A stretch of 64,000 nt of DNA, from positions 3,209,489 to 3,273,488 of the forward strand of contig OY282375.1 of the NCBI GenBank assembly GCA_958295825.1, given 5' to 3'. The notes beneath the pieces are model-generated. The model ran no database searches and was not told where the DNA came from. It worked only from the letters and a program-made list of their open reading frames with translations. This document shows, in pieces, positions 1 to 64,000 of the stretch (position 1 is the stretch's first letter; every line of letters begins with the position of its first letter). The position numbers and the translations under genes were made by a program. Origin of the DNA: an uncultured Candidatus Entotheonella sp. (GTDB lineage Bacteria > Tectomicrobia > Entotheonellia > Entotheonellales > Entotheonellaceae).

Positions 1-114
1 GAAAGTAAGGGGCGGGTCGTCCTGGAACTGCACAAACGGTTTGTCGCGCAAGGCCGCCCCTTGCTTGGCCAGAATCGCGCCTAGCACCCAGCCGGTTTTG
101 TCAACCGCCCCCAT
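1..114 (-). CDS. Acyl-CoA synthetase/AMP-dependent ligase, N-terminal fragment cut by window edge
   Basis: The minus strand opens with an ATG at 114, preceded by a purine-rich ribosome site (aggaaaaaaggaa), and reads through to the window edge as 38 residues. The stretch AALRDKPFVQF followed by LTF resembles the N-terminus of AMP-forming acyl-CoA synthetases, where a helix ending in DKPF and a strand ending in LT(Y/F) precede the first conserved blocks. No catalytic motif is inside the window, so the family call rests on this short match only. The gene is divergent from hisC, with a shared upstream region of about 190 bases. Confidence 0.5.
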   Translation of the reverse strand, partial: MGAVDKTGWVLGAILAKQGAALRDKPFVQFQDDPPLTF

Positions 115-217
115 TTCCTTTTTTCCTCCCCCGTTTGAGTCCTCACGCCCGCGGACGCCATCGTGTAATGAAAAGCAAGCGATGGCGCCACGCGACGGGC
201 ATATTGATCCAGTAGTC

Positions 218-226
218 TGCTATAAT
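218..226 (+). promoter_or_regulatory. Extended -10 promoter for hisC
   Basis: TGCTATAAT is a perfect extended -10 element (TGn then TATAAT at 221-226). No good -35 box lies at the normal distance, as expected for extended -10 promoters. The predicted start near 233 leaves a leader of about 70 bases before the hisC ATG. Confidence 0.6.
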
Positions 227-304
227 ACCGCGCTCTTAACAGCAAGAAAAATCACGCTGCAGCGCAGGCGGCGCGGGACGGTTTCTGTAGAAGAGGACAG
301 ACAG

Positions 305-1363
305 ATGCACATAGACTCGGTGCTCGGGCGGGTACGCGGCTGCATTCGGACGATGCACAGGTACGTTATGGGCAAGCAGCCCGCGGAAGGGCGATACGTC
401 AAGCTGAACACCAACGAAAATCCGTATCCACCGTCACCCGCCGTGCTCGAGGCATTGCGGCAGGCGGTCAACGGGGACCTGCGGCTTTACAGCGATCCGC
501 TGGCCACGCCATTGCGGGAGGAAGCCGCCCGACACTACGGCTGCGCGCCCGACGAAGTCATCGTCGGCAACGGTTCCGACGACGTGCTGACGATGATTTT
601 CCGCACCTTCCTGGACGCTGGAGACATCCTGGTCACGCCGGCGCCGAGTTATTCGCTGTACCAGGTGCTCGGCGCTTTGCAGGACGCCGATTACCGGGAA
701 ATTCTCATGGGTCCCGATTACACCCTGCCGGAGGGACTCGACACCTGCGGCGCCAAGCTGGTGTTCATCGTCAATCCCAACGCTCCCACCGGCGTGCTGC
801 ATCCGGCCGGCGCGCTGCGCGACTTCCTGGCCCGCAGCGACAGTATGGTGGTGTTGGACGAAGCCTATGCCGATTTTGCCGGTGAGAGCGCCATCGACCT
901 GTTGCTCGAGTTTCCCAACTTGATCGTGGTGCGAACGTTTTCCAAATCATACGCGCTGGCGGGCATGCGCCTGGGGCTGGGTTTTGCGCGGCGGGAAGTC
1001 ATTGCGCAGATGATGAAGGTGAAGGACCCGTACAACCTCGACCGGCTGGCGATTGTGGCCGGTTGCGCGGCGCTGCAGGATCAGGCGTGGCTGCGAGAGA
1101 CGACAGGCCGCATCATCCGCACCCGCACTAATGTACTGGAGAAATTGACGGCTATGGGGCTGCACGTGCCGCCTTCACGGAGCAACTTCGTGTTTCCGCG
1201 CATCCCGGACGGACGCGCCGCCGAGGTCTATCAAGCCCTCGAAGCGCGTCGCATCCTGGTGCGCTACTTCCCCGCTCCGCTGGTCGCCGATTCCTTGCGC
1301 GTGACGGTGGGAACCGACGACGACATGGCCACTTTCGTCGAGGCGCTAGGCACCCTGCTGTAG
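305..1363 (+). CDS. hisC: Histidinol-phosphate aminotransferase
   Basis: This is a 352-residue PLP-dependent class I/II aminotransferase that converts imidazole acetol phosphate to histidinol phosphate with glutamate as donor, in cytosolic histidine synthesis. Visible marks are KLNTNENPYPPSP near the N-terminus, the NPNAPTG substrate/PLP loop, DEAYADF, and the PLP-lysine block TFSKSYALAGMRLG. The reading frame is open back to position 41, but family length, the conserved start of homologues and a GAGG site about 10 bases upstream favour the ATG at 305. It stands alone rather than in a his operon. Closely related aromatic aminotransferases cannot be excluded. Confidence 0.9.
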   Translation: MHIDSVLGRVRGCIRTMHRYVMGKQPAEGRYVKLNTNENPYPPSPAVLEALRQAVNGDLRLYSDPLATPLREEAARHYGCAPDEVIVGNGSDDVLTMIFRTFLDAGDILVTPAPSYSLYQVLGALQDADYREILMGPDYTLPEGLDTCGAKLVFIVNPNAPTGVLHPAGALRDFLARSDSMVVLDEAYADFAGESAIDLLLEFPNLIVVRTFSKSYALAGMRLGLGFARREVIAQMMKVKDPYNLDRLAIVAGCAALQDQAWLRETTGRIIRTRTNVLEKLTAMGLHVPPSRSNFVFPRIPDGRAAEVYQALEARRILVRYFPAPLVADSLRVTVGTDDDMATFVEALGTLL

Positions 1364-1380
1364 GAAGTGGGATAAACGAA

Positions 1381-1402
1381 GGCCACCGAAAGCTCGGTGG
1401 CG
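1381..1402. terminator. Hairpin between convergent hisC and amt
   Basis: GCCACCGA and TCGGTGGC form an 8-bp stem around a 4-base loop in the 82-base gap where hisC and amt converge. There is no T-tract on either side, so it may be a bidirectional transcript end rather than a classical intrinsic terminator. Confidence 0.45.
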
Positions 1403-1445
1403 AGTGAACCACGCTGGCCTACTCGCCACGAAACCAATTGCCCCT

Positions 1446-2831
1446 TTAGCGGGAGCTGGTGGCGGAAACGAAATCGCTGTACGCTGGCATGCCGTGCTCG
1501 CCTTGATCCAGCCCTTCCACTTCCTCTTCCTCCGACACTCGCAGACCGATCACGGACTTGATGATGCCGAAGAATACGAGCGAGGCAACCACGCAGACGA
1601 CGCCATAGGCGACCACGCCGACGATCTGCGTGACCAGTTGTCCGGCACCGGCCTTGGCGCCGAAGATACCCACCGCCAGGGTGCCCCAGATGCCGCAGAC
1701 GAGATGGACGGACACGGCGCCCACCGGGTCATCCACGCGCACGCGGTCGAAGAAGACGACCGAGAAATACACGATCACGCCGGCGATCACGCCAATGAAG
1801 AACGCCGAGTGCAGGCCCATGAGATCGGCGCCGGCGGTGATGCCCACCAAGCCGGCCAGAATGCCGTTCAGGCCCATGGACAGGTCTGGCTTCCTGGAGA
1901 AGATCCAGGAGGTGTACATGGCGCCCAGGCCACCGGCAGCGGCGGCGATACACGTGGTCATCAGGGTCAGCGAGGTAGCTGCCGGGTCGGCGCTCAGAAC
2001 GGAACCGCCGTTAAACCCGAACCAACCGAGCCACAGCAGAAAGACGCCGATGGTGGCCAGCGGCATGTTGTGGCCGGGCAGCGCGCGAATCCTGTCGCCC
2101 ACGTATTTGCCTCGCCGGGCGCCCAGCATGATGGCGCCGATGAGGGCCGCCCAGCCGCCAACGCTATGCACCAGCGTAGAACCGGCGAAGTCGTAGAAGC
2201 CCATCGCGTCCAGCCAGCCGCCGCCCCACTTCCAGGAGCCGACCCAGGGGTAGATCAAGCTCACGTACAACACCGTAAAAAGCATGAACGAGCCCAGCTT
2301 GATGCGTTCGGCCACGGCGCCGGAAACAATGGTGGCCGCAGTTGCCGCGAACATGGCCTGAAACAGAAAGTCCGTCCAATACGTGTAGCCCACGTTGTAA
2401 GCCTGCGTGACGCCCGCCTCGTCGGTGCCCAACCCGAACCCCGCGAATCCCACAAAGCCATTGAAGTCACCCGGGTACATTAAGTTAAAACCGATATAGG
2501 CGTAGCTGATAACCCCAAAACAAACGATGAACGTGTTCTTGAACAAGATATTGACCGTATTTTTCTGCTGCGTCAGTCCGCTTTCCAGTGTGGCGAAGCC
2601 CAAGTGCATGATGAAGACCAAGCCGGTGCAGAGCATCATCCACAGATTGTTGGCGGTGAAAACGCCCATGGACACGGTGTCCTCAGCCGGCGCTGCCTCG
2701 GCGGCGACGGCTTCAGTGGCCTCCGGTGCGGGTACGGTGTCTTGGGCCAGCGCCGCTGCCGTCGTGAAGGCGACCGCGAACGCGATGAGCAGCAGGGTTG
2801 GAAGCCATTTCGGAGCGCGTAGGATGTACAT
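1446..2831 (-). CDS. amt: Ammonium transporter Amt/AmtB
   Basis: This 461-residue inner-membrane protein of the Amt/MEP/Rh family would conduct ammonium into the cytoplasm. It begins with a signal-like segment (residues about 10-29, ending AAALAQ), as in AmtB. An acidic/alanine-rich linker and eleven hydrophobic segments follow. Family landmarks include LVFIMHLGFATLESG, a DFAGSTLVHSVGG block carrying the conserved pore histidine, and LWLGWFGFNGGS. An AGGAGGT site sits 5 bases before the ATG. No glnK/glnB is adjacent, which is unusual for amt. A sigma-54 promoter lies upstream, which suggests NtrC-type control by nitrogen limitation. Confidence 0.95.
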   Translation of the reverse strand: MYILRAPKWLPTLLLIAFAVAFTTAAALAQDTVPAPEATEAVAAEAAPAEDTVSMGVFTANNLWMMLCTGLVFIMHLGFATLESGLTQQKNTVNILFKNTFIVCFGVISYAYIGFNLMYPGDFNGFVGFAGFGLGTDEAGVTQAYNVGYTYWTDFLFQAMFAATAATIVSGAVAERIKLGSFMLFTVLYVSLIYPWVGSWKWGGGWLDAMGFYDFAGSTLVHSVGGWAALIGAIMLGARRGKYVGDRIRALPGHNMPLATIGVFLLWLGWFGFNGGSVLSADPAATSLTLMTTCIAAAAGGLGAMYTSWIFSRKPDLSMGLNGILAGLVGITAGADLMGLHSAFFIGVIAGVIVYFSVVFFDRVRVDDPVGAVSVHLVCGIWGTLAVGIFGAKAGAGQLVTQIVGVVAYGVVCVVASLVFFGIIKSVIGLRVSEEEEVEGLDQGEHGMPAYSDFVSATSSR

Positions 2832-2902
2832 GCTTACCTCCTGTACAGGTGGATCGTGTCAGGTTGAGATTTCGTCCTCGGTGTTGGCTCCCCCGTGAGC
2901 AG

Positions 2903-2918
2903 AGCAAATCTTATGCCA
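2903..2918 (-). promoter_or_regulatory. Sigma-54 (-24/-12) promoter of amt
   Basis: Read on the minus strand, TGGCATAAGATTTGCT fits the RpoN consensus TGGCAYRNNNNTTGCW at every specified position, with GG and GC separated by 10 bases. The predicted start is near 2892, leaving a leader of about 60 bases. No enhancer-binding palindrome was identified by eye. Confidence 0.8.
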
Positions 2919-3289
2919 GCTAGGGCACGGCTTGTCGAAAAGTCGCTCAAGCGGTACGGGATCAATGGCTTAGACGTTTAGGGACGGCGAGTCGGAATGA
3001 CGGAGGGTTGCCCCAGCTGCTCATGGCCAACAACTTTGTTCGGAAAGACAACATTGTTGTGTTCAAGTACGACAATGTCGGGATTCTGTTACCGACGATG
3101 AACGGACCGCTGGGTATTCTGATCCTCAAGGATGCGGGTTTACGGCGGTACAGCGCATGGTGCCCGCAGGTTTCGGGTTTTGGCATACAATTCGCCTCAT
3201 TGATTTATCAAAAATTTCCCTCTCTATTGCCCGGTGTCGGCTGCCTCTCTCCCGGTCGGCACCGGGCGAATCCGAACCGAGGAACCCGA
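2919..3289. other. Non-coding stretch before the nifA remnant
   Basis: No convincing gene is seen. An open frame through 3008-3290 has no recognisable motif. At 3181-3196 the plus strand has GG-N10-GC spacing (TGGCATACAATTCGCC), a weak -24/-12-like element that could be a relic of a nif-type promoter for the remnant that follows. Confidence 0.4.
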
Positions 3290-3601
3290 CGACCATGCCA
3301 GCACCCTGCACCGGGTGCTGGAGTTGCTCGAACGTCACCACGCCATGTTCCCGAGCATCGTCACCTTGTCCAAGGGCAAGGCGGAGGAATTGACGATCGC
3401 TGCGGGGCAAACAGGCGCGCTATCGCTTGGGGGAAGGCATCACCGGGCGGGTGACCGAAAGCGGCAAGCCGATCATCGTGCCGCGCGTCAGCCACGAGCC
3501 GATGTTCCTCAACCGCGCCGGCGAGCGCAAGAATCTGCACAAGCAGGACCGGACGTTCATCTGCCTACCCGTCGTTATCAATCGCAAGGCGGTGGGATCC
3601 T
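3290..3601 (+). pseudogene. nifA: NifA-type regulator, GAF-domain remnant
   Basis: Two frames together give part of the N-terminal GAF domain of NifA, the sigma-54 activator of nitrogen-fixation genes. The first piece reads TLHRVLELLERHHAMFPS then VTLSKG. After a frameshift near 3415 the second reads RYRLGEGITGRV, ESGKPIIVPRVSHEP, FLNRAGERKNL and KQDRTFICLPV. The frame then runs into the end of an IS element at about 3602. The AAA+ and DNA-binding domains are absent, so it is non-functional. Other GAF-sigma-54 activators are possible, but FLNR followed by KQD is characteristic of NifA. Confidence 0.7.
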
Positions 3602-4100
3602 TAGGCTCAGGACTCATAACCAGAAGATAACCGTGGCGGCAAGACAGATGGCGCTGTAGAAGGTGTGTGCGCAGCGATCATATTGCGTGGCGATGCGGCC
3701 GCCAATCCTTGAGTCTGCCGAACAAGCGCTCGATGAGGTTGCGGCGCTTGTAAAGCTCCGTGTCGTAGACAATCGGCTCTTTACGGTTGGCGCGGCCTGG
3801 AATACAGGACTTGACGCCTCGTTCGGCAAGGGCCTCGCGCAACCTGTCGCTGTCATAGCCCCTGTCGGCTATCAGGACACAGGCCTCCGGTAGAGCCGGC
3901 AACACCGTGTCAGCCCCCGGTAGTCGCTGACTTGACCCGCCGTCAACCGCAACACGATGGCTTTGCCATCGCCGTCGCAGACGGCGTGGAGCTTGGAGTT
4001 GAGCCCGCCCCGGGTGCGTCCGATTAACGCATCAACGCGCTTCGATACCGCGCTGGCGAGATTCCCAGGTTCTGCCTTACACATCTGCAAACAACTGGAA
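3602..4100 (-). mobile_element. IS5-family (IS427-like) element, truncated and frameshifted
   Basis: The minus strand encodes a broken DDE transposase in three frames. IGRTRGGLNSKLHAVCDG carries the start of the catalytic core. ACVLIADRGYDSD carries the second catalytic Asp. KRRNLIERLFGRLKDW carries the Glu, followed in another frame by YDRCAHTFYSAICLAA. Frameshifts fall near 3900 and 3725. The end at 3602 (GGCTCAGGACTCATAACC) looks like an IS terminal repeat, but no matching inverted copy lies near 4100-4200, so the 5' end is lost. It interrupts the NifA remnant. Confidence 0.75.
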
Positions 4101-4146
4101 GCACTGCGCCCGCTTGAGGACCGAGGGCGGCTTGTTTTCCCCGCGG

Positions 4147-4782
4147 CTAGAGAAGTGGGCCCGCTGCCTTGGCCATGGCCTCGCCGAGCGTGGCGTGCTG
4201 GTCAGCGTCGAGATGAACGCCGTCGACGTTACTGGAGGTGGTCACGGTAGCGGCGTCGAAGAAAGCGCAGTCAAGGCTGTCGGCGACCTCACGGTACGCC
4301 TCGGCCAAACCCGCACATTTCTCCTCACCCCCGACAAATTTGCTGGCGATGGGCCCTTTGGGCGTGCGAATGGGCGGCGGTGTCGCCACCAATACCGGCG
4401 GAACCGGCATGCCCGGCTCGATGGGCGCTTGGCGGATGGCGTCAACCAAGGCGGCAATCCCCTGGGCTGCGTGCCAGGCGTTGTGCGGGTGCATGGACTG
4501 GAAATCGTTGGTGCCCAGCATCAGGACCACCAAGGCTAGGGGCGAGTGGATTTCAATCCGCTGGGCCAGCCCCTGCAGGCCGTTGCGCCCCGGTTTGTAC
4601 GGATCCTCCCACACCGTGCGCCGCCCGTTGAGACAGTCCTCGTGCACCCGTACGTTCCGGCCCTCAGCGTTCAAAATGGTCTCCATCACTCCCGGCCAGC
4701 GCGCCTCAAACGCCAGCCGCTTGCGCGTCAGCGGAATGATGCCCCACGAGAGCGAATCAGCGTAAACCAAGACGTCCTGCAC
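4147..4782 (-). CDS. SGNH/GDSL-family hydrolase (arylesterase-like)
   Basis: This 211-residue cytosolic-type SGNH hydrolase resembles arylesterases of the Agrobacterium/Mycobacterium type. Block I reads VYADSLSWG, keeping the catalytic Ser but with Ala for the usual Gly of GDS. Block III is VLMLGTND and block V is NVDGVHLDADQH, giving the Asp-His pair. The frame is open to an ATG at 4812, but GTG at 4782 has AAGGAG six bases upstream and does not overlap the preceding gene, so it is preferred. It lies 14 bases after the membrane gene at 4797-5510 and is probably co-transcribed with it. The natural substrate is unknown. Confidence 0.8.
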   Translation of the reverse strand: MQDVLVYADSLSWGIIPLTRKRLAFEARWPGVMETILNAEGRNVRVHEDCLNGRRTVWEDPYKPGRNGLQGLAQRIEIHSPLALVVLMLGTNDFQSMHPHNAWHAAQGIAALVDAIRQAPIEPGMPVPPVLVATPPPIRTPKGPIASKFVGGEEKCAGLAEAYREVADSLDCAFFDAATVTTSSNVDGVHLDADQHATLGEAMAKAAGPLL

Positions 4783-4796
4783 CTGGGTCTCCTTTT

Positions 4797-5510
4797 TCAG
4801 AATCCGAACCACCCGTCCTGCGGCAGCAGGTTGTTCCTGAGGACGTCGTATAGCTTGACATCGCCCACCACCTGGATAAAACTCGCCAGTTCCGGCACGA
4901 AGAAGTACAGGGCGAGCGTGGCGATGATGAGCGCGATGGATGCCTTCAGATACGTGAAACTGATCGGTTTCAGCGCTGTGCCGAACGACTTTTTCAAACG
5001 GATTCCCATCATGTCCACGCTGTAAAGCTCATCAAGAAGCAAGTGAATCAAATAGCCGAACACGATGAAACAACTTGACAGCCACGCCAGCGCACTGGGC
5101 AGCGCAAAGACATCGTGCAACAGCGTGGCGCTCAGAAAGCAGAAGAACACCGCCGCGAGCAAGGAATGGAAGACGCCGCGGTGCACGGTGGACCGCTTGA
5201 ACAGTTCGAAGACGGGATAGCGCACGATGACGAACACGGCGACCCACAGAATAATTGATTCGACTATCGAGTAGGCGCCGATTTTGCTGAAGACGCTGAA
5301 GAAGGCTGCCAGGGTGGCCAGACAACTGAACAGGATGTTGACGGGAATGGAGTGGTCGGAATCGATGTCAGGCAGGATACCGCCAACCGCTCCCAGGGTG
5401 AAGAACAGCAGCGCGTCTTTCGGCTCGGCGAGGCCCGTCTGCAAACACCCCACCGCCAGGACGCCGCTGAGGGTGCCAGCTACCGACAGATGCGTTTTGA
5501 AGTCTGCCAT
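4797..5510 (-). CDS. Membrane-bound metal-dependent hydrolase, YdjM/DUF457-like
   Basis: This 237-residue integral membrane protein has several hydrophobic segments. Its His/Asp motifs match the YdjM (LexA-regulated, DUF457) family: FKTHLSVAG near the start, GILPDIDSDHS at about 45-55, and STVHRGVFHS plus YLIHLLLDE in the middle. These residues probably bind a metal in the membrane, but the reaction is not established for the family. The ATG at 5510 matches family length; the open frame extends to 5711 without conserved sequence. It is divergent from the dehydratase at 5643 and precedes the SGNH hydrolase on the same strand. Confidence 0.75.
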   Translation of the reverse strand: MADFKTHLSVAGTLSGVLAVGCLQTGLAEPKDALLFFTLGAVGGILPDIDSDHSIPVNILFSCLATLAAFFSVFSKIGAYSIVESIILWVAVFVIVRYPVFELFKRSTVHRGVFHSLLAAVFFCFLSATLLHDVFALPSALAWLSSCFIVFGYLIHLLLDELYSVDMMGIRLKKSFGTALKPISFTYLKASIALIIATLALYFFVPELASFIQVVGDVKLYDVLRNNLLPQDGWFGF

Positions 5511-5642
5511 GGCGGGGAGATCCTTGAGTGTGGGCTGAAGCCGCGCTGAGAGCGATGCCCGCGACACGCGGCAACCGTGTGGCGGCATTGTATACCGCTT
5601 GGTTTCAGGCGTGCAAACCACGCCGCACCTTGGAGAAAACAG

Positions 5643-6608
5643 ATGGCAGGTGCTCCGACATTTGACGACGTTCAAGAAGCGGCGGCCCGTCTTCAGGGGC
5701 TCGTGCACCACACCCCGGTGCTGACCTGTTCCAGCCTGGATGACCGCGTCGGCGCGCAGGTCTTTTGCAAGTGCGAGAATTTCCAGAAGGCGGGCGCCTT
5801 CAAGTTCCGCGGCGCCTCCAATGCCGTCACGTCGCTGTCAGACGCCGAAGCGAAACGAGGCGTTGCCACGCATTCGTCGGGAAATCATGGCGCCGCTCTG
5901 GCCCTCGCCGCACGCTTGCGCGACGTGCCTGCTCGCATTGTGATGCCCACCAATGCGCCGGAGAGCAAGAAGGCCGCGGTTGCTGCTTACGGCGGTACGA
6001 TTGTGTACTGCGAACCGACCCAGGAGGCGAGGGAAGCCGTCCTGGAAGCCGTGGTGCGCGACACCGGGGCCGCCTTCGTCCATCCATACGACAATGCCAA
6101 GGTCATCGCCGGCCAGGGCACCGCGGCCTTGGAGCTTTGTGCCGCGGCGCCGGAACTCGACGTCATCCTGGCGCCCGTGGGCGGTGGCGGCATGATCAGC
6201 GGCACGGCGTTGACCGTGGCGGCGCGCAGCCCTGGCACCCAGGTCGTGGCGGCGGAGCCCGAGGCGGCGGACGACGCTTATCGTTCGCTGGCAGCCGGCA
6301 AGATTCTGCCGGCGAATTATCCGAACACGGTCGCCGACGGTTTGCGCACGTCGCTCGGTGACCTCACCTTTGCGATTATCCAGCACCACGTGGCGCAGAT
6401 CGTCACCGTGAGCGAAGACGCCATCATCGCGGCAATGCGTTACGTGTGGGAGCGCATGAAGATCATCATCGAACCGTCGTCCGCCGTGCCCATCGCTGCC
6501 TTGCTCGACAACCGTCTGGACGTGTCCGGCAAACGCGTCGGCGTGATGCTGACCGGCGGCAACGTCGATCTGGGACGGTTGCCTTGGACGGCGGCGCCAT
6601 CCCCCTAA
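5643..6608 (+). CDS. PLP-dependent threonine/serine dehydratase (or serine racemase-like)
   Basis: This 321-residue fold-type II PLP enzyme carries the cofactor lysine in KAGAFKFRGASNA, the SSGNHG substrate loop and the phosphate-binding PVGGGGMISG loop. It lacks a C-terminal ACT domain, as in catabolic threonine dehydratases, serine racemases and hydroxyaspartate dehydratases. The likely reaction is deamination of threonine or serine to 2-oxobutyrate or pyruvate. The start at 5643 has GGAG about 10 bases upstream. It lies 33 bases before the TcuA-like gene and appears to head the catabolic operon. Substrate cannot be decided by eye. Confidence 0.85.
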   Translation: MAGAPTFDDVQEAAARLQGLVHHTPVLTCSSLDDRVGAQVFCKCENFQKAGAFKFRGASNAVTSLSDAEAKRGVATHSSGNHGAALALAARLRDVPARIVMPTNAPESKKAAVAAYGGTIVYCEPTQEAREAVLEAVVRDTGAAFVHPYDNAKVIAGQGTAALELCAAAPELDVILAPVGGGGMISGTALTVAARSPGTQVVAAEPEAADDAYRSLAAGKILPANYPNTVADGLRTSLGDLTFAIIQHHVAQIVTVSEDAIIAAMRYVWERMKIIIEPSSAVPIAALLDNRLDVSGKRVGVMLTGGNVDLGRLPWTAAPSP

Positions 6609-6641
6609 TCCCAGAACCAGTGTTTACGACTGAGGAGTTCC

Positions 6642-8129
6642 GTGAGCAAGCAGCATGACATCATCATCATTGGTGCCGGTAACGCCGCCCTGTGCGCGGC
6701 CATTGCGGCATGTGAACAGGGCGCCAGCGTTCTGGCTCTGGAAAAGGCGCCCGAGTATTTTCGCGGCGGCAACACCTACTTCACCGGCGGCATCATCCGC
6801 TGCGCCTACAACAGCCTGGACGACCTCAAACAGCTCATCCCCGACATGTCGCCGCAGGAGGAAGCATCGGTCGAGGTCGGACAGTACACCGAAGACGACT
6901 TTTACGACGACCTGATGCGGGTTTCCAATGGCCTCGCCGATCCCGAGTTGGCTCAGATGCTGGTGACCGAGTCGTTCCCGACGCTCAAGTGGCTGCGGGC
7001 GCGCGGCGTGCGATTCGTGCTCGCCTTCGGGCGCCAGGCGTTCAAGCGCGGCGACAAATACCACTTCTGGGGCGGCCTGCTGGTGGAAGCGGTGGGCGCC
7101 GGCAAGGGCCTGTCGGACCAGCAATTCGAGGTGGCGGAACGCATGGGCGTCGAAATCCGCTACGGCACCAAGGGCGTGCGGCTGTTGCAGGATCAACGGG
7201 GCGGGGTGATTGGCGCGACGGTCCAGGGACCGCAGGGGTTTGAGGACCTGCACGCCAAGGCCGTCATCCTGGCCTGCGGCGGCTTTGAGTCCAACGCCGA
7301 GATGCGCACGCGCTACCTCGGACCTGGCTGGGAGTTGGCCAAGGTGCGGGGCATCCCATACAACACCGGTGACGGCATTCGCATGGCGCTGGACATCGGC
7401 GCCCAGCCATACGGCCACTGGAGCGGCTGCCACGCGGTGGCCTGGGACCTCAACGCGCCGCCGACCGGCGACCGCACCATCACGGAGTTGTACCAAAAGC
7501 ATTCCTACCCGTTCGGCATCATCGTCAACGCCGAGGGCCAGCGCTTCGTCGACGAGGGGGCGGATTTTCGCAACTACACCTATGCCAAATACGGGCGCGA
7601 GATTCTGCGCCAGCCGATGGGCATGGCGGTGCAGATTTTCGACGCCAAGGTTAAACACCTGCTGCGCGATGAGTACCACATCCCACAGGTATCCAAGGCG
7701 GAGGCCGACACGATTGCGGACTTGGCGGAGCAACTGGGTATCAACCGCGACGGGTTGGAGCAGACCGTCGCGGCGTTCAACGCCGCGGTGCAGCCGGGCG
7801 ACTACAACCCCACCGAACTCGACGGCAAGGCGACCGAGGGCATTGCGCCGCCCAAATCCAACTGGGCCCTGCCCATCGACACGCCGCCGTTCGTCGGCTA
7901 CGCGGTGACGTGCGGCATCACCTTTACCTTCGGCGGGCTACGCATCGACACGCGCGGACAAGTGCTCGACACCGAAGGCAAGCCCATTGCCAATCTGTAC
8001 GCCGCCGGGGAGTTGGTGGGCGGGGTCTTTTATCACAATTATCCCGGCGGCTCCGGGCTGACGTCCGGCGCCGTGTTCGGCCGTCTGGCGGGCGCCAGCG
8101 CCGCCGCGGATATCGCCGGCCGGGAGTAA
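6642..8129 (+). CDS. tcuA: FAD-dependent dehydrogenase, tricarballylate dehydrogenase (TcuA)-like
   Basis: This 495-residue flavoprotein belongs to the fumarate reductase/flavocytochrome c/ketosteroid dehydrogenase family. The ADP-binding motif IIIIGAGNAALCAAIAA starts at residue 8, and RGGNTYFTGG follows as in TcuA. VILACGGFESN and the C-terminal GGVFYHNYPGGSGLTSGAVFG region close the FAD site. It probably oxidises a carboxylic acid to its unsaturated form. Electrons may pass to the EtfB-EtfA pair encoded directly downstream, which is unusual because TcuA normally pairs with TcuB. The start is GTG with GAGGAG upstream. The substrate could be other than tricarballylate. Confidence 0.75.
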   Translation: MSKQHDIIIIGAGNAALCAAIAACEQGASVLALEKAPEYFRGGNTYFTGGIIRCAYNSLDDLKQLIPDMSPQEEASVEVGQYTEDDFYDDLMRVSNGLADPELAQMLVTESFPTLKWLRARGVRFVLAFGRQAFKRGDKYHFWGGLLVEAVGAGKGLSDQQFEVAERMGVEIRYGTKGVRLLQDQRGGVIGATVQGPQGFEDLHAKAVILACGGFESNAEMRTRYLGPGWELAKVRGIPYNTGDGIRMALDIGAQPYGHWSGCHAVAWDLNAPPTGDRTITELYQKHSYPFGIIVNAEGQRFVDEGADFRNYTYAKYGREILRQPMGMAVQIFDAKVKHLLRDEYHIPQVSKAEADTIADLAEQLGINRDGLEQTVAAFNAAVQPGDYNPTELDGKATEGIAPPKSNWALPIDTPPFVGYAVTCGITFTFGGLRIDTRGQVLDTEGKPIANLYAAGELVGGVFYHNYPGGSGLTSGAVFGRLAGASAAADIAGRE

Positions 8130-8134
8130 GACAC

Positions 8135-8935
8135 ATGGCTTTGCACGTGGTTGTGACCGCCAAACAGGTGATTGATCCCGACATGCCATTATCGGCCATG
8201 CGCATTGCCGATGACGCCCGGCAAGTGGTGACGCCCGCCACGCTGCCCCCGGTCGTGAACGGTTTTGACGAGGTCGCCGTGGAGGCGGCGCTGCGGCTCA
8301 AGGACAGTCACGGCGCCAAGGTCACCGTCCTCTCCGTCGGCGGTCAATTCAACCTGGACATTATCAAGAAGCCGCTGGCCATGGGCGCTGACGCTCTGGT
8401 GCTGTGCCAAGATGCGGCTTTTGCCAATCTGCCGGACAGTTTTGTCACCACGCAGTTGCTGGCGGCGGCGGTTCGCAAGATCGGCGCCTTTGACCTGCTG
8501 TTGTGCGGACGCCAAGCCTCGGACTGGGACAACGCCCAGGTGCCGCTGCTGCTCGCCGAACGGCTCGACGTACCTGTCATTCCGTTGGCGCAGAAGGTGG
8601 ATGTTGAGCAGGACCGCGTGGTCGTCGAGCAATTGGTCCCCGATGGCTACGACGTGGTGGAGGCCACTCTGCCGGCGCTGGTGACGGTGAGCAACGAGCT
8701 TGGCGCGCCGCGCTATCCGAACATGCGGAACCTGATGGCCGCGAAACGAAAACGCCCCGTGATTTGGACGCTTGGCGATCTGGACCTGGATGCCGATGTC
8801 CTTTCCTCCCGCGTGGAGGTTCTCGAGTTGTTGTTGCCGCAGCGCACCCGGGAATGCGAATTCATCGCCGCTGAAGATGGCGCCGCCGCCGGGGAAAAGT
8901 TGGCCGCGATGCTTCACGAGGCTGGTCTGATCTGA
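8135..8935 (+). CDS. etfB: Electron transfer flavoprotein beta subunit
   Basis: This 266-residue subunit binds AMP and forms the ETF heterodimer that carries electrons from flavin dehydrogenases to the quinone pool. Family marks are VVTAKQVIDP at the N-terminus, VNGFDEVAVEAALRLKD, LLCGRQASDWDNAQVP, and PRYPNMRNLMAAKRKRP as the recognition-loop region. The ATG at 8135 follows the previous stop by only 5 bases, so translation is probably coupled. The etfA gene follows 23 bases downstream, giving the usual etfBA order. Confidence 0.9.
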   Translation: MALHVVVTAKQVIDPDMPLSAMRIADDARQVVTPATLPPVVNGFDEVAVEAALRLKDSHGAKVTVLSVGGQFNLDIIKKPLAMGADALVLCQDAAFANLPDSFVTTQLLAAAVRKIGAFDLLLCGRQASDWDNAQVPLLLAERLDVPVIPLAQKVDVEQDRVVVEQLVPDGYDVVEATLPALVTVSNELGAPRYPNMRNLMAAKRKRPVIWTLGDLDLDADVLSSRVEVLELLLPQRTRECEFIAAEDGAAAGEKLAAMLHEAGLI

Positions 8936-8958
8936 GTTACTGCACAGGAGCAACGCGC

Positions 8959-9951
8959 GTGGCAGCAGCAGGGCGAGGGGTGCTGGTCGTTGGCGAGACC
9001 GTTAACGGGCATTTGAGTCCGACGACTGCCGGACTCCTGGCAGCCGGTCAGGCGTTGAAGCAAGACCTCGAAGGAGAATTGACGGCAGGACTGGTCGGGC
9101 ATGATTTGACGGCGGCCGCGGCAGAATCGCTGCAAGCCGGTGTCGAACGGGTCTACATCGTCGATGACGTACTGTTGCAGGACTTGCCGGTTGATTTGTG
9201 CTTGCACGCGCTGGCTGGGCTTTATCAGGCAACCACGCCGGAAGTCATCCTCTTTGCCCGTTCGCCCTGGGGTCGTGAATTGGCCCCGCGCCTGGCAGGT
9301 CGGCTGGGTGTCGGCCTGCTGCAGGATTGCCTGGAAGTGGGCATCGAGCCCGACAGTAGGCGTTTGACGGCGCTGCGTCCGGTATACGGCGGCAATTTTT
9401 TGGCCCGCGTACGGTGCGCCGCCTCCCCGCAAATAGCGGTCCTGCGTTCGCAGGCGTACGAGCCGCTGGCGCCGGACCCGGACCGGCAGGGTGAAGTCGT
9501 GGCCGTGCCGGTTGACCTCGACGTCTCGCAATCGCGGGTGCGGGTGGTGCGCCGTGTCCGGCATGAGCACCCCGGCGTCAGCTTGACGGAAGCCCGCGTT
9601 GTCACTTCGGGAGGCCGCGGACTTGGCGGCCCGGAACCGTTCCGCGATTTGGAAGAGCTGGCCGGCATGCTCGGGGCCGCGGTCGGCGCCTCGCGCGCCG
9701 CGGTAGACGCCGGCTGGGTTCCTGGCCATTGGCAAGTTGGCCTCACCGGGGTCACGGTGACCCCGGAACTCTATCTCGCCTTCGGCATTTCCGGCGCCAG
9801 CCAGCACATGGCCGGGTGCTCGGGCGCTAAGGTGATCGTGGCGATCAACACGGACGCCGAGGCGCCGATCTTTCGAGAAGCGCGCTACGGCGTCGTTGCG
9901 GATTGGCAGGCAGTACTGCCGGCGTTCATGGAAGCCGTACGCAACTTGTAA
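8959..9951 (+). CDS. etfA: Electron transfer flavoprotein alpha subunit
   Basis: This 330-residue protein carries the FAD-binding C-terminal domain. It shows [15 protein letters not shown], then [18 protein letters not shown] and [20 protein letters not shown] with the [19 protein letters not shown] tail that cradles FAD. The N-terminal domain is typical of ETF-alpha. The start is GTG at 8959 with an AGGAG-like site upstream. It is the partner of the preceding EtfB and plausibly serves the TcuA-like dehydrogenase in the same operon. Confidence 0.92.
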
Positions 9952-9996
9952 AATCCCTCCTGGAGGGAGGGGTTTGTAGAGAGAGGTGACCACAAC

Positions 9997-10689
9997 GTGG
10001 AGATTCGTATTGGCAGCCTGTTGCGCGGTGCTCAGGAAGCCGTGGGAACGACGATCATTATTGACGTCTTTCGTGCCTTTACGACCGCGGCGGTGGCTTT
10101 TGCGCGCGGCGCCGAGAAAATCGTCCTGGTGGCGGAAGTCGAGGAGGCCCTGGCCTTACGTCGTCAGGGTGTCGGGCAACTCTGCATGGGGGAGGTCGCC
10201 GGCGTCAAACCGGACGCCTTTGACTACGGCAATTCGCCCCACGAACTCGAAAGCGTTGATCTGACCGGCAAAACGGTAATTCAGTCGACCCGTGCCGGCA
10301 CCGTCGGCGCCACCGCGGCATCGGCGGCCGAGAAACTTTACCTGGGATCGTTCGTCACCGCCGCGGCGACTGTACGGACCATCCAGCAGCAAATGCCCGA
10401 TCTGGTCAGCATTGTGGCGATGGGCTATGCCTCCAGGCAGCGCGCCGATGAAGATGAGCAATGTGCCCTGTACCTGCGCAACTGCCTGCAAGGCCGCCGG
10501 CCCGATCCCGATGCGGTTCGCCAGTTGGTACGCGTAGGCCACGAAGCCCAGAAGTACGACGATCCGACCCAGCCGCAATTCCATCCTCGGGATAAAGACC
10601 TCGCCTTGCACATCGACCGCTATGCCTTCGCCATTCCCGTCACCCGCGACAACAGCTTGCTGGTCGCCCGGCCGCAGCCGAGGCCGTGA
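9997..10689 (+). CDS. ComB-like 2-phosphosulfolactate phosphatase family protein
   Basis: The 230-residue product resembles ComB, a magnesium-dependent phosphatase of the coenzyme M pathway that is widespread in bacteria lacking that coenzyme. Typical features are IIIDVFRAFTTAAVAFARGA near residue 20, CMGEVAGVKPDAFDYGNSP and the block VIQSTRAGTVGATAA. The start is GTG at 9997 with GAGAGGTG upstream. It follows etfA by 45 bases on the same strand. No other coenzyme M genes are visible, so the physiological substrate is open. Confidence 0.75.
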   Translation: MEIRIGSLLRGAQEAVGTTIIIDVFRAFTTAAVAFARGAEKIVLVAEVEEALALRRQGVGQLCMGEVAGVKPDAFDYGNSPHELESVDLTGKTVIQSTRAGTVGATAASAAEKLYLGSFVTAAATVRTIQQQMPDLVSIVAMGYASRQRADEDEQCALYLRNCLQGRRPDPDAVRQLVRVGHEAQKYDDPTQPQFHPRDKDLALHIDRYAFAIPVTRDNSLLVARPQPRP

Positions 10690-10693
10690 GACC

Positions 10694-11578
10694 TTAACAT
10701 TTCGCAAATTCAACACCGCACCACTGCTCCCATAGAGTGGCCAGCGAGGCGTAATCCAGATTCTCCAGGCCGCTGGCGGCGGCAATCTCATACGGCGTGT
10801 GCGACGCCTGAATAGCGTATAGCGGCACGCCCAGTTGCTGGGCCACCTCCAGGGCCAAGGCGGAATCCTTGCGGGCATTGAGGACGGACATGCCGCCGTC
10901 GTAGTGCCCCTGCATCATGCGCTCGCAAACCCGATGAGTCAGCGGGCGTTTCAGTCCCTCCTCGCCTGCCAGCAGATCGACCAGGGTCGGCATGGGGATG
11001 TCCAGCTTGGCGGCCAGGGCGGCGGCTTCGATCAACACCACCATGACGGCGTGCATCACGGCGTTGTTCACTACCTTGGCGCCCATGCCGGCGCCGACCG
11101 GACCCAGGTGCATGATCTTCTTGGCCATGGGCGCGAGCACGGGCCGGGCCTGCTCCACATCCGCCGGCTCGCCGCCCACCAGGAAGGTGACCTGCCCGGC
11201 GGCCATCGCCGCGACCCCGCTGGCGATCGCTGCGTCCACGAAGCGCACTTGGCGTGCGCGGCACAGGCCATCCAGAGTTTGTGCCGTCTGGGGCGTGACC
11301 GTGCTCGTTTCAATGATGAGATCGGGCACCCGTTCCCATGCAAGGAGCTCGATCACCACGGCCTGCGAAATATCCGGGGCCGGCAGCGACAGGATGATCC
11401 GCCTGGCGCGGGCCGCCACTTCTGCCACTGAATCGACGCACTCAATCGCCAGCCCCTCCACTGCCTGGCGGCGGTTCGGGTCGCGGTCGTAGGCGACCAG
11501 CGGCAGTTTCCCCGATAGGGCCGTGGCAAGCGCCGAACCGGCGTTGCCGAGGGCGATGATGCCGACCGCATCTGACAT
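10694..11578 (-). CDS. NAD(P)-dependent beta-hydroxyacid dehydrogenase (3-hydroxyisobutyrate dehydrogenase-like)
   Basis: This 294-residue enzyme has a Rossmann N-terminus (GIIALGNAGSALATAL), the substrate-binding region FVDAAIASGVAAMAAGQVTF and the catalytic-lysine helix GAKVVNNAVMHA. These place it with 3-hydroxyisobutyrate dehydrogenase, tartronate semialdehyde reductase and related enzymes. One deviation is IALGNAG in place of the more usual IGLGxMG. The ATG at 11578 has AAAGGAG upstream. It converges with the ComB-like gene, 4 bases away, and is divergent from the amidohydrolase. Exact substrate unknown. Confidence 0.8.
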   Translation of the reverse strand: MSDAVGIIALGNAGSALATALSGKLPLVAYDRDPNRRQAVEGLAIECVDSVAEVAARARRIILSLPAPDISQAVVIELLAWERVPDLIIETSTVTPQTAQTLDGLCRARQVRFVDAAIASGVAAMAAGQVTFLVGGEPADVEQARPVLAPMAKKIMHLGPVGAGMGAKVVNNAVMHAVMVVLIEAAALAAKLDIPMPTLVDLLAGEEGLKRPLTHRVCERMMQGHYDGGMSVLNARKDSALALEVAQQLGVPLYAIQASHTPYEIAAASGLENLDYASLATLWEQWCGVEFAKC

Positions 11579-11771
11579 GACGTACTCCTTTCCTTGCATG
11601 GAATCACCCCTTGCGGCGCCGCGTCACGCGTTTTGCTACCCGCCGCGCCGCCGCATTGACTCGCTGCTGGGCTTTGTTTACCATTCCCGGCCAATTTTGT
11701 GAAACCCCAAGCCTTGAGCGCTGGCCTGCGACAGGTCGGCCCGGCAACTATTGCGCGCACAGGAGAAAGCG

Positions 11772-12914
11772 ATGGCCGCCTTCAATCTCATCTCAGCCGA
11801 TTCCCACATCGTTGAGCCGCCCGATCTTTACGAAACCCGAATCGAGCCGAAATTCAGGGACGCGGCCCCGCGTCTGGAACGGCATCGCACTCGCCAGGGC
11901 CGGGAATACGACGCTTGGTATCTTAACGGCATGCGTTGCGGTACGGTGGGCTCCGTCATTCAGGCCGGCAAGCGCTTCGAGGAACCCGGCTCGCTGGATT
12001 TTCTGGGCGTGTGGGAAGATGTGAAGAAAGCGGCTTACGAGCCGCATGCGATGATCGAGGAATTGGAAGTCGACGGGGTATGGGGCGCCTGCCTACAGCC
12101 GAGCCAAGGGCTCTTCTGGTACCGCATTGACGACAGCGTCCTGCTGACGGCTCTGTGCCGCGCCTACAACGATTGGATAGCCGATTTTTGCAATGCCGAT
12201 CCCAAACGGCTCAAGGGCGTCGCCATGCTGAACGTCGACGACGTCGATGAAGCCTGTTACGAACTGGAGCGGTGTGCCAAGATGGGCTTGGTCGGTGCCT
12301 TCATCCCGGTTTATCCGCTGCCGGATCGGCCTTACCGGCACGCCATTTACGACCGCCTGTGGTGGACCGCCCAGGACGCCAACATGCCGTTGATGCTGCA
12401 CATCGGCACCAACCGGGGCGGCATTCCTGGTTGCGAATTCACCATCGACATCAATGAAATCACCGCCGCCGGGTTTGCGACCATGGACCATTGGGTGCGT
12501 TACTCGCTCACTGCCATGATCTTTGCCGGCGTGTTCGAGCGCTACCCACGCCTGAAGGTCGGCTCGGTGGAACACGAGACCGCCTGGGTGCCCCACTGGC
12601 TGCAGCAAATGGATTTTACGTACCGCGAACGGCCCCTCATCAACCAGCGCTGGCGGTCGCGCGAGGGCATGCTGCCCAGCGATTATTGGCAGCGCAACAT
12701 GTTCGTGGAGTTCATGGAAGACGAGATCGGCATCCGCTTGCGCGACCTGATCGGCACGGACAACATGCTGTGGGGCAATGACTTTCCACACGCGGAATCG
12801 ACGTGGCCGCGCTCGCAGCAGTTTCTCGACCGCATCTTTGCTGATGCCCCTCAAGAGGCACGGCGCAAGATTACGGCCGATAATGCCGCCAAGATGTTCG
12901 GTTTCAATGGTTAG
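11772..12914 (+). CDS. Amidohydrolase-2 family metal-dependent hydrolase/decarboxylase
   Basis: This 380-residue TIM-barrel protein belongs to the amidohydrolase 2 (ACMSD/LigW-like) family. ISADSHIVEPPDLYETR has DxH in place of the usual metal-binding HxH. MLHIGTNRG supplies the mid-barrel histidine, SVEHETAWVPHWLQQMD a later block, and MLWGNDFPHAESTWP the catalytic Asp region near the C-terminus. Members hydrolyse or decarboxylate aromatic or cyclic carboxylic acids. The ATG at 11772 has an AGGAGA site 7 bases before it. The gene is divergent from the dehydrogenase and probably belongs to the same catabolic neighbourhood. Confidence 0.8.
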   Translation: MAAFNLISADSHIVEPPDLYETRIEPKFRDAAPRLERHRTRQGREYDAWYLNGMRCGTVGSVIQAGKRFEEPGSLDFLGVWEDVKKAAYEPHAMIEELEVDGVWGACLQPSQGLFWYRIDDSVLLTALCRAYNDWIADFCNADPKRLKGVAMLNVDDVDEACYELERCAKMGLVGAFIPVYPLPDRPYRHAIYDRLWWTAQDANMPLMLHIGTNRGGIPGCEFTIDINEITAAGFATMDHWVRYSLTAMIFAGVFERYPRLKVGSVEHETAWVPHWLQQMDFTYRERPLINQRWRSREGMLPSDYWQRNMFVEFMEDEIGIRLRDLIGTDNMLWGNDFPHAESTWPRSQQFLDRIFADAPQEARRKITADNAAKMFGFNG

Positions 12915-13267
12915 ACATGAAAGGAAAGTGACGCTCGGCAGGGCTTTCGCGCTGTTGAGCGAGACGGTGGTTTGCTGTGGCGCCTGGAGCAGATTAAATC
13001 GGCGCATGCCTTCAGCCTGTGCCACCGTGCGGAGGGTAATGTTCGCTACTGATGGGGCGACGAAGATACCGGTCAGGATGTAGAAGAAGTCGAGCATGTC
13101 ACCGAAACGATTGTTGACCTGTTCGAAGCACTCATCCATACGCTCCTCGAGTTGATGACTCGTACTTTCAATTCGGTCAACATCTCCCGGTCCGCTGGAT
13201 GAAACCGTCGGCTGCCGGGATCAGGCCGACAACAACCAAGTACTCACCGCGTACTCCTCGCTGGCTG
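12915..13267 (-). pseudogene. Intergenic stretch with possible remnant of a coiled-coil/membrane protein
   Basis: No intact gene fits here. On the minus strand an open frame from about 13200 reads DRIESTSHQLEERMDECF then EQVNNRFGDMLDFFYI and a hydrophobic segment TGIFVAPSVANITL. That is a short coiled coil followed by a transmembrane helix. No start codon with a ribosome site is seen and the frame runs on antisense to the amidohydrolase. It loosely resembles the small coiled-coil proteins at the right of the window. It is offered only as a possible relic. Confidence 0.3.
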
Positions 13268-13750
13268 CTACGCCTCCTGCAAGTCGATGCGCCACACGCC
13301 GTCCGTCATCCAACACGCCTTGCAAGGGGCTCCCGGCTGCTTGGAAAGGCGGAAGACGTAGCCCACCCGCCGGCCGTTGGCCACCGTCAGAATCACGGTT
13401 TGGGTCGCCTCAGAACCCTGGATGTCGACCTGCCCGAAGTGTGCGACTTTGTGGTATAAAAACGGGCGGTACGTGGGGTCATAAAGTAGCCGGATGAAAC
13501 GCCACAGGGGGCCGGTAACCCGTTTGTTTGCCGGGGAAGCAAACCGGAACGCCACCTCGATGCCGGCGTTCCGGTACGGCGTGTCGTTATTGGCGAGGGC
13601 TTGAACCTGTATGCGGACAACGTCTGCCGGGCCGTAATCGGGGCCGGGAAACGCGCCGTGGCTTGTTGACTGCGCTGGTGACGCATTGGTCAGAGCCAGA
13701 AAGGCGCCCGTCGCTGCTGCGAATACCAGCCAAGGTTGTCTTCTCAGCAC
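13268..13750 (-). CDS. Secreted DUF4864-family protein
   Basis: The 160-residue product has an N-terminal signal peptide (hydrophobic residues about 6-24, possible cleavage after SPAQS) and then a DUF4864-like domain. Visible marks are VQALANNDTPYRNAGIEVAF, FRFASPANKRVTGPL and a C-terminal PCKACWMTDGVWRIDLQEA, in which CW(x)n-GVWR is typical. The fold is NTF2-like and the function unknown. It is probably periplasmic. It is divergent from hisS across about 140 bases. Confidence 0.7.
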   Translation of the reverse strand: MLRRQPWLVFAAATGAFLALTNASPAQSTSHGAFPGPDYGPADVVRIQVQALANNDTPYRNAGIEVAFRFASPANKRVTGPLWRFIRLLYDPTYRPFLYHKVAHFGQVDIQGSEATQTVILTVANGRRVGYVFRLSKQPGAPCKACWMTDGVWRIDLQEA

Positions 13751-13891
13751 GGTCGGGCCTCCTTTAACGTGTCCTGAACCGCAGACTCCGTATATATCCT
13801 AAACACCGGCGCTTATGCAAACACCGGTTGCCGGCCTTATAATGCAGCCCTGCCAACCCAGTCCAGCCGTCCAATCCAAAAGGGAAAATTC

Positions 13892-15256
13892 ATGGTCAGC
13901 ACCAAGCCGCCGAGCGGTATGCGGGATTACTTGCCGGAAGTCGTTCGCAAGCGCCGCCACGTCATCGCAAAGGTAGAACGCATCTTCCAGCAGTACGGGT
14001 TCCTGCCCTTGGAAACCCCTGCGCTGGAGAATCTGACGACGCTGCTCGGCAAGTACGGAGCCGAGGGCGACCAGTTGTTGTACCGCATTCTGCATCGCGG
14101 CGACAAGCTGACCCGCGCCTTGGCCCAAGAGGGGGCGCAGCCGGCCGACTTGGCGGAGTTAGGGTTACGTTACGACCTGACGGTTCCATTGGCGCGCGTC
14201 GTGGCCCAATACGGGCACCAGCTTCCCCGCTTCTTCAAACGCTACCAAATTCAGCCGGTGTGGCGTGCCGACCGCCCCGCCAAGGGCCGTTTCCGTGAGT
14301 TTTATCAATGTGACGCGGACGTTACCGGCACTCGGTCCCTGATCGCCGAAGCCGAGGTGCTGAACGCCGTCAGCGACGTGCTGCAGGCTCTTGGCTTTCG
14401 CAACTGTGCCATCGCCATCAACCACCGGGTGCTGTTGCGCAGTATGATTGAGGTCGCCGGATTGGCACCGGATCAGGAAGAAACCGCCTTGGTGGCCATC
14501 GACAAGCTGGACAAAATCGGTGCGGACGGGGTACAGGACGAACTCGTGGAGCGCGGCATTCCGGCGACGGCAGCGCGTCACCTGCTGGATTGTACCGTCG
14601 TGTCCGAGGGAAGCGACAACGCCCGGCGGATCAAGGAGTTGCGCGATCTTCTTCCCCTGGCGCCTGCCCAACAAGCCTTGGATGATCTCGAAAATCTTTT
14701 CTGTCTTACCGCCGAAGCGTCCAGCGCCCCGCTACTGCGGCTAATGCCGGGGTTGGCGCGTGGTTTGAGCTATTACACGGGGCCTATCTTCGAAATCGTC
14801 TCCAGCAACTTCAGCGGCTCGCTGGGCGGCGGCGGGCGATACGATAATCTGGTTGGCATGTTCAGCGGCAAGCAGGTCCCGGCGGTCGGCTTCTCACTCG
14901 GCCTTGAGCGCATTCTTCTGCTCATGGACGAACACGGCTTGTTCCCGGCTTTGCCCATCTCTGCCGACGTGATGATCTGTCCGTTGCCCGGGACGCCGTT
15001 AGCGCCCGTTGTCGGACTGGCGTCGCGGCTGCGCCAAGGTGGCGTCAGGGTTGAGTTGTACCCGGAAAAGGCCAAGTTGGGTCGCCAACTCGCCACGGTG
15101 GACGACTTGCAGATACCCTACGCCCTGATCATTGGTTCCGATGAGCTCGCCCAGCAGGAATACACCCTGAAGCATCTGGCCTCCGGTGTGCAACAACAAC
15201 TGAATGAAGTCGGTTTGCTAGACGCGCTCTCTAGGATTCCCAATTCCACCCCGTAG
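13892..15256 (+). CDS. hisS: Histidyl-tRNA synthetase
   Basis: This 454-residue class II synthetase charges tRNA-His. It begins PPSGMRDYLPE, has ELGLRYDLTVPLARVVA as motif 1/ATP region, and RFFKRYQIQPVWRADRP with KGRFREFYQCDADV as motif 2. The HisA block LARGLSYYTGPIFE is followed by GGGGRYDNL and a motif-3 GFSLGLERIL. A HisRS anticodon-binding domain fills the C-terminus. The KRYQIQPVWRADRP form of motif 2 differs from the RYERPQ form of E. coli HisRS, so this is another HisRS subtype. It stands alone as a single-gene unit. Confidence 0.93.
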   Translation: MVSTKPPSGMRDYLPEVVRKRRHVIAKVERIFQQYGFLPLETPALENLTTLLGKYGAEGDQLLYRILHRGDKLTRALAQEGAQPADLAELGLRYDLTVPLARVVAQYGHQLPRFFKRYQIQPVWRADRPAKGRFREFYQCDADVTGTRSLIAEAEVLNAVSDVLQALGFRNCAIAINHRVLLRSMIEVAGLAPDQEETALVAIDKLDKIGADGVQDELVERGIPATAARHLLDCTVVSEGSDNARRIKELRDLLPLAPAQQALDDLENLFCLTAEASSAPLLRLMPGLARGLSYYTGPIFEIVSSNFSGSLGGGGRYDNLVGMFSGKQVPAVGFSLGLERILLLMDEHGLFPALPISADVMICPLPGTPLAPVVGLASRLRQGGVRVELYPEKAKLGRQLATVDDLQIPYALIIGSDELAQQEYTLKHLASGVQQQLNEVGLLDALSRIPNSTP

Positions 15257-15288
15257 CCGAAAACCAGCCCTCCAGCGATATCAGCGTT

Positions 15289-16809
15289 CTACGCCTCGCC
15301 TTTGGTGTTCTGTTTCCACCAGTGCCAGCCCAGGGTCAAGCCGAACACCAGCAGCACCACGTTGATCAGGGTTAGCAGGTAAGCCACGGGCGGGATCGGT
15401 ATGCCAGCGATAAACTCAACTCTGCCGGGCGGCATGAGCGCCGGGCTCGGTTGTGCGGGCGACGCCGGGGATGGGGGCGGCCCCCCTTGCACCATCTGCT
15501 CAACCCGTCGGGTGAGACGATTCTCTAAATCCTGCAGCGATACTTGAAGTTCCATCGGACTCACGAACGGGGCCGTTCCTTGGGGTTCCTGAACGGGCGC
15601 CAAACGGCGCAACAGGCGATTTTCCAAATTTCCCAGGAGCAATTTCAACTCCTGCGTGCTGACAAAGGACGACTCCCCGTCAGTGGGCAGTCGCACCACT
15701 TGCGGGGGGGCAATCGCAGCGGCGCTGTCATCGGGAACGGGTTGCTCGGGCGGGGGAGCCACTTCAGCCACTTGAGGTATCGCGGGGGACTGAAGCACTA
15801 TGGAAGCAGTACTGTCGTCAGGGACAGGCGCCTCGGGCGGGATTTCCGCCTCGTCTACTTGGGTTGTTACAACGGGTTGCGGGACCTGGGCATCGACGGG
15901 TTCTTCAGGAGTCTCCGCAGCGGGTTCTGGTTCCACTGCGGCCAGTTCCGCTGTCATGTCGAACGCCTGCTCGGCGGTGGTCACAAGCCGTCGTCGCCAA
16001 GCCTGCCACTGGCTGTGGATGATCTGCTGGGACGCTTCCTTATTCATGCCGCCCAGCCGCTCGGCAAAATCCCCCGGTATTTCCAGATAGGCTCCGACCT
16101 GTAAGCCATGTAGATTCCCGCGCACAAACTCCCCGTGATTCAAAGACCAGAGCAGCACGACCGCCTGCCAACTCTGCTCTTTGGGAACATCGAGCTTGCT
16201 GACGATGTTGTACATCGTTTCGCCCCGCCGGATGGGTCCATAGAGATCGGGCAAATCGGGTTGTGCTTCAACGCGTGGCAGCGTGGGCGGGATGACGGGT
16301 TCGGGTGTCGTTGCAGGAGGCGGGGAAGAAGCGGTTGGCTGCGGGGATGGGCTTGGGTCAGCGTTAGCCTGACGGACGACCGGCCGCACGACGGCGGTCT
16401 GTTGCGCCTCAGGGGTCGCCGACTCGGTCAGCTCGACGTGGTAATTGCGTACAATGGTCAGCTTTCCCAAGCGCACCAGCACGAGCAGGTCAAAAGCTTC
16501 GTCCGTGATCGGCACGTTCGAGAAAATGCGTACCGTATCCTGCTTATCAGGGGCCAGAATGACATGCACGTGTTCGAGCATGGGCGCGCGTTGGAGTTCC
16601 TCAAGCTGGTAATCCTGCGAGGTTCCAAGCAATGGCTCGAGTTCCCGGTCGCGTTCGTGGGGCTCCAGAACGAGAGGCACTTCGGCGCGGAATGGCTCAT
16701 TTGCGGCGCTCTGCACATCAATTTCTCCGACCGAGAACGCCAGCAGGTCGCCAGCCAAGCCAACGCAGACGGCAATCACGACGAGTCCCGCCCAGAAGTT
16801 CCTTGTCAT
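15289..16809 (-). CDS. FimV/HubP-like LysM protein
   Basis: This 506-residue protein has a signal peptide (residues about 5-25). The FimV N-terminal domain follows, with SVGEIDVQSAANEPFRAEVP, then a proline-rich linker and a LysM-like segment (YGPIRRGETMYNIVSKL, ending VGAYLEIPGDFA). A long acidic/proline-rich low-complexity region carries two copies of a short motif (about LKLLLGNLENRLLRRL and LQVSLQDLENRLTRRV). A C-terminal transmembrane helix PPVAYLLTLINVVLLVFGL is present. FimV/HubP proteins organise the cell pole and type IV pili through peptidoglycan binding. The ATG at 16809 has AAGGAA upstream; an earlier in-frame Met at 16923 lacks support. Confidence 0.7.
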   Translation of the reverse strand: MTRNFWAGLVVIAVCVGLAGDLLAFSVGEIDVQSAANEPFRAEVPLVLEPHERDRELEPLLGTSQDYQLEELQRAPMLEHVHVILAPDKQDTVRIFSNVPITDEAFDLLVLVRLGKLTIVRNYHVELTESATPEAQQTAVVRPVVRQANADPSPSPQPTASSPPPATTPEPVIPPTLPRVEAQPDLPDLYGPIRRGETMYNIVSKLDVPKEQSWQAVVLLWSLNHGEFVRGNLHGLQVGAYLEIPGDFAERLGGMNKEASQQIIHSQWQAWRRRLVTTAEQAFDMTAELAAVEPEPAAETPEEPVDAQVPQPVVTTQVDEAEIPPEAPVPDDSTASIVLQSPAIPQVAEVAPPPEQPVPDDSAAAIAPPQVVRLPTDGESSFVSTQELKLLLGNLENRLLRRLAPVQEPQGTAPFVSPMELQVSLQDLENRLTRRVEQMVQGGPPPSPASPAQPSPALMPPGRVEFIAGIPIPPVAYLLTLINVVLLVFGLTLGWHWWKQNTKGEA

Positions 16810-16983
16810 CCAGTATTCCTTCACGTCATCACACCTTTCTGTGGCCCGATAGCGATTCACGGCCTTGCTGCGCCGGCCCCGCACGGCGTAAATTAGGCTG
16901 CCTTGCCCATCAGAGACGTCCAACCGGCCCGGGCCCCTGTCCTCGGCGCATATTCAAGGGACCGCCGAACTGCTGGAGTTACC

Positions 16984-18747
16984 ATGCTCAACGCACCCGA
17001 ACCACTGCATTATACGTTGCAATTCCCGGCTCCTCATACCCACTACGTCGAGGTGGCTATGACGATTCCCACGGGCAGGCGGCCCGCCGTCGACCTCCGC
17101 ATGGCCGTGTGGACGCCCGGCTCCTATCTTGTTCGGGAATACGCCCGCCACGTCGAAGCCGTGGAAGCCCAGGCCATTGACGGCCCGCCTCTATCCATCG
17201 AGAAAATCAGCAAGAACCGCTGGCGCGTCGACGCTGGCGGTGCGGATCCGGTGCGCGTCACCTACCGCGTCTACTGCCGCGAAATGTCCGTTCGCACCAA
17301 CTGGGTTGAGTCCGATTTCGCCCTGCTTAATGGCGCCCCAACGTTCCTGACCCTCATGGAGGACTGGGCCAGACCTCATGACGTCCAACTGATCCTGCCG
17401 CCAAACTGGGCAACGATCATGACCGGCCTGCCCGCCAGGCCCGAGCTCGGTGAACATAGCTATCGCGCCGCCGATTTCGACACGCTCGTCGATACACCCA
17501 TCCTCGCCGGCAATCCTGCCGTCCACACGTTCGAGGTTGACGGCAAGCCGCACTATCTGGTCAACGAGGGTGAGGCCGGCGTGTGGGACGGCCCGCGCTC
17601 GGCGACGGACACGGAAAAAATCGTGCACGCCCATTGGCGCATGTGGGGTGGGCGCCTGCCCTATGACCAATATCTCTTCCTGAATCTGCTCACGCAGGCC
17701 GGTGGCGGTCTCGAACACCATAATTCCACCGTGTTGATGACCAACCGTTGGAACACCCGCGCCCGCGGTGCCTATCTCGATTGGCTACGATTGGTGAGCC
17801 ACGAATACTTCCACGTCTGGAACGTCAAGCGGCTGCGTCCGGTGGAATTGGGGCCTTTTGATTATGAGCGCGAAGTATATACCAAAAACCTGTGGATCGC
17901 CGAAGGCGTCACGGCCTACTACACCGAACTGGGCGTGCGGCGCGCTGGGCTGTGCAGCGATACGGAATTCCTCGACGGCCTTTCCGGCCTGATCCGGCGC
18001 TTGCAGACCACCCCTGGGCGGCTCGTCCATCCCTTGGAAATGGCCTCGTACGACGCCTGGGTCAAGCTCTATCGCAGCGACGAGAATTCGCCCAACACCA
18101 CCATCAGCTACTACACCAAGGGCGCCGTCGTCGCCTTTCTGCTGGACGCCAAGATCCGCGCCGCCACGGACGGCTGCAAGAGTCTCGATGATGTACTGCG
18201 GCTGGCTTACGCGCGCTATTCAGGGGCACGGGGTTTCACCCGTGAAGAATTCCGCGCCGTGGCGCAAGAGGTGGCGAAAATACCCCTGCACGATTGGTTC
18301 GTCAGCACGCTGGAAACCACGGTGGAACTGGACTACACGGAGGCCTTGAATTGGCTGGGGCTGCGCTTTGCCTCGGCTGAGGCGGCTTGCGCGGCGGGAG
18401 GCTGGACTGGCCTGGAGACGCGCGTCGCTCAGGACCGTCTACTGGTTTCGCAGGTGCGGCGCGAAACGCCAGGCTGGCACGCCGCCTTTAACGTTGACGA
18501 CGAGATCCTGGCCATTAACGACGATCGCGTGCTACCAGACCAATGGAAAACGCGGCTCAAGCAGTATCAAACCGGCGACCGCGTTTCCGTGCTCATTGCC
18601 CGCCGTGGCCGCCTGCGGCGGCTCGATATCGTCCTTGAAGCCGAACCGCCGAATGTCTGGAAACTGGAACCGTATCCCGACGCCAGCGACGCTCAGTTGG
18701 TTCGCAGGGCTGCTTGGCTGGCTGGCCCGGCGCCGCTACCAAGTTGA
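16984..18747 (+). CDS. M61-family glycyl aminopeptidase with PDZ domain
   Basis: The 587-residue protein matches M61 metallopeptidases: an N-terminal beta domain with RMAVWTPGSYLVREYARHV, a gluzincin core with zinc motif VSHEYFHVWNVKRLRP, and the downstream glutamate in LWIAEGVTAYYTELGVRR. GGGLEHHNSTVLMTNRW is the family exopeptidase-site block. The last ~120 residues form a PDZ-like domain (AAFNVDDEILAINDDRV). No signal peptide is seen, so it is probably cytosolic. Known members release N-terminal glycine, alanine or acidic residues. The ATG at 16984 was chosen by family alignment; an upstream open frame to 16903 is unlikely. Confidence 0.88.
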   Translation: MLNAPEPLHYTLQFPAPHTHYVEVAMTIPTGRRPAVDLRMAVWTPGSYLVREYARHVEAVEAQAIDGPPLSIEKISKNRWRVDAGGADPVRVTYRVYCREMSVRTNWVESDFALLNGAPTFLTLMEDWARPHDVQLILPPNWATIMTGLPARPELGEHSYRAADFDTLVDTPILAGNPAVHTFEVDGKPHYLVNEGEAGVWDGPRSATDTEKIVHAHWRMWGGRLPYDQYLFLNLLTQAGGGLEHHNSTVLMTNRWNTRARGAYLDWLRLVSHEYFHVWNVKRLRPVELGPFDYEREVYTKNLWIAEGVTAYYTELGVRRAGLCSDTEFLDGLSGLIRRLQTTPGRLVHPLEMASYDAWVKLYRSDENSPNTTISYYTKGAVVAFLLDAKIRAATDGCKSLDDVLRLAYARYSGARGFTREEFRAVAQEVAKIPLHDWFVSTLETTVELDYTEALNWLGLRFASAEAACAAGGWTGLETRVAQDRLLVSQVRRETPGWHAAFNVDDEILAINDDRVLPDQWKTRLKQYQTGDRVSVLIARRGRLRRLDIVLEAEPPNVWKLEPYPDASDAQLVRRAAWLAGPAPLPS

Positions 18748-18811
18748 GAGCCTCAACACGATTCCCGTTTTTGTCACAAATATTGGTGAAGCGTTTCTTC
18801 CAGGAGCCGGC

Positions 18812-19738
18812 ATGACAGTTGACGCAACCCCGCTCCGGCCTCTCGCCCTCCTGCTCCTGTTCATTGCAACCTGCCCGGCCATCGCACCGGCTGACCCCCT
18901 CGAGACGAAAGAGAAACGGCGGCTCTGGGAGGTCCACACAACGCAGCGCTACCGAACGGCAGGTGATTTTCGAGACCGGGACGGCAGTCTCGCATGGTAC
19001 GAAAGCACGGTCGGCGTCACCGGCACCAGCTTCCTCCCAGGGCCGGGGCTGCTGAGAGCGGGTGTGAATTACGCACACACCCGGTTTGCATTCGCTTCGG
19101 ATACCCGGCTGGGCGCGGCGGGGTCAGAACCCTTCCGACACGTGCAAGAAGTTCGGTTGTCCGCCCAGCTTCTCACCCCATTGTCAAAAACGTGGAGCAG
19201 TCAAATTTTCGGCGCCGTGACCAGCGCCTTCGAGTCCGGGGCTGCGCCGGCCGACGCCCTCGGCGGCATCGCGGCACTGGGGGTGATGTACCGCTCTTCC
19301 GAGCGCTTATCCACCGGACTCGGCGCCCTTCTGCTGCGCCCGTTGGGAAATCGGGACATCACCGTTGTGCCCATCGCACTGGTCGATTGGCAGGTGACGG
19401 ATCGCTTGGTGCTGCGCAGCCGCCAGGACATCACGCTCACCTACCTGCTTGATCCCCGGCGACGCCTGTCGGTGGCAGCCGTGGCGTCGTTTTTTGACCG
19501 CAAGCAATTTCGGCTGGATGAAAGGGGCATGATTCCGGACGGCGTTGCCGAGCTCAAGGGGTTCGAGGTTGGCAGCCGGGTTACCTGGGAGCCATCCCCG
19601 GCACTCACGGTGCACGGAGCGGTTGAAGCGGCGCTCGGTCAGAATCTGCACCTGGAAAACGACGCCGGGCGAGAGATTGTCGATCTTGATCTGGAAGACG
19701 CGTTGCGGTTGAGCCTTGCAGTGGATTATCGCTTCTAG
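18812..19738 (+). CDS. Outer-membrane beta-barrel-like protein (DUF6268-like)
   Basis: The 308-residue product has a signal peptide (residues about 8-27, cleavage near APADP), alternating amphipathic strands and a C-terminal aromatic (LSLAVDYRF), all typical of outer-membrane barrels. Segments such as GAVTSAFESGAAP followed by LGVMYRSSERLSTGLGALL resemble DUF6268-type barrels. An AGGAG site precedes the ATG at 18812. The stop codon lies inside a short terminal-repeat element at 19735-19838, so the last residues may derive from, or be fixed by, that insertion. Function unknown. Confidence 0.65.
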   Translation: MTVDATPLRPLALLLLFIATCPAIAPADPLETKEKRRLWEVHTTQRYRTAGDFRDRDGSLAWYESTVGVTGTSFLPGPGLLRAGVNYAHTRFAFASDTRLGAAGSEPFRHVQEVRLSAQLLTPLSKTWSSQIFGAVTSAFESGAAPADALGGIAALGVMYRSSERLSTGLGALLLRPLGNRDITVVPIALVDWQVTDRLVLRSRQDITLTYLLDPRRRLSVAAVASFFDRKQFRLDERGMIPDGVAELKGFEVGSRVTWEPSPALTVHGAVEAALGQNLHLENDAGREIVDLDLEDALRLSLAVDYRF

Positions 19739-19838
19739 AGCATTTCCGTATCTAATGGAATTATCGAGGGACCAACTCGCAAAGCACAGCAATTTCGTGG
19801 TTTCGGATGCAAGTCAATCTACTCCGAATATGCTCTAG
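19735..19838. repeat. MITE-like element with terminal inverted repeats
   Basis: A 104-bp segment is bounded by CTAGAGCATTTCCG on the left and the inverted form of CTAGAGCATATTCGG on the right. It has no coding capacity and overlaps the stop codon of the barrel gene. Size and structure fit a miniature inverted-repeat transposable element; the parent element is not in the window. Confidence 0.55.
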
Positions 19839-19971
19839 CTATCCGGTCTCCATGCTGGTGAGTCTCGCAAGGAGGACGCCTTGGCTGGTGTCTGAGAGAT
19901 ATTTGACCATTATGTCTTGGGAGTGGTGGGCGAAGCTGGTACGTTTTTGCCAGCGGGTGCGGGACGCGGCG

Positions 19972-22029
19972 TCAGGATATGCCGAAACGGCTGAGGGCGC
20001 GCTCGGCACTGCGGCGCACCTGCGGGTTACCGTCACCCAGCAGATCGCGAAGCGCGGGCAAGGCGCGCTCGTCCGCCAAGTGGCTGAGGGCCAGGGCGGC
20101 GCTGTCGCGTAGCAACGGGTAGTTCTCGCGCAGGGCCGCGATGAGATGCGGCACGGCGCGGCGGTTGCCCTGGCGGCCCAGCGCCTCAGCGGCAATGCGG
20201 CCAACTTCCTTGTCTTCGTCGGTCAGCATGGGGATCAGTGCGTGCACCACGTCGGCCGCGGCCAGGTTGCCGAGGGCGCGGGTGGCAATCCAGCGCACGT
20301 CACTGTTGCCGTCGGCCAGTGCTTCGATCAGTACCGTAGCCGTTTGCGGCAGGGCGACGTCGGCCAGGGATTGCACGGCGGCGCTGCGGACTCTCCCCTC
20401 GACGTCGTGCAGCATGAAACGCAGAAGCGCCACCGCCAACGGAGTCGAGAAGCCGCCCAGGGCCGTTGCCATGCGCTGCCGTTCGACAATCCCGCAGGTC
20501 GCCAGCAGGCGGTGAAAAGGCGTCAGCAGCGTGACGGTCCACAGGTCGTCATCGGCCAGTGGAATCCCGTCCACGAGCCTGGCCAGAGCCGGGAGCCGGG
20601 CGCGCTGACCTTCATACACGTGCGAAAGAATGGCGGCGGTGAGACGTCGGATCTTCGCCCGTTGCCGCCGGGCAGTCGGATCGGGATGCAGAAACGATTG
20701 CAACGATGCCTGGATGCCCGTGTGGCCCGTCGTGTACCGCATGGTGTACGGATCGTGGTGCAACAAGCCGTAGCGTACGCCTTGCCCCAGCAGCTTTTCG
20801 AGGCCGGCGCGGAGGGCAGCGGGATCGGGCGGCGAGGCTTCATCGGTGCAGCGGATCATGAACTCTTCAACGCCAACCTGCTTGCCCGGCGGCAGAAACG
20901 CCCAGGCTTCCAGAAGCTCATCCCATAACGCTGTGGCGTCGGGATGGTCGCGGGCAATGCGGCTCAGAATGCGACTTACGAGGGCGTCGGGGTTGTCCCG
21001 AACGAGATCATGCAGGGTTTGCGAACCATCGTCAGCCGCCACGGCGGCCGCGGCGAGAAGAAGCCACGCCGGTGAACGAGCGTCGCGCACCGTGTCCAGC
21101 GTCTCCCGCCAAGGCGTCCGAATGGCGCTCGGCAGGCAGCGCGTCAACTGCCGGCACAGCCGTTCCTGCTCCTCGCCGGTCAGGGGTTCAAGGGCGCAAG
21201 TCGTCGGTTCGACCTCCCTCGACAACGCTTGCCGAACGGGCTCAACGGCCTCAGCAGGCCCGGCCCATATGACCAGCACTGGCATGCGAGCTTGATTCAG
21301 TGCCTCGATGAAAGACGCCCAAGCCGCATGGACAGATTCGGCCTGTACTGCGCCCGCCGGTAAGTCCCGCCCCCCATCCACCTGATCGATCACCACGACC
21401 AGCACCGCCTTGCCCGCTTCGATGTGATCGCGTATCGACACGATCAGGTCTGCCCATTTCTGTTGCGGATCTCGCCATGCCGCATCGCCCCCGCGATTCA
21501 GTCCTTCCAGCGCTACTGCCGCACCGGCCGCCCAGGGGTGTTGCCGCACACGCGCCAGCAGGCTCGCCAGCGGCGCCGCGCTCTGTCCTGACTGTGCCCT
21601 GTCCGTCCCGGCAATCATGCGGGTGAAGTCCGCATCGTCCCAGTTCAGCCCCTTCAGGCTACGCAGACGCCTGGTGTCGCGATACATCTTCTGCATAATC
21701 TGCTGGCTTCTTGCCCGCAAGCCGGCAAGCAGCGAGGCGAACACATCCTGCGCCAGCAGACAATCCGCCGCATTCACCTGCACCAGCAGCACCTCGGACG
21801 GCTGACAGCGCCGTGCCACGAATTCCTCCAGCAACGCCGATTTGCCACTCTCCGCCGGTCCCTGCACCACCACGAACGTCTGCCCGCCCCGGATCGCCTG
21901 TCGCAAGCCGGCGTCCAGCTCGGTCAACACCGCTTCCCGACCGATGAACGGCACCCGCAGCAGCGGCTTATGGCGCGTGCGGCGGCCTTTTGCCAGTAAG
22001 CTTTGAAGCCAGGGCAGGCGCATTGGCAC
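19972..22029 (-). CDS. AAA/STAND-type ATPase with C-terminal HEAT-like repeats
   Basis: The 685-residue protein opens with a short basic segment and FIGREAVLTELDAGLRQA, the entry to an AAA_16/ORC-like NTPase. Walker A is QGPAESGKSALLEE (about residue 57) and Walker B is AVLVVVIDQVDGG (about 215). A helical middle region of some 250 residues follows. The last ~160 residues are HEAT/PBS-lyase-like repeats: DVEGRVRSAAVQSLADVAL, then NSDVRWIATRALGNLAA, DKEVGRIAAEALGRQGN and NPQVRRSAERALSRFG. STAND ATPases with repeat sensors act in signalling or defence. Here the role is unknown. It follows nusB by about 50 bases on the same strand. Confidence 0.7.
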   Translation of the reverse strand: MPMRLPWLQSLLAKGRRTRHKPLLRVPFIGREAVLTELDAGLRQAIRGGQTFVVVQGPAESGKSALLEEFVARRCQPSEVLLVQVNAADCLLAQDVFASLLAGLRARSQQIMQKMYRDTRRLRSLKGLNWDDADFTRMIAGTDRAQSGQSAAPLASLLARVRQHPWAAGAAVALEGLNRGGDAAWRDPQQKWADLIVSIRDHIEAGKAVLVVVIDQVDGGRDLPAGAVQAESVHAAWASFIEALNQARMPVLVIWAGPAEAVEPVRQALSREVEPTTCALEPLTGEEQERLCRQLTRCLPSAIRTPWRETLDTVRDARSPAWLLLAAAAVAADDGSQTLHDLVRDNPDALVSRILSRIARDHPDATALWDELLEAWAFLPPGKQVGVEEFMIRCTDEASPPDPAALRAGLEKLLGQGVRYGLLHHDPYTMRYTTGHTGIQASLQSFLHPDPTARRQRAKIRRLTAAILSHVYEGQRARLPALARLVDGIPLADDDLWTVTLLTPFHRLLATCGIVERQRMATALGGFSTPLAVALLRFMLHDVEGRVRSAAVQSLADVALPQTATVLIEALADGNSDVRWIATRALGNLAAADVVHALIPMLTDEDKEVGRIAAEALGRQGNRRAVPHLIAALRENYPLLRDSAALALSHLADERALPALRDLLGDGNPQVRRSAERALSRFGIS

Positions 22030-22082
22030 CTCGTGGAATGGCGAAAGTCAATAGGGGAGAAGGCCGCCGACCGGCGCGGGCG

Positions 22083-22541
22083 TTATGCGGGAGGACTGGA
22101 AACGGGATCGGAAGCGACAACCGGAGCGTCTTCGGACGGCGCCATTTGATTCTTGATACGGTCGAGAATGCCGTTGATAAAGGACGGCGCGTCCTCGGCG
22201 CCGTAGCGCTTGGCCACCTCGATGGCTTCATTGATGGTCACGTTGGGGGGGATTTCCGGCATGAACAGCAGTTCGTAGATGGCAAACCGCAGGATGTTGC
22301 GCTCGACCAGGCCGATACGCTCCAGTGACCAGTTGGCGCTCCATTCCTGGATGAGGGCGTCGATCTCGTCACGAGAGGCGATCACACCGCGCAGCAGAGC
22401 GCCGGTGAACTCCCGCGTGTGCGCCGCCGTAAGCGTGTGCGCCCAAGAGCTGGCCAGCATCTCCTCGACGTCCGCGTGGGTGACTTCGACCGCGTACAAA
22501 AGCTGCAGAGCCGCCTCTCGTCCTCGGCGTCGTGTGGCCAT
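22083..22541 (-). CDS. nusB: Transcription antitermination factor NusB
   Basis: This 152-residue all-helical RNA-binding protein pairs with NusE (S10) at boxA during rRNA antitermination. It shows RRGREAALQLLYAVEV at the N-terminus, IGLVERNILRFAIYELLF in the core and VTINEAIEVAKRYGAEDAP then FINGILDRI at the C-terminal end. The ATG at 22541 is preferred to an upstream TTG at 22547. It follows ribH by 36 bases, the common ribH-nusB arrangement. A poorly conserved 15-residue tail follows the family core. Confidence 0.93.
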   Translation of the reverse strand: MATRRRGREAALQLLYAVEVTHADVEEMLASSWAHTLTAAHTREFTGALLRGVIASRDEIDALIQEWSANWSLERIGLVERNILRFAIYELLFMPEIPPNVTINEAIEVAKRYGAEDAPSFINGILDRIKNQMAPSEDAPVVASDPVSSPPA

Positions 22542-22577
22542 TTCCAAGACTCCGTTGCTTGCTGCGCTCGCAGCAGA

Positions 22578-23078
22578 TCAGCTAATACGCTCGCTGCCGC
22601 TCGCTGTGGCGTGCAGCTGGCGATACAGGTTCGCCATTTCCATGGCCGAAACGGCTGCCTCCCAGCCTTTATTCCCGGCCTTGCTGCCGGCGCGCTCGAT
22701 CGCCTGCTCCAGCGTATCGGTGGTCAGCACCCCGAAACTTACCGGCAGGCCACTGTTCAGGGCCGTATTGGCAATACCGTTGGCCGCTGCGGCAGCGATG
22801 TAGTCAAAATGCGGCGTGGCACCGCGAATCAGCGTGCCGAGGCAAATAATGGCGTCGCCGGCGTGCCCGTTGTCGACCAGTTTGCGCGCCATCAGGGGCA
22901 CCTCGAAGGAACCCGGCACCCGGTACACCGTAATCCCCTCGTCGCTGGCGCCGTGCCGCACCAAGGCATCTACGGCGCCGTCGAGAAGGCGCTCGGTAAT
23001 GAATTCGTTAAACCGGCTGACGATAATGGCGAACTCCAGGCCAGCGGCGGACAAGTGGCCTTCGACAAAACGGGGCAT
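22578..23078 (-). CDS. ribH: 6,7-dimethyl-8-ribityllumazine synthase
   Basis: The 166-residue enzyme condenses 5-amino-6-ribitylamino-uracil with dihydroxybutanone phosphate to lumazine, the penultimate step of riboflavin synthesis. Visible marks are [54 protein letters not shown] and [15 protein letters not shown] with the following [14 protein letters not shown]. The ATG at 23078 has AAGGAGAAGG upstream. It lies 53 bases after ribBA. No riboflavin synthase gene is found next to it. Confidence 0.95.
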
Positions 23079-23131
23079 GGCGATTTCCTTCTCCTTGCTG
23101 TCACACGCACCGGCACGCGCGGTGCTGGCGG

Positions 23132-24385
<1,254 letters not shown>

Positions 24386-24397
24386 CGCGTGCTCTCC

Positions 24398-25529
24398 TTA
24401 TCTACTGTCTGCCCGCGCGAACACGCGGCCCCAGGCCGGGTAGGCTTCCAGCATGACATCGCCGCCGATTTGCCGGCTCGTGAGGTCCCGCAATGACAAG
24501 GACTGTTCCATGGTATCGACCCCGCAAGGTCCGAAAACGCTGATGCCGTCGCCGCCGATGATCTTCGGCGCCACGAAAAACACCATTTTGTCAATCAGGC
24601 GTTGCTTAAGCAAGGCCGCCGTCAGCACCGCGCCGCCCTCCACAAGGAGGCTGGCGACGCCGCGTTCGCCGAGAACCGTGCACAGGGCGTCCAGATTCAC
24701 CCGGCCGTCACCGCAGGCCGGCAGGCGAATCACCTCGACGTCGCGTTCCTGCAAAGCTCGCACTTTGGCGTCAGTGGCCTGACCGGTGGTGGCGATCAAG
24801 GTACGTCTGTCTTGCGCCGCGTCGGCCACCTGCGCCATGGGGGCAAGTCGCAGGGTACTGTCAACCACGATGCGCAGCGGGTTGGCGCCGCGTTGGCCCG
24901 GCAGGCGTGTGGTGAGTTGCGGATCGTCCTGCAAGACGGTGCCGATGCCCACCAGAATCGCGTCGTTGGTATGTCGCAACTGGTGTCCGGCAGCGCGGGC
25001 CGCCTCGCCGGTTATCCAGCGCGAGGCGCCGCTGCGGGTGGCGATTTTACCGTCCAGGGTGATGGCGCTCTTGCTGGTGACAAAAGGCCGCCGCGTGGTG
25101 ACGTGCTTGACAAAGGCTTCGTTGAGTTGCCGGGCCTCGGCTTCGCAGACGCCAACGGTGACTTCGATGCCGGCGCTTTCGAGCCGTAACAAGCCACCGC
25201 CGTCGACTCGTGGATTCGGATCCCGCATGGCCACCACGACCCGTCCGACGTGCGCCTGCAGGATGGCATCGACACACGGCGGGGTCTTACCCGTGTGGCA
25301 ACACGGCTCCAACGTGACGTAGAGCACCGCCCCCTGGGCACGGCTCCCGGCCTCGCGCAGAGCGTGCACCTCAGCGTGCGGGCCGCCGAATCGCTGGTGG
25401 TATCCGCGCCCGACGACCTCGCCGTCTTTGACAAGGACGCACCCTACCAGCGGGTTGGGGCTGACCCAACCCGCACCGTCGGCGGCCAATTCCATGGCGC
25501 TCTGCATGTGACGCCTATCGGCATCCGCA

Positions 25530-25540
<11 letters not shown>
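24398..25540 (-). CDS. ribD: Bifunctional pyrimidine deaminase/reductase RibD
   Basis: The 380-residue enzyme carries out the second and third steps of riboflavin synthesis. The N-terminal deaminase has the zinc ligands in GPHAEVHAL and EPCCHTGKTPPC. The C-terminal reductase has FVTSKSAITLDGKIATRSG, AILVGIGTVLQDDPQLTTR and VASLLVEGGAVLTAALL. The ATG at 25540 overlaps the end of ppdK by 11 bases, implying coupled expression. The open frame extends upstream to 25609 without conservation. Confidence 0.94.
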
Positions 25541-28188
<2,648 letters not shown>

Positions 28189-28196
<8 letters not shown>

Positions 28197-29439
28197 TAGA
28201 ACTCCCACGTGCCTCGGGGCCGTCGAGCTGGAACGCCGCGTGCAGAACTCGCACCGCCAACTCGGCGTATTTGTCGTCGATGACACACGAAATTTTGATT
28301 TCCGAGGTGCTGATCATCACGATGTTGATGTTCTCCGCCGCCAAGGCGCGGAACATGCGTGCCGCCACGCCGGCATGGCTCTGCATGCCGACGCCGACGA
28401 TCGACACCTTGGCGATGCCGCTTTCCAGGGAAACGCTGTCGGCACCGATTTCCGCCAGGCTTTGGCGGGCGATGGCCAGCGTTTGCTGGGCGTCGGCGCG
28501 TGCCACCGTGAACGAAATGTCCGTCAGACCGCCCTCGCTGGCGTTTTGAATGATCATGTCCACCACGATGCCGGCCTCGGCGATGCGTCCGAACAGATTG
28601 CCGGCGATGCCGGGCCGGTCGGGCAGGCGGGTCAGGGTGACCTTGGCCTGGTTGCTGTCCGCCGTCACGCCGGTAACGACGACGCGTTCCATGTCCTGGT
28701 CAGGTCTGGTGACCAATGTCCCGCTTCCTTCGGCAAATGAGGATTTGACTCGCAACGGCACGTCGTGCGCCTTGGCGAACTCGACGGCACGGGCCTGCAG
28801 CACTTTGGCGCCCAAGCGCGCCATTTCGAGCATTTCATCGTATGAAACGCGGTCCAGGCGGCGGGCCTGCGGCACCAAGTTCGGATCGGCGGTGTAAACC
28901 CCGTCCACGTCGGTATAAATTTCGCAGCTGTCGGCCTTGAGGGCCGCGGCCAAGGCCACCGCGGTGAGGTCGGAGCCGCCGCGCCCCAGGGTGGTGAGTT
29001 CGTCGCTTTCGCTAATGCCCTGAAAACCGGCAACCACCGGGATGACCCCGGCCGACAGGTCTCGCTGCAGGCGTGTGGTGGTGATGCTGCGAATGCGTGC
29101 GTGTGTGTGGGTGCCGTCGGTGACGATGCCACCCTGCATGCCGGTGAAGGACCGGGCTACGCAACCGGCCTCTTGCAGGGCCATGGCGACCAGGGCAATG
29201 GACACCATTTCGCCGGTGGCGAGGAGCATGTCGACTTCGCGTGCCGCCGGCCTCGCGGTGACCTCCTGCGCCAGGCCGAGCAAGCGGTCGGTCTCACCGG
29301 CCATGGCCGATACGACCACCACGACGCGGTTACCGGCTTGCCGCACGCGCCGCACCCGCTCAGCAAGCGCCCGGATGCGGTCCACGTTCCCCACCGAGGT
29401 ACCGCCGTATTTCTGTACGACCAGTTCCACCGCCGCCAT
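28189..29439 (-). CDS. lysC: Aspartate kinase
   Basis: The 416-residue enzyme phosphorylates aspartate, the entry to lysine, threonine and methionine synthesis. The N-terminal kinase has [31 protein letters not shown] and [14 protein letters not shown]. The C-terminal third has two ACT domains ([20 protein letters not shown] and [19 protein letters not shown]), so feedback control by lysine or threonine is likely. The ATG at 29439 lies 4 bases after hom. Two other in-frame ATGs just upstream (29460, 29511 region) would overlap hom. Confidence 0.95.
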
Positions 29440-29443
29440 GCCG

Positions 29444-30763
29444 TCATGTTTCCATGGCATCTTCAACGCGGATACGGATGGTCTCGCCCTGCACCGCCGG
29501 CAGGCTGGCAACCGTCTGAAGCGCCCGCTGCACGCTCTGCTCGCGCGCCTCGTGCGTCATCATGACGACGGAAACCGGCGTACCCTGCGCGTGTGCCCGG
29601 CCCTTCTGCAGCACCGACTCGATGCTGATGTCGTGCTGGCCGAGGATGCCGGCGATGGCGGCCAGGGTGCCGGGCTGATCGAGCACCTGAAACCGCAGGT
29701 AGTATCGGCACACGACCTCGTCGATTTTTTGCAACGGGAGTTGTCGCAGGCTGTTTTCCTGATAGGCACGCGGCGGCACCCGGCCACTGCTGCCTTGCAG
29801 AATGTTACGCGCCGTGTCCACCACGTCGCCGACCACTGCGCTGCCCGTCGGCATGGCCCCGGCGCCGCGTCCGATCAGCATGCTGCGGCCCACGGCGTCG
29901 CCCTGGATGGACACCGCGTTGTGGACGCCGTTGACGTGCGCCAGCCAACTATCAAGAGCCACCAAGGCCGGATGAACGCGCACGTCGAGGTGCCCGCCGG
30001 CAGTTTTGGCGAGCGCCAATAGCTTGATGCGGTAGCCCAACTCGCGGGCATAGGCGATGTCCCGCCGGCTGAGGCTGTCGATGCCTTCGGTGTAGACCTG
30101 TTGGTGCGGCACCCACGAACCGAAGGCCAGCGAAGCGAGCAGAGCGATCTTCTGCGCGGCGTCGATCCCCGCGATGTCGAAATGCGGGTCGGCCTCGGCG
30201 TACCCCAAGGCTTGCGCTTCCTTCAGGACCTCGGCAAAATCGAGGTCTTCGTCGCTCATCTGGCTCAGGATGTAATTGCAAGTGCCGTTGATGATGCTGG
30301 CGATGGCGCCAAAGCGGTTGGCGACGAAGCCTTCCTTGATGATGCGGATTACCGGAATGCCGCCGCCGACGCTGGCCTCGAAGCCGATGTCGCGTCCCGC
30401 CGCGGCTGCCGCCTCGAAGACTTCCTGTCCGTGTTCGGCCAGGAGCGCCTTGTTGGCCGTCACCACGTGCTTGCCGGCCCTGAGGGCTTCCAGCAGGTAC
30501 GTGCGCGCCGGCTCGTAGCCGCCCATCAGCTCGACCACAATGTCGATGTCCGGATCGTGGATGACGGCTAATGCGTCGCCGGTCACCTGATTCGCCGACA
30601 GGGGCACCTCACTCGGGCGTTCGGGGTGCCGTCGCGCGGCGCGTTTCAGCACCAGGCGCGCGCCCAGCCGCTGCGTGATCAGCTCGGCCTGCTGCGCCAG
30701 GATGGTGGCCACGCCACCCCCGACGTTGCCCAGGCCGATGAGTCCTACCTGAATGGTTCGCAT
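29444..30763 (-). CDS. hom: Homoserine dehydrogenase
   Basis: The 439-residue enzyme reduces aspartate semialdehyde to homoserine. Domains in order are an NAD(P) Rossmann fold (IQVGLIGLGNVGGGVATIL), a catalytic domain (VTANKALLAEHG, SIINGTCNYILSQM, GYAEADPHFDIAGIDAAQK) and a C-terminal ACT domain (QVLDQPGTLAAIAGILG), which suggests threonine feedback. The ATG at 30763 was set by the Rossmann start; the long upstream frame to 31414 is antisense-like noise inside alaC. It sits between alaC and lysC; thrB and thrC are not nearby. Confidence 0.95.
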   Translation of the reverse strand: MRTIQVGLIGLGNVGGGVATILAQQAELITQRLGARLVLKRAARRHPERPSEVPLSANQVTGDALAVIHDPDIDIVVELMGGYEPARTYLLEALRAGKHVVTANKALLAEHGQEVFEAAAAAGRDIGFEASVGGGIPVIRIIKEGFVANRFGAIASIINGTCNYILSQMSDEDLDFAEVLKEAQALGYAEADPHFDIAGIDAAQKIALLASLAFGSWVPHQQVYTEGIDSLSRRDIAYARELGYRIKLLALAKTAGGHLDVRVHPALVALDSWLAHVNGVHNAVSIQGDAVGRSMLIGRGAGAMPTGSAVVGDVVDTARNILQGSSGRVPPRAYQENSLRQLPLQKIDEVVCRYYLRFQVLDQPGTLAAIAGILGQHDISIESVLQKGRAHAQGTPVSVVMMTHEAREQSVQRALQTVASLPAVQGETIRIRVEDAMET

Positions 30764-30786
30764 GGGTTTCCCGTCTCTCGTACCGT

Positions 30787-31968
30787 TCACAGCAGCATGC
30801 GCAGGCCGCGCAGGGCTTGGCGGGTGCGGTGGGCGTTCTCCACCAGCGCAAAGCGCACGTGGCCGTCGCCGCCTTCGCCGAACCCGATGCCGGGGGCCAC
30901 CGCCACTTTGGCTTGGTGCAGCACGTGTTTGGCGAACTCCAGCGAGCCCATGGCTTGATACGCCTCGGGAATTCCGGCCCACACGAACATCGTGCCCTGC
31001 GGCTTCTCCACCGGCCAGCCGATGCGCTGCAGCCCGTCGATCAGCGTGTTGCGCCGCTGGCAGTATGTCTCGCAGATGGCTTTGGCCTCCTCCGACAATT
31101 CGTTCAACGCCACCGTGCTGGCGATTTGTATCGGCTGAAAGATCCCGTAGTCCAGATAGCTCTTGATCTTGCGCAGTGCCCCCACCAGTTCCGGGTTGCC
31201 CACGGCGAAACCGACGCGCCAGCCGGGCATGTTGAAGCTCTTCGACAGCGAGAAAAACTCGATGCCGACCTCCATGGCGCCCGGCGCCTGCAGCAGGCTG
31301 GGTGCCTGGTAGCCGTCGAAAACGAGATCGGCATAAGCAAAATCGTGCACCACGATCAGTCCCATGTGGCGGGCGAAATCCACCACCTGGGCGAAAAAAT
31401 CGATGTCCACGCACATTGTCGTCGGATTGTGCGGGAAGTTGAGCACCAGGATTTTCGGGCGTGGCTGGTGCCGTTCGCAGGCCGTTTTAAGGCTCTCAAG
31501 CAGGTGTGCCGGGGAGGTGAAGGGCACGGGCAGCATGTCGCCGTTGGCAAACACGGGGCCGTACATGTGGATGGGGTAGGCCGGGGTCGGCACCAGCACC
31601 ACGTCGCCGGGATTGACGATGGCCCACATGAGGTGCGCGAAGCCTTCCTTGACGCCGATGGTCGCCACCACGTTGTCGTCGCTATCGACGTCGACCCCGA
31701 ACCGCCGGCGGTAGTAATCCGCGATGGCCAAGCGGAGCTTACCGATGCCGCGGGAGGCCGAATAACGATGGTTGTGGGGCCTGCGGACCGCCTCGCACAG
31801 CTTGTCGATGACGGGCTGCGGCGGCGGGTCGCTAGGGTTGCCCATGCCGAAGTCGATGATGTCTTCACCGGCGCGGCGGGCGGCAAGCTTGAGTTCGTCC
31901 ACGATGGCGAAGACGTAGGGGGGAAGGCAGTCAATGCGTGCGAAGTGCGGGGTGCCGTGCGTTCTCAA
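30787..31968 (-). CDS. alaC: Alanine transaminase (AlaC type)
   Basis: The 393-residue class I aminotransferase resembles E. coli AlaC, making alanine from pyruvate and glutamate. It shows DIIDFGMGNPSDPPP at the N-terminus, NFPHNPTTMCVD, VVHDFAYADLVFDG and the PLP-lysine block FFSLSKSFNMPGWRVGFAVG. The start codon is TTG at 31968 with AGGAG about 9 bases upstream; no better ATG gives the conserved N-terminus. It heads the alaC-hom-lysC order known from several proteobacteria, 23 bases before hom. Confidence 0.88.
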   Translation of the reverse strand: MRTHGTPHFARIDCLPPYVFAIVDELKLAARRAGEDIIDFGMGNPSDPPPQPVIDKLCEAVRRPHNHRYSASRGIGKLRLAIADYYRRRFGVDVDSDDNVVATIGVKEGFAHLMWAIVNPGDVVLVPTPAYPIHMYGPVFANGDMLPVPFTSPAHLLESLKTACERHQPRPKILVLNFPHNPTTMCVDIDFFAQVVDFARHMGLIVVHDFAYADLVFDGYQAPSLLQAPGAMEVGIEFFSLSKSFNMPGWRVGFAVGNPELVGALRKIKSYLDYGIFQPIQIASTVALNELSEEAKAICETYCQRRNTLIDGLQRIGWPVEKPQGTMFVWAGIPEAYQAMGSLEFAKHVLHQAKVAVAPGIGFGEGGDGHVRFALVENAHRTRQALRGLRMLL

Positions 31969-31988
31969 AAACTCAACTCCTGACCGCC

Positions 31989-32729
31989 TCAGTCCCTCGT
32001 GATCATTGCGTCCGGCGTCCCAAGTTTCTCCAACGCCAGATTCGCCGTATCACGGTCGGCGAATTTGCCCACTTTGACCCGGTACCACAACGGTTGACCT
32101 GGAGCCTCAAACGGGTGGAGGTAGGCGCTGTAACCTTTTTTGGTTAGTTCCTCGATAAGTCGTTTGGCGCGCTCCGGGGCGAGGAAGCTTGCGACTTGGA
32201 CGCTATAGGTTGCCAACACTGACTCATTGGTGCCCAGAGAGGAAATATCTGTCGAGTCCACTGCGCGCGGGTCCAGGTCCGTTCCTTCTGCCGCGACAAG
32301 CAGCGCCTGACGGGCTGGGACCGAGACTGGAGCCGGCTCAGGCGCTGCGGGCGGAACTGGAGTTGGGGTCGGCTCTGACGTCAGCGTGGCGGTCGTGAGT
32401 TCTGACGCCTGGGTCGTTTCAGCAGCTGGGATCATTTGGGCCGGCTCGCCCTTTAACAACGAATCGTAGAACGTCAGTTTTCCTTCTTCCCGCGCAGCGC
32501 TTGAAACCTTCTCTTGCCCTGGAGACTCGACGGCCTGCTGCCTTTTGACAACGTAGGGGCTGACCTGCTCGTTGGCCTTGTATCCCATGCCGGCAATAAA
32601 CCCGGCGCCGAACGCCACCATGCCCCCGACCAGCGACACGCAAAACACCAACCCGATGTGCTTTGGCTTCATGTAGAACCCGGGACGCCACCCACTGCGG
32701 GGCAACTGCTCGGTCGTACGCTCTTCCAT
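31989..32729 (-). CDS. SPOR-domain protein (FtsN-like topology)
   Basis: This 246-residue bitopic inner-membrane protein has a short cytosolic N-terminus, one transmembrane helix (about residues 25-48, HIGLVFCVSLVGGMVAFGAG), a long Pro/Thr-rich periplasmic linker and a C-terminal SPOR domain (ATYSVQVASFLAPERAKRL through YRVKVGKFADRDTANL). SPOR domains bind denuded septal glycan. In gammaproteobacteria an argS-ftsN order is common, so a cell-division role is plausible. It could also be another SPOR protein. It is 27 bases downstream of argS. Confidence 0.75.
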   Translation of the reverse strand: MEERTTEQLPRSGWRPGFYMKPKHIGLVFCVSLVGGMVAFGAGFIAGMGYKANEQVSPYVVKRQQAVESPGQEKVSSAAREEGKLTFYDSLLKGEPAQMIPAAETTQASELTTATLTSEPTPTPVPPAAPEPAPVSVPARQALLVAAEGTDLDPRAVDSTDISSLGTNESVLATYSVQVASFLAPERAKRLIEELTKKGYSAYLHPFEAPGQPLWYRVKVGKFADRDTANLALEKLGTPDAMITRD

Positions 32730-32756
32730 GCTGATCTCCAGTTATGATTAAGAGGG

Positions 32757-34493
32757 TTACATCGCGTCGGGCGCAGGGACACCCAGAAGCTTCAAGCCGT
32801 TACACAGTACTGTTCGCACCGCGGCGGTCAGGGCAGCCCGAGCCACCGTCAGGTCCGCGGCGTCCGGCCGTAGAATACGCCGGCCAGGGTCCTTGTTGCC
32901 GCGTGTCCAATAACTGTTGAAATCGGCGGCAATAGCGAGCAGGTGCTGTGCCACCACCGAAGGCTCCCACGTTCGCGCTGCTTCCGCCACGACGGCGGGA
33001 TAAGTCGCGAGCTTGCGTACCAAGGCACGTTCTTCCGGCTGTTGTAACAACTCATACAACGGCTCGACGCTGGCGGTTTCCGGCGCCGCCGCCAGCACGC
33101 TGGCGCAGCGCGCCTGCGTGTACTGCATGTACGGTCCGGTTTCCCCCTGCGGGTTGAGAATGGCTTCCTGATCGAACTTCACGTCGCGCGTCCGGCGATT
33201 CTTGAGATCGTTGAAGACCACCGCACCGACGCCGACCTGCCGCGCCACCAGCTCGGCATCGGGCAGGTCCGGATTGCTCGCCGCCATCTTTTCGCGTGCC
33301 ATACCGATAGCCGCTTCCAGGACGGTCTTGAGCAGTGAGGCATTCCCCTGCCGGGTAGAACCTTTTTCCCACTTGCCGCTCTCCGGGTTGCGTTGCAGAA
33401 CGAGGCCGAAGGGAATGTGGTGGCAATTGGCTGCCCACTCGAATCCGGCGAGCTCCAGCACCTTGAACAACTGCGCAAAGTGCAGGCTCTGCCCCATGTC
33501 CACGACGTATAGGCAGGTATCGAAGCGCCACTCGCGCTTGCGGTAGAGCACCGTCGCCAAGTCGCGCGTGCTGTAAAGGGTAGCGCCATCCTGTTTTTTC
33601 AGCAAACACGGCGGCATGTCGTAGGCCGACAGATCAACCACCAGGGCGCCCTGGCTTTCAGTCACCAGGCCGCGTCCCTGCAACTCGGTAATGGCGTCGT
33701 CCATGTAGGGTTCGAAAAACGACTCGCCCAGGGTGTGCTCAAACGACACGCCGAGCAGACCGTAAACTTTGTCAAACTCGGCCAGCGACACATCGACGAA
33801 CCAGCGCCAACGCTTGCGCGCCTGCGGGTCGCCCGCCTCCAGGCGCTGGAACCAGTGACGACCGGCGGCGGCGAAGCCGGCATCGACCTTGGCTTCGTTG
33901 CGCGCCCGCACGTACAGGGCGTTGAGTTGTACGATGTCCTCGACGTCCGCCGCATCGTCCCAGCCGAAGCGCTCATAGGCAGCGATGAGCAGCCCAAACG
34001 GCGTGCCCCAATCACCCAGGTGGTTATCGCCCTCGACCGTGTAGCCGCGCGCCTCCAGAATTTGCTTCAGGGCGTGCCCGATCATGGTCGAGCGGACGTG
34101 ATGAAAGGCTAGTTCCTTGGCGATGTTCGGGCTGGAGTAATCGATCACCACCTTCTTGCCGCGTCCCTCGTCCCCGCGACCATAGCGTTCCCCTTCGCGG
34201 GCAATGGTTTGCAGCACCTCGCGGCTGAGAATGTCGTCATCCAGCGTGAAGTTGAGGTAAGGTCCATGGGCGGCTACGGCGGCAACCGGGGCAGCGAGGG
34301 TGAGTTGCTGAGCGAGTTGAGCGGCGATTTGTTGCGGCGCCTGGCGCCAAGCCTTGGCCAGGGTGAAGCAGGGAAAGGCAAAATCTCCCCAAGCGGCTTC
34401 GGGAGGAATACGCAGCATGGGGACGATGGTCTCGGTGGGCTGCCCTAGAGACTCGGTGAGGCACTCGGCTATGGCTTCCTTATAAGCCTCCAC
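32757..34493 (-). CDS. argS: Arginyl-tRNA synthetase
   Basis: This 578-residue class I synthetase has an N-terminal Add-1 tRNA-binding domain, a catalytic core and a C-terminal all-helical DALR anticodon domain. The ATP-site motif, normally HVGH after NIAKE, reads SPNIAKELAFHHVRSTMIGH. This AFHH variant marks a distinct ArgRS subfamily rather than a defect. Other blocks are GDWGTPFGLLIAAYERFG and PYMQYTQARCASVL. The start is GTG at 34493 with GAAGGAG 6 bases upstream. Confidence 0.93.
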   Translation of the reverse strand: MEAYKEAIAECLTESLGQPTETIVPMLRIPPEAAWGDFAFPCFTLAKAWRQAPQQIAAQLAQQLTLAAPVAAVAAHGPYLNFTLDDDILSREVLQTIAREGERYGRGDEGRGKKVVIDYSSPNIAKELAFHHVRSTMIGHALKQILEARGYTVEGDNHLGDWGTPFGLLIAAYERFGWDDAADVEDIVQLNALYVRARNEAKVDAGFAAAGRHWFQRLEAGDPQARKRWRWFVDVSLAEFDKVYGLLGVSFEHTLGESFFEPYMDDAITELQGRGLVTESQGALVVDLSAYDMPPCLLKKQDGATLYSTRDLATVLYRKREWRFDTCLYVVDMGQSLHFAQLFKVLELAGFEWAANCHHIPFGLVLQRNPESGKWEKGSTRQGNASLLKTVLEAAIGMAREKMAASNPDLPDAELVARQVGVGAVVFNDLKNRRTRDVKFDQEAILNPQGETGPYMQYTQARCASVLAAAPETASVEPLYELLQQPEERALVRKLATYPAVVAEAARTWEPSVVAQHLLAIAADFNSYWTRGNKDPGRRILRPDAADLTVARAALTAAVRTVLCNGLKLLGVPAPDAM

Positions 34494-34600
34494 AGGGCTC
34501 CTTCACAGATCGGCTTGCACGTGGCTGTCCAATCAAAACTGGGTGCGAAATATACAATATAAAGGGGCGGATGAAAAGTCAGACATGCGGGCGGTAAGAC

Positions 34601-35344
34601 CTACAGATACAGAAAGGGGTACGACTTGATTTTGCGGCCCAGGCAGGTGGTCAGGTGGAGGTGCAGCAGCCGTTCCAGGTCCTGTTGGGCGGCGGTGTCG
34701 GGCAACGTTTCCGGCAAGGGAATATGGCCCATCATGCCGCGCAGGTAACCGCAAGCTGCGCGACCAATCTTCAGGGTGTGGCGGGTGGCGGCGCAAGTCG
34801 CGCAGACCAAGCCGCCGGCCCGCGCGTTGTAGCCACAGGCGCCGGGTGGCAATTCCCCGCCGCAATGGGCGCACTCGCTGAGTTGCAGCGCATAGCCGCT
34901 GAGTGTCAATAGGGAAATTTCAAAGTGACGCAGGACCATCGGCGCCCCCGGCGGCTGCTCAGGCCGCGCCAATGCCTCCAGAGCCTCGTCAAACAGCGCG
35001 AAGAACTCGGGAGCAGGTTGCCGGTCCTGCGTGCTGATGTCGATGAGCTCGGTCATATAGAGACCGCAGCTCAGCAGGTTGAAATCCTGGTGCAGAACGC
35101 GAAACGCCTGCGCGATGTCGACACTGTGGGTATGGTAAAGGGAACGCGTCGGGCGCCCGTAAACGATGACGTGCAACCGCGTCAACGGTTGGTAATAACC
35201 GGCTGTGCGGCTGTGGCCGCGGCGATTCCGGCGGGCCACGACGCGCAGCTTGCCGAAATCTCGCGTAAACAGAACCACAATCTGGTCGGACTCCCCGAGC
35301 TTGTACGTGCGTAACACGAAAGCGTCGCTTCGGTATAACGCCAC
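34601..35344 (-). CDS. recO: DNA repair protein RecO
   Basis: The 247-residue protein has the RecO OB-fold N-terminus (DAFVLRTYKLGESDQIVVLF, then DFGKLRVVARRNRR) and a helical C-terminal part. It includes a four-cysteine zinc site, visible as CAHCGG and CATC. RecO helps load RecA onto SSB-coated DNA at gaps. It follows era by 3 bases, the normal era-recO pairing. The open frame ends at 34601, about 107 bases before argS. Confidence 0.9.
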   Translation of the reverse strand: MALYRSDAFVLRTYKLGESDQIVVLFTRDFGKLRVVARRNRRGHSRTAGYYQPLTRLHVIVYGRPTRSLYHTHSVDIAQAFRVLHQDFNLLSCGLYMTELIDISTQDRQPAPEFFALFDEALEALARPEQPPGAPMVLRHFEISLLTLSGYALQLSECAHCGGELPPGACGYNARAGGLVCATCAATRHTLKIGRAACGYLRGMMGHIPLPETLPDTAAQQDLERLLHLHLTTCLGRKIKSYPFLYL

Positions 35345-35347
35345 CCT

Positions 35348-36238
35348 TCAGCCCCGTAGCTCGCCGAATCCCAGGGTCCGCAGCGTGCCCGCGTGTTCCT
35401 TCCAGTTGCGCCGTACGCGCACCACCAGATGCAGCCGCACCGGGCAGTGCAGCAACCCGCCGATCGCCCGGCGCGCCTGGGTGCCGATGGCCTTGATCAT
35501 CTGCCCCTGGCGGCCCACCAGGATACCCTTCTGCGATGCCTTTTCCACCATCACGCTGGCCTCGATTTCGACACCGCCGTCGCGCCGCTCCCGGAACTCC
35601 TCGACCTCGACGGCGACGGCATACGGCACCTCTTCGTGGGTGCGCAACATCACCTGCTCGCGAATCAGCTCGGCGATGAGAAAGCGCTCATCGCGGTCCG
35701 TCGGCATGTCCGGCGGGAAATGCGGCGGGCCTTCGGGAAGGTAACGCACCAGGCAGTCGACCAGTGCCTCCACGTTGTCGCCACGCAAGGCGGACAGCGG
35801 CAGTACCTCGGCGAAGGCGTCTTTGTCGGGAAAGTCGTCAATCAGCGGCAGGAGCTGCGGCGGCGCCATACGGTCGGTCTTGTTGAGGAGCCAGAACACC
35901 GTCACGTCCGGCTGACGCAGGTGGCGGCGTAGAAACGCCAGGTCGGGGTGCGGCGAGCGGTTGGCATCGGTCACGTACAGCACGACCTGCGGGTCGATCA
36001 ACGCTTCGTCGACGGCCTGCATCATGAAACGGCTCAGGCGGGTCTTGCCGCGGTGGATGCCCGGCGTGTCGAGGAAAACCAGTTGCGCGTTGGGAAGATT
36101 CTTCACGCCCAGGATGCGGTGCCGCGTGGTTTGCGGCTTGGGCGTGACGATGGCGAGCTTGATGCCGATCACCGTGTTGAGGAGCGTCGATTTGCCGACG
36201 TTGGGCGCGCCGATGATGCTGATGAATCCGCAGCGCAT
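35348..36238 (-). CDS. era: GTPase Era
   Basis: The 296-residue ribosome-assembly GTPase binds 16S rRNA during 30S maturation. G1 is IIGAPNVGKSTLLN, G3 is FLDTPGIHRGK and G4 is LLNKTDRM. The C-terminal KH domain includes VGRQGQMIKAIGTQARRAI. The preferred start is ATG at 36238; an in-frame GTG at 36250 would overlap the aspS stop. It lies immediately downstream of aspS and just before recO. Confidence 0.94.
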   Translation of the reverse strand: MRCGFISIIGAPNVGKSTLLNTVIGIKLAIVTPKPQTTRHRILGVKNLPNAQLVFLDTPGIHRGKTRLSRFMMQAVDEALIDPQVVLYVTDANRSPHPDLAFLRRHLRQPDVTVFWLLNKTDRMAPPQLLPLIDDFPDKDAFAEVLPLSALRGDNVEALVDCLVRYLPEGPPHFPPDMPTDRDERFLIAELIREQVMLRTHEEVPYAVAVEVEEFRERRDGGVEIEASVMVEKASQKGILVGRQGQMIKAIGTQARRAIGGLLHCPVRLHLVVRVRRNWKEHAGTLRTLGFGELRG

Positions 36239-36246
36239 GACGCCCC

Positions 36247-38001
36247 TCACTGCACCCGCAGGCCGAGCTCGCGCAATTGCCCGGCGTCCACTCCGGCGGG
36301 GGATTGCATGAACAGGTCCTGGGCGCGCTGGGTCTTGGGGAAGGCAATGACGTCGCGCAGGCTGTCGCCGCCGGCGAGCAGCAAGCAGAGGCGGTCGAAG
36401 CCGAAGGCGAAGCCGCCGTGCGGCGGCGCCCCGGCGTCGAGGGCATCGAGCAGGAAACCGAATCGCTCGCGGGCCTCGGCCTCATCGTAGCCCAGCAATT
36501 CCAGGATTTTGAACTGCACGTCGCTGCGATGGTTGCGCAGGCTGCCGGAGCCCATTTCGATGCCGTTGATCACCAGATCGTAATGCGTGGCGCGTACCTT
36601 CAGGGGGTTGCCGGCGAGCAGGTCGACGTCGTCCTCCAGCGGAGCGACGAACGGCATGTGCATGTAGGTCAACTGACCGTTGTCGGTCTCCTCGAACAGC
36701 GGGAAGTCAACGACGAACAGCGCATCCCAATCGCGTCCGTCGCCTCGGCCCAGGCGGTTGCCGAGTTCGAGGCGCAGACGGCTGAGAACGTCATTGGCGA
36801 GGGCAGGGCGGTCGGCGATGAACAACAGCAGGTGGCCGGGGCACAGGCCGGCGCGCTCGGCAATCTGTTGCTGCTCGGCATCGTCCAGGTACTTGGCGAT
36901 GGGGGATTGCCACGTGCCGTCGGCGGCGACGCGGATCCATGCCATGCCCTTGGCGCCCCAATCCTGCACGCGCTCGATCAGCCGGTCCAACTCGCTGCGC
37001 GACACGGTCTCGGCGTTCGGCACCGGCAACGCCTTGACAATGCCGCCCTTGCGCACGGCTTGCGCGAAGACATTGAAATCGCTGTTGACGAGGATATCCG
37101 ACAGATCAACCAATTCGAGCCCGAAGCGCGTGTCGGGGCGGTCGGTTCCGTAGCACGCCTGCACGTCGGCGAAGCCGCGGCGGGGAAATGGGCGCGGCAA
37201 CTCGACGCCGCACACCTCGCGAAACGCCCGCACGGTCAGTTCTTCGAGCACCCGCAGCACGTCATCGACGCCCACGAACGACATCTCGATATCGATTTGG
37301 GCGAACTCGAGCTGGCGGTCGGCGCGTTGGTCCTCGTCGCGGAAGCAGCGGGCAATCTGAAAATAGCCGTCGAATCCGGCGATCATCAGAAGCTGTTTAA
37401 TGATCTGCGGCGATTGCGGCAGGGCGTAGAAACTGCCGGGATAGATGCGGCTGGGAACCAGAAAATCGCGCGCGCCCTCCGGGGTCGAGCGGTTCAGGAT
37501 GGGGGTTTCGATTTCGTACAACCCCAGGTCGCTGCAGGCGGCGCGGACGGATTGCAGCAAGTGGTGCCGGGTCCTGAGGCGCGCCTGCATGAGGGGGCGC
37601 CGCAGGTCGTGCACGCGGTGCCGCAGGCGCAACGCCTCGTCCACCGCAGCGTCGTCCTCGATGGGAAAGGGCGGCGTCGTGGCGATATTCAGGATGCGCA
37701 GGTCAGAAGCGATCAGCTCCACCTCTCCGGTGGGCAATTTGGGGTTGATGGCCTCGTCATCGCGCCGTTCCAGCCGTCCGTTGGCGACCATGACGAATTC
37801 GGGCCGCAGGCGGCCCGCCTTGTCGTGCGCGGCGGGTGCGGCGTCGGGCTTGAACACCACCTGCGCCACGCCGCTGCGGTCCCGCAGGTCGACGAACACC
37901 ACGCCCCCATGATCCCGCCGACGGTGTACCCAACCGCACAGGGTGACCTCCTCTCCGACGTGTTCCGGGCGCAACGTGCCGCAGTAGTGGGTACGACGCA
38001 T
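36247..38001 (-). CDS. aspS: Aspartyl-tRNA synthetase (bacterial type)
   Basis: The 584-residue class II synthetase has an N-terminal OB anticodon-binding domain (EVTLCGWVHRRRDHGGVVFV), catalytic motifs ARCFRDEDQRADRQLEF (motif 2) and GFAFGFDRLCLLLAG (motif 3), and a bacterial GAD insertion in between. The chosen ATG at 38001 begins MRRTHYCGTLRPEHVGE, matching homologues. A start at 38055 is possible but would add poorly conserved residues. Gene order aspS-era-recO is on one strand. Whether it also charges tRNA-Asn cannot be read from the sequence. Confidence 0.94.
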   Translation of the reverse strand: MRRTHYCGTLRPEHVGEEVTLCGWVHRRRDHGGVVFVDLRDRSGVAQVVFKPDAAPAAHDKAGRLRPEFVMVANGRLERRDDEAINPKLPTGEVELIASDLRILNIATTPPFPIEDDAAVDEALRLRHRVHDLRRPLMQARLRTRHHLLQSVRAACSDLGLYEIETPILNRSTPEGARDFLVPSRIYPGSFYALPQSPQIIKQLLMIAGFDGYFQIARCFRDEDQRADRQLEFAQIDIEMSFVGVDDVLRVLEELTVRAFREVCGVELPRPFPRRGFADVQACYGTDRPDTRFGLELVDLSDILVNSDFNVFAQAVRKGGIVKALPVPNAETVSRSELDRLIERVQDWGAKGMAWIRVAADGTWQSPIAKYLDDAEQQQIAERAGLCPGHLLLFIADRPALANDVLSRLRLELGNRLGRGDGRDWDALFVVDFPLFEETDNGQLTYMHMPFVAPLEDDVDLLAGNPLKVRATHYDLVINGIEMGSGSLRNHRSDVQFKILELLGYDEAEARERFGFLLDALDAGAPPHGGFAFGFDRLCLLLAGGDSLRDVIAFPKTQRAQDLFMQSPAGVDAGQLRELGLRVQ

Positions 38002-38130
38002 CGAGCCGAGAGGGTCCAACTGCTTCACCACTGCCTCCGTCTGTTGAGATAGCATTTCGGCGGGCGCCAAAGCACTGCTGATTTCAGGACTGCTCAGAGA
38101 GAAAAATCATTGGGGTATGGAAAGCGGGGA

Positions 38131-38159
38131 ATCATATAATGCGTGCCCAAAGTCGTCAA
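38131..38159 (-). promoter_or_regulatory. Sigma-70 promoter for aspS
   Basis: On the minus strand TTGACG (38159-38154) and TATGAT (38136-38131) are separated by exactly 17 bases. The predicted start near 38124 leaves a leader of about 120 bases. This is probably the head of the long minus-strand run. Confidence 0.7.
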
Positions 38160-38259
38160 GATAACCTCTCGCCCGAAAGCCTCGAGCATGGCCTGTGCCG
38201 GGTGAGTGTCAGACCTCCGTGCGCACTCACTTGAGCCAGTAATCGTCGGGTGCGAGTCG
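38160..38259. other. Gap between aspS promoter and the three-gene operon
   Basis: No gene is seen between the aspS promoter and the plus-strand promoter at 38260. A minus-strand frame across 38227-38472 has no recognisable features. Confidence 0.4.
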
Positions 38260-38287
38260 TTGACCCTCGCAAAACTTTAAGTACACT
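38260..38287 (+). promoter_or_regulatory. Candidate sigma-70 promoter of the HEPN/KGGVGR operon
   Basis: TTGACC (38260-38265) and TACACT (38282-38287) are spaced by 16 bases on the plus strand. The leader to the first ATG would be about 108 bases. Confidence 0.5.
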
Positions 38288-38401
38288 GCCTCAGACCTTG
38301 GAACGCCATCCGGGCTGCACAGGTGCGTTGCACAGCAGTAAGACAGACAAGTCGTCAGTGCGCGTCCGGTGCCGCGCAGTTGACTATGGGGAATCCCGTT
38401 C

Positions 38402-38824
38402 ATGACGTATCCTGCCGATTTTACCGACGCCCATCGCCGACACTGGAAGGATGCCGAATTGTTGTTTGCCAAAAACCGCTGGGCAAATGCGGATCAACTG
38501 TATGGGTTCAGCGCGGAGTGCGGTTTGAAGACGGTTATGAAGGCGCTGGGGATGTGGATCGATCCTGGCACCGGGAGCCCCAAGAAGAAGTACCGACAGC
38601 ACGTGCAGGACCTCTGGCCAGTATTCGCTGGCTTCGCGCAAGGCCGCAAAGGGGGACGATACCTCCACTTGCTTCCGGGCGGCTCACCGTTCGCAAGTTG
38701 GTCACACCACGATCGTTACGGACATCACGGCAACTTCTCGAAACAGAGCGTTGCACCGCATCGCAAAGCGGCGTGGGAAATTCGTCGCATGGTGCGACGT
38801 GCAATCCAGGATGGTCTGTTATGA
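38402..38824 (+). CDS. HEPN-like small protein, first gene of a three-gene ATPase operon
   Basis: The 140-residue protein is rich in helices. WANADQLYGFSAECGLK (residues 27-43) resembles the long HEPN helix that normally reads YLAGYAVECALK. The C-terminal part, FASWSHHDRYGHHGNF then a charged helix, matches the W-x-RY element of HEPN families. A canonical RNase Rx4-6H motif is not clear. Relatives of this kind may carry misleading methyltransferase names; no SAM-binding motif is present here. Its TGA stop overlaps the next ATG (ATGA), so translation is coupled. It could be a toxin or RNA-binding partner of the two ATPases that follow. Confidence 0.65.
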   Translation: MTYPADFTDAHRRHWKDAELLFAKNRWANADQLYGFSAECGLKTVMKALGMWIDPGTGSPKKKYRQHVQDLWPVFAGFAQGRKGGRYLHLLPGGSPFASWSHHDRYGHHGNFSKQSVAPHRKAAWEIRRMVRRAIQDGLL

Positions 38825-40146
38825 ATGCCAACTTCGTTTCATTCGACGAGATGCAGGACCGGGTTGCTGGCGTGCTTAGGGCCACGGAAGAAACAATGCC
38901 GGACGCTATCGACCGTTTGTATTTGGTTCGGGATTTGTTCGGCCGCGTGCGCATATCCGTTTCGGATGCCGTTGAAGATGACGAGTCATGCCAGAACGCG
39001 CTAAAGCACTTCGCCAGAAACCTGCACCGGGAGCTTGGCCCACACGGCTACAGCGAGGAAGAAGCGGTTCTGTTCGTGGATGAAGAAATGCTCGAAGAGA
39101 TCAGTGAAGCTGCGCGGCCGCTTGTCTCGAGTGGACAGACAGAGCACACCATGTCCAGGGCGTACTGGGTCGAACGTTTGGTAACCGGCCATGGCTGGTG
39201 GTCACTGACAGCACGTCCAGAAGCCGAGGCGCAGCGATTCACACTATACTCGGTCAAAGGCGGCGTCGGACGCAGCACGACCACAGCCGTGCTCGCGTGG
39301 CACTTGGCGCGCAACGGCCAACAGGTGCTGGTGATCGACTTGGACCTGGAATCGCCGGGGCTGTCGTCCGCGATGCTCGATGCGCGTCAGCTCCCGCAAT
39401 TCGGGGTTGCCGACTGGTTCGTGGAGGATTTGGTTGAGCAGGGCGACCGCGTTGCTGAAGCGATGACCGTCGCGCCGGCATGGGCGCAAGATTTGGACGG
39501 TGATATCCGTGTGGTCCCCGCATACGGCCGCGAACCTGGCGAGTATCTGGCCAAGCTTGGCCACGTGTACATAGACACCCACGAGTCTTGGGCAACGCGC
39601 CTCAATCGTCTGGTGTCGCGGCTTGAGGATGCGTACAAACCATCAGTTGTCCTATTGGAAAGTCGCAGCGGTCTACACGACGTTGCGGCGGCGACCGTCA
39701 CGGACCTGCATGCCCAGGTACTGCTTTTTGCCCTCGACTCGGACAGCCATTGGGCCGACTATACCATCCTGTTTCGGCACTGGCAGGAACAGGAGGTGGC
39801 GGCAGCGATCAGGGAACGGTTGTCCATCGTGTCGGCGCTGACTCCAGAACTCGACACGGAAGCGTACTTGCAACGGTTCCGGGGACGCGCTTGGAATCTG
39901 TTCCGCGACCATCTCTATGACGTCGTGCCACCGTTCAACGCCGATAGCGACCTCTTCTCGTTTGACCTTCCCGATGACGGCGCTCCCCACGACCCGCTCG
40001 CTATCCACTGGACGCGAGGCCTTGCCGCGGGTGCGTCGCTGCGTAACTTGGAGCAGACGCAGACGACTGTGAGGCAAGCTTATGAATCGTTCCTGGCGCG
40101 TTTCGACACCTTGGTGGCGTTCGACGACAACGGAGAAGCAAGATGA
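38821..40146 (+). CDS. ParA/MinD-like ATPase with variant KGGVGR P-loop
   Basis: The 441-residue protein has an N-terminal region of about 135 residues without known motifs, rich in acidic residues. A deviant-Walker ATPase domain follows: YSVKGGVGRSTTTAVLAWHL (from residue 144) and VLVIDLDLESPGLS. The signature lysine of the ParA/MinD family is kept, but the P-loop lysine is Arg (KGGVGRS rather than KGGVGKT). VLLESRSGLHDVAAATVTDL takes the place of the usual Walker B DxxG region. The ATGA overlaps at both ends tie it to its neighbours. A KGGVGR variant group of AAA ATPases is recognised, but its role is not established to my knowledge. Confidence 0.8.
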   Translation: MNANFVSFDEMQDRVAGVLRATEETMPDAIDRLYLVRDLFGRVRISVSDAVEDDESCQNALKHFARNLHRELGPHGYSEEEAVLFVDEEMLEEISEAARPLVSSGQTEHTMSRAYWVERLVTGHGWWSLTARPEAEAQRFTLYSVKGGVGRSTTTAVLAWHLARNGQQVLVIDLDLESPGLSSAMLDARQLPQFGVADWFVEDLVEQGDRVAEAMTVAPAWAQDLDGDIRVVPAYGREPGEYLAKLGHVYIDTHESWATRLNRLVSRLEDAYKPSVVLLESRSGLHDVAAATVTDLHAQVLLFALDSDSHWADYTILFRHWQEQEVAAAIRERLSIVSALTPELDTEAYLQRFRGRAWNLFRDHLYDVVPPFNADSDLFSFDLPDDGAPHDPLAIHWTRGLAAGASLRNLEQTQTTVRQAYESFLARFDTLVAFDDNGEAR

Positions 40147-41597
40147 GCGGCGGGATTGATCGAGACATGGCACGACAGGCGCTCGCCAGTCTGCCGGAAG
40201 GAACGAGCTCCGGTGAGCCGCCGACGCTAAAGCAAGTGTACCTGCCACGCTCCCACGCCAAGGCGCTAGACATGAATAACCCACTGGTGACAGGCATGCG
40301 CGGGGCCGGCAAGACCTTCTGGTGGAGCGCGCTGCAGGAACGGTCTGTACGTCAACTCGTAGGTCAAGCTGGCGCCTCGTCCACGTTGAACGAGAGAACT
40401 GAAGTACGAATCGGCTTCGGTTTGAAACCGGCGATAGATGAATATCCAAGCAAGGACGTCCTGCATCAACTCATGAACCAGAGCATCGAACCGAGGATCA
40501 TCTGGCGAACCGTGCAAGCTCGACAGCTCGCTCCGGACAACCATCCGATTCGTCAACAAGAGCGGTGGCATGAGCGGACGGTGTACGTCAAGCAGAATCC
40601 AGAGACGATCGACCGTCTGTTTCAACAGCGTGACGCGGAATTCGACCGCCAGGGCACCTATTTCCTTCTTCTCTTCGATGCCCTCGACCGCTGCGCCGAC
40701 GACTGGAAAGAAATGTACCCCGCAATCCGAGGTCTTCTGCAAAACGCACTTGATTGGCTCTCGTTCCGGCGTCTCCGGGTAAAAGTATTTCTGCGCTCCG
40801 ACCAGATCGCCGAAAATGAGGTTGCCAACTTCCCGGACGCCTCGAAAGTTCTTGCTTCAAGCGTTGAGTTAAACTGGCCTCGAAACGAGCTGTACGGCCT
40901 TTTGTGGCATTACTTGGCAAATGGACAAAACGGCGCGAAGTTTCAGACGTTTCTTGCCTCTGACAAGTCATGGCCTTGCGTCGAGGTTGGTGATCAACAT
41001 GTCGTAACTGTGCCGCGTCCCCTCAGAGAAGACCGTCAACGCGAGAAGTTCCATGACATGGCCGGTCCATGGATGGGTCGCGGTCCGAAACGCGGCTTTC
41101 CGTACACCTGGATACCCAATCACTTGGGCGACACCGAGGGCAGAGTAAGTCCACGCTCTTTTCTCAAAGCGCTCCGAATGGCTGCCGAGAACACTGCTGA
41201 CCAGTATCCCGACCATGCCAAAGCTTTGCATTTCGAGAGCATCAAGCGAGGTGTGCAAGAAGCGTCGAGGACGCGGGTGGATGAGGTCCGAGAGGACTAC
41301 CCGTGGGTGGATAAGGTCCTACAGTCGCTCGCCGGCCTGGTCGTTCCCTGTGAGTTTGCCGAGATTGAGGCACGCTGGAACGCCGATGGCGTCCTTGATC
41401 GTCTAACGGACGATGTCGACCAAAATGCCGTGAAGTTGCCCCCCAGCCGAATCGACAGGGGCGCCAACGGTGTTCGGGAAGATCTCGAATCGTTACGGGT
41501 GTTCTGGAAGGCGCAGGATGGCCGGGTGAACATTCCTGATGTCTTCAGAGTAGGCTATGGCCTTGGACGACGGGGCGGCGTCAAGCCTGCTAAGTAA
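40143..41597 (+). CDS. P-loop NTPase, third gene of the HEPN/KGGVGR operon
   Basis: The 484-residue protein has Walker A TGMRGAGKTFWW (from residue 50) and Walker B YFLLLFDALDRC (about 173-184), with VKVFLRSDQIAE about 35 residues later as a likely sensor segment. This order suits STAND or AAA-type ATPases. The C-terminal ~200 residues are helical with no recognised domain; a short tail KVLQSLAGLVVPCEFAEIE may form a small winged-helix-like end. Its ATG overlaps the preceding TGA, so all three genes are made together. No transmembrane segment or nuclease motif is visible. Function unknown. Confidence 0.75.
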   Translation: MSGGIDRDMARQALASLPEGTSSGEPPTLKQVYLPRSHAKALDMNNPLVTGMRGAGKTFWWSALQERSVRQLVGQAGASSTLNERTEVRIGFGLKPAIDEYPSKDVLHQLMNQSIEPRIIWRTVQARQLAPDNHPIRQQERWHERTVYVKQNPETIDRLFQQRDAEFDRQGTYFLLLFDALDRCADDWKEMYPAIRGLLQNALDWLSFRRLRVKVFLRSDQIAENEVANFPDASKVLASSVELNWPRNELYGLLWHYLANGQNGAKFQTFLASDKSWPCVEVGDQHVVTVPRPLREDRQREKFHDMAGPWMGRGPKRGFPYTWIPNHLGDTEGRVSPRSFLKALRMAAENTADQYPDHAKALHFESIKRGVQEASRTRVDEVREDYPWVDKVLQSLAGLVVPCEFAEIEARWNADGVLDRLTDDVDQNAVKLPPSRIDRGANGVREDLESLRVFWKAQDGRVNIPDVFRVGYGLGRRGGVKPAK

Positions 41598-41714
41598 AGG
41601 CGTTGTAATCCACGCCATGGGCTCTCGGCCAATCAATGATTGCCTATCCCCAGGGAACACCAGATCGATCCGCCACACGACATTTCACAACCCTGCCCCG
41701 CACATTAACGCAAC

Positions 41715-44243
41715 ATGCTGAGCCGTCGAGCAGTGGCCGTCGCCGTGCAGCGCCTGGAAGGCTGCGCGGCCCGCGTGTGGGAGCGGCCGCTGCTCTGTCT
41801 GGCGGCGGGACTACTGGGCGGCAGCGCTGTCAATGCGGTGATCCGTCTTCCCGCCCCGTTGGTCGTCGGCGTGCTGGCAGCGGTGGGGCTGGGGCTTCTG
41901 CCCCGCTGGCCCTGCGTTGCCGCGCAGCGGTGTTGCTGGGTGGTGTTTCTCGGATCGCTGCTGACCTTTCTGCAGCTGGGCTGGCAGGGTCTGCCGTTAC
42001 CGCCTGAGCACGTGTCGCACGAGTTGTCGGAACGCCCCGAGCGCTGGCACGTCGAGGGCGTTGTTGACCGCGCCGTGGTGCCGCGCGGCGACCGCCAGCT
42101 CGTGTACCTGCGCCTGCGCCGGTTGCAGCGTCAGGGGCAACCGTGGAAGGCGGTCAGCGGGTCGGTCCGCGTCAACGTGCATGCTGACAGCCTGCCGTAC
42201 CTGCCCGGCGACGTCATACGGGTGAACCGGCTGCGGCTGCACCGGCCGCGCACCGCGGGTAATCCGGGGGCCTTCGACTTCCGGGGCCTGATGCAACGGC
42301 GGGGCATCCATGCGGTGGGCGGCGTCGCGAACCCGCAACGGCTGCATCTGCTGCGTCGGGCGGACGGTTTTGGCTTGGCACGCGCCTTGGAACGCTGGCG
42401 GCAACACCTGCGCATAGAGGTAGAAAGCCTCCTGCCGGCGCCGTACAACGCGGTTTTTCTGGCCATCGTGCTTGGTCACAAGGGCTCGCTGCCAGCGGAC
42501 GTCCAAACCGCTTTTCGCGCCGCCGGGGCAGCGCATCTGCTGGTCGTTTCGGGGCTGCACGTGGGCTTCATCGCGGCGGCCACGCTATTCGGCTGGCGGC
42601 AGCTATTGCGCACGGTGCGCAGCCGCCTGCCGCGCGCCTGGCTGCCCGGCTGGCGCCCGACGCCCCTCGCCGCCGCGCTCAGCCTGCCTCCGGTGCTGCT
42701 GTATTGTTCCCTGGTCGGCTGGCGCGTCCCCACCCTGCGCGCCGCGCTGATGGTCGGCAGCTACTTGCTGGCCTTGTGCATCGAACGACGCAGCGACGCC
42801 CGCTACGCCCTGGTGCTGGCAGCCGTGATCATCGTCCTTGTCGATCCGTGGGCTTTCGCCGACGTGGGCTTTCGGCTGTCTTTCGCAGCGGTGGCCGCCA
42901 TTCTGCTGGCGACCGCCGCCGTCCTGAAACCGCCCCCAACGCCACCAGGCAGGGGGCAGCGCCTCCGTCGCTACCTGCTGACGTATGTCACGGCAAGCGT
43001 GGCGGCCTATCTCGGCACGCTGCCCATCCTGGTGCAGGCGTTCCACACGGCGCCGACTTTCGGCATCCTGACGAACCTGCTCCTGCTGCCTCTCGCCGGC
43101 CTTCTCGTACCGGCCGGCATGCTGGCCCTCGGCTTGCTGGTGCTGTGCCCCAACGCAGCACCCGTTGTCTTCAGTGCCCTTGCCTACCCGATCTCGTGGC
43201 TCGTCGGCCTGACGGAACTGGCCGCCGGTCTGCCGAACGCGCAGTTCCATCTTGCCTCGCCCTCGGCCCTGATGATCGCGGCCTATTACGGCGTCCTGGC
43301 CAGCCTTGTGGTTGCCGGACGCGGGCCGAAACGGTTGACGTATGCCGGCGCCTGCGTGTTGGCGCTGCTGCTGGGCGCGGGCTGGCAGGTCCTGGAAACC
43401 CGCAGCGACCGGCTGCGCGTCACCTTTCTGGACGTCGGCACGGGGGACGCGATTCTGGTGCAGGCGCCCGGCAATCACAACCTGCTGATCGACGGCGGCG
43501 GCACTTATGACGGTCGTTTCGACGTCGGCGCCCGCGTCATTGCGCCGGTGCTCTGGAACCGCCACGTCCGGCGCTTCGACCTCGTGGCCCTGACCCACCC
43601 GCATCCGAACCACGCGCGCGGTTTGGTGAGCGTGCTGCGGCTGTTCCCAGCCGAGCACCTGCTGACCAACGGCACCCCGATGCGGTACGACTACCTGCGC
43701 GACATCCTCGCCGCCGGCGAGCGCTGGAACACGCGGCATCACACGGCCCCGAACGGCCGGCGTGAATGGCGCTGGGGCGACCTGCGGCTCACCGTGCTGT
43801 CGCCACCGAGCGCCGCCGAGCAAGCCCACGTGCCTTGGAACCCCAAGTCGGAAAACGACCGCTCACTCGTCATGCTGCTGCAATACGGCGAGGTGCGCAT
43901 GCTGCTGACCGGTGACATTCAACACGCCACCGAGCACTGGCTGGTAGCCCACCGCGACGATCTGCGCGCCGACGTCTTGCAGGTCCCGCATCACGGCAGC
44001 AAAACCTCTACCCTGCCTAACTTCGTGCGGCACGTGCGGCCCCGCGACGGCATCATCTCGCTCGGCGCCGGCAACCCCTACGGCCATCCTCACCCGCGCG
44101 TGCTGAGCACCCTCGACGCGCAGCAAGTCAGGGTGTGGCGCACCGACACCCACGGCGCCGTCACCGTCAGCACCGACGGCTCGACGTATGAAATTCTCAC
44201 CCATTACCCAGTTCCGCGCGGCGGTCAAGCGTCCTCCGATTGA
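41715..44243 (+). CDS. comEC: DNA internalisation competence protein ComEC/Rec2
   Basis: The 842-residue inner-membrane channel carries transforming single-stranded DNA into the cytoplasm. An N-terminal DUF4131 region with hydrophobic helices (residues about 20-100) and an OB-like stretch precede the Competence domain (AHLLVVSGLHVGFIAA, VGWRVPTLRAALM, DPWAFADVGFRLSFAAVAAI). The C-terminal metallo-beta-lactamase-like domain has FLDVGTGDAILVQAP, LTHPHPNHARG (canonical HxHxDH has HxHxNH here) and LQVPHHGSKTS. It stands alone after the three-gene operon. Other competence genes are not in the window. Confidence 0.92.
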   Translation: MLSRRAVAVAVQRLEGCAARVWERPLLCLAAGLLGGSAVNAVIRLPAPLVVGVLAAVGLGLLPRWPCVAAQRCCWVVFLGSLLTFLQLGWQGLPLPPEHVSHELSERPERWHVEGVVDRAVVPRGDRQLVYLRLRRLQRQGQPWKAVSGSVRVNVHADSLPYLPGDVIRVNRLRLHRPRTAGNPGAFDFRGLMQRRGIHAVGGVANPQRLHLLRRADGFGLARALERWRQHLRIEVESLLPAPYNAVFLAIVLGHKGSLPADVQTAFRAAGAAHLLVVSGLHVGFIAAATLFGWRQLLRTVRSRLPRAWLPGWRPTPLAAALSLPPVLLYCSLVGWRVPTLRAALMVGSYLLALCIERRSDARYALVLAAVIIVLVDPWAFADVGFRLSFAAVAAILLATAAVLKPPPTPPGRGQRLRRYLLTYVTASVAAYLGTLPILVQAFHTAPTFGILTNLLLLPLAGLLVPAGMLALGLLVLCPNAAPVVFSALAYPISWLVGLTELAAGLPNAQFHLASPSALMIAAYYGVLASLVVAGRGPKRLTYAGACVLALLLGAGWQVLETRSDRLRVTFLDVGTGDAILVQAPGNHNLLIDGGGTYDGRFDVGARVIAPVLWNRHVRRFDLVALTHPHPNHARGLVSVLRLFPAEHLLTNGTPMRYDYLRDILAAGERWNTRHHTAPNGRREWRWGDLRLTVLSPPSAAEQAHVPWNPKSENDRSLVMLLQYGEVRMLLTGDIQHATEHWLVAHRDDLRADVLQVPHHGSKTSTLPNFVRHVRPRDGIISLGAGNPYGHPHPRVLSTLDAQQVRVWRTDTHGAVTVSTDGSTYEILTHYPVPRGGQASSD

Positions 44244-44293
44244 GGACGGCTCTCGGCGTGCGTGCTCCTGAATCCATTTGGCGCGATTTTTTC

Positions 44294-44321
44294 TTGACCT
44301 GATGCGAGCAGTCGTTGTAAG
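44294..44321 (+). promoter_or_regulatory. Possible promoter of tRNA-Gln
   Basis: TTGACC (44294-44299) is followed 16 bases later by TGTAAG. The -10 is weak, but the position about 25 bases before the tRNA suits a promoter for the Gln-Glu pair. Confidence 0.35.
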
Positions 44322-44346
44322 TTTCGCAATCGCTTTACGGACCGGA

Positions 44347-44420
44347 TGGGGAGTCGTACAACGGCAGTACTCCAGACTCTGGATCTGGCTATCTAGGTTC
44401 GAATCCTAGCTCCCCAGCCA
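44347..44420 (+). tRNA. tRNA-Gln (CTG)
   Basis: A complete cloverleaf is visible: acceptor TGGGGAG with CTCCCCA, D stem GTAC/GTAC, anticodon stem CCAGA/TCTGG with loop CTCTGGA (anticodon CTG) and T stem around TTCGAAT. The 3' CCA is encoded. It is the only one of the four tRNAs here with an encoded CCA. Confidence 0.95.
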
Positions 44421-44432
44421 ATTCCGGTACGT

Positions 44433-44505
44433 GGCCCTATCGTCTAGCGGTCCAGGATATCGGCCTCTCACGCCGAAGACACGGGTTCGAGTCCCGTTGG
44501 GGCTA
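44433..44505 (+). tRNA. tRNA-Glu (CTC)
   Basis: Acceptor GGCCCTA pairs with TGGGGCT (two G-T wobbles), the anticodon stem TCGGC/GCCGA holds loop CTCTCAC (anticodon CTC), and the T arm is ACGGG-TTCGAGT-CCCGT. The discriminator is A and CCA is not encoded. It lies 12 bases after tRNA-Gln and is probably co-transcribed. Confidence 0.93.
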
Positions 44506-44574
44506 TCTACTTCCTCTCGCCTCGTCCTATCACCCGTCACTCCCGCGAGCGACACCTCGGCAAGGCATCGTCAC

Positions 44575-44883
44575 GTGACCCCAGACCGCATCCCGCAAGC
44601 CATTCGCACCCAGGCCGCCGAGCAGGGCGGCGCGCCGTACACGACCCCCGAGGGTGAAGCCTGCCTCATCATTCCCACGCCGGCGGGCGATCGCGTGTTC
44701 GTCAATAGCTGCCCCCACCGTCGCTTGCGGCTGGACCGCCGCGGGCGGTTGCAGTTTTCCGGCGAGCCGCGCCTGCTGGTTTGTCCTAATCACGGCGCCA
44801 AATTCGAGCTTGAAAACGGCCGCTGCGTCGCCGGGCCGTGCTTTGGCAAACACCTGCAACGAGTTTCCGATCTCGAGGCGTAA
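44575..44883 (+). CDS. Rieske [2Fe-2S] ferredoxin-like protein
   Basis: The 102-residue protein carries both halves of a Rieske cluster site: NSCPHRRLRLD (C-x-H) and LLVCPNHGAKFE (C-x-x-H), followed by a glycine/cysteine-containing PCFGKHLQRV loop. The spacing is longer than in bc1-type Rieske proteins and fits soluble ferredoxins or NirD-like proteins. GTG at 44575 is the likely start because earlier in-frame starts lie in the tRNA-Glu gene. Redox partner unknown. Confidence 0.75.
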   Translation: MTPDRIPQAIRTQAAEQGGAPYTTPEGEACLIIPTPAGDRVFVNSCPHRRLRLDRRGRLQFSGEPRLLVCPNHGAKFELENGRCVAGPCFGKHLQRVSDLEA

Positions 44884-44996
44884 TCCACCGGCGCCAGCGC
44901 TTTGTGCTATGATCATGCCGACCCGTAGAAGGAAACCACACCGAGCGTTTTCCCTCTCGACGAACTTTCCCCTACTACACAGGTACCACAATCATC

Positions 44997-46460
44997 ATGA
45001 CGACATTACGCATACGAGGTCTGTACGGGGCCGCGCTGACGTCGCTGTTTCGGCAGCATCACCAAGACTGGGAGATCGTACAGCCCGATGATGAGGTGCG
45101 CGCGTGTCTGCCGGGCGATTGGCGGATGGATTCCCCGGACGTCGCCATCGACGCGCACGCCGATGCGCAGGGCGTGCGCGACACCCTGCGGCTGTCGGGT
45201 TCGGACGACGGCATTGAGCGCGTTTTGGGCATCCTGCAGCAGCATTTCACGGACGTCATCATTCGCCGCAGCGGCATGCAGACCGGCTCCATGTACCTGG
45301 GCTTGGTCGGGCTGGTCAGCCGTGAGCGGCGTCAGTCCGTCGTGTATCTCGGCGGCCAGCTGTCCGGAACGCTGCCGATGGGCCCGGACGATCGCGGGCC
45401 GGAGATCGGCGCCCGTATTCCGGTTCGCATCGAGGCATTGGGCAGCGGCCCCGACAAGCGTCCGCAACTCAGCGCCGTACTCAGCGTGCCGGGTCGCTAC
45501 ACGGTGCTGAGCATGACCCCGGGCGTGCGCATCAGCAAGCAGATCAATTCCGCGGCAGCGCGCGAACGGCTGCAGCAACTCGGCCAATCGCTGCAAACCA
45601 ACGGCTGGGGCATCATCTGGCGCACCGCCGCCCAAAACGCCGCGGATGGCGTGCTGAGCGAGGAAATCCAGGAGCTGGTGCAGCAGGCCGGCAACCTGCG
45701 CGAGCGCTTGTCGGGCGCCAAGGCCCTTGGCTATCTCTACGGTGGCGACGTGAGCACGCAGGTGGAAATGCCCGGCGACGCCAAGCGCCTTTGCGACCAC
45801 CTGCGCGCCGAATTCCTGCCGACGCTGCCGGGACACCACAAGTACAAAGCCCAGGGCGACGTGTACGGCGCCACCGTCGACGCGCTGGAGAAGGAACTGC
45901 CCGCCGAGGTGCTGCGCAACCGTACGGCGCCGCTCGGCGTGCTGGCCAGCGTGAATGCCATGGAATCGCCGCTGCGCGACACCCTGCGCGTGCGGATGCG
46001 CGGCCTCCGGGAAAGCGCCGCCACGCAGTATGAGGGGCAGCGCGTCGCTTACGACCTGGACGCCGGTTGGGTCGAGGTCCGCCAGGAACTACGCAACAAG
46101 GACAGCTATCCCGCCGGCCTGCGGCTCGACAAACGGCCCGGCGATTACGCCATCACCCGCTTTCAGGAAGGCAGTTGGCATTACGTGACGCGGTTTTACG
46201 GCAGGCAGGGCACCTGGAAAGCGGATTACGCGGGCATCGCCACGCCCACGGCTATTTTTTCGGATCAGTTGCACCTCGTCGACCTCGGCGCCAGCGTCTG
46301 CCACAGCCCCGAGCAACCCGCCGAACTCATCGGCATCGAGTCGCTGCAGGAGCAGCAGAAGCAGGGTCTCGTGGGCGCCGCGCTGGTGAGCAAGGGCCGG
46401 GAAGAAGGCGCCGCAGTGCTGGAGCGACTGCGGCGGGAAGACCGCTCCGGCGACGAGTAG
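44997..46460 (+). CDS. RNase E/G N-terminal-like and DUF402 protein (FAU-1-like)
   Basis: The 487-residue protein resembles the AU-rich-RNA-binding FAU-1 group. Its N-terminal two thirds look like the S1/RNase H-like part of RNase E/G (TGSMYLGLVGLVSRERRQ, LSVPGRYTVLSMTPGVRISK, GWGIIWRTAAQNA, EEIQELVQQAGNL). The C-terminal third is DUF402-like (RVAYDLDAGWVEVRQELRN). The RNase E/G acidic DxxxN..D active site is not obvious. FAU-1 proteins are better known from archaea, so a bacterial copy is noteworthy. It probably binds or cuts RNA in the cytosol. Confidence 0.6.
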   Translation: MTTLRIRGLYGAALTSLFRQHHQDWEIVQPDDEVRACLPGDWRMDSPDVAIDAHADAQGVRDTLRLSGSDDGIERVLGILQQHFTDVIIRRSGMQTGSMYLGLVGLVSRERRQSVVYLGGQLSGTLPMGPDDRGPEIGARIPVRIEALGSGPDKRPQLSAVLSVPGRYTVLSMTPGVRISKQINSAAARERLQQLGQSLQTNGWGIIWRTAAQNAADGVLSEEIQELVQQAGNLRERLSGAKALGYLYGGDVSTQVEMPGDAKRLCDHLRAEFLPTLPGHHKYKAQGDVYGATVDALEKELPAEVLRNRTAPLGVLASVNAMESPLRDTLRVRMRGLRESAATQYEGQRVAYDLDAGWVEVRQELRNKDSYPAGLRLDKRPGDYAITRFQEGSWHYVTRFYGRQGTWKADYAGIATPTAIFSDQLHLVDLGASVCHSPEQPAELIGIESLQEQQKQGLVGAALVSKGREEGAAVLERLRREDRSGDE

Positions 46461-46543
46461 ACTCTACCCACCGGCGATTCCCTCCACGAATTCCGTCGCG
46501 CGCGCCTCTCCTCCTTTGGAGTTGGGTAGACTTGCGTTGAATT

Positions 46544-47125
46544 TCAGGGCGAGGGCGCGTCTGCGGTTTGCAGTTGCTGCAGGATAAGATCGATCCGTCC
46601 TTCGTTCCTCGAGACGCGGTCGCTGAGCTTGCGGAGTTCCGACACGTTGTCGTCGAGGTCCTCGATGTGTCCGTCCTGGGTGTCGAAGCGCTGATCCACT
46701 TCCTCGAAGCGCTGATCCACCGCGTCGAAGCGCTGATCCACTTCCTCGAAGCGCTGATCCACCGCGTCGAAGCGCTGATCCACTTCCTCGAAGCGCTGAT
46801 CCACCGCGTCGAAGCGTTGATCCATCGCGTCGAAGCGCTGATCCGTCCGTTGTTCCGCTGCCTCGAAGCGCTGATCCACCGCGTCGAAGCGCTGATCCAT
46901 CGCGTCGAAGCGTTGATCCGTCCGTTGATCCGCTGCCTCGAAGCGTTGGTTCATTTCTACTCTGAGGTCGTCAATACGCTGATTGACGCTTCGGTTCAGG
47001 TCGTCAAGACGTCGATGCGTGTCGTCAATACGATGATGGATCGAGCTGACCGACAGGTGCAGAGCCGTTATGACGGCACCGACGGCCAGGATTCCGGTTC
47101 CATTACTCTTTATCCAGTTCCACAT
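46544..47125 (-). CDS. Membrane-anchored coiled-coil protein with heptad DQRF repeats
   Basis: The 193-residue product has one N-terminal transmembrane helix (about residues 10-29, GTGILAVGAVITALHLSV), then a long coiled coil built from eleven DQRF-containing heptads (DQRFDAM, DQRFDAV, DQRFEEV and similar). A short C-terminal module follows: NVSELRKLSDRVSRNEGRID then LQQLQTADAP. That module recurs almost unchanged in the copies at 62964 and 63435. The preferred start is ATG at 47125. Function unknown; the topology suits a membrane-tethered oligomer. It lies between FAU-1 and aspC. Confidence 0.7.
   Translation of the reverse strand: MWNWIKSNGTGILAVGAVITALHLSVSSIHHRIDDTHRRLDDLNRSVNQRIDDLRVEMNQRFEAADQRTDQRFDAMDQRFDAVDQRFEAAEQRTDQRFDAMDQRFDAVDQRFEEVDQRFDAVDQRFEEVDQRFDAVDQRFEEVDQRFDTQDGHIEDLDDNVSELRKLSDRVSRNEGRIDLILQQLQTADAPSP
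46687..46945 (-). repeat. 21-bp tandem repeats encoding DQRF heptads
   Basis: Units alternate between gaagcgctgatccacttcctc and gaagcgctgatccaccgcgtc on the plus strand, about eleven in all, each encoding one heptad on the minus strand. Copy number could vary by slippage without breaking the frame. Confidence 0.85.
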
Positions 47126-47171
47126 CGGCTGTAGCCCCCAGGTGAGTGGGATTTGGGGAAGGTCCCTTCCC

Positions 47172-48365
47172 TCAGCGCAATTGCTGCACGGCTTGATCGA
47201 GACGGTCGAGCCCGGTGCGAAGCGCTTCCATCGACGCGGCGTAGGACAGGCGCACGTGGTTATCGGCGCCAAAGGCATCGCCCGGCACCAGCGCCACGCC
47301 CGCCGCATCCAGCAGGTAATCGATGACATCCGCCGAGTTTGACAGGGTACGGCCATCGGTACGGCGACCGAACAGGGCGTTGATTGTTGGGAAGGTATAG
47401 AAGGCGCCTTGCGGCATGGGGCAGGAGATGCCGTCGATGGCATTGAGACGCGCCACCACGAAATCACGCCGGTCGACGAAAGCCGCCGCCATGGCGTGCA
47501 CACTGTCCTGCGGGCCGGTAAGGGCCTCGATGGCCGCTATCTGTGCGAACGCCGTCGGGTTGCTGGTGCTCTGGCTCTGCAAATGGCCGCAAGCGGCGAT
47601 CACGTCGGCAGGGCCGGCGCAGAAACCCAGGCGCCAGCCGGTCATGGAGTAGGACTTGGAGACGCCGTTGACCACGATGCAACGTTCCTTCAACTCCGGT
47701 GACAGCGTGGCAATGCTGATCTGCCGCAGCCCGTCGTAGACCATGTGCTCGTAAATCTCGTCGGTGATGACGTAAAGGCCGGTGTCGCACAACACGTCGG
47801 CGAGGTCTTGCAGTTCTTCGGGGGTGTATACCGCGCCGGTGGGATTGCACGGACTGTTGAGGATGATGCCCTTCGTCGCCGGCGTCAGGTAGCGTCGCAG
47901 CACCTCGCCGGTGATTTTGAAACCTTCCGCCGCCGTCGTCGGAATGATCACCGGCACGCCGCCGGCCATCTCCACCTGCGTCGGGTAGGTCACCCAGTAC
48001 GGTCCGGGAATGATGACCTCGTCCCCCGGATCCACCAGCACCCTCGCCAGGTTGTACAGAACGTGCTTGGCGCCGCATGACGCGATAATCTGGTCCGGGT
48101 CGTAATGCAGACCGTTTTCCCGCTGCAATTTGTCGGCGATCGCCTGCCGCAGCGCCGGCAGCCCGCTCGCCTGCGTGTACTTGGTGAAGCCCTCGGCCAT
48201 GGCGTGCTCGGCGGCCTGGATGACGTTGCCGGGTGTATTGAAGTCCGGTTCGCCGACGCTGAAGTCGATCACGTCGCGGCCCTGGGCGCGCAAGGCTTTG
48301 GCTTTGGCGCTGATGGCCAGGGTCTCGGAGGGTTTCAGGTGCCGGGTGAACTGTGCAAGCTGCAT
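47172..48365 (-). CDS. aspC: Aspartate aminotransferase (class I/II, subgroup Ib)
   Basis: The 397-residue PLP enzyme converts aspartate and 2-oxoglutarate to oxaloacetate and glutamate. It shows DVIDFSVGEPDFNTP, GFTKYTQASGLPALRQAI, ILNSPCNPTGAVYTPEEL and the PLP-lysine block VNGVSKSYSMTGWRLGFCAG, all typical of thermophile-like subgroup Ib enzymes, some of which also accept prephenate. The start is ATG at 48365. It follows coaD by 8 bases on the same strand. Confidence 0.92.
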   Translation of the reverse strand: MQLAQFTRHLKPSETLAISAKAKALRAQGRDVIDFSVGEPDFNTPGNVIQAAEHAMAEGFTKYTQASGLPALRQAIADKLQRENGLHYDPDQIIASCGAKHVLYNLARVLVDPGDEVIIPGPYWVTYPTQVEMAGGVPVIIPTTAAEGFKITGEVLRRYLTPATKGIILNSPCNPTGAVYTPEELQDLADVLCDTGLYVITDEIYEHMVYDGLRQISIATLSPELKERCIVVNGVSKSYSMTGWRLGFCAGPADVIAACGHLQSQSTSNPTAFAQIAAIEALTGPQDSVHAMAAAFVDRRDFVVARLNAIDGISCPMPQGAFYTFPTINALFGRRTDGRTLSNSADVIDYLLDAAGVALVPGDAFGADNHVRLSYAASMEALRTGLDRLDQAVQQLR

Positions 48366-48373
48366 AGGGTCCT

Positions 48374-48862
48374 CTACGCCTTACGTTGGTATTTCTCTTT
48401 CAGGGCCAGCGCCACCGGCGGCGGCACCAGCTCGTCCACGTTGCCGCCGAACGCCGCGACCTCTTTAATCAAGCGCGAGGCCACGTACGTGTACTCTTCG
48501 CGCGGCGTCAGGAAGATGGTTTCGATGTCTTCGTCCAGGCGCCGGTTCATCAGGGTCATCTGAAATTCGTATTCGAAATCGGCAATGGCGCGCAGGCCGC
48601 GAACGATCACGTCCGCTTCTTTCTGCTTGGCGTAAAACACCAGCAAGGTGCTGGAAAAGCTGTCGATCTCGATGTTCTTCAGGCCCTGAATCGACTCCTC
48701 GATCAAGCGGCGGCGCTCCGGCACGGTGAACATCGGCCCCTTCGCCGGGTTGTCGAAGATGGCCACGATCAACTTGTCGAACATGCGCACGGATCGTTTG
48801 ATGAGATCCAGGTGACCGTTCGTGAGCGGATCGAACGTTCCTGGGTAAACGGCAGTCGTCAT
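48374..48862 (-). CDS. coaD: Phosphopantetheine adenylyltransferase
   Basis: The 162-residue enzyme makes dephospho-CoA from phosphopantetheine and ATP. It begins with [20 protein letters not shown], containing the TxGH nucleotidyltransferase motif, and has [20 protein letters not shown] and [14 protein letters not shown] near the C-terminus. The ATG at 48862 has a GGGGGAG site upstream. An in-frame Met at 48913 lacks conservation. Confidence 0.95.
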
Positions 48863-48925
48863 GACTCCCCCCTTCCGAACCCTCATGGGCATGGGCGCGC
48901 CGTTCCGAGCCATCGGCGCCCCATC

Positions 48926-49432
48926 TTAAACCGGCGGCATCGTAGTGTAGCCGCTCTCAGAAGTCTGATCCAGTCTCAACAATCTGCCCTGATCTGCTGA
49001 GATTCGTGCTTCCGTTGACGCTTCACGGGCCACCGCCGCCGAAGGCGGACTTACACGGCCTCCACGTCCGTTTTGCGCCTCCACCAAGCTGGCGGCGGCG
49101 TGCCTCAAGTTTCGTGCCGCGTTCAAGTCCCGGTCCAGCACCACGCCGCAGTCGCACGCATACGTACGAACGTTCAACGGCACCTCCCGGACCTGGCCGC
49201 AGCCGGAACACGATTTCGTTGACGGAAACCATCGGTCCGCCTGCACCAGGCGCACGCCAGACGCTTCGCACTTGTAGTAGCCGATGGTCGGGGCCGCCTC
49301 GTTGGAGATGCCGAGCAAGTCGGCGACGGCATAGTAGCGCGTCCCGCCACGTGTCTTGCGAGCGGGCAGGAGTTCGCCCGACTTTTCCCAACGCCGCAGC
49401 GCTGCCTATCTTGACAAGTCGCTTATCCATTT
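48926..49432 (-). mobile_element. IS607-type remnant: TnpA head fused to TnpB tail
   Basis: Reading the minus strand, ATG at 49432 begins MDKRLVKIGSAA, the start of an IS607 serine-recombinase TnpA. A shifted frame then gives LRRWEKSGELLPARKTRGG and TRYYAVADLLG, the MerR-like helix-turn-helix of TnpA. It joins directly to YKCEASGVRLVQADRWFPS, TKSCSGCGQVREVPL and CGVVLDRDLNAARNL, the zinc-ribbon end of TnpB. The recombinase core and most of TnpB, including its RuvC acidic residues apart from the last, are deleted. The ATG overlaps the 3' end of rlmN. Confidence 0.75.
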
Positions 49433-50497
49433 CAAGCCCTCGGGGGCTGTCAACCGCTCGGCGGCCTGCTCGGCATACCGTAACTGGCCGCAGGCGGCGG
49501 AGATGTCGCGCCCGCGGCTCCGGCGCACGGAGGCCGACACACCGTGCTCGACAAGCCACCTCCAGAAGCGCTGCACGGTGTCGTCCGTCGGGCGGCGGTA
49601 CGGCGCCTCGGGTATCTCGTTGAACGGCAGCAGATTGACCTTGCAACGCAGGCCGTGCAGCAGCTTGACCAGGCGTTTGGCGTCGGCCAGGCTGTCGTTG
49701 ACGTCGCGCAGCAGCACGTACTCGAAGGTAATCCGCTGGCGTACCGCCAGGGGAAAATCACGGCACGCCTGCAGCAGCCTGGCGATGGGATAGGCCTTGT
49801 TGACAGGCATGATGCGGCTGCGCACGGCGTCGGTGGTGGCGTTGAGGGAAACGGCGAGGTTCACCTTCAGGTCCTCGCGGCCAAACGCCTCCAGGCGGCG
49901 GGCCAGACCGGACGTCGAGACGGTAATCCGGCGCGGCGAAATGCCCAGCCCCCAATCGGCCGTCAGAATGCGCACCGCCTGCACGGTGCCGCCAAAATTG
50001 TCCAGCGGCTCACCCATGCCCATGAACACGATGTTCGTAAAGTCTCGCGCCGGCTCCCGGCCCGGCTCCTGAAAATGCAGCACCTGCCCGACGATCTCGG
50101 CCGGTCGCAGGCTGCGCACCAAGCCGCCCTGCGCGGTCAGGCAGAAGCGGCAACCCAGGGCGCAGCCCACCTGCGTGGAAACACAAATGGTGCGCTTGTC
50201 GCCGCGCGGGATCAGCACCGTCTCGATCCGGTTGCCGTCCGCGACGCCAAACAGCAGCTTCTCGGCGCCGTCTTCGCTGCGCTGCCGCCGCAGGAGGCTC
50301 AGGGTGCTGACGTACAACTCCTGTTGCAGGCGTTGCCGCAACGCCTCGGGCAGATTCGTCATCTGCTGCACGCTGGTGGCCTGGCGCTTGTACACCCAGT
50401 GGCAGACCTGCCGGGCGCGAAAATCCGGCTCTCCCCGAGCAGCAAGGAAGGCCTCCATCTCATCACGCCGCAAGTCGCGCAGGTCGGTGAGTAACAT
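49406..50497 (-). CDS. rlmN: Dual-specificity 23S rRNA/tRNA (adenine-C2) methyltransferase RlmN
   Basis: This 363-residue radical-SAM enzyme methylates A2503 of 23S rRNA and A37 of some tRNAs. The cluster-binding motif CALGCRFC is followed by FTNIVFMGMGEPLDN, VNLAVSLNATTDAVRSRIMP and VNLLPFNEIP. The C-terminal catalytic Cys lies in RGRDISAACGQLR. The last ~25 residues (after QLRYAEQ) are unusual and the final codons coincide with the start of an IS607-type tnpA, so the native 3' end may have been replaced by insertion. Confidence 0.93.
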   Translation of the reverse strand: MLLTDLRDLRRDEMEAFLAARGEPDFRARQVCHWVYKRQATSVQQMTNLPEALRQRLQQELYVSTLSLLRRQRSEDGAEKLLFGVADGNRIETVLIPRGDKRTICVSTQVGCALGCRFCLTAQGGLVRSLRPAEIVGQVLHFQEPGREPARDFTNIVFMGMGEPLDNFGGTVQAVRILTADWGLGISPRRITVSTSGLARRLEAFGREDLKVNLAVSLNATTDAVRSRIMPVNKAYPIARLLQACRDFPLAVRQRITFEYVLLRDVNDSLADAKRLVKLLHGLRCKVNLLPFNEIPEAPYRRPTDDTVQRFWRWLVEHGVSASVRRSRGRDISAACGQLRYAEQAAERLTAPEGLKWISDLSR

Positions 50498-50539
50498 CCC
50501 TATTGGCCCTCTTTATAATGCCGTCTGCGCAGCAAGTGT

Positions 50540-50865
50540 ACGCTCCCGAGTACGACGCCAGAGGTCGTGGCTGCCCTGAATCAGTATTTCGACCGCATGG
50601 TGCGGGTGATCTTCGCGCACCACGGCGCGCTGGACAAGTACCTCGGCGATGGCCTCATGGCGTTGTTCGGCGCGCCCCTGGAACAACCCGACCATCCCCG
50701 GCACGCCGTGCAAGCGGCGATTGCGGACCTCAATGCTGTCCGCCGCCGCGCCAACCTCGCCCCCCTCGATGTCGGTATCGGCATCAACCGCGGCGCGGCC
50801 ATCGGCGACGTGGGCAACGTCGCCCAGCGCCTGCAAACGGAGGCCGTCGCCAGCCTGTCCGCGCC
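50540..50865 (+). pseudogene. Class III adenylate/guanylate cyclase remnant
   Basis: The plus strand reads TPEVVAALNQYFDRMVRVIF, then HHGALDKYLGDGLMALFGAP and DHPRHAVQAAIADL, with a later VGIGINRGAAIGDVGNVAQR. These are the middle of a class III cyclase catalytic domain. The preceding strand with the first metal-binding Asp and the end of the domain are missing, and sequence between the blocks is compressed. It is a dead fragment just before tRNA-Leu. Confidence 0.7.
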
Positions 50866-50924
50866 TACCGCATCGGTCCGTCCCGCGCTGCCTGATGCCT
50901 GCACGGCGGGGGCCAAATTGCTAA

Positions 50925-50953
50925 TTGCAAGGTCAGACGAAAAACCTTATAGT
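50925..50953 (+). promoter_or_regulatory. Promoter of tRNA-Leu
   Basis: TTGCAA (50925-50930), a 17-base spacer and TATAGT (50948-50953) precede the tRNA by 19 bases. Confidence 0.65.
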
Positions 50954-50972
50954 GTCTCTCCTTGCCCCGTAT

Positions 50973-51056
50973 GCCGAAGTGGCGGAATTGGTAGACGCGC
51001 ATGATTCAGGGTCATGTGGGGGTCACCTCGTGGGAGTTCGAGTCTCCCCTTCGGCA
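50973..51056 (+). tRNA. tRNA-Leu (CAG)
   Basis: Acceptor GCCGAAG pairs with CTTCGGC. The anticodon stem CATGA/TCATG holds loop TTCAGGG (anticodon CAG), a long variable arm GTGGGGGTCACCTC marks a class II tRNA, and the T arm is GGGAG-TTCGAGT-CTCCC. CCA is not encoded. Confidence 0.95.
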
Positions 51057-51089
51057 TTTAACCACCCTTCCCCCTCTGTTCCCTACTGT

Positions 51090-51129
51090 AGATGCGGGTC
51101 GGATCAGCGAAGTAATCCGACCCGCATCT
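51090..51129. terminator. Perfect 15-bp hairpin between tRNA-Leu and tRNA-fMet
   Basis: AGATGCGGGTCGGAT and its exact reverse complement are separated by a 10-base loop. Its place after tRNA-Leu suits an RNA-processing or transcript-end signal, though there is no long T-tract. The -35 box of the tRNA-fMet promoter begins at its last base. Confidence 0.6.
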
Positions 51130-51157
51130 TGACAATGCCACCGGCAGGCGATATGCT
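51129..51157 (+). promoter_or_regulatory. Promoter of tRNA-fMet
   Basis: TTGACA (51129-51134), 17 bases, then TATGCT (51152-51157) lie 14 bases before the tRNA: a near-consensus sigma-70 promoter. Confidence 0.8.
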
Positions 51158-51170
51158 TTCCGTCATCCAG

Positions 51171-51244
51171 TGCGGGGTGGAGCAGTCAGGCAGCTCGTTG
51201 GGCTCATAACCCAAAGGTCGCTGGTTCAAATCCAGCCCCCGCTA
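51171..51244 (+). tRNA. Initiator tRNA-fMet (CAT)
   Basis: The 1-72 pair is a T-T mismatch, followed by GCGGGG with CCCCGC. The anticodon stem ends in three G-C pairs (TTGGG/CCCAA) around CTCATAA. Both are initiator hallmarks. The T arm is GCTGG-TTCAAAT-CCAGC. CCA is not encoded. Confidence 0.95.
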
Positions 51245-51254
51245 TCAAAAAATC

Positions 51255-51287
51255 GGCGCTCCCCGAACAGGGGGCGCCGGTTTTTTT
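51255..51287 (+). terminator. Intrinsic terminator after tRNA-fMet
   Basis: A GC-rich hairpin (GGCGCTCCCC with GGGGGCGCC, loop GAACA) is followed directly by seven T residues. Confidence 0.9.
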
Positions 51288-51367
51288 GTGCCGCGGCGTC
51301 TGCCCTGAATCCAAACCGTTTCCTCATCCTCGTCCACCCCATCAATCCGAACCGGAAATGCGACAAA

Positions 51368-51410
51368 GCAAAAAAAGGCGTGCGGGAGAAATTCCCCCAC
51401 ACGCCTTTCC
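51368..51410 (-). terminator. Terminator of the NPC-repeat peptide gene
   Basis: On the minus strand AAGGCGTGTGGGGGAA and TTCTCCCGCACGCCTT form a stem followed by a run of seven T. Near-identical copies lie at 53622-53659 and 54228-54268. Confidence 0.85.
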
Positions 51411-51436
51411 TGCTCCGGCAACGACTCGACGCCTAA

Positions 51437-51604
51437 CTAGTTGCCGTCACCGCCGTCGTCGGGATTGCACGGGTTGCAAGGATTACACGGGTTGCAGGGA
51501 TTGCACGGATTCGCCTCGCCTTCCTCATGACCGGCGCCAAACGCTACCGAGGAACCGACAAGGAACATCGCCAAGGTCAGAAAGACAACGATGGACTTGC
51601 GCAT
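51437..51604 (-). CDS. Small secreted peptide with five NPC tripeptides
   Basis: A 55-residue gene is supported by GCAGGAGG 8 bases before the ATG at 51604, an upstream promoter and a downstream terminator. The product has a clear signal peptide (MRKSIVVFLTLAMFLVGSSV then AFGAG). The mature part is only about 30 residues: an acidic HEEGEA, five consecutive NPC tripeptides (NPCNPCNPCNPCNPC) and NPDDGGDGN. Five cysteines in a regular every-third-residue array suggest a metal-binding or disulfide-rich exported peptide. I recognise no named family. Confidence 0.8.
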   Translation of the reverse strand: MRKSIVVFLTLAMFLVGSSVAFGAGHEEGEANPCNPCNPCNPCNPCNPDDGGDGN

Positions 51605-51652
51605 GAGTTTGCCTCCTGCGTGTTTAATGGTTCGTTCATTCGGAATGGGCTA

Positions 51653-51682
51653 TTTCTACCAGAGGTTCCCGTGCATTGTCAA
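51653..51682 (-). promoter_or_regulatory. Promoter of the NPC-repeat peptide gene
   Basis: On the minus strand TTGACA (51682-51677) is followed after 18 bases by TAGAAA (51658-51653), about 50 bases before the ATG. Confidence 0.55.
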
Positions 51683-51732
51683 ATCAAATTAAACAGCCGC
51701 ATCGGGCAAGGCCAACGACGAGGCTGCAAGGC

Positions 51733-52209
51733 TCACTGCGGCGGCTCCGGGAAAGCGGGCGCGTCGTCCGGCTGCGGTGCGCCGGTCAATATCCGCAGCG
51801 CGTCCACGGACGCTTCCACACCCGACAGACGTTCATTCAAGCGGCCCATCTCCACACGCACGGCCTCGAACTCTTGGCTCATATCGCTGCGCAGGCCGCC
51901 CATTTCCGAACGCACGGCCTTGAATTCCCGGCTCACGTGGTCGCGCAGACCGCCTATCTCCGTCGGCACCGTTTCGGCCAGCGTATCCACCCGGCCGTCG
52001 AGCGCCCGGACGTCCTGGCGCAACGCGTCGATGCTTCCCAGCAGCGGCGCCACCGTCGAGGTTACGACCCATTGCATGCTGGAGACGGCCCACTGCATAC
52101 CGCCCACAATGCCCCCGACAAGAATCACCAAGGCCACGGCAAAGGCCAGCTATTCCTTGAAGCCGAAGAACAGGCTGCCGGGCTTGACCGTTTCATCGCG
52201 TACCGCCAC
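51733..52209 (-). pseudogene. Coiled-coil membrane protein, copy 1, nonsense mutation
   Basis: From GTG 52209 the minus strand gives VAVRDETVKPGSLFFGFKE and then a TAG stop where copy 2 (52287-52790) has a leucine codon. The frame continues as LAFAVALVILVGGIVGGM (transmembrane), a coiled coil (GSIDALRQDVRALDGRVDTL, REFKAVRSEMGGLRSDM) and a tail RLSGVEASVDALRILTGAP that differs from copy 2. An internal GTG (52137) could give a 134-residue product lacking the N-terminus and half the membrane helix. More likely the gene is dead. Confidence 0.65.
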
Positions 52210-52286
52210 GTCTGCCTCGCGGCATTTTCCTCAAGCGCCTGAACGCGGTCGTCGAGGTTGCGAACGCCTCGCAGGCGGCAAGGTCT

Positions 52287-52790
52287 TCATTCCGTCTCCG
52301 TTGCCGGCGTGCTGGCGGCCCCGGCTTGGCCGGTACGCTGTTCGAGCAGGGTTTCCACCCGCGTCAGGCGCTCGCTGAGGGCTGCGATATCCTCGCGGAC
52401 GTTGACGATCTCTCCCCGCACGGCCTTGAATTCCTGGCTCATGTCGCTGCGCAGACCGCCTATCTCCGTCGGCACCGTTTCGGCCAGCGTATGCACCCGG
52501 CTGTCGAGCGCCCGGACGTCCTGGCGCAACGCGTCGATGCTTCCCAGCAGCGGCGCTACCGTCGAGGTTACGACCCATTGCATGCTGGAGACGGCCCACT
52601 GCATGCCGCCCACAATGCCCCCGACAAGAATCACCAGGGCCACGGCAAAGGCCAGCAACTCCTTGAAGCCGACGGACAGGCCACCGGGCTTGACCGTTTC
52701 ATCGCGTACCGCCATGTCTGCCCGATGAAGTCGATGGCTGAGGCGGCCTCGGCGTACCCGGGGCTTGACCGTTTCATCGCGTACCGACAT
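52287..52790 (-). CDS. Membrane-anchored coiled-coil protein, copy 2
   Basis: The 167-residue protein starts at ATG 52790, which has an excellent AGGAGGC site. The first ten residues (MSVRDETVKP) are repeated at 26-35 (MAVRDETVKP), reflecting a small DNA duplication. A transmembrane helix follows (LLAFAVALVILVGGIVGGMQ, about 45-64), then a coiled coil (GSIDALRQDVRALDSRVHTL, MSQEFKAVRGEIVNVREDI). The tail AALSERLTRVETLLEQR and AGAASTPATETE is shared with the next gene at 52883. Function unknown; it is one of several related genes in this region. Confidence 0.7.
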   Translation of the reverse strand: MSVRDETVKPRVRRGRLSHRLHRADMAVRDETVKPGGLSVGFKELLAFAVALVILVGGIVGGMQWAVSSMQWVVTSTVAPLLGSIDALRQDVRALDSRVHTLAETVPTEIGGLRSDMSQEFKAVRGEIVNVREDIAALSERLTRVETLLEQRTGQAGAASTPATETE

Positions 52791-52882
52791 GTCTGCCTCC
52801 TGCGTCTCTGCCTCGCGGCATTTTCTTCAAGCGCCTGAACGCGGTCGTCGAGGTTGCGAACGCCTCGCAGGCGGCAAGGTCT

Positions 52883-53371
52883 TCATTCCGTCTCCGTTGC
52901 CGGCGTGCTGGCGGCCCCGGCTTGGCCGGCGCGCTGTTCGAGCAGGGTTTCCACCCGCGTCAGGCGCTCGCTGAGGGCTGCGATATCCTCGCGGACGTTG
53001 ACGATCTCTCCCCGCACGGCCTTGAATTCACGGTCTACGGCCTCGAAGCGGCGATCCAAGACCTCGAAGCGGTGATCCACGGCCTCGAACTGGCGATCCA
53101 CGGCCTCGAACTGGCGGTCCACGGCCTCGAAGCGGCGGTCTACGGCCTCGAATCCGCGCCGCATGTCCTCGCGCAGCAGACGCACGTCTTCGCGCAGCAG
53201 GCGCATGTCTTCACGCATCGGCGTGACGGCCATCGACACGACCAGGCCCATGCCGGCGATCATGACCACGACGAGGGCTGCCGCGGCGCTGATAACCTGA
53301 ATGAAGTCTCTGGAGGTGGGCAGCTGCGGGCTTGCGGGTTGTGCCGGCGGTGTCTGGTTTTCCACGACCAT
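52883..53371 (-). CDS. Membrane-anchored coiled-coil protein, copy 3 (FEAVDR repeats)
   Basis: The 162-residue product starts at ATG 53371 with AAAGGAGG upstream. After a Pro-rich cytosolic segment comes a transmembrane helix (about residues 27-49, VISAAAALVVVMIAGMGLVV). A coiled coil of REDMRLL units and six to seven heptads follows (FEAVDRR, FEAVDRQ, FEVLDRR and similar). Its last ~50 residues (VRGEIVNVREDIAALSERLT to the end) are nearly identical to copy 2, so the genes are mosaics. Function unknown. Confidence 0.7.
   Translation of the reverse strand: MVVENQTPPAQPASPQLPTSRDFIQVISAAAALVVVMIAGMGLVVSMAVTPMREDMRLLREDVRLLREDMRRGFEAVDRRFEAVDRQFEAVDRQFEAVDHRFEVLDRRFEAVDREFKAVRGEIVNVREDIAALSERLTRVETLLEQRAGQAGAASTPATETE
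53040..53165 (-). repeat. 21-bp repeats encoding FEAVDR heptads
   Basis: Units of the form (cgg)cctcgaagcggcgatccac recur about six times on the plus strand, each encoding one heptad of the coiled coil on the minus strand. Confidence 0.75.
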
Positions 53372-53448
53372 GAGTGCTTTTCCTCCTTTGTCGGCATCAT
53401 ACGCCGGTTGGCACGGGAAGCAAGCTGCGGACCCTTGCCATGCAATAC

Positions 53449-54215
53449 CGGCGCGGAGCCGGTAGGGAAGGGAACGGTCGGCAAAGCACAGAAATTCAGG
53501 GCCGTGACGCCTCTCCGGGAGCGCGGGCATCTTGCCCGCAGGGTTCCTGCTTGGCGGGCTGGAAGCCCGCGCTCCCAGGGCGAGGCCGCAAGGCGACTTC
53601 TGAAACCGGCCGGTGCGTGATTAAAAAAGGCGCGTGGGAGAAATTCCCCACACGCCTTCCTGTTACGGTAAACGAATGGATTGTGTCCACAAGACTGGGG
53701 CGGCGCGGAGCCGGTAGGGAAGGAAACGGTCGGCAAAGCGTAGACGTGCAGGGCCGTGACGCCTTTCCGGGAGCGTGGGCATTTTGTGCGCAGGGTTCCT
53801 GCTTGGCGGGCTGGAAGCCCGCGCTCCCAGCGGCCGTCTTCCGGTTTTTGGCGCTACGTCAAGGAAGGATTGGGCCCGCAAAATTGGGGCGGCGTGGAGC
53901 CGGTAGGGAAGGGAACGGTCGGCAAAGCGTAGACGTGCAGGACCGTGACGCCTTTCCGGGAGCGTGGGCATTTTGTCCGCAGGGTTCCTGCTTGGCGGGC
54001 TGGAAGCCCGCGCTCCCAGCGGCCGTATCCCGGTTTTTGGCGCTACGTCAAGGAAGGATTGGGCCCGCAAAATTGGGGCGGCGTGGAGCCGGTAGGGAAG
54101 GGAACGGTCGGCAAAGCGTAGGAATGCAGGACCGTGATGCCTCTCCGGGAGCGCGGGCATCTTGCCCGCAGGGTTCCTACTTGGCGGGCTGGAAGCCCGC
54201 GCTCCCAGGGCAAAC
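53449..54215. repeat. Four-copy REP-like array, period 189 bp, in an 850-base non-coding stretch
   Basis: Units starting with GGAGCCGGTAGGGAAGG at about 53456, 53705, 53894 and 54083 repeat almost exactly; the last three are 189 bases apart. Each contains palindromes (GCGGGCATCTTGCCCGC or its GTGGGCATTTTG variant, and GGCGGGCTGGAAGCCCGC). The open frames here (for example 53374-54351 plus and 53663-54160 minus) consist only of the repeats and are not genes. Confidence 0.85.
53622..53659 (-). terminator. Duplicated copy of the local terminator
   Basis: The hairpin GGCGTGTGGGGAATTTCTCC to CACGCGCC followed by six T on the minus strand matches those at 51368 and 54228. Its flank (TTACGGTAAACGAATGGA) matches the flank of the 54228 copy, so a whole gene end seems to have been duplicated. 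No intact gene is directly upstream of it. Confidence 0.75.
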
Positions 54216-54227
54216 CGACCGGCGCGT

Positions 54228-54268
54228 GATAAAAAAAAGGCGTGTGGGAGAAATTCCCCACACGCCTT
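54228..54268 (-). terminator. Terminator of the 1112-residue lipoprotein gene
   Basis: On the minus strand GGCGTGTGGGGAA and TTCTCCCACACGCC form a stem followed by eight T, 25 bases after the stop codon. Confidence 0.88.
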
Positions 54269-54292
54269 TCTGTTACGGTAACGAATGGACTA

Positions 54293-57200
54293 CTAACGCG
54301 TGGCGCCGTAGGCGCCGACGAGATGCAATACATCCACAATCCGAGTGTTGAACGTGCCGGTTACCGCCGGTGGCTGCGCGGTAGTGGGGCTGACATTGGC
54401 GTGGTGGTCCACGAAGGCGTGTGACCACTTGCCATCGCTGGTATATCCTGGGATGTCAATCTTCGCTACGCCATCCATGGCAGTGGCCGCCAAGGCGTTC
54501 GCTGGCCTAGTCAGATCCACAACCCAAGTGTCCGCCGTTATCGGGTTGGTGCTGCCGCCCGTGGGCGTCGTTTTGAAGGTGTCTATCGTGCCTTTAATAT
54601 TGTTGGCATCACTAGCGCCGCCGCTAAAGTTGACAGTCAGGCGAACGTCAGCGGTAAATTCCCCCTGCCTGGTTGTGACGCCGGTGTCGCTAGCCTGGCG
54701 CTTCTCGACGTACATGCCGACCGCGGCGCCGTTATATTGGGCAGTGCCCGCGACACCGGTTAATGTAGCGTCACCTCCCACGTTCTTGGCGAAAACGCCA
54801 AATTCGTAATCCCTAAGCGCACTTGCCGGTTCACTTCGCCACCAGCCAAACGCCATGTATTCCGCATCGCCTGTCGTCACGCACTCATCATTATTTGCAC
54901 AGAAGGAAATGGATGCTGTGGCGCTTCTGGGCCTGAAATAAAGTGTTCCGCCGCTAGTCGTTGCCAGTGTCACGCTAGTCAATCTACTACCATCGTAGGT
55001 GCCCGTTGCCGTAATCATGCAGTTGGCCACTCCTGAGCATACGAACTGGCCAGAGACGCCGTGTACACTGCCGCTGAAGGAGCTCCGCATCGCCGTCGTA
55101 GAACTCGACCTAAGACCATGGCTTATGGAAAGACGTTCGTTTATTGGTCTTGTTGACCGGGCAACAAAGTTAGTGCTCCCATCGACGGAAAGAGGGGCGG
55201 CGGAGAGAGGAAATTGCCCGGATGACCAGGTACTGGCGTAATGATCCTGCAGGCTCCGGCTCAATTCGCGGTCCGTGTAAACGACGGTTGTCTGCTCGAT
55301 GCCGCCGCTTGTGCGCGTCAGTTTCGCGCCGCGGAATCCTACCGAACTGCTTCTGGACGTGTAGCCGGCCCGCTCGAACGTCAACCTGCTCCTGCGTGGC
55401 ACGGTAATATCAAGACCACTTGGCAAGTCGACCAGCGGGCTCGTAGAAGCGTCTCCAAAAAGCGTCAGCAGCTTGTCTGCCCGTTGGTTCGCCTCCAGGG
55501 TTTGCGCTTGTTGAGTCGCACGGTCTCTTTCACCCCGGGCGATACGCAGCTGCTCCTGGGTTGTCGCCAGGGCGTTCTGGGCCGTCGCCAAGTTGGACCT
55601 GGCGGCAGCCAGCTGGCCTCGCAGGCTGTCGGCGGCCGGGTTTGTTGCGTCACCAATCTGCGCTTGAAGTGCCGTCACCCTGGCGTTGGCGGCAGCCAGC
55701 TGGCCTCGCAGGCTGGTGGCGGCAGGGTTTGTTGCGTCGCCAATCTGCGTTCCAAGCCTGGTCACCGCGGCGTTGGCGGCAGCCAGCTGGCCTCGCAGGC
55801 TGTCGGCGGCAGGGTTTGTTGCGTCGCCAAGCAGCGTTTCAAGCTCCGCCACCCTGGCGTTAGCGGCAGACAGCATGCCTCGCAGGCTGGTGTCGGTCGG
55901 GTCTGTTTCGGCGCCAATCTGCGTTTCAAGCTCCGCCACCCTGGCCTTGGCAGTAGCCAACATGCCTCGCAGGCTGGTGTCGGTCGGGTCTGTTTCGTCG
56001 CCAATCTGCGTTGTAAGCCTCGTCACCTCGGCGTTGGCGGCAGCCAGCTGGCCTCGCAGGCTGGTGTCGGCAGGGTCTGTTTCGTCGCCAAGCAGCGTTT
56101 CAAGCTCCGCCACCCTGGCGTTGGCGGCAGCCAGCATGCCTCGGGTGCTGTCGGCGGCCGGGTTTGTTGCGTCGCCAAGCAGCGTTGTAAGCCTCGTCAC
56201 CTCGGCGTTGGCAGTAGCCAACCGGCCTCGCAGGCTGTCGGCGGTCGGGTCTGTTTCGACGCCAATCAGCGTTTCAAGCTCCGCCACCCTGGCGTTGGCG
56301 GTAGCCAGCATGCCTCGGGTGCTGTCGGCGGCCGGGTTTGTTGCGTCGCCAAGCAGCGTTTCAAGCTCCGCCACCCTGGCGTTGGCGGTAGCCAGCTGGC
56401 CTCGCAGGCTGTCGGCGGTCGGGTCTGTTTCGACGCCAATCAGCGTTTCAAGCCTCGTCACCTCGGCGTTGGCGGCAGCCAGCTGGCCTCGCAGGCTGTC
56501 GGCGGTCGGGTCTGTTGCGTCGCCAAGCAGCGTTTCAAGCGCCGCCACCCTGGCCTTGGCGGCAGCCAGCATGCCTCGGGTGCTGTCGGCGGCCGGGTTT
56601 GTTGCGTCGCCAAGCAGCGTTGTAAGCCTCGTCACCTCGGCGTTGGCGGCAGCCAGCTGGCCTCGCAGGCTGTCGGCGGTTGTTGCGTCGCCAATCTGCG
56701 TTTCAAGCTCCGCCACCCTGGCGTTGGCGGCAGCCAGCATGCCTCGGGTGCTGTCGGCGGCCGGGTCTGTTTCGTCGCCAATCAGCGTTGTAAGCCTCGT
56801 CACCTCGGCGTTGGCGGCAGCCAGCTGGCCTCGCAGGCTGTCGGCATTAGGGTTTGTTTCGTCGACAAGCAGCGTTGTAAGCGCCGTCACCCTGGCGTTG
56901 GCGGCAGCCAGCTGGCCTCGCAGGCTGTCGGCGGCCGGGTCTGTTTCGGTGCCAATCAGCGTTGTAAGCCTCGTCACCTCGGCGTTGGCGGTAGCCAGCT
57001 CGACTCGCAGGCTGTCGGCGGCCGGGTCTGTTTCGGCGCCAATCTGCGTTTCAAGCGCCGTCACCCTGGCGTTGGCGGCAGCCAACATGCCTCGCAGGCT
57101 GTCGGCGGTTGTTGCGTCGCCAATCAGCGTTTCAAGCTCCGCCACCCTGGCCTTGGCGGCAGCCAGCATGCCTCGGGTGCTGTCGGCGGTCGGGTCTGTT

Positions 57201-57631
57201 TCGGCGCCAAGCAGCGTTGTAAGCCTCGTCACCTCGGCGTTGGCGGCAGCCAACATGCCTCGCAGGCTGGTGGCGGCAGGGTCTGTTTCGGCGCCAAGCA
57301 GCGTTTCAAGCTCCGCCACCCTGGCCTTGGCGGCAGCCAGCATGCCTCGGGTGCTGTCGGCGGTCGGGTCTGTTTCGGCGCCAAGCAGCGTTTCAAGCTC
57401 CGCCACCCTGGCCTTGGCGGCAGCCAGCATGCCTCGGGTGCTGGTAGCGGTCGGGTCTGTTTCGGCGCCAAGCAGCGTTTCAAGCTCCGCCACCCTGGTG
57501 TTGGCGGTGTCCAGCAGCGCCTGCAAATCCTTTTTCGCGCCGTCGTCACCGCTGCCGCCGCACCCCTGAAGTACGAACATGGCTGCTGCGCAAAGCAGCA
57601 CGACCCACACCCGATGCCTGTTCCGGTTCAT
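54293..57631 (-). CDS. Large coiled-coil surface lipoprotein with TbpB-like C-terminal domain
   Basis: The 1112-residue product has a lipoprotein signal (VVLLCAAAMFVLQGC, Cys 24, followed by Gly). About 22 tandem units of roughly 29 residues follow, with the pattern RVAELETLLGAETDP then (T/A)ADSxRGMLAAA. They form a long coiled coil to about residue 700, with a heptad linker after. The C-terminal ~370 residues look like a beta-rich TbpB/HpuA-like barrel: GTAQYNGAAVGMYVEKRQ then GEFTADVRLTVNFSGG and NNIKGTI. It ends AYGATR. This architecture and the adjacent Slam gene suggest display on the outer surface. The ATG at 57631 has GAGGGGAAGAG upstream. Ligand unknown. Confidence 0.8.
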   Translation of the reverse strand: MNRNRHRVWVVLLCAAAMFVLQGCGGSGDDGAKKDLQALLDTANTRVAELETLLGAETDPTATSTRGMLAAAKARVAELETLLGAETDPTADSTRGMLAAAKARVAELETLLGAETDPAATSLRGMLAAANAEVTRLTTLLGAETDPTADSTRGMLAAAKARVAELETLIGDATTADSLRGMLAAANARVTALETQIGAETDPAADSLRVELATANAEVTRLTTLIGTETDPAADSLRGQLAAANARVTALTTLLVDETNPNADSLRGQLAAANAEVTRLTTLIGDETDPAADSTRGMLAAANARVAELETQIGDATTADSLRGQLAAANAEVTRLTTLLGDATNPAADSTRGMLAAAKARVAALETLLGDATDPTADSLRGQLAAANAEVTRLETLIGVETDPTADSLRGQLATANARVAELETLLGDATNPAADSTRGMLATANARVAELETLIGVETDPTADSLRGRLATANAEVTRLTTLLGDATNPAADSTRGMLAAANARVAELETLLGDETDPADTSLRGQLAAANAEVTRLTTQIGDETDPTDTSLRGMLATAKARVAELETQIGAETDPTDTSLRGMLSAANARVAELETLLGDATNPAADSLRGQLAAANAAVTRLGTQIGDATNPAATSLRGQLAAANARVTALQAQIGDATNPAADSLRGQLAAARSNLATAQNALATTQEQLRIARGERDRATQQAQTLEANQRADKLLTLFGDASTSPLVDLPSGLDITVPRRSRLTFERAGYTSRSSSVGFRGAKLTRTSGGIEQTTVVYTDRELSRSLQDHYASTWSSGQFPLSAAPLSVDGSTNFVARSTRPINERLSISHGLRSSSTTAMRSSFSGSVHGVSGQFVCSGVANCMITATGTYDGSRLTSVTLATTSGGTLYFRPRSATASISFCANNDECVTTGDAEYMAFGWWRSEPASALRDYEFGVFAKNVGGDATLTGVAGTAQYNGAAVGMYVEKRQASDTGVTTRQGEFTADVRLTVNFSGGASDANNIKGTIDTFKTTPTGGSTNPITADTWVVDLTRPANALAATAMDGVAKIDIPGYTSDGKWSHAFVDHHANVSPTTAQPPAVTGTFNTRIVDVLHLVGAYGATR
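55560..57520 (-). repeat. Tandem ~87-bp repeats in the lipoprotein gene (about 22 units)
   Basis: Each unit encodes one 27-29-residue coiled-coil repeat. A few units (with ATTADSLRG) are two codons shorter. The repeats keep long open frames on the opposite strand, which are shadows. Confidence 0.9.
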
Positions 57632-57699
57632 TAGCTCTTCCCCTCTGTTCACTGCCAGCATGCTGATTGGTAACGGTAAGCCGTCATAAGACAAGCTGA

Positions 57700-57728
57700 A
57701 ATATAGGCAACGGAGCTATATCCGTCAA
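57700..57728 (-). promoter_or_regulatory. Sigma-70 promoter of the 1112-residue lipoprotein gene
   Basis: On the minus strand TTGACG (57728-57723), 17 bases, then TATATT (57705-57700), about 70 bases before the ATG. Confidence 0.75.
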
Positions 57729-57798
57729 CATAATTGTCTGGACGCCAGAAGCCTGCAGGCGCGGTTGCGGTGGGATGCCATACGCGCTTGCCCGTGGG

Positions 57799-59094
57799 CT
57801 AGAACTGCCGCACGAAGCGCAGCTCGGCGCGGTTGCGGTCGTAGTCCTGCGCCTGGGCGTTGGTCTGGCGGGCTTCATGGATGAGCGCCAACTGGGGGCT
57901 GAAGCCGAAAAGCGTGAAGGCGCGGTTGAGGATGGAAACGCTGAAGGCGTGGGTGCGGTCCCGCCGCCCCTTGCCGCGCAGCGTCAGGTGCACCTGGCCG
58001 CTGCCCTCGTAATACGTCCGCCGCATCTGGGCGCTGGTGCCCAGGGTGAAGCCCAGCGGCAGGGCGAGCGAGGTGCCCACCCGCACCCAGCGCCCCAGGC
58101 TGCGCCAGTGCTCGGACGCCGCATGGTCGCGCTCGTAGCCCACCGTCAGGTGGACGCGCAGCACGGGCGCCGGCGTCCAGGCCAAACCGAGGGTGAAATC
58201 GGCCAGCGGGCCGGCGAGAAAATCGCGCTGGCGGTGGGTGCGCTCACGGTATCCCGCGGTACCGCGCGCCCATAGCCGCGACGTCAGCCGGCGGTCGAGC
58301 TCGAGGCGCACGCCGGTCTCGTCGACATACCGTTCGCCGCCCAGCCACTGCCGCTGCGCGGTGCCCAGCAGGCTGATCTCGGTAAGCGGGCCGGCCAGCC
58401 AGCGCGGCCCGACGTGGGCGGCCAGGAAGCTCTGATCGAAGTCGCTGCCGCCGTAGTCCCGCTGCACCACGTCGGCGCCCACCCGCAACCGCAGCCGTTG
58501 GCTCAGCGGCTGCTGGTACTCGCCGCCGCCCCACACCGAGAGGCCCAGGCCCGAACGGGCGCCAAAGTCTCCCTGACGCTGGAAGGGCAGCCGCCCGAAC
58601 GCCGTGTCGATGTAGATGATCTCGCTCTCCGAGGCGGCGTTGAGGTTGCTGTCCGGGGCGACGGCGGCGCCAAAATAGCCCGTCCAGCGCTTGCGGGCGC
58701 GCATGACGCCCAAGAAGCGCTGGATGTTGGCGGCGACGGAGGGCGGCACCCCGCCGGCCAGCACCAGCTCGAAATGCCGCCGCGCCAGCCCGTCCTTTCC
58801 CCTGAGGAAGAACGTCAGCGCCAGTTCCAGACGCACCCGCACCAGCTCCGGTCGATTGACCAGGATGAGCCGGAAGGCGGCGATGGCCTTGTCGTACAGC
58901 GCCCGGCGCGCCTTCTCGCCGTCGGCCTGCTCGGCCTCGGCCAGGGCCGCCGTGCCAATGCGGAACAGGGCGGCGATGCGGTCGTCGCCATCGAGCGGCG
59001 GCGCTTCTTGGGCGTGCGCCGCAGCCGCCAGAATCACGCAGGCCAGCAGGGGAGTCAGGGCAAGCGCCCACCAGAAGGAGCGGGGATTCGTCAT
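57799..59094 (-). CDS. Surface lipoprotein assembly modifier (Slam)-like outer-membrane protein
   Basis: The 431-residue protein has a signal peptide (residues about 8-28, ending AAAHAQ). A periplasmic TPR-like helical region follows (KARRALYDKAIAAFRLILVN, LALTFFLRGKDGLARRHFEL). A C-terminal beta-barrel of about 290 residues starts at GYFGAAVAPDSNLNAASE, the hallmark of the Slam/DUF560 family, and ends with an aromatic (RFVRQF). Slams help lipoproteins with TbpB-like barrels reach the cell surface. Two such candidate substrates flank it. ATG 59094 is preferred; the frame upstream encodes a remnant of another gene. It lies 167 bases before the 57631 lipoprotein start. Confidence 0.82.
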   Translation of the reverse strand: MTNPRSFWWALALTPLLACVILAAAAHAQEAPPLDGDDRIAALFRIGTAALAEAEQADGEKARRALYDKAIAAFRLILVNRPELVRVRLELALTFFLRGKDGLARRHFELVLAGGVPPSVAANIQRFLGVMRARKRWTGYFGAAVAPDSNLNAASESEIIYIDTAFGRLPFQRQGDFGARSGLGLSVWGGGEYQQPLSQRLRLRVGADVVQRDYGGSDFDQSFLAAHVGPRWLAGPLTEISLLGTAQRQWLGGERYVDETGVRLELDRRLTSRLWARGTAGYRERTHRQRDFLAGPLADFTLGLAWTPAPVLRVHLTVGYERDHAASEHWRSLGRWVRVGTSLALPLGFTLGTSAQMRRTYYEGSGQVHLTLRGKGRRDRTHAFSVSILNRAFTLFGFSPQLALIHEARQTNAQAQDYDRNRAELRFVRQF

Positions 59095-59129
59095 CGAAGG
59101 GTCTCGTCTCTTGGGTTCGGATGTCGGAT

Positions 59130-59215
59130 AAGAAGGGCGGCAAGGGAGCCGCGCGGCAAAGGCCAGCAATTCCTTGACGCCGGCAGGCGGCCTGAGCGTT
59201 TCACCGTGCGTTAGC
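59130..59215 (-). pseudogene. Relic of a coiled-coil membrane protein N-terminus
   Basis: The minus strand just upstream of the Slam gene reads SLTHGETLRPPAGVKELLAF then AARLP. This matches the start of copy 2 (VRDETVKPGGLSVGFKELLAFAVAL). It is a short fragment fused to unrelated sequence, evidence of past recombination. Confidence 0.5.
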
Positions 59216-59235
59216 GATACCGTCTCTGGCGTCCC

Positions 59236-59528
59236 TTATTTCCCGGCGCTTTCTTCAAGCGCCCGGACGCGGCCGCCGATGGTGCGGATGTCCTCGCGGT
59301 TGGTAAAGGTCTCGCGGATCATTTCGGTGCGCAGATTGGCGTTATCCACGCGAAGCTCGGCGCGGATTTCGGATAGTTCCTTGTGGAGGTCCGCGAATCC
59401 CTTGGCAATGGCCTGCGTGTTGGCGACGATGGCTTGCGTGTTGGCGCAACGCCGCTCCATATCGTCCACAGCAGGACGATGTTCGCCAAGGCAGCGGCGA
59501 CGATGACCCAGAAGTCGGCCCTGTTCAT
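59236..59528 (-). pseudogene. Membrane-anchored coiled-coil protein, frameshifted
   Basis: ATG 59528 begins MNRADFWVIVAAALANIVLL (transmembrane) and WTIWS, then the frame is lost near 59455. The other frame continues as ERRCANTQAIVANTQAIAKG, FADLHKELSEIRAELRVDN and EDIRTIGGRVRALEESAGK to the stop at 59236. A single insertion or deletion would restore a ~95-residue protein of the same topology as the copies at 52287 and 63435. Confidence 0.6.
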
Positions 59529-59697
59529 CCTTCACCTCCGATCCAGAGCCCTTACGCGGGCGGCCCGACTTGGCGCGAGCCCCGAAAAGAATACGTTTGA
59601 CGGACGGGAAAGTAAACAGGAATCGCTCAACCGAGGGGGCCTGAAAGGCCCTCGTGGACAGGCCAGCCAGGGAAAGGGGGACGGACGAGACCACGTC

Positions 59698-59737
59698 ACA
59701 AAAAAAGCGGGCAGCCAAGGAATGGACTGCCCGCTCG
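59698..59737 (-). terminator. Terminator of the 940-residue lipoprotein gene
   Basis: On the minus strand AGCGGGCAG and CTGCCCGCT enclose a 12-base loop and are followed by at least seven T. It lies about 50 bases past the stop codon. Confidence 0.9.
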
Positions 59738-59786
59738 TCAATGCGGAGATCAGGGCCCCTTCAGGAGAGCCCTGCCCGGCAGTTTA

Positions 59787-62609
59787 TTACTCGGCCACCC
59801 TTCTGGCCCCAAAACCGCCAGTGACGCCGACAAAGCCCGCGTCGGAGTTGGCCGACATATCCGCCGTGCCGCGCTGGGCGCCGAACGTTCCGACGACGCC
59901 GCTCGGATGCACCGTGGCATCTTCATCGGTGATCAACACCTCGCCCGGACCCGCATTACCGACAAACTGGACGCCCCATCTGCCGGCCAAGCTGGCGCCG
60001 CCCGCACTGCCCGTGGTATCGCCGTCCACAAAGCTGCCGGCATCTGTAGTAGTCACTGTAGCGTCATCGTCAGCGTTGGCCATCGCGAGCGGAATGGTCT
60101 CAAGAGTGATCCGCCAGTCGACGGCTACATCGTCGTCCCGGTTGAAGTCCTTGATCACCCCTGAGATTGCACCTGGGCCATCAGCAGTGCCGCCACTGCC
60201 GTCAGTGTCTCTAGCAAGACCTGTGTCACCTGAGTCACTACTAAGAGGACCACTAGCGGCGTCGAAATCAGCGTTCAACTCGGCTGTCGCCGTGAACGTG
60301 CCTGACACGGCGCCCTGGGAATTGGCAGGACGCTCGGCGTAAAAACCGGCCGCCGAGCCACTGTATTTCGCCTTACCTGTAAGTTCTATTATCCCGTTGT
60401 GGTCAGCGGTGTCCGCGGCGGGACCACGAGGGGAGGAAGCATCGAATAGATCGTTCCCCATGCCCAAGGCGACAGCGTAGCTCCTGCCAACCAGGCGGTC
60501 CGGCTTGTCCAGCCAAGCGCCATAGACGAGATAGTCCGGGTCGGGAAGGGTTGCATCAGCGGCGGGAATGAAACGCCATTCATGCTTCAGCAGAATGTCG
60601 CCAACATCAACGGCGGGATTGCCATTGGTAGCACCTGAAGTACTAGCAGCTAAAGTAGAAGCACTTAGTTCGATTGTGCAACTATTACCAGCGGCAGTGC
60701 TGCAGATATAGTTGCCTGGTATGCCGTTATAGGAACCCGAGCGAATTGCTCCCGAGACAACATATCGGATCGGATTGGAGTCGGTCGGAGCATAGCCGCC
60801 CAGATCAAGGACGACGTTGGCGTCATCAGTGAGATTTATGAGCCTCTCACGATCAGGGAGAGCAGTAAGCGTATACTCATAACGTTGACCCTCAAGCTCC
60901 GAGTCAGCAATACCGGGCTGGTTCTCCATGGCTGTCCGTGTCAGCGGTACGGGCGCCTGAATGTCCGTCATGAGGTGGACGTGCCTGGCCCGCCCGCCAA
61001 GGAGGTCTATTTCTTCCATGCCCGACGTGTCGTCTCCGGAGCCCACCGGGACTTCGAAGTCAATGAGCGTCTCCAACGTGTCTCCGGATCCAGACGTCGA
61101 CCCGAAGGTGACCATGGAACCCTCACGCGACGCTGTCAGCGTCAGAGCCGTGGGCTGAGCTTGCTCTCCCTGGTACCCCCTCACGACGCTGGCAGAGCTG
61201 CCCCGGACAGGTACCGTCTCACCAGTATCAGCAAAGTCGCCGTCGCCATTCAGGTCAACCCCCGGTGTTGTTACAACTTGCCGACCGGCCGTATTCTGGA
61301 TTCCAAGTGCGTCCACCCTCGCCCGCTGGGCAACTTCAGCGTCTTCCTCCTCTCTCGTGAGTTCTGCCAGCCTCTCCTCTGCAGCCATCCTGGCTGCCTC
61401 GGCGGCGGCAAGAGCCTCCTGCGCCGTCTCCAGTTCGGCAGCGGCGGCAGCAGCAGCAGCAGCAGCGGCGTCCTGCGCAGCCTGCAGGGCGGCGGCAGCT
61501 TGGGTAGCAGCAGCAGCGGCGGCGTCCTCCGCAGCCTGCAGGTCGGCGGCAGCTTGGGTAGCAGCAGCAGCAGCGGCGTCCTGCGCAGCCTGCAGGGCGG
61601 TGTCAGCATCCCGCGCAGCATCCTGCGCAGCATCCCTCGCCTGCTGCAGGGCGGTGGCAGCATCCCGCGCAGCATCCTGCGCAGCATCCCTCGCCTGCTG
61701 CAGGGCGGCGTTAGCGGCGGCAGCATCATCCTCCGCCATCTTCAGGTCGTCGGCAGCTTGGGTAGCAGCAGCGGCGGCGGCGTCCTGCGCAGCCTGCAGG
61801 TCGGCGGCAGCTTGGGTAGCAGCAGCGGCGGCGGCGTCCTGCGCGGCCTTCAGGTCGGCGGCAGCTTGGGCAGCAGCAGCAGCGGCGGCGTCCTGCGCAG
61901 CCTTCAGGTCGGCGGCAGCTTGGGTAGCAGCAGCGGCGGCAGCAGCGGCGGCGGCGTCCTGCGCGGCCTGCAGGTCGGCGGCAGCTTGGGTAGCAGCAGC
62001 AGCAGCGGCGTCCTGCGCAGCCTGCAGGACAGCGTTAGCAGCCTCCAGGTCGGCGTTAGCGGTATCAGCAGCATCCTGCGCAGCCTCCAGGGCGGCGTTA
62101 GCGGTGGCGGCGGCAGCCTGCGCCGTCTCCAGTTCGGCAGCGGCGGCGGCAGCGGCAGCGGCAGCGGCCTCCTCTGCCATCTCCAGGTCGGCAGCGGCGG
62201 CGGCAGCGGCAGCGGCAGCATTATCCTCCGCCGTCTTCAGGGCGGCGGCAGCGGCGACAGCAGCATCCTGCGCATCATCCCTCGCCTGCTGCAGGTCGGC
62301 GGCAGCTTGGGTAGCAGCAGCGGCGGCGGCAGCCTGCGCCGTCTCCAGTTCGGCAGCGGCGGCGGCAGCGGCAGCGGCAGCGGCATCCTGCGCAGCCTTC
62401 AGGTCGGCAGCGGCGGCGGCAGCGGCAGCGGCAGCGGCATCCTGCGCAGCCTGCAGGGCAGCGTTAGCAGCCTCCAGGTCGGCCTGCGACATGTCATACA
62501 GATCTTGACTGACCCCGGAATCACTACCGGAGCAGCCCTGAAGAACCATCGCCAGCATCGTAGCGGCAGCGACAATCCCTAACGCCCTTCCCAATTTCTT
62601 GAGGTTCAT
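59787..62609 (-). CDS. Alanine-rich coiled-coil surface lipoprotein with TbpB-like C-terminal domain
   Basis: The 940-residue product has a lipoprotein signal (GIVAAATMLAMVLQGC, Cys 26, then Ser-Gly). Some 400 residues of highly Ala-rich helix follow, built from units such as DLQAAQDAAAAAATQAAA. The C-terminal ~480 residues are beta-rich, with GKAKYSGSAAGFYAERPANS, GTFTATAELNADF and ISGVIKDFNRDD. These match the barrel signature of transferrin-binding-protein-like lipoproteins and the C-terminus of the 54293 gene. It ends GGFGARRVAE. GAGGAGG precedes the ATG. It is a likely Slam substrate; the bound ligand is unknown. Confidence 0.8.
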   Translation of the reverse strand: MNLKKLGRALGIVAAATMLAMVLQGCSGSDSGVSQDLYDMSQADLEAANAALQAAQDAAAAAAAAAAADLKAAQDAAAAAAAAAAAELETAQAAAAAAATQAAADLQQARDDAQDAAVAAAAALKTAEDNAAAAAAAAAADLEMAEEAAAAAAAAAAAELETAQAAAATANAALEAAQDAADTANADLEAANAVLQAAQDAAAAAATQAAADLQAAQDAAAAAAAAAATQAAADLKAAQDAAAAAAAQAAADLKAAQDAAAAAATQAAADLQAAQDAAAAAATQAADDLKMAEDDAAAANAALQQARDAAQDAARDAATALQQARDAAQDAARDADTALQAAQDAAAAAATQAAADLQAAEDAAAAAATQAAAALQAAQDAAAAAAAAAAAELETAQEALAAAEAARMAAEERLAELTREEEDAEVAQRARVDALGIQNTAGRQVVTTPGVDLNGDGDFADTGETVPVRGSSASVVRGYQGEQAQPTALTLTASREGSMVTFGSTSGSGDTLETLIDFEVPVGSGDDTSGMEEIDLLGGRARHVHLMTDIQAPVPLTRTAMENQPGIADSELEGQRYEYTLTALPDRERLINLTDDANVVLDLGGYAPTDSNPIRYVVSGAIRSGSYNGIPGNYICSTAAGNSCTIELSASTLAASTSGATNGNPAVDVGDILLKHEWRFIPAADATLPDPDYLVYGAWLDKPDRLVGRSYAVALGMGNDLFDASSPRGPAADTADHNGIIELTGKAKYSGSAAGFYAERPANSQGAVSGTFTATAELNADFDAASGPLSSDSGDTGLARDTDGSGGTADGPGAISGVIKDFNRDDDVAVDWRITLETIPLAMANADDDATVTTTDAGSFVDGDTTGSAGGASLAGRWGVQFVGNAGPGEVLITDEDATVHPSGVVGTFGAQRGTADMSANSDAGFVGVTGGFGARRVAE
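61420..62500 (-). repeat. Alanine-codon-rich tandem repeats in the lipoprotein gene
   Basis: Imperfect units of about 45-50 bases (gcagcagcggcggcggcgtcctgcgcagcctgcaggtcggcggc-like) repeat across the coiled-coil segment, dominated by GCN codons. Slippage and unit gain or loss would stay in frame. Confidence 0.85.
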
Positions 62610-62963
62610 TCAGAACCCTCCTCTCGAACAGAAATGTTTGCTGTACCCTAAGTAGAGACCTCAAACCGTGGAGGCCCCGAATCAGGAGCACTCACCACAT
62701 ACATGGCGAATATAATGCAAGCGCGCTGCTTTGGCACCCCTTATTGCAGCCTTTCAGTAGGTAACATACCGAAATTGGCTTGCTATGACAAGCCCTGCAA
62801 TCCACTAAAGTTAAATTCCGCAGGCGCCATCCTGAGGTCAGGATGGCAGTTATCCGAAAATGCTACCACGGTTGCGGTCATTGAGTCAAGAAGTGGATGA
62901 GAGACGATGAGCAGAGAACTCGCAGACCTCTACAGCGGATCACCTCATATCCGGCCCACGGGT
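62610..62963. other. Gap upstream of the 940-residue lipoprotein
   Basis: No gene is supported. A TATATT at about 62711-62716 (minus strand) might serve as a -10 but lacks a good -35. The short plus-strand frame at 62703-62900 has no ribosome site or recognisable motif. Confidence 0.4.
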
Positions 62964-63238
62964 TCAGGGCGGGGTTGTGGGCAGGTAGGGCGAGGGTGCG
63001 TCGGCGGTCTGCAACTGCTCGGCGAGGGTGTCGATTCGTGTTTCGTTGCGGGTGACGCGGTCGCTGAGCTTGCGGAGTTCAGAGACACCTTCAACGAGGT
63101 CCTCGATGCGTCTTCCTGGGCGGCGAAGCCTTGCTGCATGGGTCTGACGACGCTGAATTGGATGATGGCCGCGAGGACGGCGAGGGTCACCGTGATGGGA
63201 CCTGCGTTGTCTTGGGTCCAGCGCCATATTTTCCGCAT
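62964..63238 (-). pseudogene. Membrane-anchored coiled-coil protein, deleted and frameshifted copy
   Basis: ATG 63238 starts MRKIWRWTQDNAGPITVTLA and VLAAIIQFSVVRPMQQGF, as in the intact copy at 63884. The whole hendecad-repeat region is missing and one base is lost (GCGTCTTCCTGGG against GCGTCTGTCCTGGG). The second frame carries RIEDLVEGVSELRKLSDRVT and ETRIDTLAEQLQTADAPSP. The product would be about 90 residues if the frame were restored. Confidence 0.7.
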
Positions 63239-63434
63239 CGGTCCTCCGAAGTTTCAGGATGGCGCAGGATTGTATCACGAACTGCGGGTATTTCGGCTTG
63301 CCTGGCACCGGCGGCGGCCTCGGCGATGGCGGCTTACGCTTCGCTGATGCGACCTGCGTTTACGCCCGCGGCGGGGGAAGGGAAAACGGGGAGGCAAACC
63401 CGCTTGTCGCCACAGGGTGGGGTTGCGAGCAGGT
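63239..63434. repeat. Duplicated upstream region of the coiled-coil gene pair
   Basis: About 90 bases starting at 63241 (TCCTCCGAAGTTTCAGGATG onwards) recur at 63891 to near the window end. The deleted copy and the intact copy are therefore products of a tandem duplication of about 650 bases that included the promoter region. Confidence 0.75.
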
Positions 63435-63884
63435 TCAGGGCGCGGGGGCGTCGGCGGTCTGCAACTGCTCGGTGAGGATGTCGATTCGTGTTTCGTTCCG
63501 GATGACGCGGTCGTTGAGCTTGCGGAGTTCAGAGACATCTCTGACGAGGTCCTCGATGCGTCTGTCCTGGGCGTCGAAACGCTGGTTGATGTACTTGTCC
63601 TGGGCGTCGAAGCGCTGGTTGAATGATCTGTTCTGGGCGTCGAAGCGCTGGTTGATCGACCTGTCCTGGGCGTCAAAACGCTGGTTGATCGACCTGTCCT
63701 GGTCGTCGAAACGCTGGTCGATGTACCGGATCTGGTCGTCGATGCGCTGGTTGACGGCGGTGAAGCCTTGCTGCATGGGTCTGACGACGCTGAATTGGAT
63801 GATGGCCGCGAAGCCGCCGAGGACGGCAAGGGTCACCGTGATGGGACCTGCGTTGTCTTGGGTCCAGCGCCATATTTTCCGCAT
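63435..63884 (-). CDS. Membrane-anchored coiled-coil protein with 11-residue repeats
   Basis: The 149-residue product has one transmembrane helix (about residues 12-34, ITVTLAVLGGFAAIIQFSVV). A coiled coil made of 11-residue units follows (INQRFDAQDRS, FNQRFDAQDKY and similar). It ends with the module DVSELRKLNDRVIRNETRID then LTEQLQTADAPAP, shared with 46544 and 62964. A GGAGGATAT site precedes ATG 63884. Eleven-residue (hendecad) periodicity differs from the heptads of its relatives. Function unknown. Confidence 0.75.
   Translation of the reverse strand: MRKIWRWTQDNAGPITVTLAVLGGFAAIIQFSVVRPMQQGFTAVNQRIDDQIRYIDQRFDDQDRSINQRFDAQDRSINQRFDAQNRSFNQRFDAQDKYINQRFDAQDRRIEDLVRDVSELRKLNDRVIRNETRIDILTEQLQTADAPAP
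63580..63720 (-). repeat. 33-bp repeats encoding 11-residue coiled-coil units
   Basis: Four to five units of the pattern gcgtcgaa(a/g)cgctggttgat plus a variable spacer encode NQRFDAQDRSI-like hendecads on the minus strand. Confidence 0.8.
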
Positions 63885-64000
63885 ATATCCTCCGAAGTTT
63901 CAGGGTGGCGCAGGATTGTATCACGAACTGCGGGTATTTTGGCTTGCCTGGCACCGGCGGCGGCACCGGCGATGGCGCTTTACGGGGGAGGACCCGCTGC

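Follow-up and report, generated by a model that had tools for sequence, protein, structure and literature searches.

A HEPN gene adjoining a ParA-like ATPase gene has been described before. In 2013 Anantharaman postulated that the HEPN protein MAE_18760 and its ParA/Soj partner form a dyad of toxin and antitoxin (PMC3710099). The same work dealt with HEPN proteins such as AbiV and AF0298, which keep the arginine of the Rx4-6H motif but lose its histidine, and in which another histidine, situated between helices 2 and 3, marks a possible alternative active site (PMC3710099). A different source of comparison is the set of phage-defence candidates (PDCs) held in PADLOC, which come from guilt-by-embedding and are mostly unvalidated (PMC12988326; PMC10855318); a citing paper traces this origin to Payne et al. 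Two other PADLOC candidates, PDC-M63 and PDC-S04, were inactive when tested in one study (PMC12409345).

The locus considered here is a run of three genes, designated A, B and C (Table 1), within a window of 64,000 nucleotides (the whole stretch of DNA analysed) from an uncultured Candidatus Entotheonella sp. The PADLOC-DB v2 models PDC-M28A, PDC-M28B and PDC-M28C match A, B and C with E-values of 2.3e-47, 3e-137 and 6.1e-173, respectively, and the genes follow the PDC-M28 order, contiguous and in one direction as in the PDC-M28 definition. Judged by these matches, the trio is an already catalogued, unvalidated phage-defence candidate, PDC-M28. The initial annotation, which called the trio uncharacterised and without an assigned function, was right to call it uncharacterised, but the trio is neither unknown nor new to databases (PADLOC PDC-M28 and NF047398). 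A literature search found no mention of PDC-M28 by name and no published function, and it found the letters KGGVGR only in a mushroom-lectin review. PDC-M28 has so far been a name only, for which the sequence evidence now gives a specific and testable mechanism. The copy in the window stands alone between aspS and comEC and not within another system.

Operon layout and co-inheritance

All three genes lie on the same strand and are joined by ATGA overlaps at 38821 (A-B) and 40143 (B-C). They are flanked upstream by the divergent aspS (start 38070) and downstream by comEC (41715, on the strand of the trio). The gene number, overlaps and position given in the initial annotation agree with these coordinates, whereas its proposal that the unit has its own promoter found little support: the promoter scan returned a single 9/12 sigma-70-like match upstream of A (38260-38287), and the region holds 3 sigma-70-like matches against 1.2 expected from shuffles. 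Junctions of -4 recur at both A-B and B-C in most of 85 relatives, so the overlaps are not due to chance. The same trio is present in a congeneric Candidatus Entotheonella MAG (OX639990.1), where C is 92% identical.

Table 1. Features of the three-gene operon (window coordinates)
Feature	Coordinates	Strand	Remarks
Intergenic stretch of the inserted segment, upstream of A	38071..38401	.	between aspS start and gene A
Gene A (PDC-M28A)	38402..38824	+	140 aa; HEPN-fold protein, predicted effector
Key codons of A	E39 38516-38518; H67 38600-38602; R105-Y106 38714-38719	+	conservation
Gene B (PDC-M28B)	38821..40146	+	441 aa; ParA/MinD-like KGGVGR-variant ATPase, N-terminal domain of ~130 aa
Deviant P-loop of B, KGGVGRST	39256..39279	+	Arg in place of the P-loop Lys; signature Lys retained
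Gene C (PDC-M28C)	40143..41597	+	484 aa; P-loop ATPase, remote ORC/Cdc6- and BrxC-like AAA+, predicted C-terminal winged helix
Walker A of C, GMRGAGKT	40293..40316	+	G51, G54, G56 and K57 invariant (72/72)
Walker B of C, LLLFDALD	40665..40688	+	Ala at the position of the catalytic Glu

Homologs of the three proteins are found together, which bears out the co-occurrence anticipated in the initial annotation. Genome loci were fetched using C, and A, B and C occur in this order in 70 of 80. Four of the remaining ten are truncated where a contig ends; the others are decayed, rearranged or without A. On plasmids, a search with A yielded 11 records, all with C (11/11), and a search with B yielded 14 well-covered matches, again all with C (14/14). 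A sample of 369 gammaproteobacterial genomes, about 2% of which carry the trio in a patchy distribution, has C alongside A at each of the eight places with a strong A match (8/8), one of which carries an in-frame A-B deletion; the only strong C lacking A in these genomes is close to the start of a contig. C is also found without A at four of the genome loci, in S. clavuligerus and in Streptomyces NBC_01216, and A is split at one locus. A strong A without C was seen neither on the plasmids nor in the 369 gammaproteobacterial genomes. The asymmetry, which for the genome loci is partly biased by their having been fetched with C, is that expected of a toxin needing keepers.

Across 77 loci, the distance matrices of the three proteins are correlated at r=0.86-0.92, compared with a permutation maximum of 0.31. 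B and C are joined in a single chain at one locus and in distant relatives from Nostoc, Pantoea and an Entotheonella-family genome; in these three relatives the fusion lies behind a small HEPN-like gene. The fusions argue that B and C work together.

Folds and conserved residues of the three proteins

The AlphaFold2 model of A (pLDDT 96.2, pTM 0.91) has HEPN proteins as its best PDB matches (1o3u, 1wol, 1ufb, 2q00 and 2hsb; Foldseek). The HEPN proteins matched include TM0613 (prob 0.92), ST0689, TT1696, P95883, sacsin and AF0298, with E-values that are not significant, and AF0298 (2hsb) gives the best TM-scores to A (0.59/0.65). On this model A has a HEPN fold, as the initial annotation had suspected, and not an unrelated structure. 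The canonical Rx4-6H RNase motif is absent from the A protein of the window, and a fitting histidine counted from the invariant R105 is found in only 14 of 77 relatives. Among these 77 relatives, the Pfam families HEPN_AbiV and HEPN are matched weakly, by 29 and 10 proteins, respectively, the individual scores inspected lying below the cut-offs, with 13-22 against a gathering score of 27.1 for HEPN_AbiV. The A protein of the window has no match to HEPN_AbiV, and no Pfam match to the MAE_18760 HEPN family was found among the results for the A family. Sequence searches of solved structures with A and with C gave no meaningful relatives.

The conserved residues of A fall at R13, H14 and D17, at E39, C40 and K43, at H67, at W100, and at R105 and Y106. 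Of these, E39, H67 and R105 are invariant in the alignment of 77 relatives. The model has helices at residues 27-48 and 68-80, which places E39 in helix 2 and H67 between helices 2 and 3. Like the AbiV/AF0298-type HEPN proteins, A is without the histidine of Rx4-6H, keeps the arginine, and has an alternative histidine and an acidic residue in helix 2. Because E39, H67 and R105 match the alternative site described for those proteins, A probably belongs to this type, and by analogy it is probably a HEPN RNase with the AbiV/AF0298 alternative active site. It differs from AbiV in that the inspected scores of its relatives fall below the Pfam cut-off and in that AbiV was described without two ATPase partners.

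The P-loop region of B reads SVKGGVGRSTT, with KGGVGRS at residues 146-152. Where the canonical ParA/MinD P-loop, KGGxGK[ST], has lysine, all 49 aligned relatives of B have arginine (R151, 49/49), and the signature lysine is likewise kept in all of them (K146, 49/49), in line with the reading of this motif in the initial annotation. Also invariant in the 49 relatives are D173 and E177 of a DLDLE motif and the R and G of a D/E-x-R-x-G motif. A sequencing error or decay as the origin of the arginine was rejected, since the residue is invariant across phyla. Rather than being a lone oddity, the motif marks an established family, NF047398 (KGGVGR-motif variant AAA ATPase), which B matches with 175.4 bits against a cut-off of 90. 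NF047398 is a domain entry without a function; B has in addition an N-terminal domain that is conserved, and it is tied to A and C. A sequence search of solved structures with B returned only generic ParA/ArsA matches over the P-loop. In ParA proteins the signature lysine bridges ATP-sandwich dimers, and the P-loop lysine is needed for normal turnover. From this general knowledge of the family we infer that B would bind ATP with impaired turnover.

For C, the AlphaFold2 model (pLDDT 93.7, pTM 0.92) finds its closest folds in ORC2/Cdc6 (1w5t, E 1.5e-6) and BrxC (9zdx, E 3.3e-5), both with prob 1.0. Further Foldseek matches are RdrA, NOD2 and the Dark apoptosome. TM-scores over these matches are 0.17-0.39, and about 0.3-0.4 for ORC/Cdc6 and BrxC, so the kinship is remote. 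These proteins (BrxC/PglY and ORC/Cdc6) are its nearest solved folds, but C is without a sequence match to them, has alanine for the Walker B glutamate, and is far smaller than BrxC. Both Walker motifs had been identified correctly in the initial annotation as GMRGAGKT and LLLFDALD. In the latter, D179 is kept in 72/72 proteins while residue 180 is alanine in 66/72 and glutamate in 1/72, so that C departs from the acidic DE pair of ORC/Cdc6-STAND AAA+ proteins. Its score against NF047389 (Sll1717 P-loop ATPase), 58.1 bits, is below the curated cut-off of 75 and amounts to partial similarity. The fixed changes at catalytic positions, arginine in the P-loop of B and alanine in Walker B of C, suggest that the two proteins are probably slow, ATP-held latches rather than motors.

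Genomic context and mobility

Five loci, including those of Sphaerotilus, Thiodictyon and Streptomyces, have the trio within a BREX type 2 operon, and at two more its neighbours are PglX/PglZ or BrxC from other types of BREX. Embedding in BREX is thus found at at least 7 of about 90 loci and is not a regular feature of the trio. Four of the BREX-2 copies form one clade in the tree built from 95 C proteins, which indicates few embedding events. On two Enterobacter conjugative plasmids the trio adjoins a tyrosine recombinase, in one case with a TIR protein. Many copies are solitary among unrelated, often housekeeping, genes, and when nearest neighbours were compared with random genes, defence-like matches were scattered in both lists with no clear enrichment. 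The BREX embedding at some loci, together with the many solitary copies, gives the trio the look of self-contained cargo, not of a gene set bound to islands. The link to defence drawn in the initial annotation is therefore sustained in part: PDC-M28 in PADLOC and the BREX embedding speak for it, but most copies are outside defence islands.

In two genomes of the same family, aspS and comEC are adjacent without the trio, and one of these genomes carries the trio elsewhere. The GC content of the trio is 58.4%, versus 63.5% (SD 1.9) for equal-size stretches of the window. Phyla are intermixed in the tree of 95 C proteins, and the Entotheonella pair is placed among Acidobacteriota, Pseudomonadota, Spirochaetota and others. 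Judging from these comparisons, the trio is horizontally mobile. The family searches inside its own class and phylum covered five genomes. Searches of phage genomes with B and C gave no matches, a search of BFVD with A found nothing, and a megablast-level search of complete E. coli genomes did not find the Enterobacter trio. Within the genus, dN/dS is 0.19, 0.24 and 0.19 for A, B and C, respectively, indicating purifying selection, and these values (0.19-0.24) led us to discard the idea that the operon as a whole is decaying.

A candidate mechanism and its alternatives

With moderate confidence, we favor reading the trio as a mobile anti-phage module of the abortive-infection or toxin-antitoxin kind, in which two ATPases would restrain a HEPN effector. 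A would be the effector, probably an RNase with its site at E39, H67 and R105, and B, as a ParA-like ATP-sandwich dimer, would form one regulatory unit with C. At rest, ATP-bound B/C would hold A inactive. The trigger could be a phage-induced change, either foreign or abnormally replicating DNA touching C or a shift in nucleotide state, upon which the released A would cut RNA, blocking phage growth and stopping the cell or the phage. This mechanism names A as the likely toxin, B and C as acting together, and A as needing B/C for safe expression; R151 of B and A180 of C join the three residues of A as candidate key residues. The arrangement resembles the MAE_18760 dyad in that a HEPN gene adjoins a ParA/SIMIBI ATPase gene, and differs from it in the KGGVGR motif of B and in having a third gene, C, next to B or fused with it. 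A more specific proposal, which we advance tentatively and consider rather doubtful, is that the trio represents a class of its own, a HEPN immunity latched by ATP. Here a SIMIBI dimer that does not hydrolyse normally and an ORC/Cdc6-like AAA+ protein lacking the Walker B glutamate would keep a HEPN RNase of the alternative-site type in check; the AAA+ subunit would read the state of replicating or foreign DNA and free the RNase.

The absence of Rx4-6H from A could also mean that A is a catalytically dead HEPN protein that binds RNA or a nucleotide as a sensor or adaptor, with the antiviral activity residing in C, through BrxC-like engagement of DNA, and driven by B. A binding role is presumed for HEPN domains that lack conserved polar residues (PMC3710099), the sacsin HEPN is among the matches to A, and C resembles BrxC and ORC. 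However, the strict polar set of A (R13, H14, D17, E39, K43, H67, R105 and Y106) resembles an active site and fits the alternative one, and C has an altered Walker B and is without a nuclease domain; we consider a dead HEPN rather unlikely. The same anatomy would also suit a toxin-antitoxin module that responds to stress and has its role in the cell, for example in dormancy, instead of an antiviral one, and both the solitary copies beside ordinary genes and the earlier proposal of HEPN-ParA toxin-antitoxin pairs (PMC3710099) are consistent with such a role. The copies within BREX operons, and those next to integrases on conjugative plasmids, speak against it, and the patchy presence among gammaproteobacteria suits defence better, making a purely cellular role improbable.

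The loci embedded in BREX operons, and the auxiliary HEPN effectors that BREX is known to carry (PMC12839542), would fit a regulator or backup belonging to BREX rather than a stand-alone system. That the large majority of the loci are away from recognisable BREX genes, and that the clade of four BREX-2 copies amounts to few embedding events, makes an accessory of this kind very unlikely. We give least credence to a module for partition, replication or maintenance of the kind found on plasmids, which is suggested by the ParA-like B, the ORC/Cdc6-like C and the plasmid-borne copies. No ParB gene is present within the unit, the copies are mostly chromosomal and occupy many sites, BREX operons among them, and B is without the P-loop lysine of normal ParA turnover.

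If the reading of A as a HEPN effector restrained by B and C is true, the alternative-site HEPN idea of 2013 would extend to a widespread mobile system, and the fixed KGGVGR motif of NCBI family NF047398 would gain a role. Other KGGVGR proteins are paired with an MqsA-family antitoxin-like gene and have a long tail, an arrangement that differs from that of B.

The gap between aspS and comEC

The gap between aspS and comEC that holds the trio (genes A, B and C) in Entotheonella is occupied by a TnpB-like gene in G003, a genome of the same family (L127:2551-3937), which suggests that this gap is a spot open to insertion. In the congeneric genome G002, an insertion of ~1.47 kb that carries a transposase gene divides comEC itself (L129:6621-8091); it has inverted ends and an apparent target duplication of 9 bp. 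The insertion point corresponds to window positions near 42004-42012 in comEC, which is intact in the window.

Copy number and altered trios

More than one trio can be found in the same genome. Pseudomonas lopnurensis carries two divergent copies that face each other (L073:3529-11433), and Lamprocystis carries three (L158, L180 and L181), one of them decayed.

In two separate in-frame deletions (L024:9462-10001 and L177:1820-2497), the start of A is fused with the terminal portion of B. The part of A that is kept lacks the W100/R105-Y106 region and the P-loop of B is lost; C is intact. At another locus (L029:7546-8499), the A gene was not found ahead of intact B and C, and a zinc-ribbon-like protein takes its place. 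Elsewhere, ~2.1 kb interrupts gene A and leaves B and C open (L034:4929-8728); the same genome harbors a second, broken trio (L086).

Two-gene units

Two-gene versions consist of a HEPN-like gene and a single B-C fusion protein of 890-928 aa. In a different two-gene unit, the first gene is antitoxin-like and of the MqsA family, and the second encodes a long-tailed KGGVGR ATPase.

Loci of the two-gene units
Unit	Source	Coordinates within locus
HEPN-like gene + B-C fusion	Nostoc	L148:5177-8289
HEPN-like gene + B-C fusion	Pantoea	L151:4212-7460
HEPN-like gene + B-C fusion	Entotheonella-family genome	L022:3185-6318
MqsA-family antitoxin-like gene + long-tailed KGGVGR ATPase	Massilia and Rhizobium plasmids	L149:4428-6848; L150:4489-6866

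What the first reader, a model, noticed from the sequence alone, without database searches (positions are those of the whole stretch)
57799..62609. Slam-like translocon flanked by two huge candidate substrate lipoproteins
Seen: a signal peptide + TPR + barrel protein of Slam type, with lipobox proteins of 1112 and 940 residues on either side. Both have long coiled coils and share a C-terminal signature (KYSGSAAGFYAERP against QYNGAAVGMYVEKR). Known: Slam proteins export lipoproteins with TbpB/HpuA-like barrels. Inference: the coiled coils act as long stalks, perhaps tens of nanometres, presenting a TbpB-like head. Stalks this long between lipid anchor and barrel are not a feature of classical Slam substrates.
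Basis: partly seen in the sequence, partly recalled or inferred. Interest (0 to 1): 0.75.

Follow-up and report, generated by a model that had tools for sequence, protein, structure and literature searches.

The report
Slam exporter with long-stalked surface lipoproteins
A bacterium outside the Proteobacteria carries a known kind of outer-membrane exporter (Slam, type 11 secretion) flanked by two very large lipoproteins that join a lipid anchor to a TbpB-like export barrel through unusually long, repeat-built helical spacers.

Summary
A Slam gene (57799-59094, -; full-length PF04575 match, 2e-24) lies between two lipobox proteins of 940 and 1112 aa. Both have helical repeat regions (18-aa and 29-aa units) and homologous C-termini. 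The TbpB idea is supported by sequence, not by a fold. The window heads alone hit nothing in Pfam, but the 25-member family they seed has one member above Pfam's TbpB_B_D cut-off, and its barrel aligns to local TbpB_B_D proteins with HHalign E=3e-11 (score 77; 30 shuffled controls at most 16.5). Family members sit 0.55-1.1 kb upstream of Slam, same strand, at 9 of 16 Slam genes in five genomes. Slam is present in 14 of 17 further genomes with the family and 0 of 7 without. AlphaFold heads are unusable (pLDDT about 40). The claimed novelty is weaker: Slam/T11SS cargo with long helical repeats before the barrel is already described and tested (Pls-like, PMC12282271). What is new is degree and place: spacers of about 450 and 700 aa, spacer length varying 99-722 aa between related loci, heads diverging much faster than Slam, and occurrence in Tectimicrobiota and Nitrospirota. 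Whether the spacer is a stalk or an adhesive effector is undecided.

The parts
59787..62609 (-). Slam-adjacent cargo lipoprotein 1 (P0002, 940 aa): SPII signal and lipobox, ~395-450 aa Ala-rich helical spacer of 18-aa units, pedestal and TbpB-like barrel
   Evidence: upstream same-strand position shared with L006, L009, L043 and others
61453..62457 (-). repeat-coding stretch of lipoprotein 1, 54-bp units, about 19 copies
   Evidence: TRF 61452-62457, period 54, 74% match
59790..61262 (-). conserved head of lipoprotein 1 (two-Cys pedestal plus C-terminal barrel)
   Evidence: A4 alignment of 25 members; HHalign to TbpB_B_D family E 3e-11
57799..59094 (-). Slam / T11SS outer-membrane protein (431 aa): signal peptide, short TPR region, SlipAM barrel
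   Evidence: PF04575 2e-24, 1-288/288; TPR_Slam 4.7e-4 partial
54293..57631 (-). cargo lipoprotein 2 (P0001, 1112 aa): SPII signal and lipobox, ~690 aa of 29-aa repeats, pedestal and TbpB-like barrel
55600..57507 (-). repeat-coding stretch of lipoprotein 2, 87-bp units, 22 copies
   Evidence: TRF 83% match
54296..55531 (-). conserved head of lipoprotein 2
59236..59718 (-). ORF in the enlarged gap between cargo 1 and Slam, a degenerate-looking relative of small TM plus coiled-coil genes; probably not part of the system
   Evidence: 69-76% DNA matches to 52137-52286 and 52813-52882; gap is about 130 bp in the congeneric locus L006

Best explanation
This is a Slam (type 11 secretion) exporter with two cargo lipoproteins. 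Inferred route, by analogy with TbpB/Slam1: each lipoprotein crosses the inner membrane by Sec, is lipidated and carried to the outer membrane by Lol, its C-terminal TbpB-like barrel is recognised by Slam, the unfolded chain is threaded out, and the lipid flips to the outer leaflet last. The repeat-built helical region then ends up outside the cell between lipid and barrel, as a long tether or an adhesive helical fibre. Shown here: gene order, lipoboxes, Slam family membership, shared head family, remote homology of the barrel to TbpB_B_D, helical repeat spacers of very variable length. Inferred: export by this Slam, surface location, direction of threading, spacer function. The ligand is unknown; fast head divergence points to an interface under change rather than to transferrin.
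For: SlipAM full-length match, one per genome. Both lipoproteins have SPII lipoboxes without Asp at +2 (sorting rule from E. coli, established knowledge). Head-family protein directly upstream and same strand at 9 of 16 Slam genes in 5 genomes, domain-to-domain 553-1104 bp, against a chance expectation of below 0.01 per Slam. Slam in 14 of 17 further genomes with the family and 0 of 7 without, Fisher p 3.5e-4. One member (L044) exceeds the TbpB_B_D cut-off (27.8 against 26 bits) over 4-125 of 126 at its barrel; HHalign E 3e-11, score 77 against at most 16.5 for 30 column-shuffled controls. L007's Slam-adjacent coiled lipoprotein is a clear TbpB_B_D protein (2.4e-16; TbpB 5kkx by sequence 5e-5). 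Literature: Slam-dependent lipoproteins share an eight-stranded barrel (PMC5449769); helical-repeat cargo exported by its cognate OMP in E. coli (PMC12282271); Slam1 moves unfolded TbpB (PMC9090332).
Against: Window heads give no Pfam or PDB hit on their own and no confident fold. TPR_Slam match is below cut-off. Export has not been tested. No TonB-dependent receptor lies among the neighbouring genes scanned. Two head-family paralogues in the same genome (L004, L005) are not near a Slam.
Confidence: 0.8

Rival explanations
1. Export is right but the helical part is the working part: the repeats are the adhesive effector, as in Pls, and the barrel is mainly the export tag. The 'stalk presenting a head' picture would be upside down.
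For: Published cargo model: variable N-terminal effector, pedestal, C-terminal barrel as targeting domain, with long helical repeats counted as effector. N-terminal regions here are very diverse (Pro-rich, heptad coils, helical bundles) while pedestal and barrel are conserved.
Against: Low-complexity Ala-rich 18-aa units look like structural material rather than a binding surface; heads of Slam-adjacent cargo diverge strongly (34% identity beside 78% for Slam), which would be odd for a mere tag.
Confidence: 0.4
2. The lipoproteins stay in the periplasm, anchored to the inner leaflet, with the coil spanning periplasm or peptidoglycan; Slam proximity concerns another substrate.
For: Long Ala-rich helical lipoproteins are a known periplasmic theme; no surface test exists here.
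Against: Tight conserved same-strand pairing with Slam in several phyla and barrel homology to known Slam cargo. A 450-700 aa straight helix (60-100 nm) would far exceed a periplasm.
Confidence: 0.1
3. Only lipoprotein 1 is the cognate cargo; lipoprotein 2 is a neighbouring paralogue exported poorly or not at all.
For: The canonical place is upstream of Slam; lipoprotein 2 is downstream and its counterpart is not seen beside the Slam of the congeneric genome L006.
Against: Same strand, 167 bp gap, same head family at E below 1e-70.
Confidence: 0.2

Closest known systems
Slam / type 11 secretion system (PF04575 SlipAM; N. meningitidis Slam1, TepS)
   Same: Full-length SlipAM barrel match, signal peptide, TPR-like N-terminal region, cargo gene next door
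   Different: Found in a phylum outside Proteobacteria (Tectimicrobiota), where the surveys I could read do not place it; N-terminal TPR domain matched only weakly
Pls-like T11SS cargo (H. parahaemolyticus Pls, PMC12282271)
   Same: Lipidated N-terminus, long alpha-helical repeat region, then pedestal and C-terminal barrel; gene linked to the exporter
   Different: That protein is 525 aa with EEARKA-type repeats; here 940 and 1112 aa with 18-aa Ala-rich and 29-aa repeats, and a remote head family
TbpB and other TbpB_B_D lipoproteins (PF01298)
   Same: C-terminal barrel remotely homologous; lipid anchor; Slam linkage
   Different: TbpB has two handle-barrel lobes and a short anchor peptide; here one lobe behind hundreds of helical residues, and no linked TonB-dependent receptor seen

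Membership tests
Slam / T11SS outer-membrane protein | DUF560/SlipAM barrel domain over its whole length | tested here: met
   PF04575 2e-24, 1-288/288
Slam / T11SS outer-membrane protein | N-terminal periplasmic TPR domain | tested here: inconclusive
   TPR_Slam 4.7e-4, positions 61-102 of 104, below cut-off
Slam / T11SS outer-membrane protein | Translocates a lipoprotein to the cell surface | not testable with these tools
   needs co-expression and surface labelling
Slam-dependent surface lipoprotein | Lipobox / SPII signal | tested here: met
   LQGC motifs in both, by inspection, no SignalP available
Slam-dependent surface lipoprotein | Gene linked to a Slam gene | tested here: met
   both adjacent; 9 of 16 Slams in five genomes have a family member directly upstream
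Slam-dependent surface lipoprotein | C-terminal eight-stranded TbpB-like barrel: sequence homology | tested here: met
   through the family, not the single proteins: HHalign E 3e-11 with shuffled controls; one member above TbpB_B_D cut-off
Slam-dependent surface lipoprotein | C-terminal eight-stranded TbpB-like barrel: fold | tested here: inconclusive
   AlphaFold pLDDT about 40, beta-rich only; Foldseek gave nothing significant
Pls-like T11SS cargo | Long helical repeat region between anchor and pedestal/barrel | tested here: met
   repeats and helix prediction
Pls-like T11SS cargo | Sequence homology to the Pls repeat | not tested
   no Pls sequence was on hand; the unit sequences differ from the EEARKA motif by eye

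The most novel reading that the evidence does not exclude
A family of Slam cargo, spread over Tectimicrobiota, Nitrospirota, Alphaproteobacteria and Acidobacteria genomes, in which the distance between outer membrane and export barrel is an evolvable ruler: the anchor and the Slam stay conserved while repeat gain and loss moves the spacer between about 100 and 700 residues and the head diversifies. If so, Slam can export fibres tens of nanometres long.
Probability: 0.35. Interest if true: 0.6.

Novelty: new variant of a known kind. Interest (0 to 1): 0.42.

Why it matters
It carries type 11 secretion beyond the Proteobacteria, where the surveys I could read confine it, and gives a natural length series (spacers of 99, 173, 453, 706 and 722 aa behind related barrels) for asking how much chain a Slam can pass and whether the barrel leads. 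For the symbiont group it names likely surface adhesins or binders, which are largely unknown there.

Tried and rejected
Pfam and NCBIfam on whole lipoproteins: only spurious coil and low-complexity hits for the 1112-aa protein and none for the 940-aa one. PDB by sequence, with the Slam and with profiles A1 and A4: nothing. AlphaFold on stalk-end plus head with a 4-sequence alignment: heads pLDDT about 25-50; Foldseek on that model gave no match at E 0.001, as expected for a poor model, and is not used as evidence. HHalign of the 6-sequence alignment against a single TbpB_B_D protein was negative (4% probability); only the deeper 25- against 12-sequence comparison was positive, which should be weighed. 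Looking for a TonB-dependent receptor partner among ten neighbouring ORFs found none. Considered and rejected: that the head similarity is a chance motif match; that the Slam is a binning artefact (single-contig genome, and a second single-contig genome of the same genus has it).

Full report
What is there. On the minus strand of the window, in the order of transcription, lie a 940-aa lipoprotein (62609-59787), a 690-bp gap, a 431-aa Slam-type outer-membrane protein (59094-57799), a 167-bp gap, and an 1112-aa lipoprotein (57631-54293). The Slam matches PF04575 over its full length (87 bits, cut-off 22) and is the only one in a 4.29 Mb single-contig genome. The genome belongs to the same genus as a 3.6 Mb single-contig genome whose size, contig number and Slam coordinates fit OX639990, deposited as uncultured Candidatus Entotheonella; I identify the two by that match, which is an inference. 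NCBI places Entotheonella in Candidatus Tectimicrobiota.

The lipoproteins. Both begin with a signal peptide and LQGC lipobox. The 940-aa protein then has about 395 residues of 18-aa Ala-rich units (54-bp DNA repeat, about 19 copies); the 1112-aa protein has 22 units of 29 aa (87-bp repeat, 83% match). Hydrophobicity peaks at 3.58 and 3.62 residues, as for an alpha helix. AlphaFold gives one continuous helix for the last ~110 stalk residues of the first (pLDDT mostly 79-90). For the second it gives helices of about 17-24 residues broken at the Pro-containing joints of most units, at low confidence. At 0.15 nm per residue the first spacer would be about 60 nm if straight. For the second, about 100 nm is an upper bound and a folded-back bundle would be far shorter.

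The heads. A profile of the two heads plus four relatives found homologues in all four genomes that hold the nearest Slams. A 25-member alignment shows a pedestal with two conserved cysteines, a D..Yl.fGwW motif, and a barrel ending in GAFGA.r. The window heads alone have no Pfam match. The link to TbpB_B_D (PF01298) comes through the family: one member scores 27.8 bits against a cut-off of 26, over positions 4-125 of 126 (G146:C50, L044); a Nitrospirota member aligns 4-125 at E 0.006; and the family barrel aligned to twelve TbpB_B_D proteins from these genomes gives HHalign 97%, E 3e-11, score 77, against 7.6-16.5 for thirty column-shuffled controls. An earlier comparison with one TbpB_B_D sequence and six heads was negative. 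I take remote homology as well supported and the fold as untested.

Link to Slam. At 9 of 16 SlipAM genes in five genomes a family member lies directly upstream on the same strand, 553-1104 bp between domain edges; two more have a TbpB_B_D protein upstream; the chance expectation per Slam is below 0.01. The Nitrospira MAG holds three such pairs on one contig. In a wider search the family occurs in 7 of 28 genomes of the alphaproteobacterial order (counting the seed genome) and 12 of 396 Nitrospirota. Of 17 further genomes with the family, 14 have Slam; of 7 without, none does (Fisher p 3.5e-4). The seven comparison genomes were picked by me from those listed without a match, and most genomes are draft, so the test is indicative. 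Phylogenetic relatedness is not corrected for.

Spacer variation. Between lipobox and head the family has 76 to 722 residues: Pro-rich linkers, plain heptad coils, helical-bundle repeats and, in the window, the two tandem-repeat spacers, 453 and 706 by the same measure, among the three longest found. The congeneric locus L006 has a similar anchor (MNLDKLGRTLG...MVLQGC against MNLKKLGRALG...MVLQGC) and the same upstream neighbour, yet a spacer of only 99 residues. A Bryobacterales MAG has CGGDDGVSQS after its lipobox, as L006 does, and 722. Slam is 78% identical between the two congeners while the Slam-adjacent heads are 34% identical; a head pair away from Slam (L004/L036) is 59%. So the anchor and exporter are kept and the length and head change. 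Repeat slippage as the cause is inferred from the tandem arrays, not observed.

Mechanism. By analogy with TbpB and Slam1 (PMC9090332): Sec export, lipidation, Lol transfer, recognition of the C-terminal barrel by Slam, threading of unfolded chain, then lipid flip. Every step after gene order and homology is inferred here. Whether the helical part is a stalk or an adhesive effector is open; the 2025 survey of T11SS cargo treats such helical repeats as the effector region and showed surface display of a 525-aa example that needs its exporter (PMC12282271).

Distribution. Published surveys place Slam within Proteobacteria: one searched only its clades (PMC5449769), another describes it throughout that phylum (PMC8406197). 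Here it is in a single-contig Tectimicrobiota genome and its congener and in many Nitrospirota drafts. I found no paper that mentions Entotheonella together with surface lipoproteins, but most subscription literature is not in the library, and Pfam's own species list was not available. The 71-78% identity of Slams across Tectimicrobiota, an alphaproteobacterial MAG and a Bryobacterales MAG suggests horizontal transfer, or misbinning in the draft genomes; I did not separate these.

Verdict. A sound observation with a partly sound interpretation: a new variant of a known kind, of moderate interest.

Noticed in passing
51733-53530, 59236-59718, 63435-63884 (-): Several small genes or remnants coding a transmembrane segment plus coiled coil, with 21-, 33-, 54- and 63-bp internal repeats; related at DNA level to one another, one lying in the enlarged gap between cargo 1 and Slam.
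   Followed up: partly
53678-54208: 189-bp tandem repeat, 2.8 copies, 94% match, just beyond the end of lipoprotein 2.
   Followed up: no
L004 601-2115, L005 601-2118 (own genome, 2.936-2.940 Mb): Two tandem near-identical 504/505-aa lipoproteins with the same head family, a short non-coil spacer and no Slam beside them; one Slam may serve several cargo in trans.
   Followed up: partly
own genome 663696-664013, 691826-691933, 720901-721038: Three further genes with TbpB_B_D matches (one above cut-off), far from the Slam.
   Followed up: no
G146 contigs C15, C20, C31, C41 (L038-L046): The alphaproteobacterial MAG carries about 16-19 members of the head family, several in tandem, often at contig ends, with seven Slam matches: a marked cargo expansion.
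   Followed up: partly
Slam of window against L007 and L008: 71-75% Slam identity across phyla, with a transposase near L007's locus; points to horizontal transfer or misbinning.
   Followed up: no
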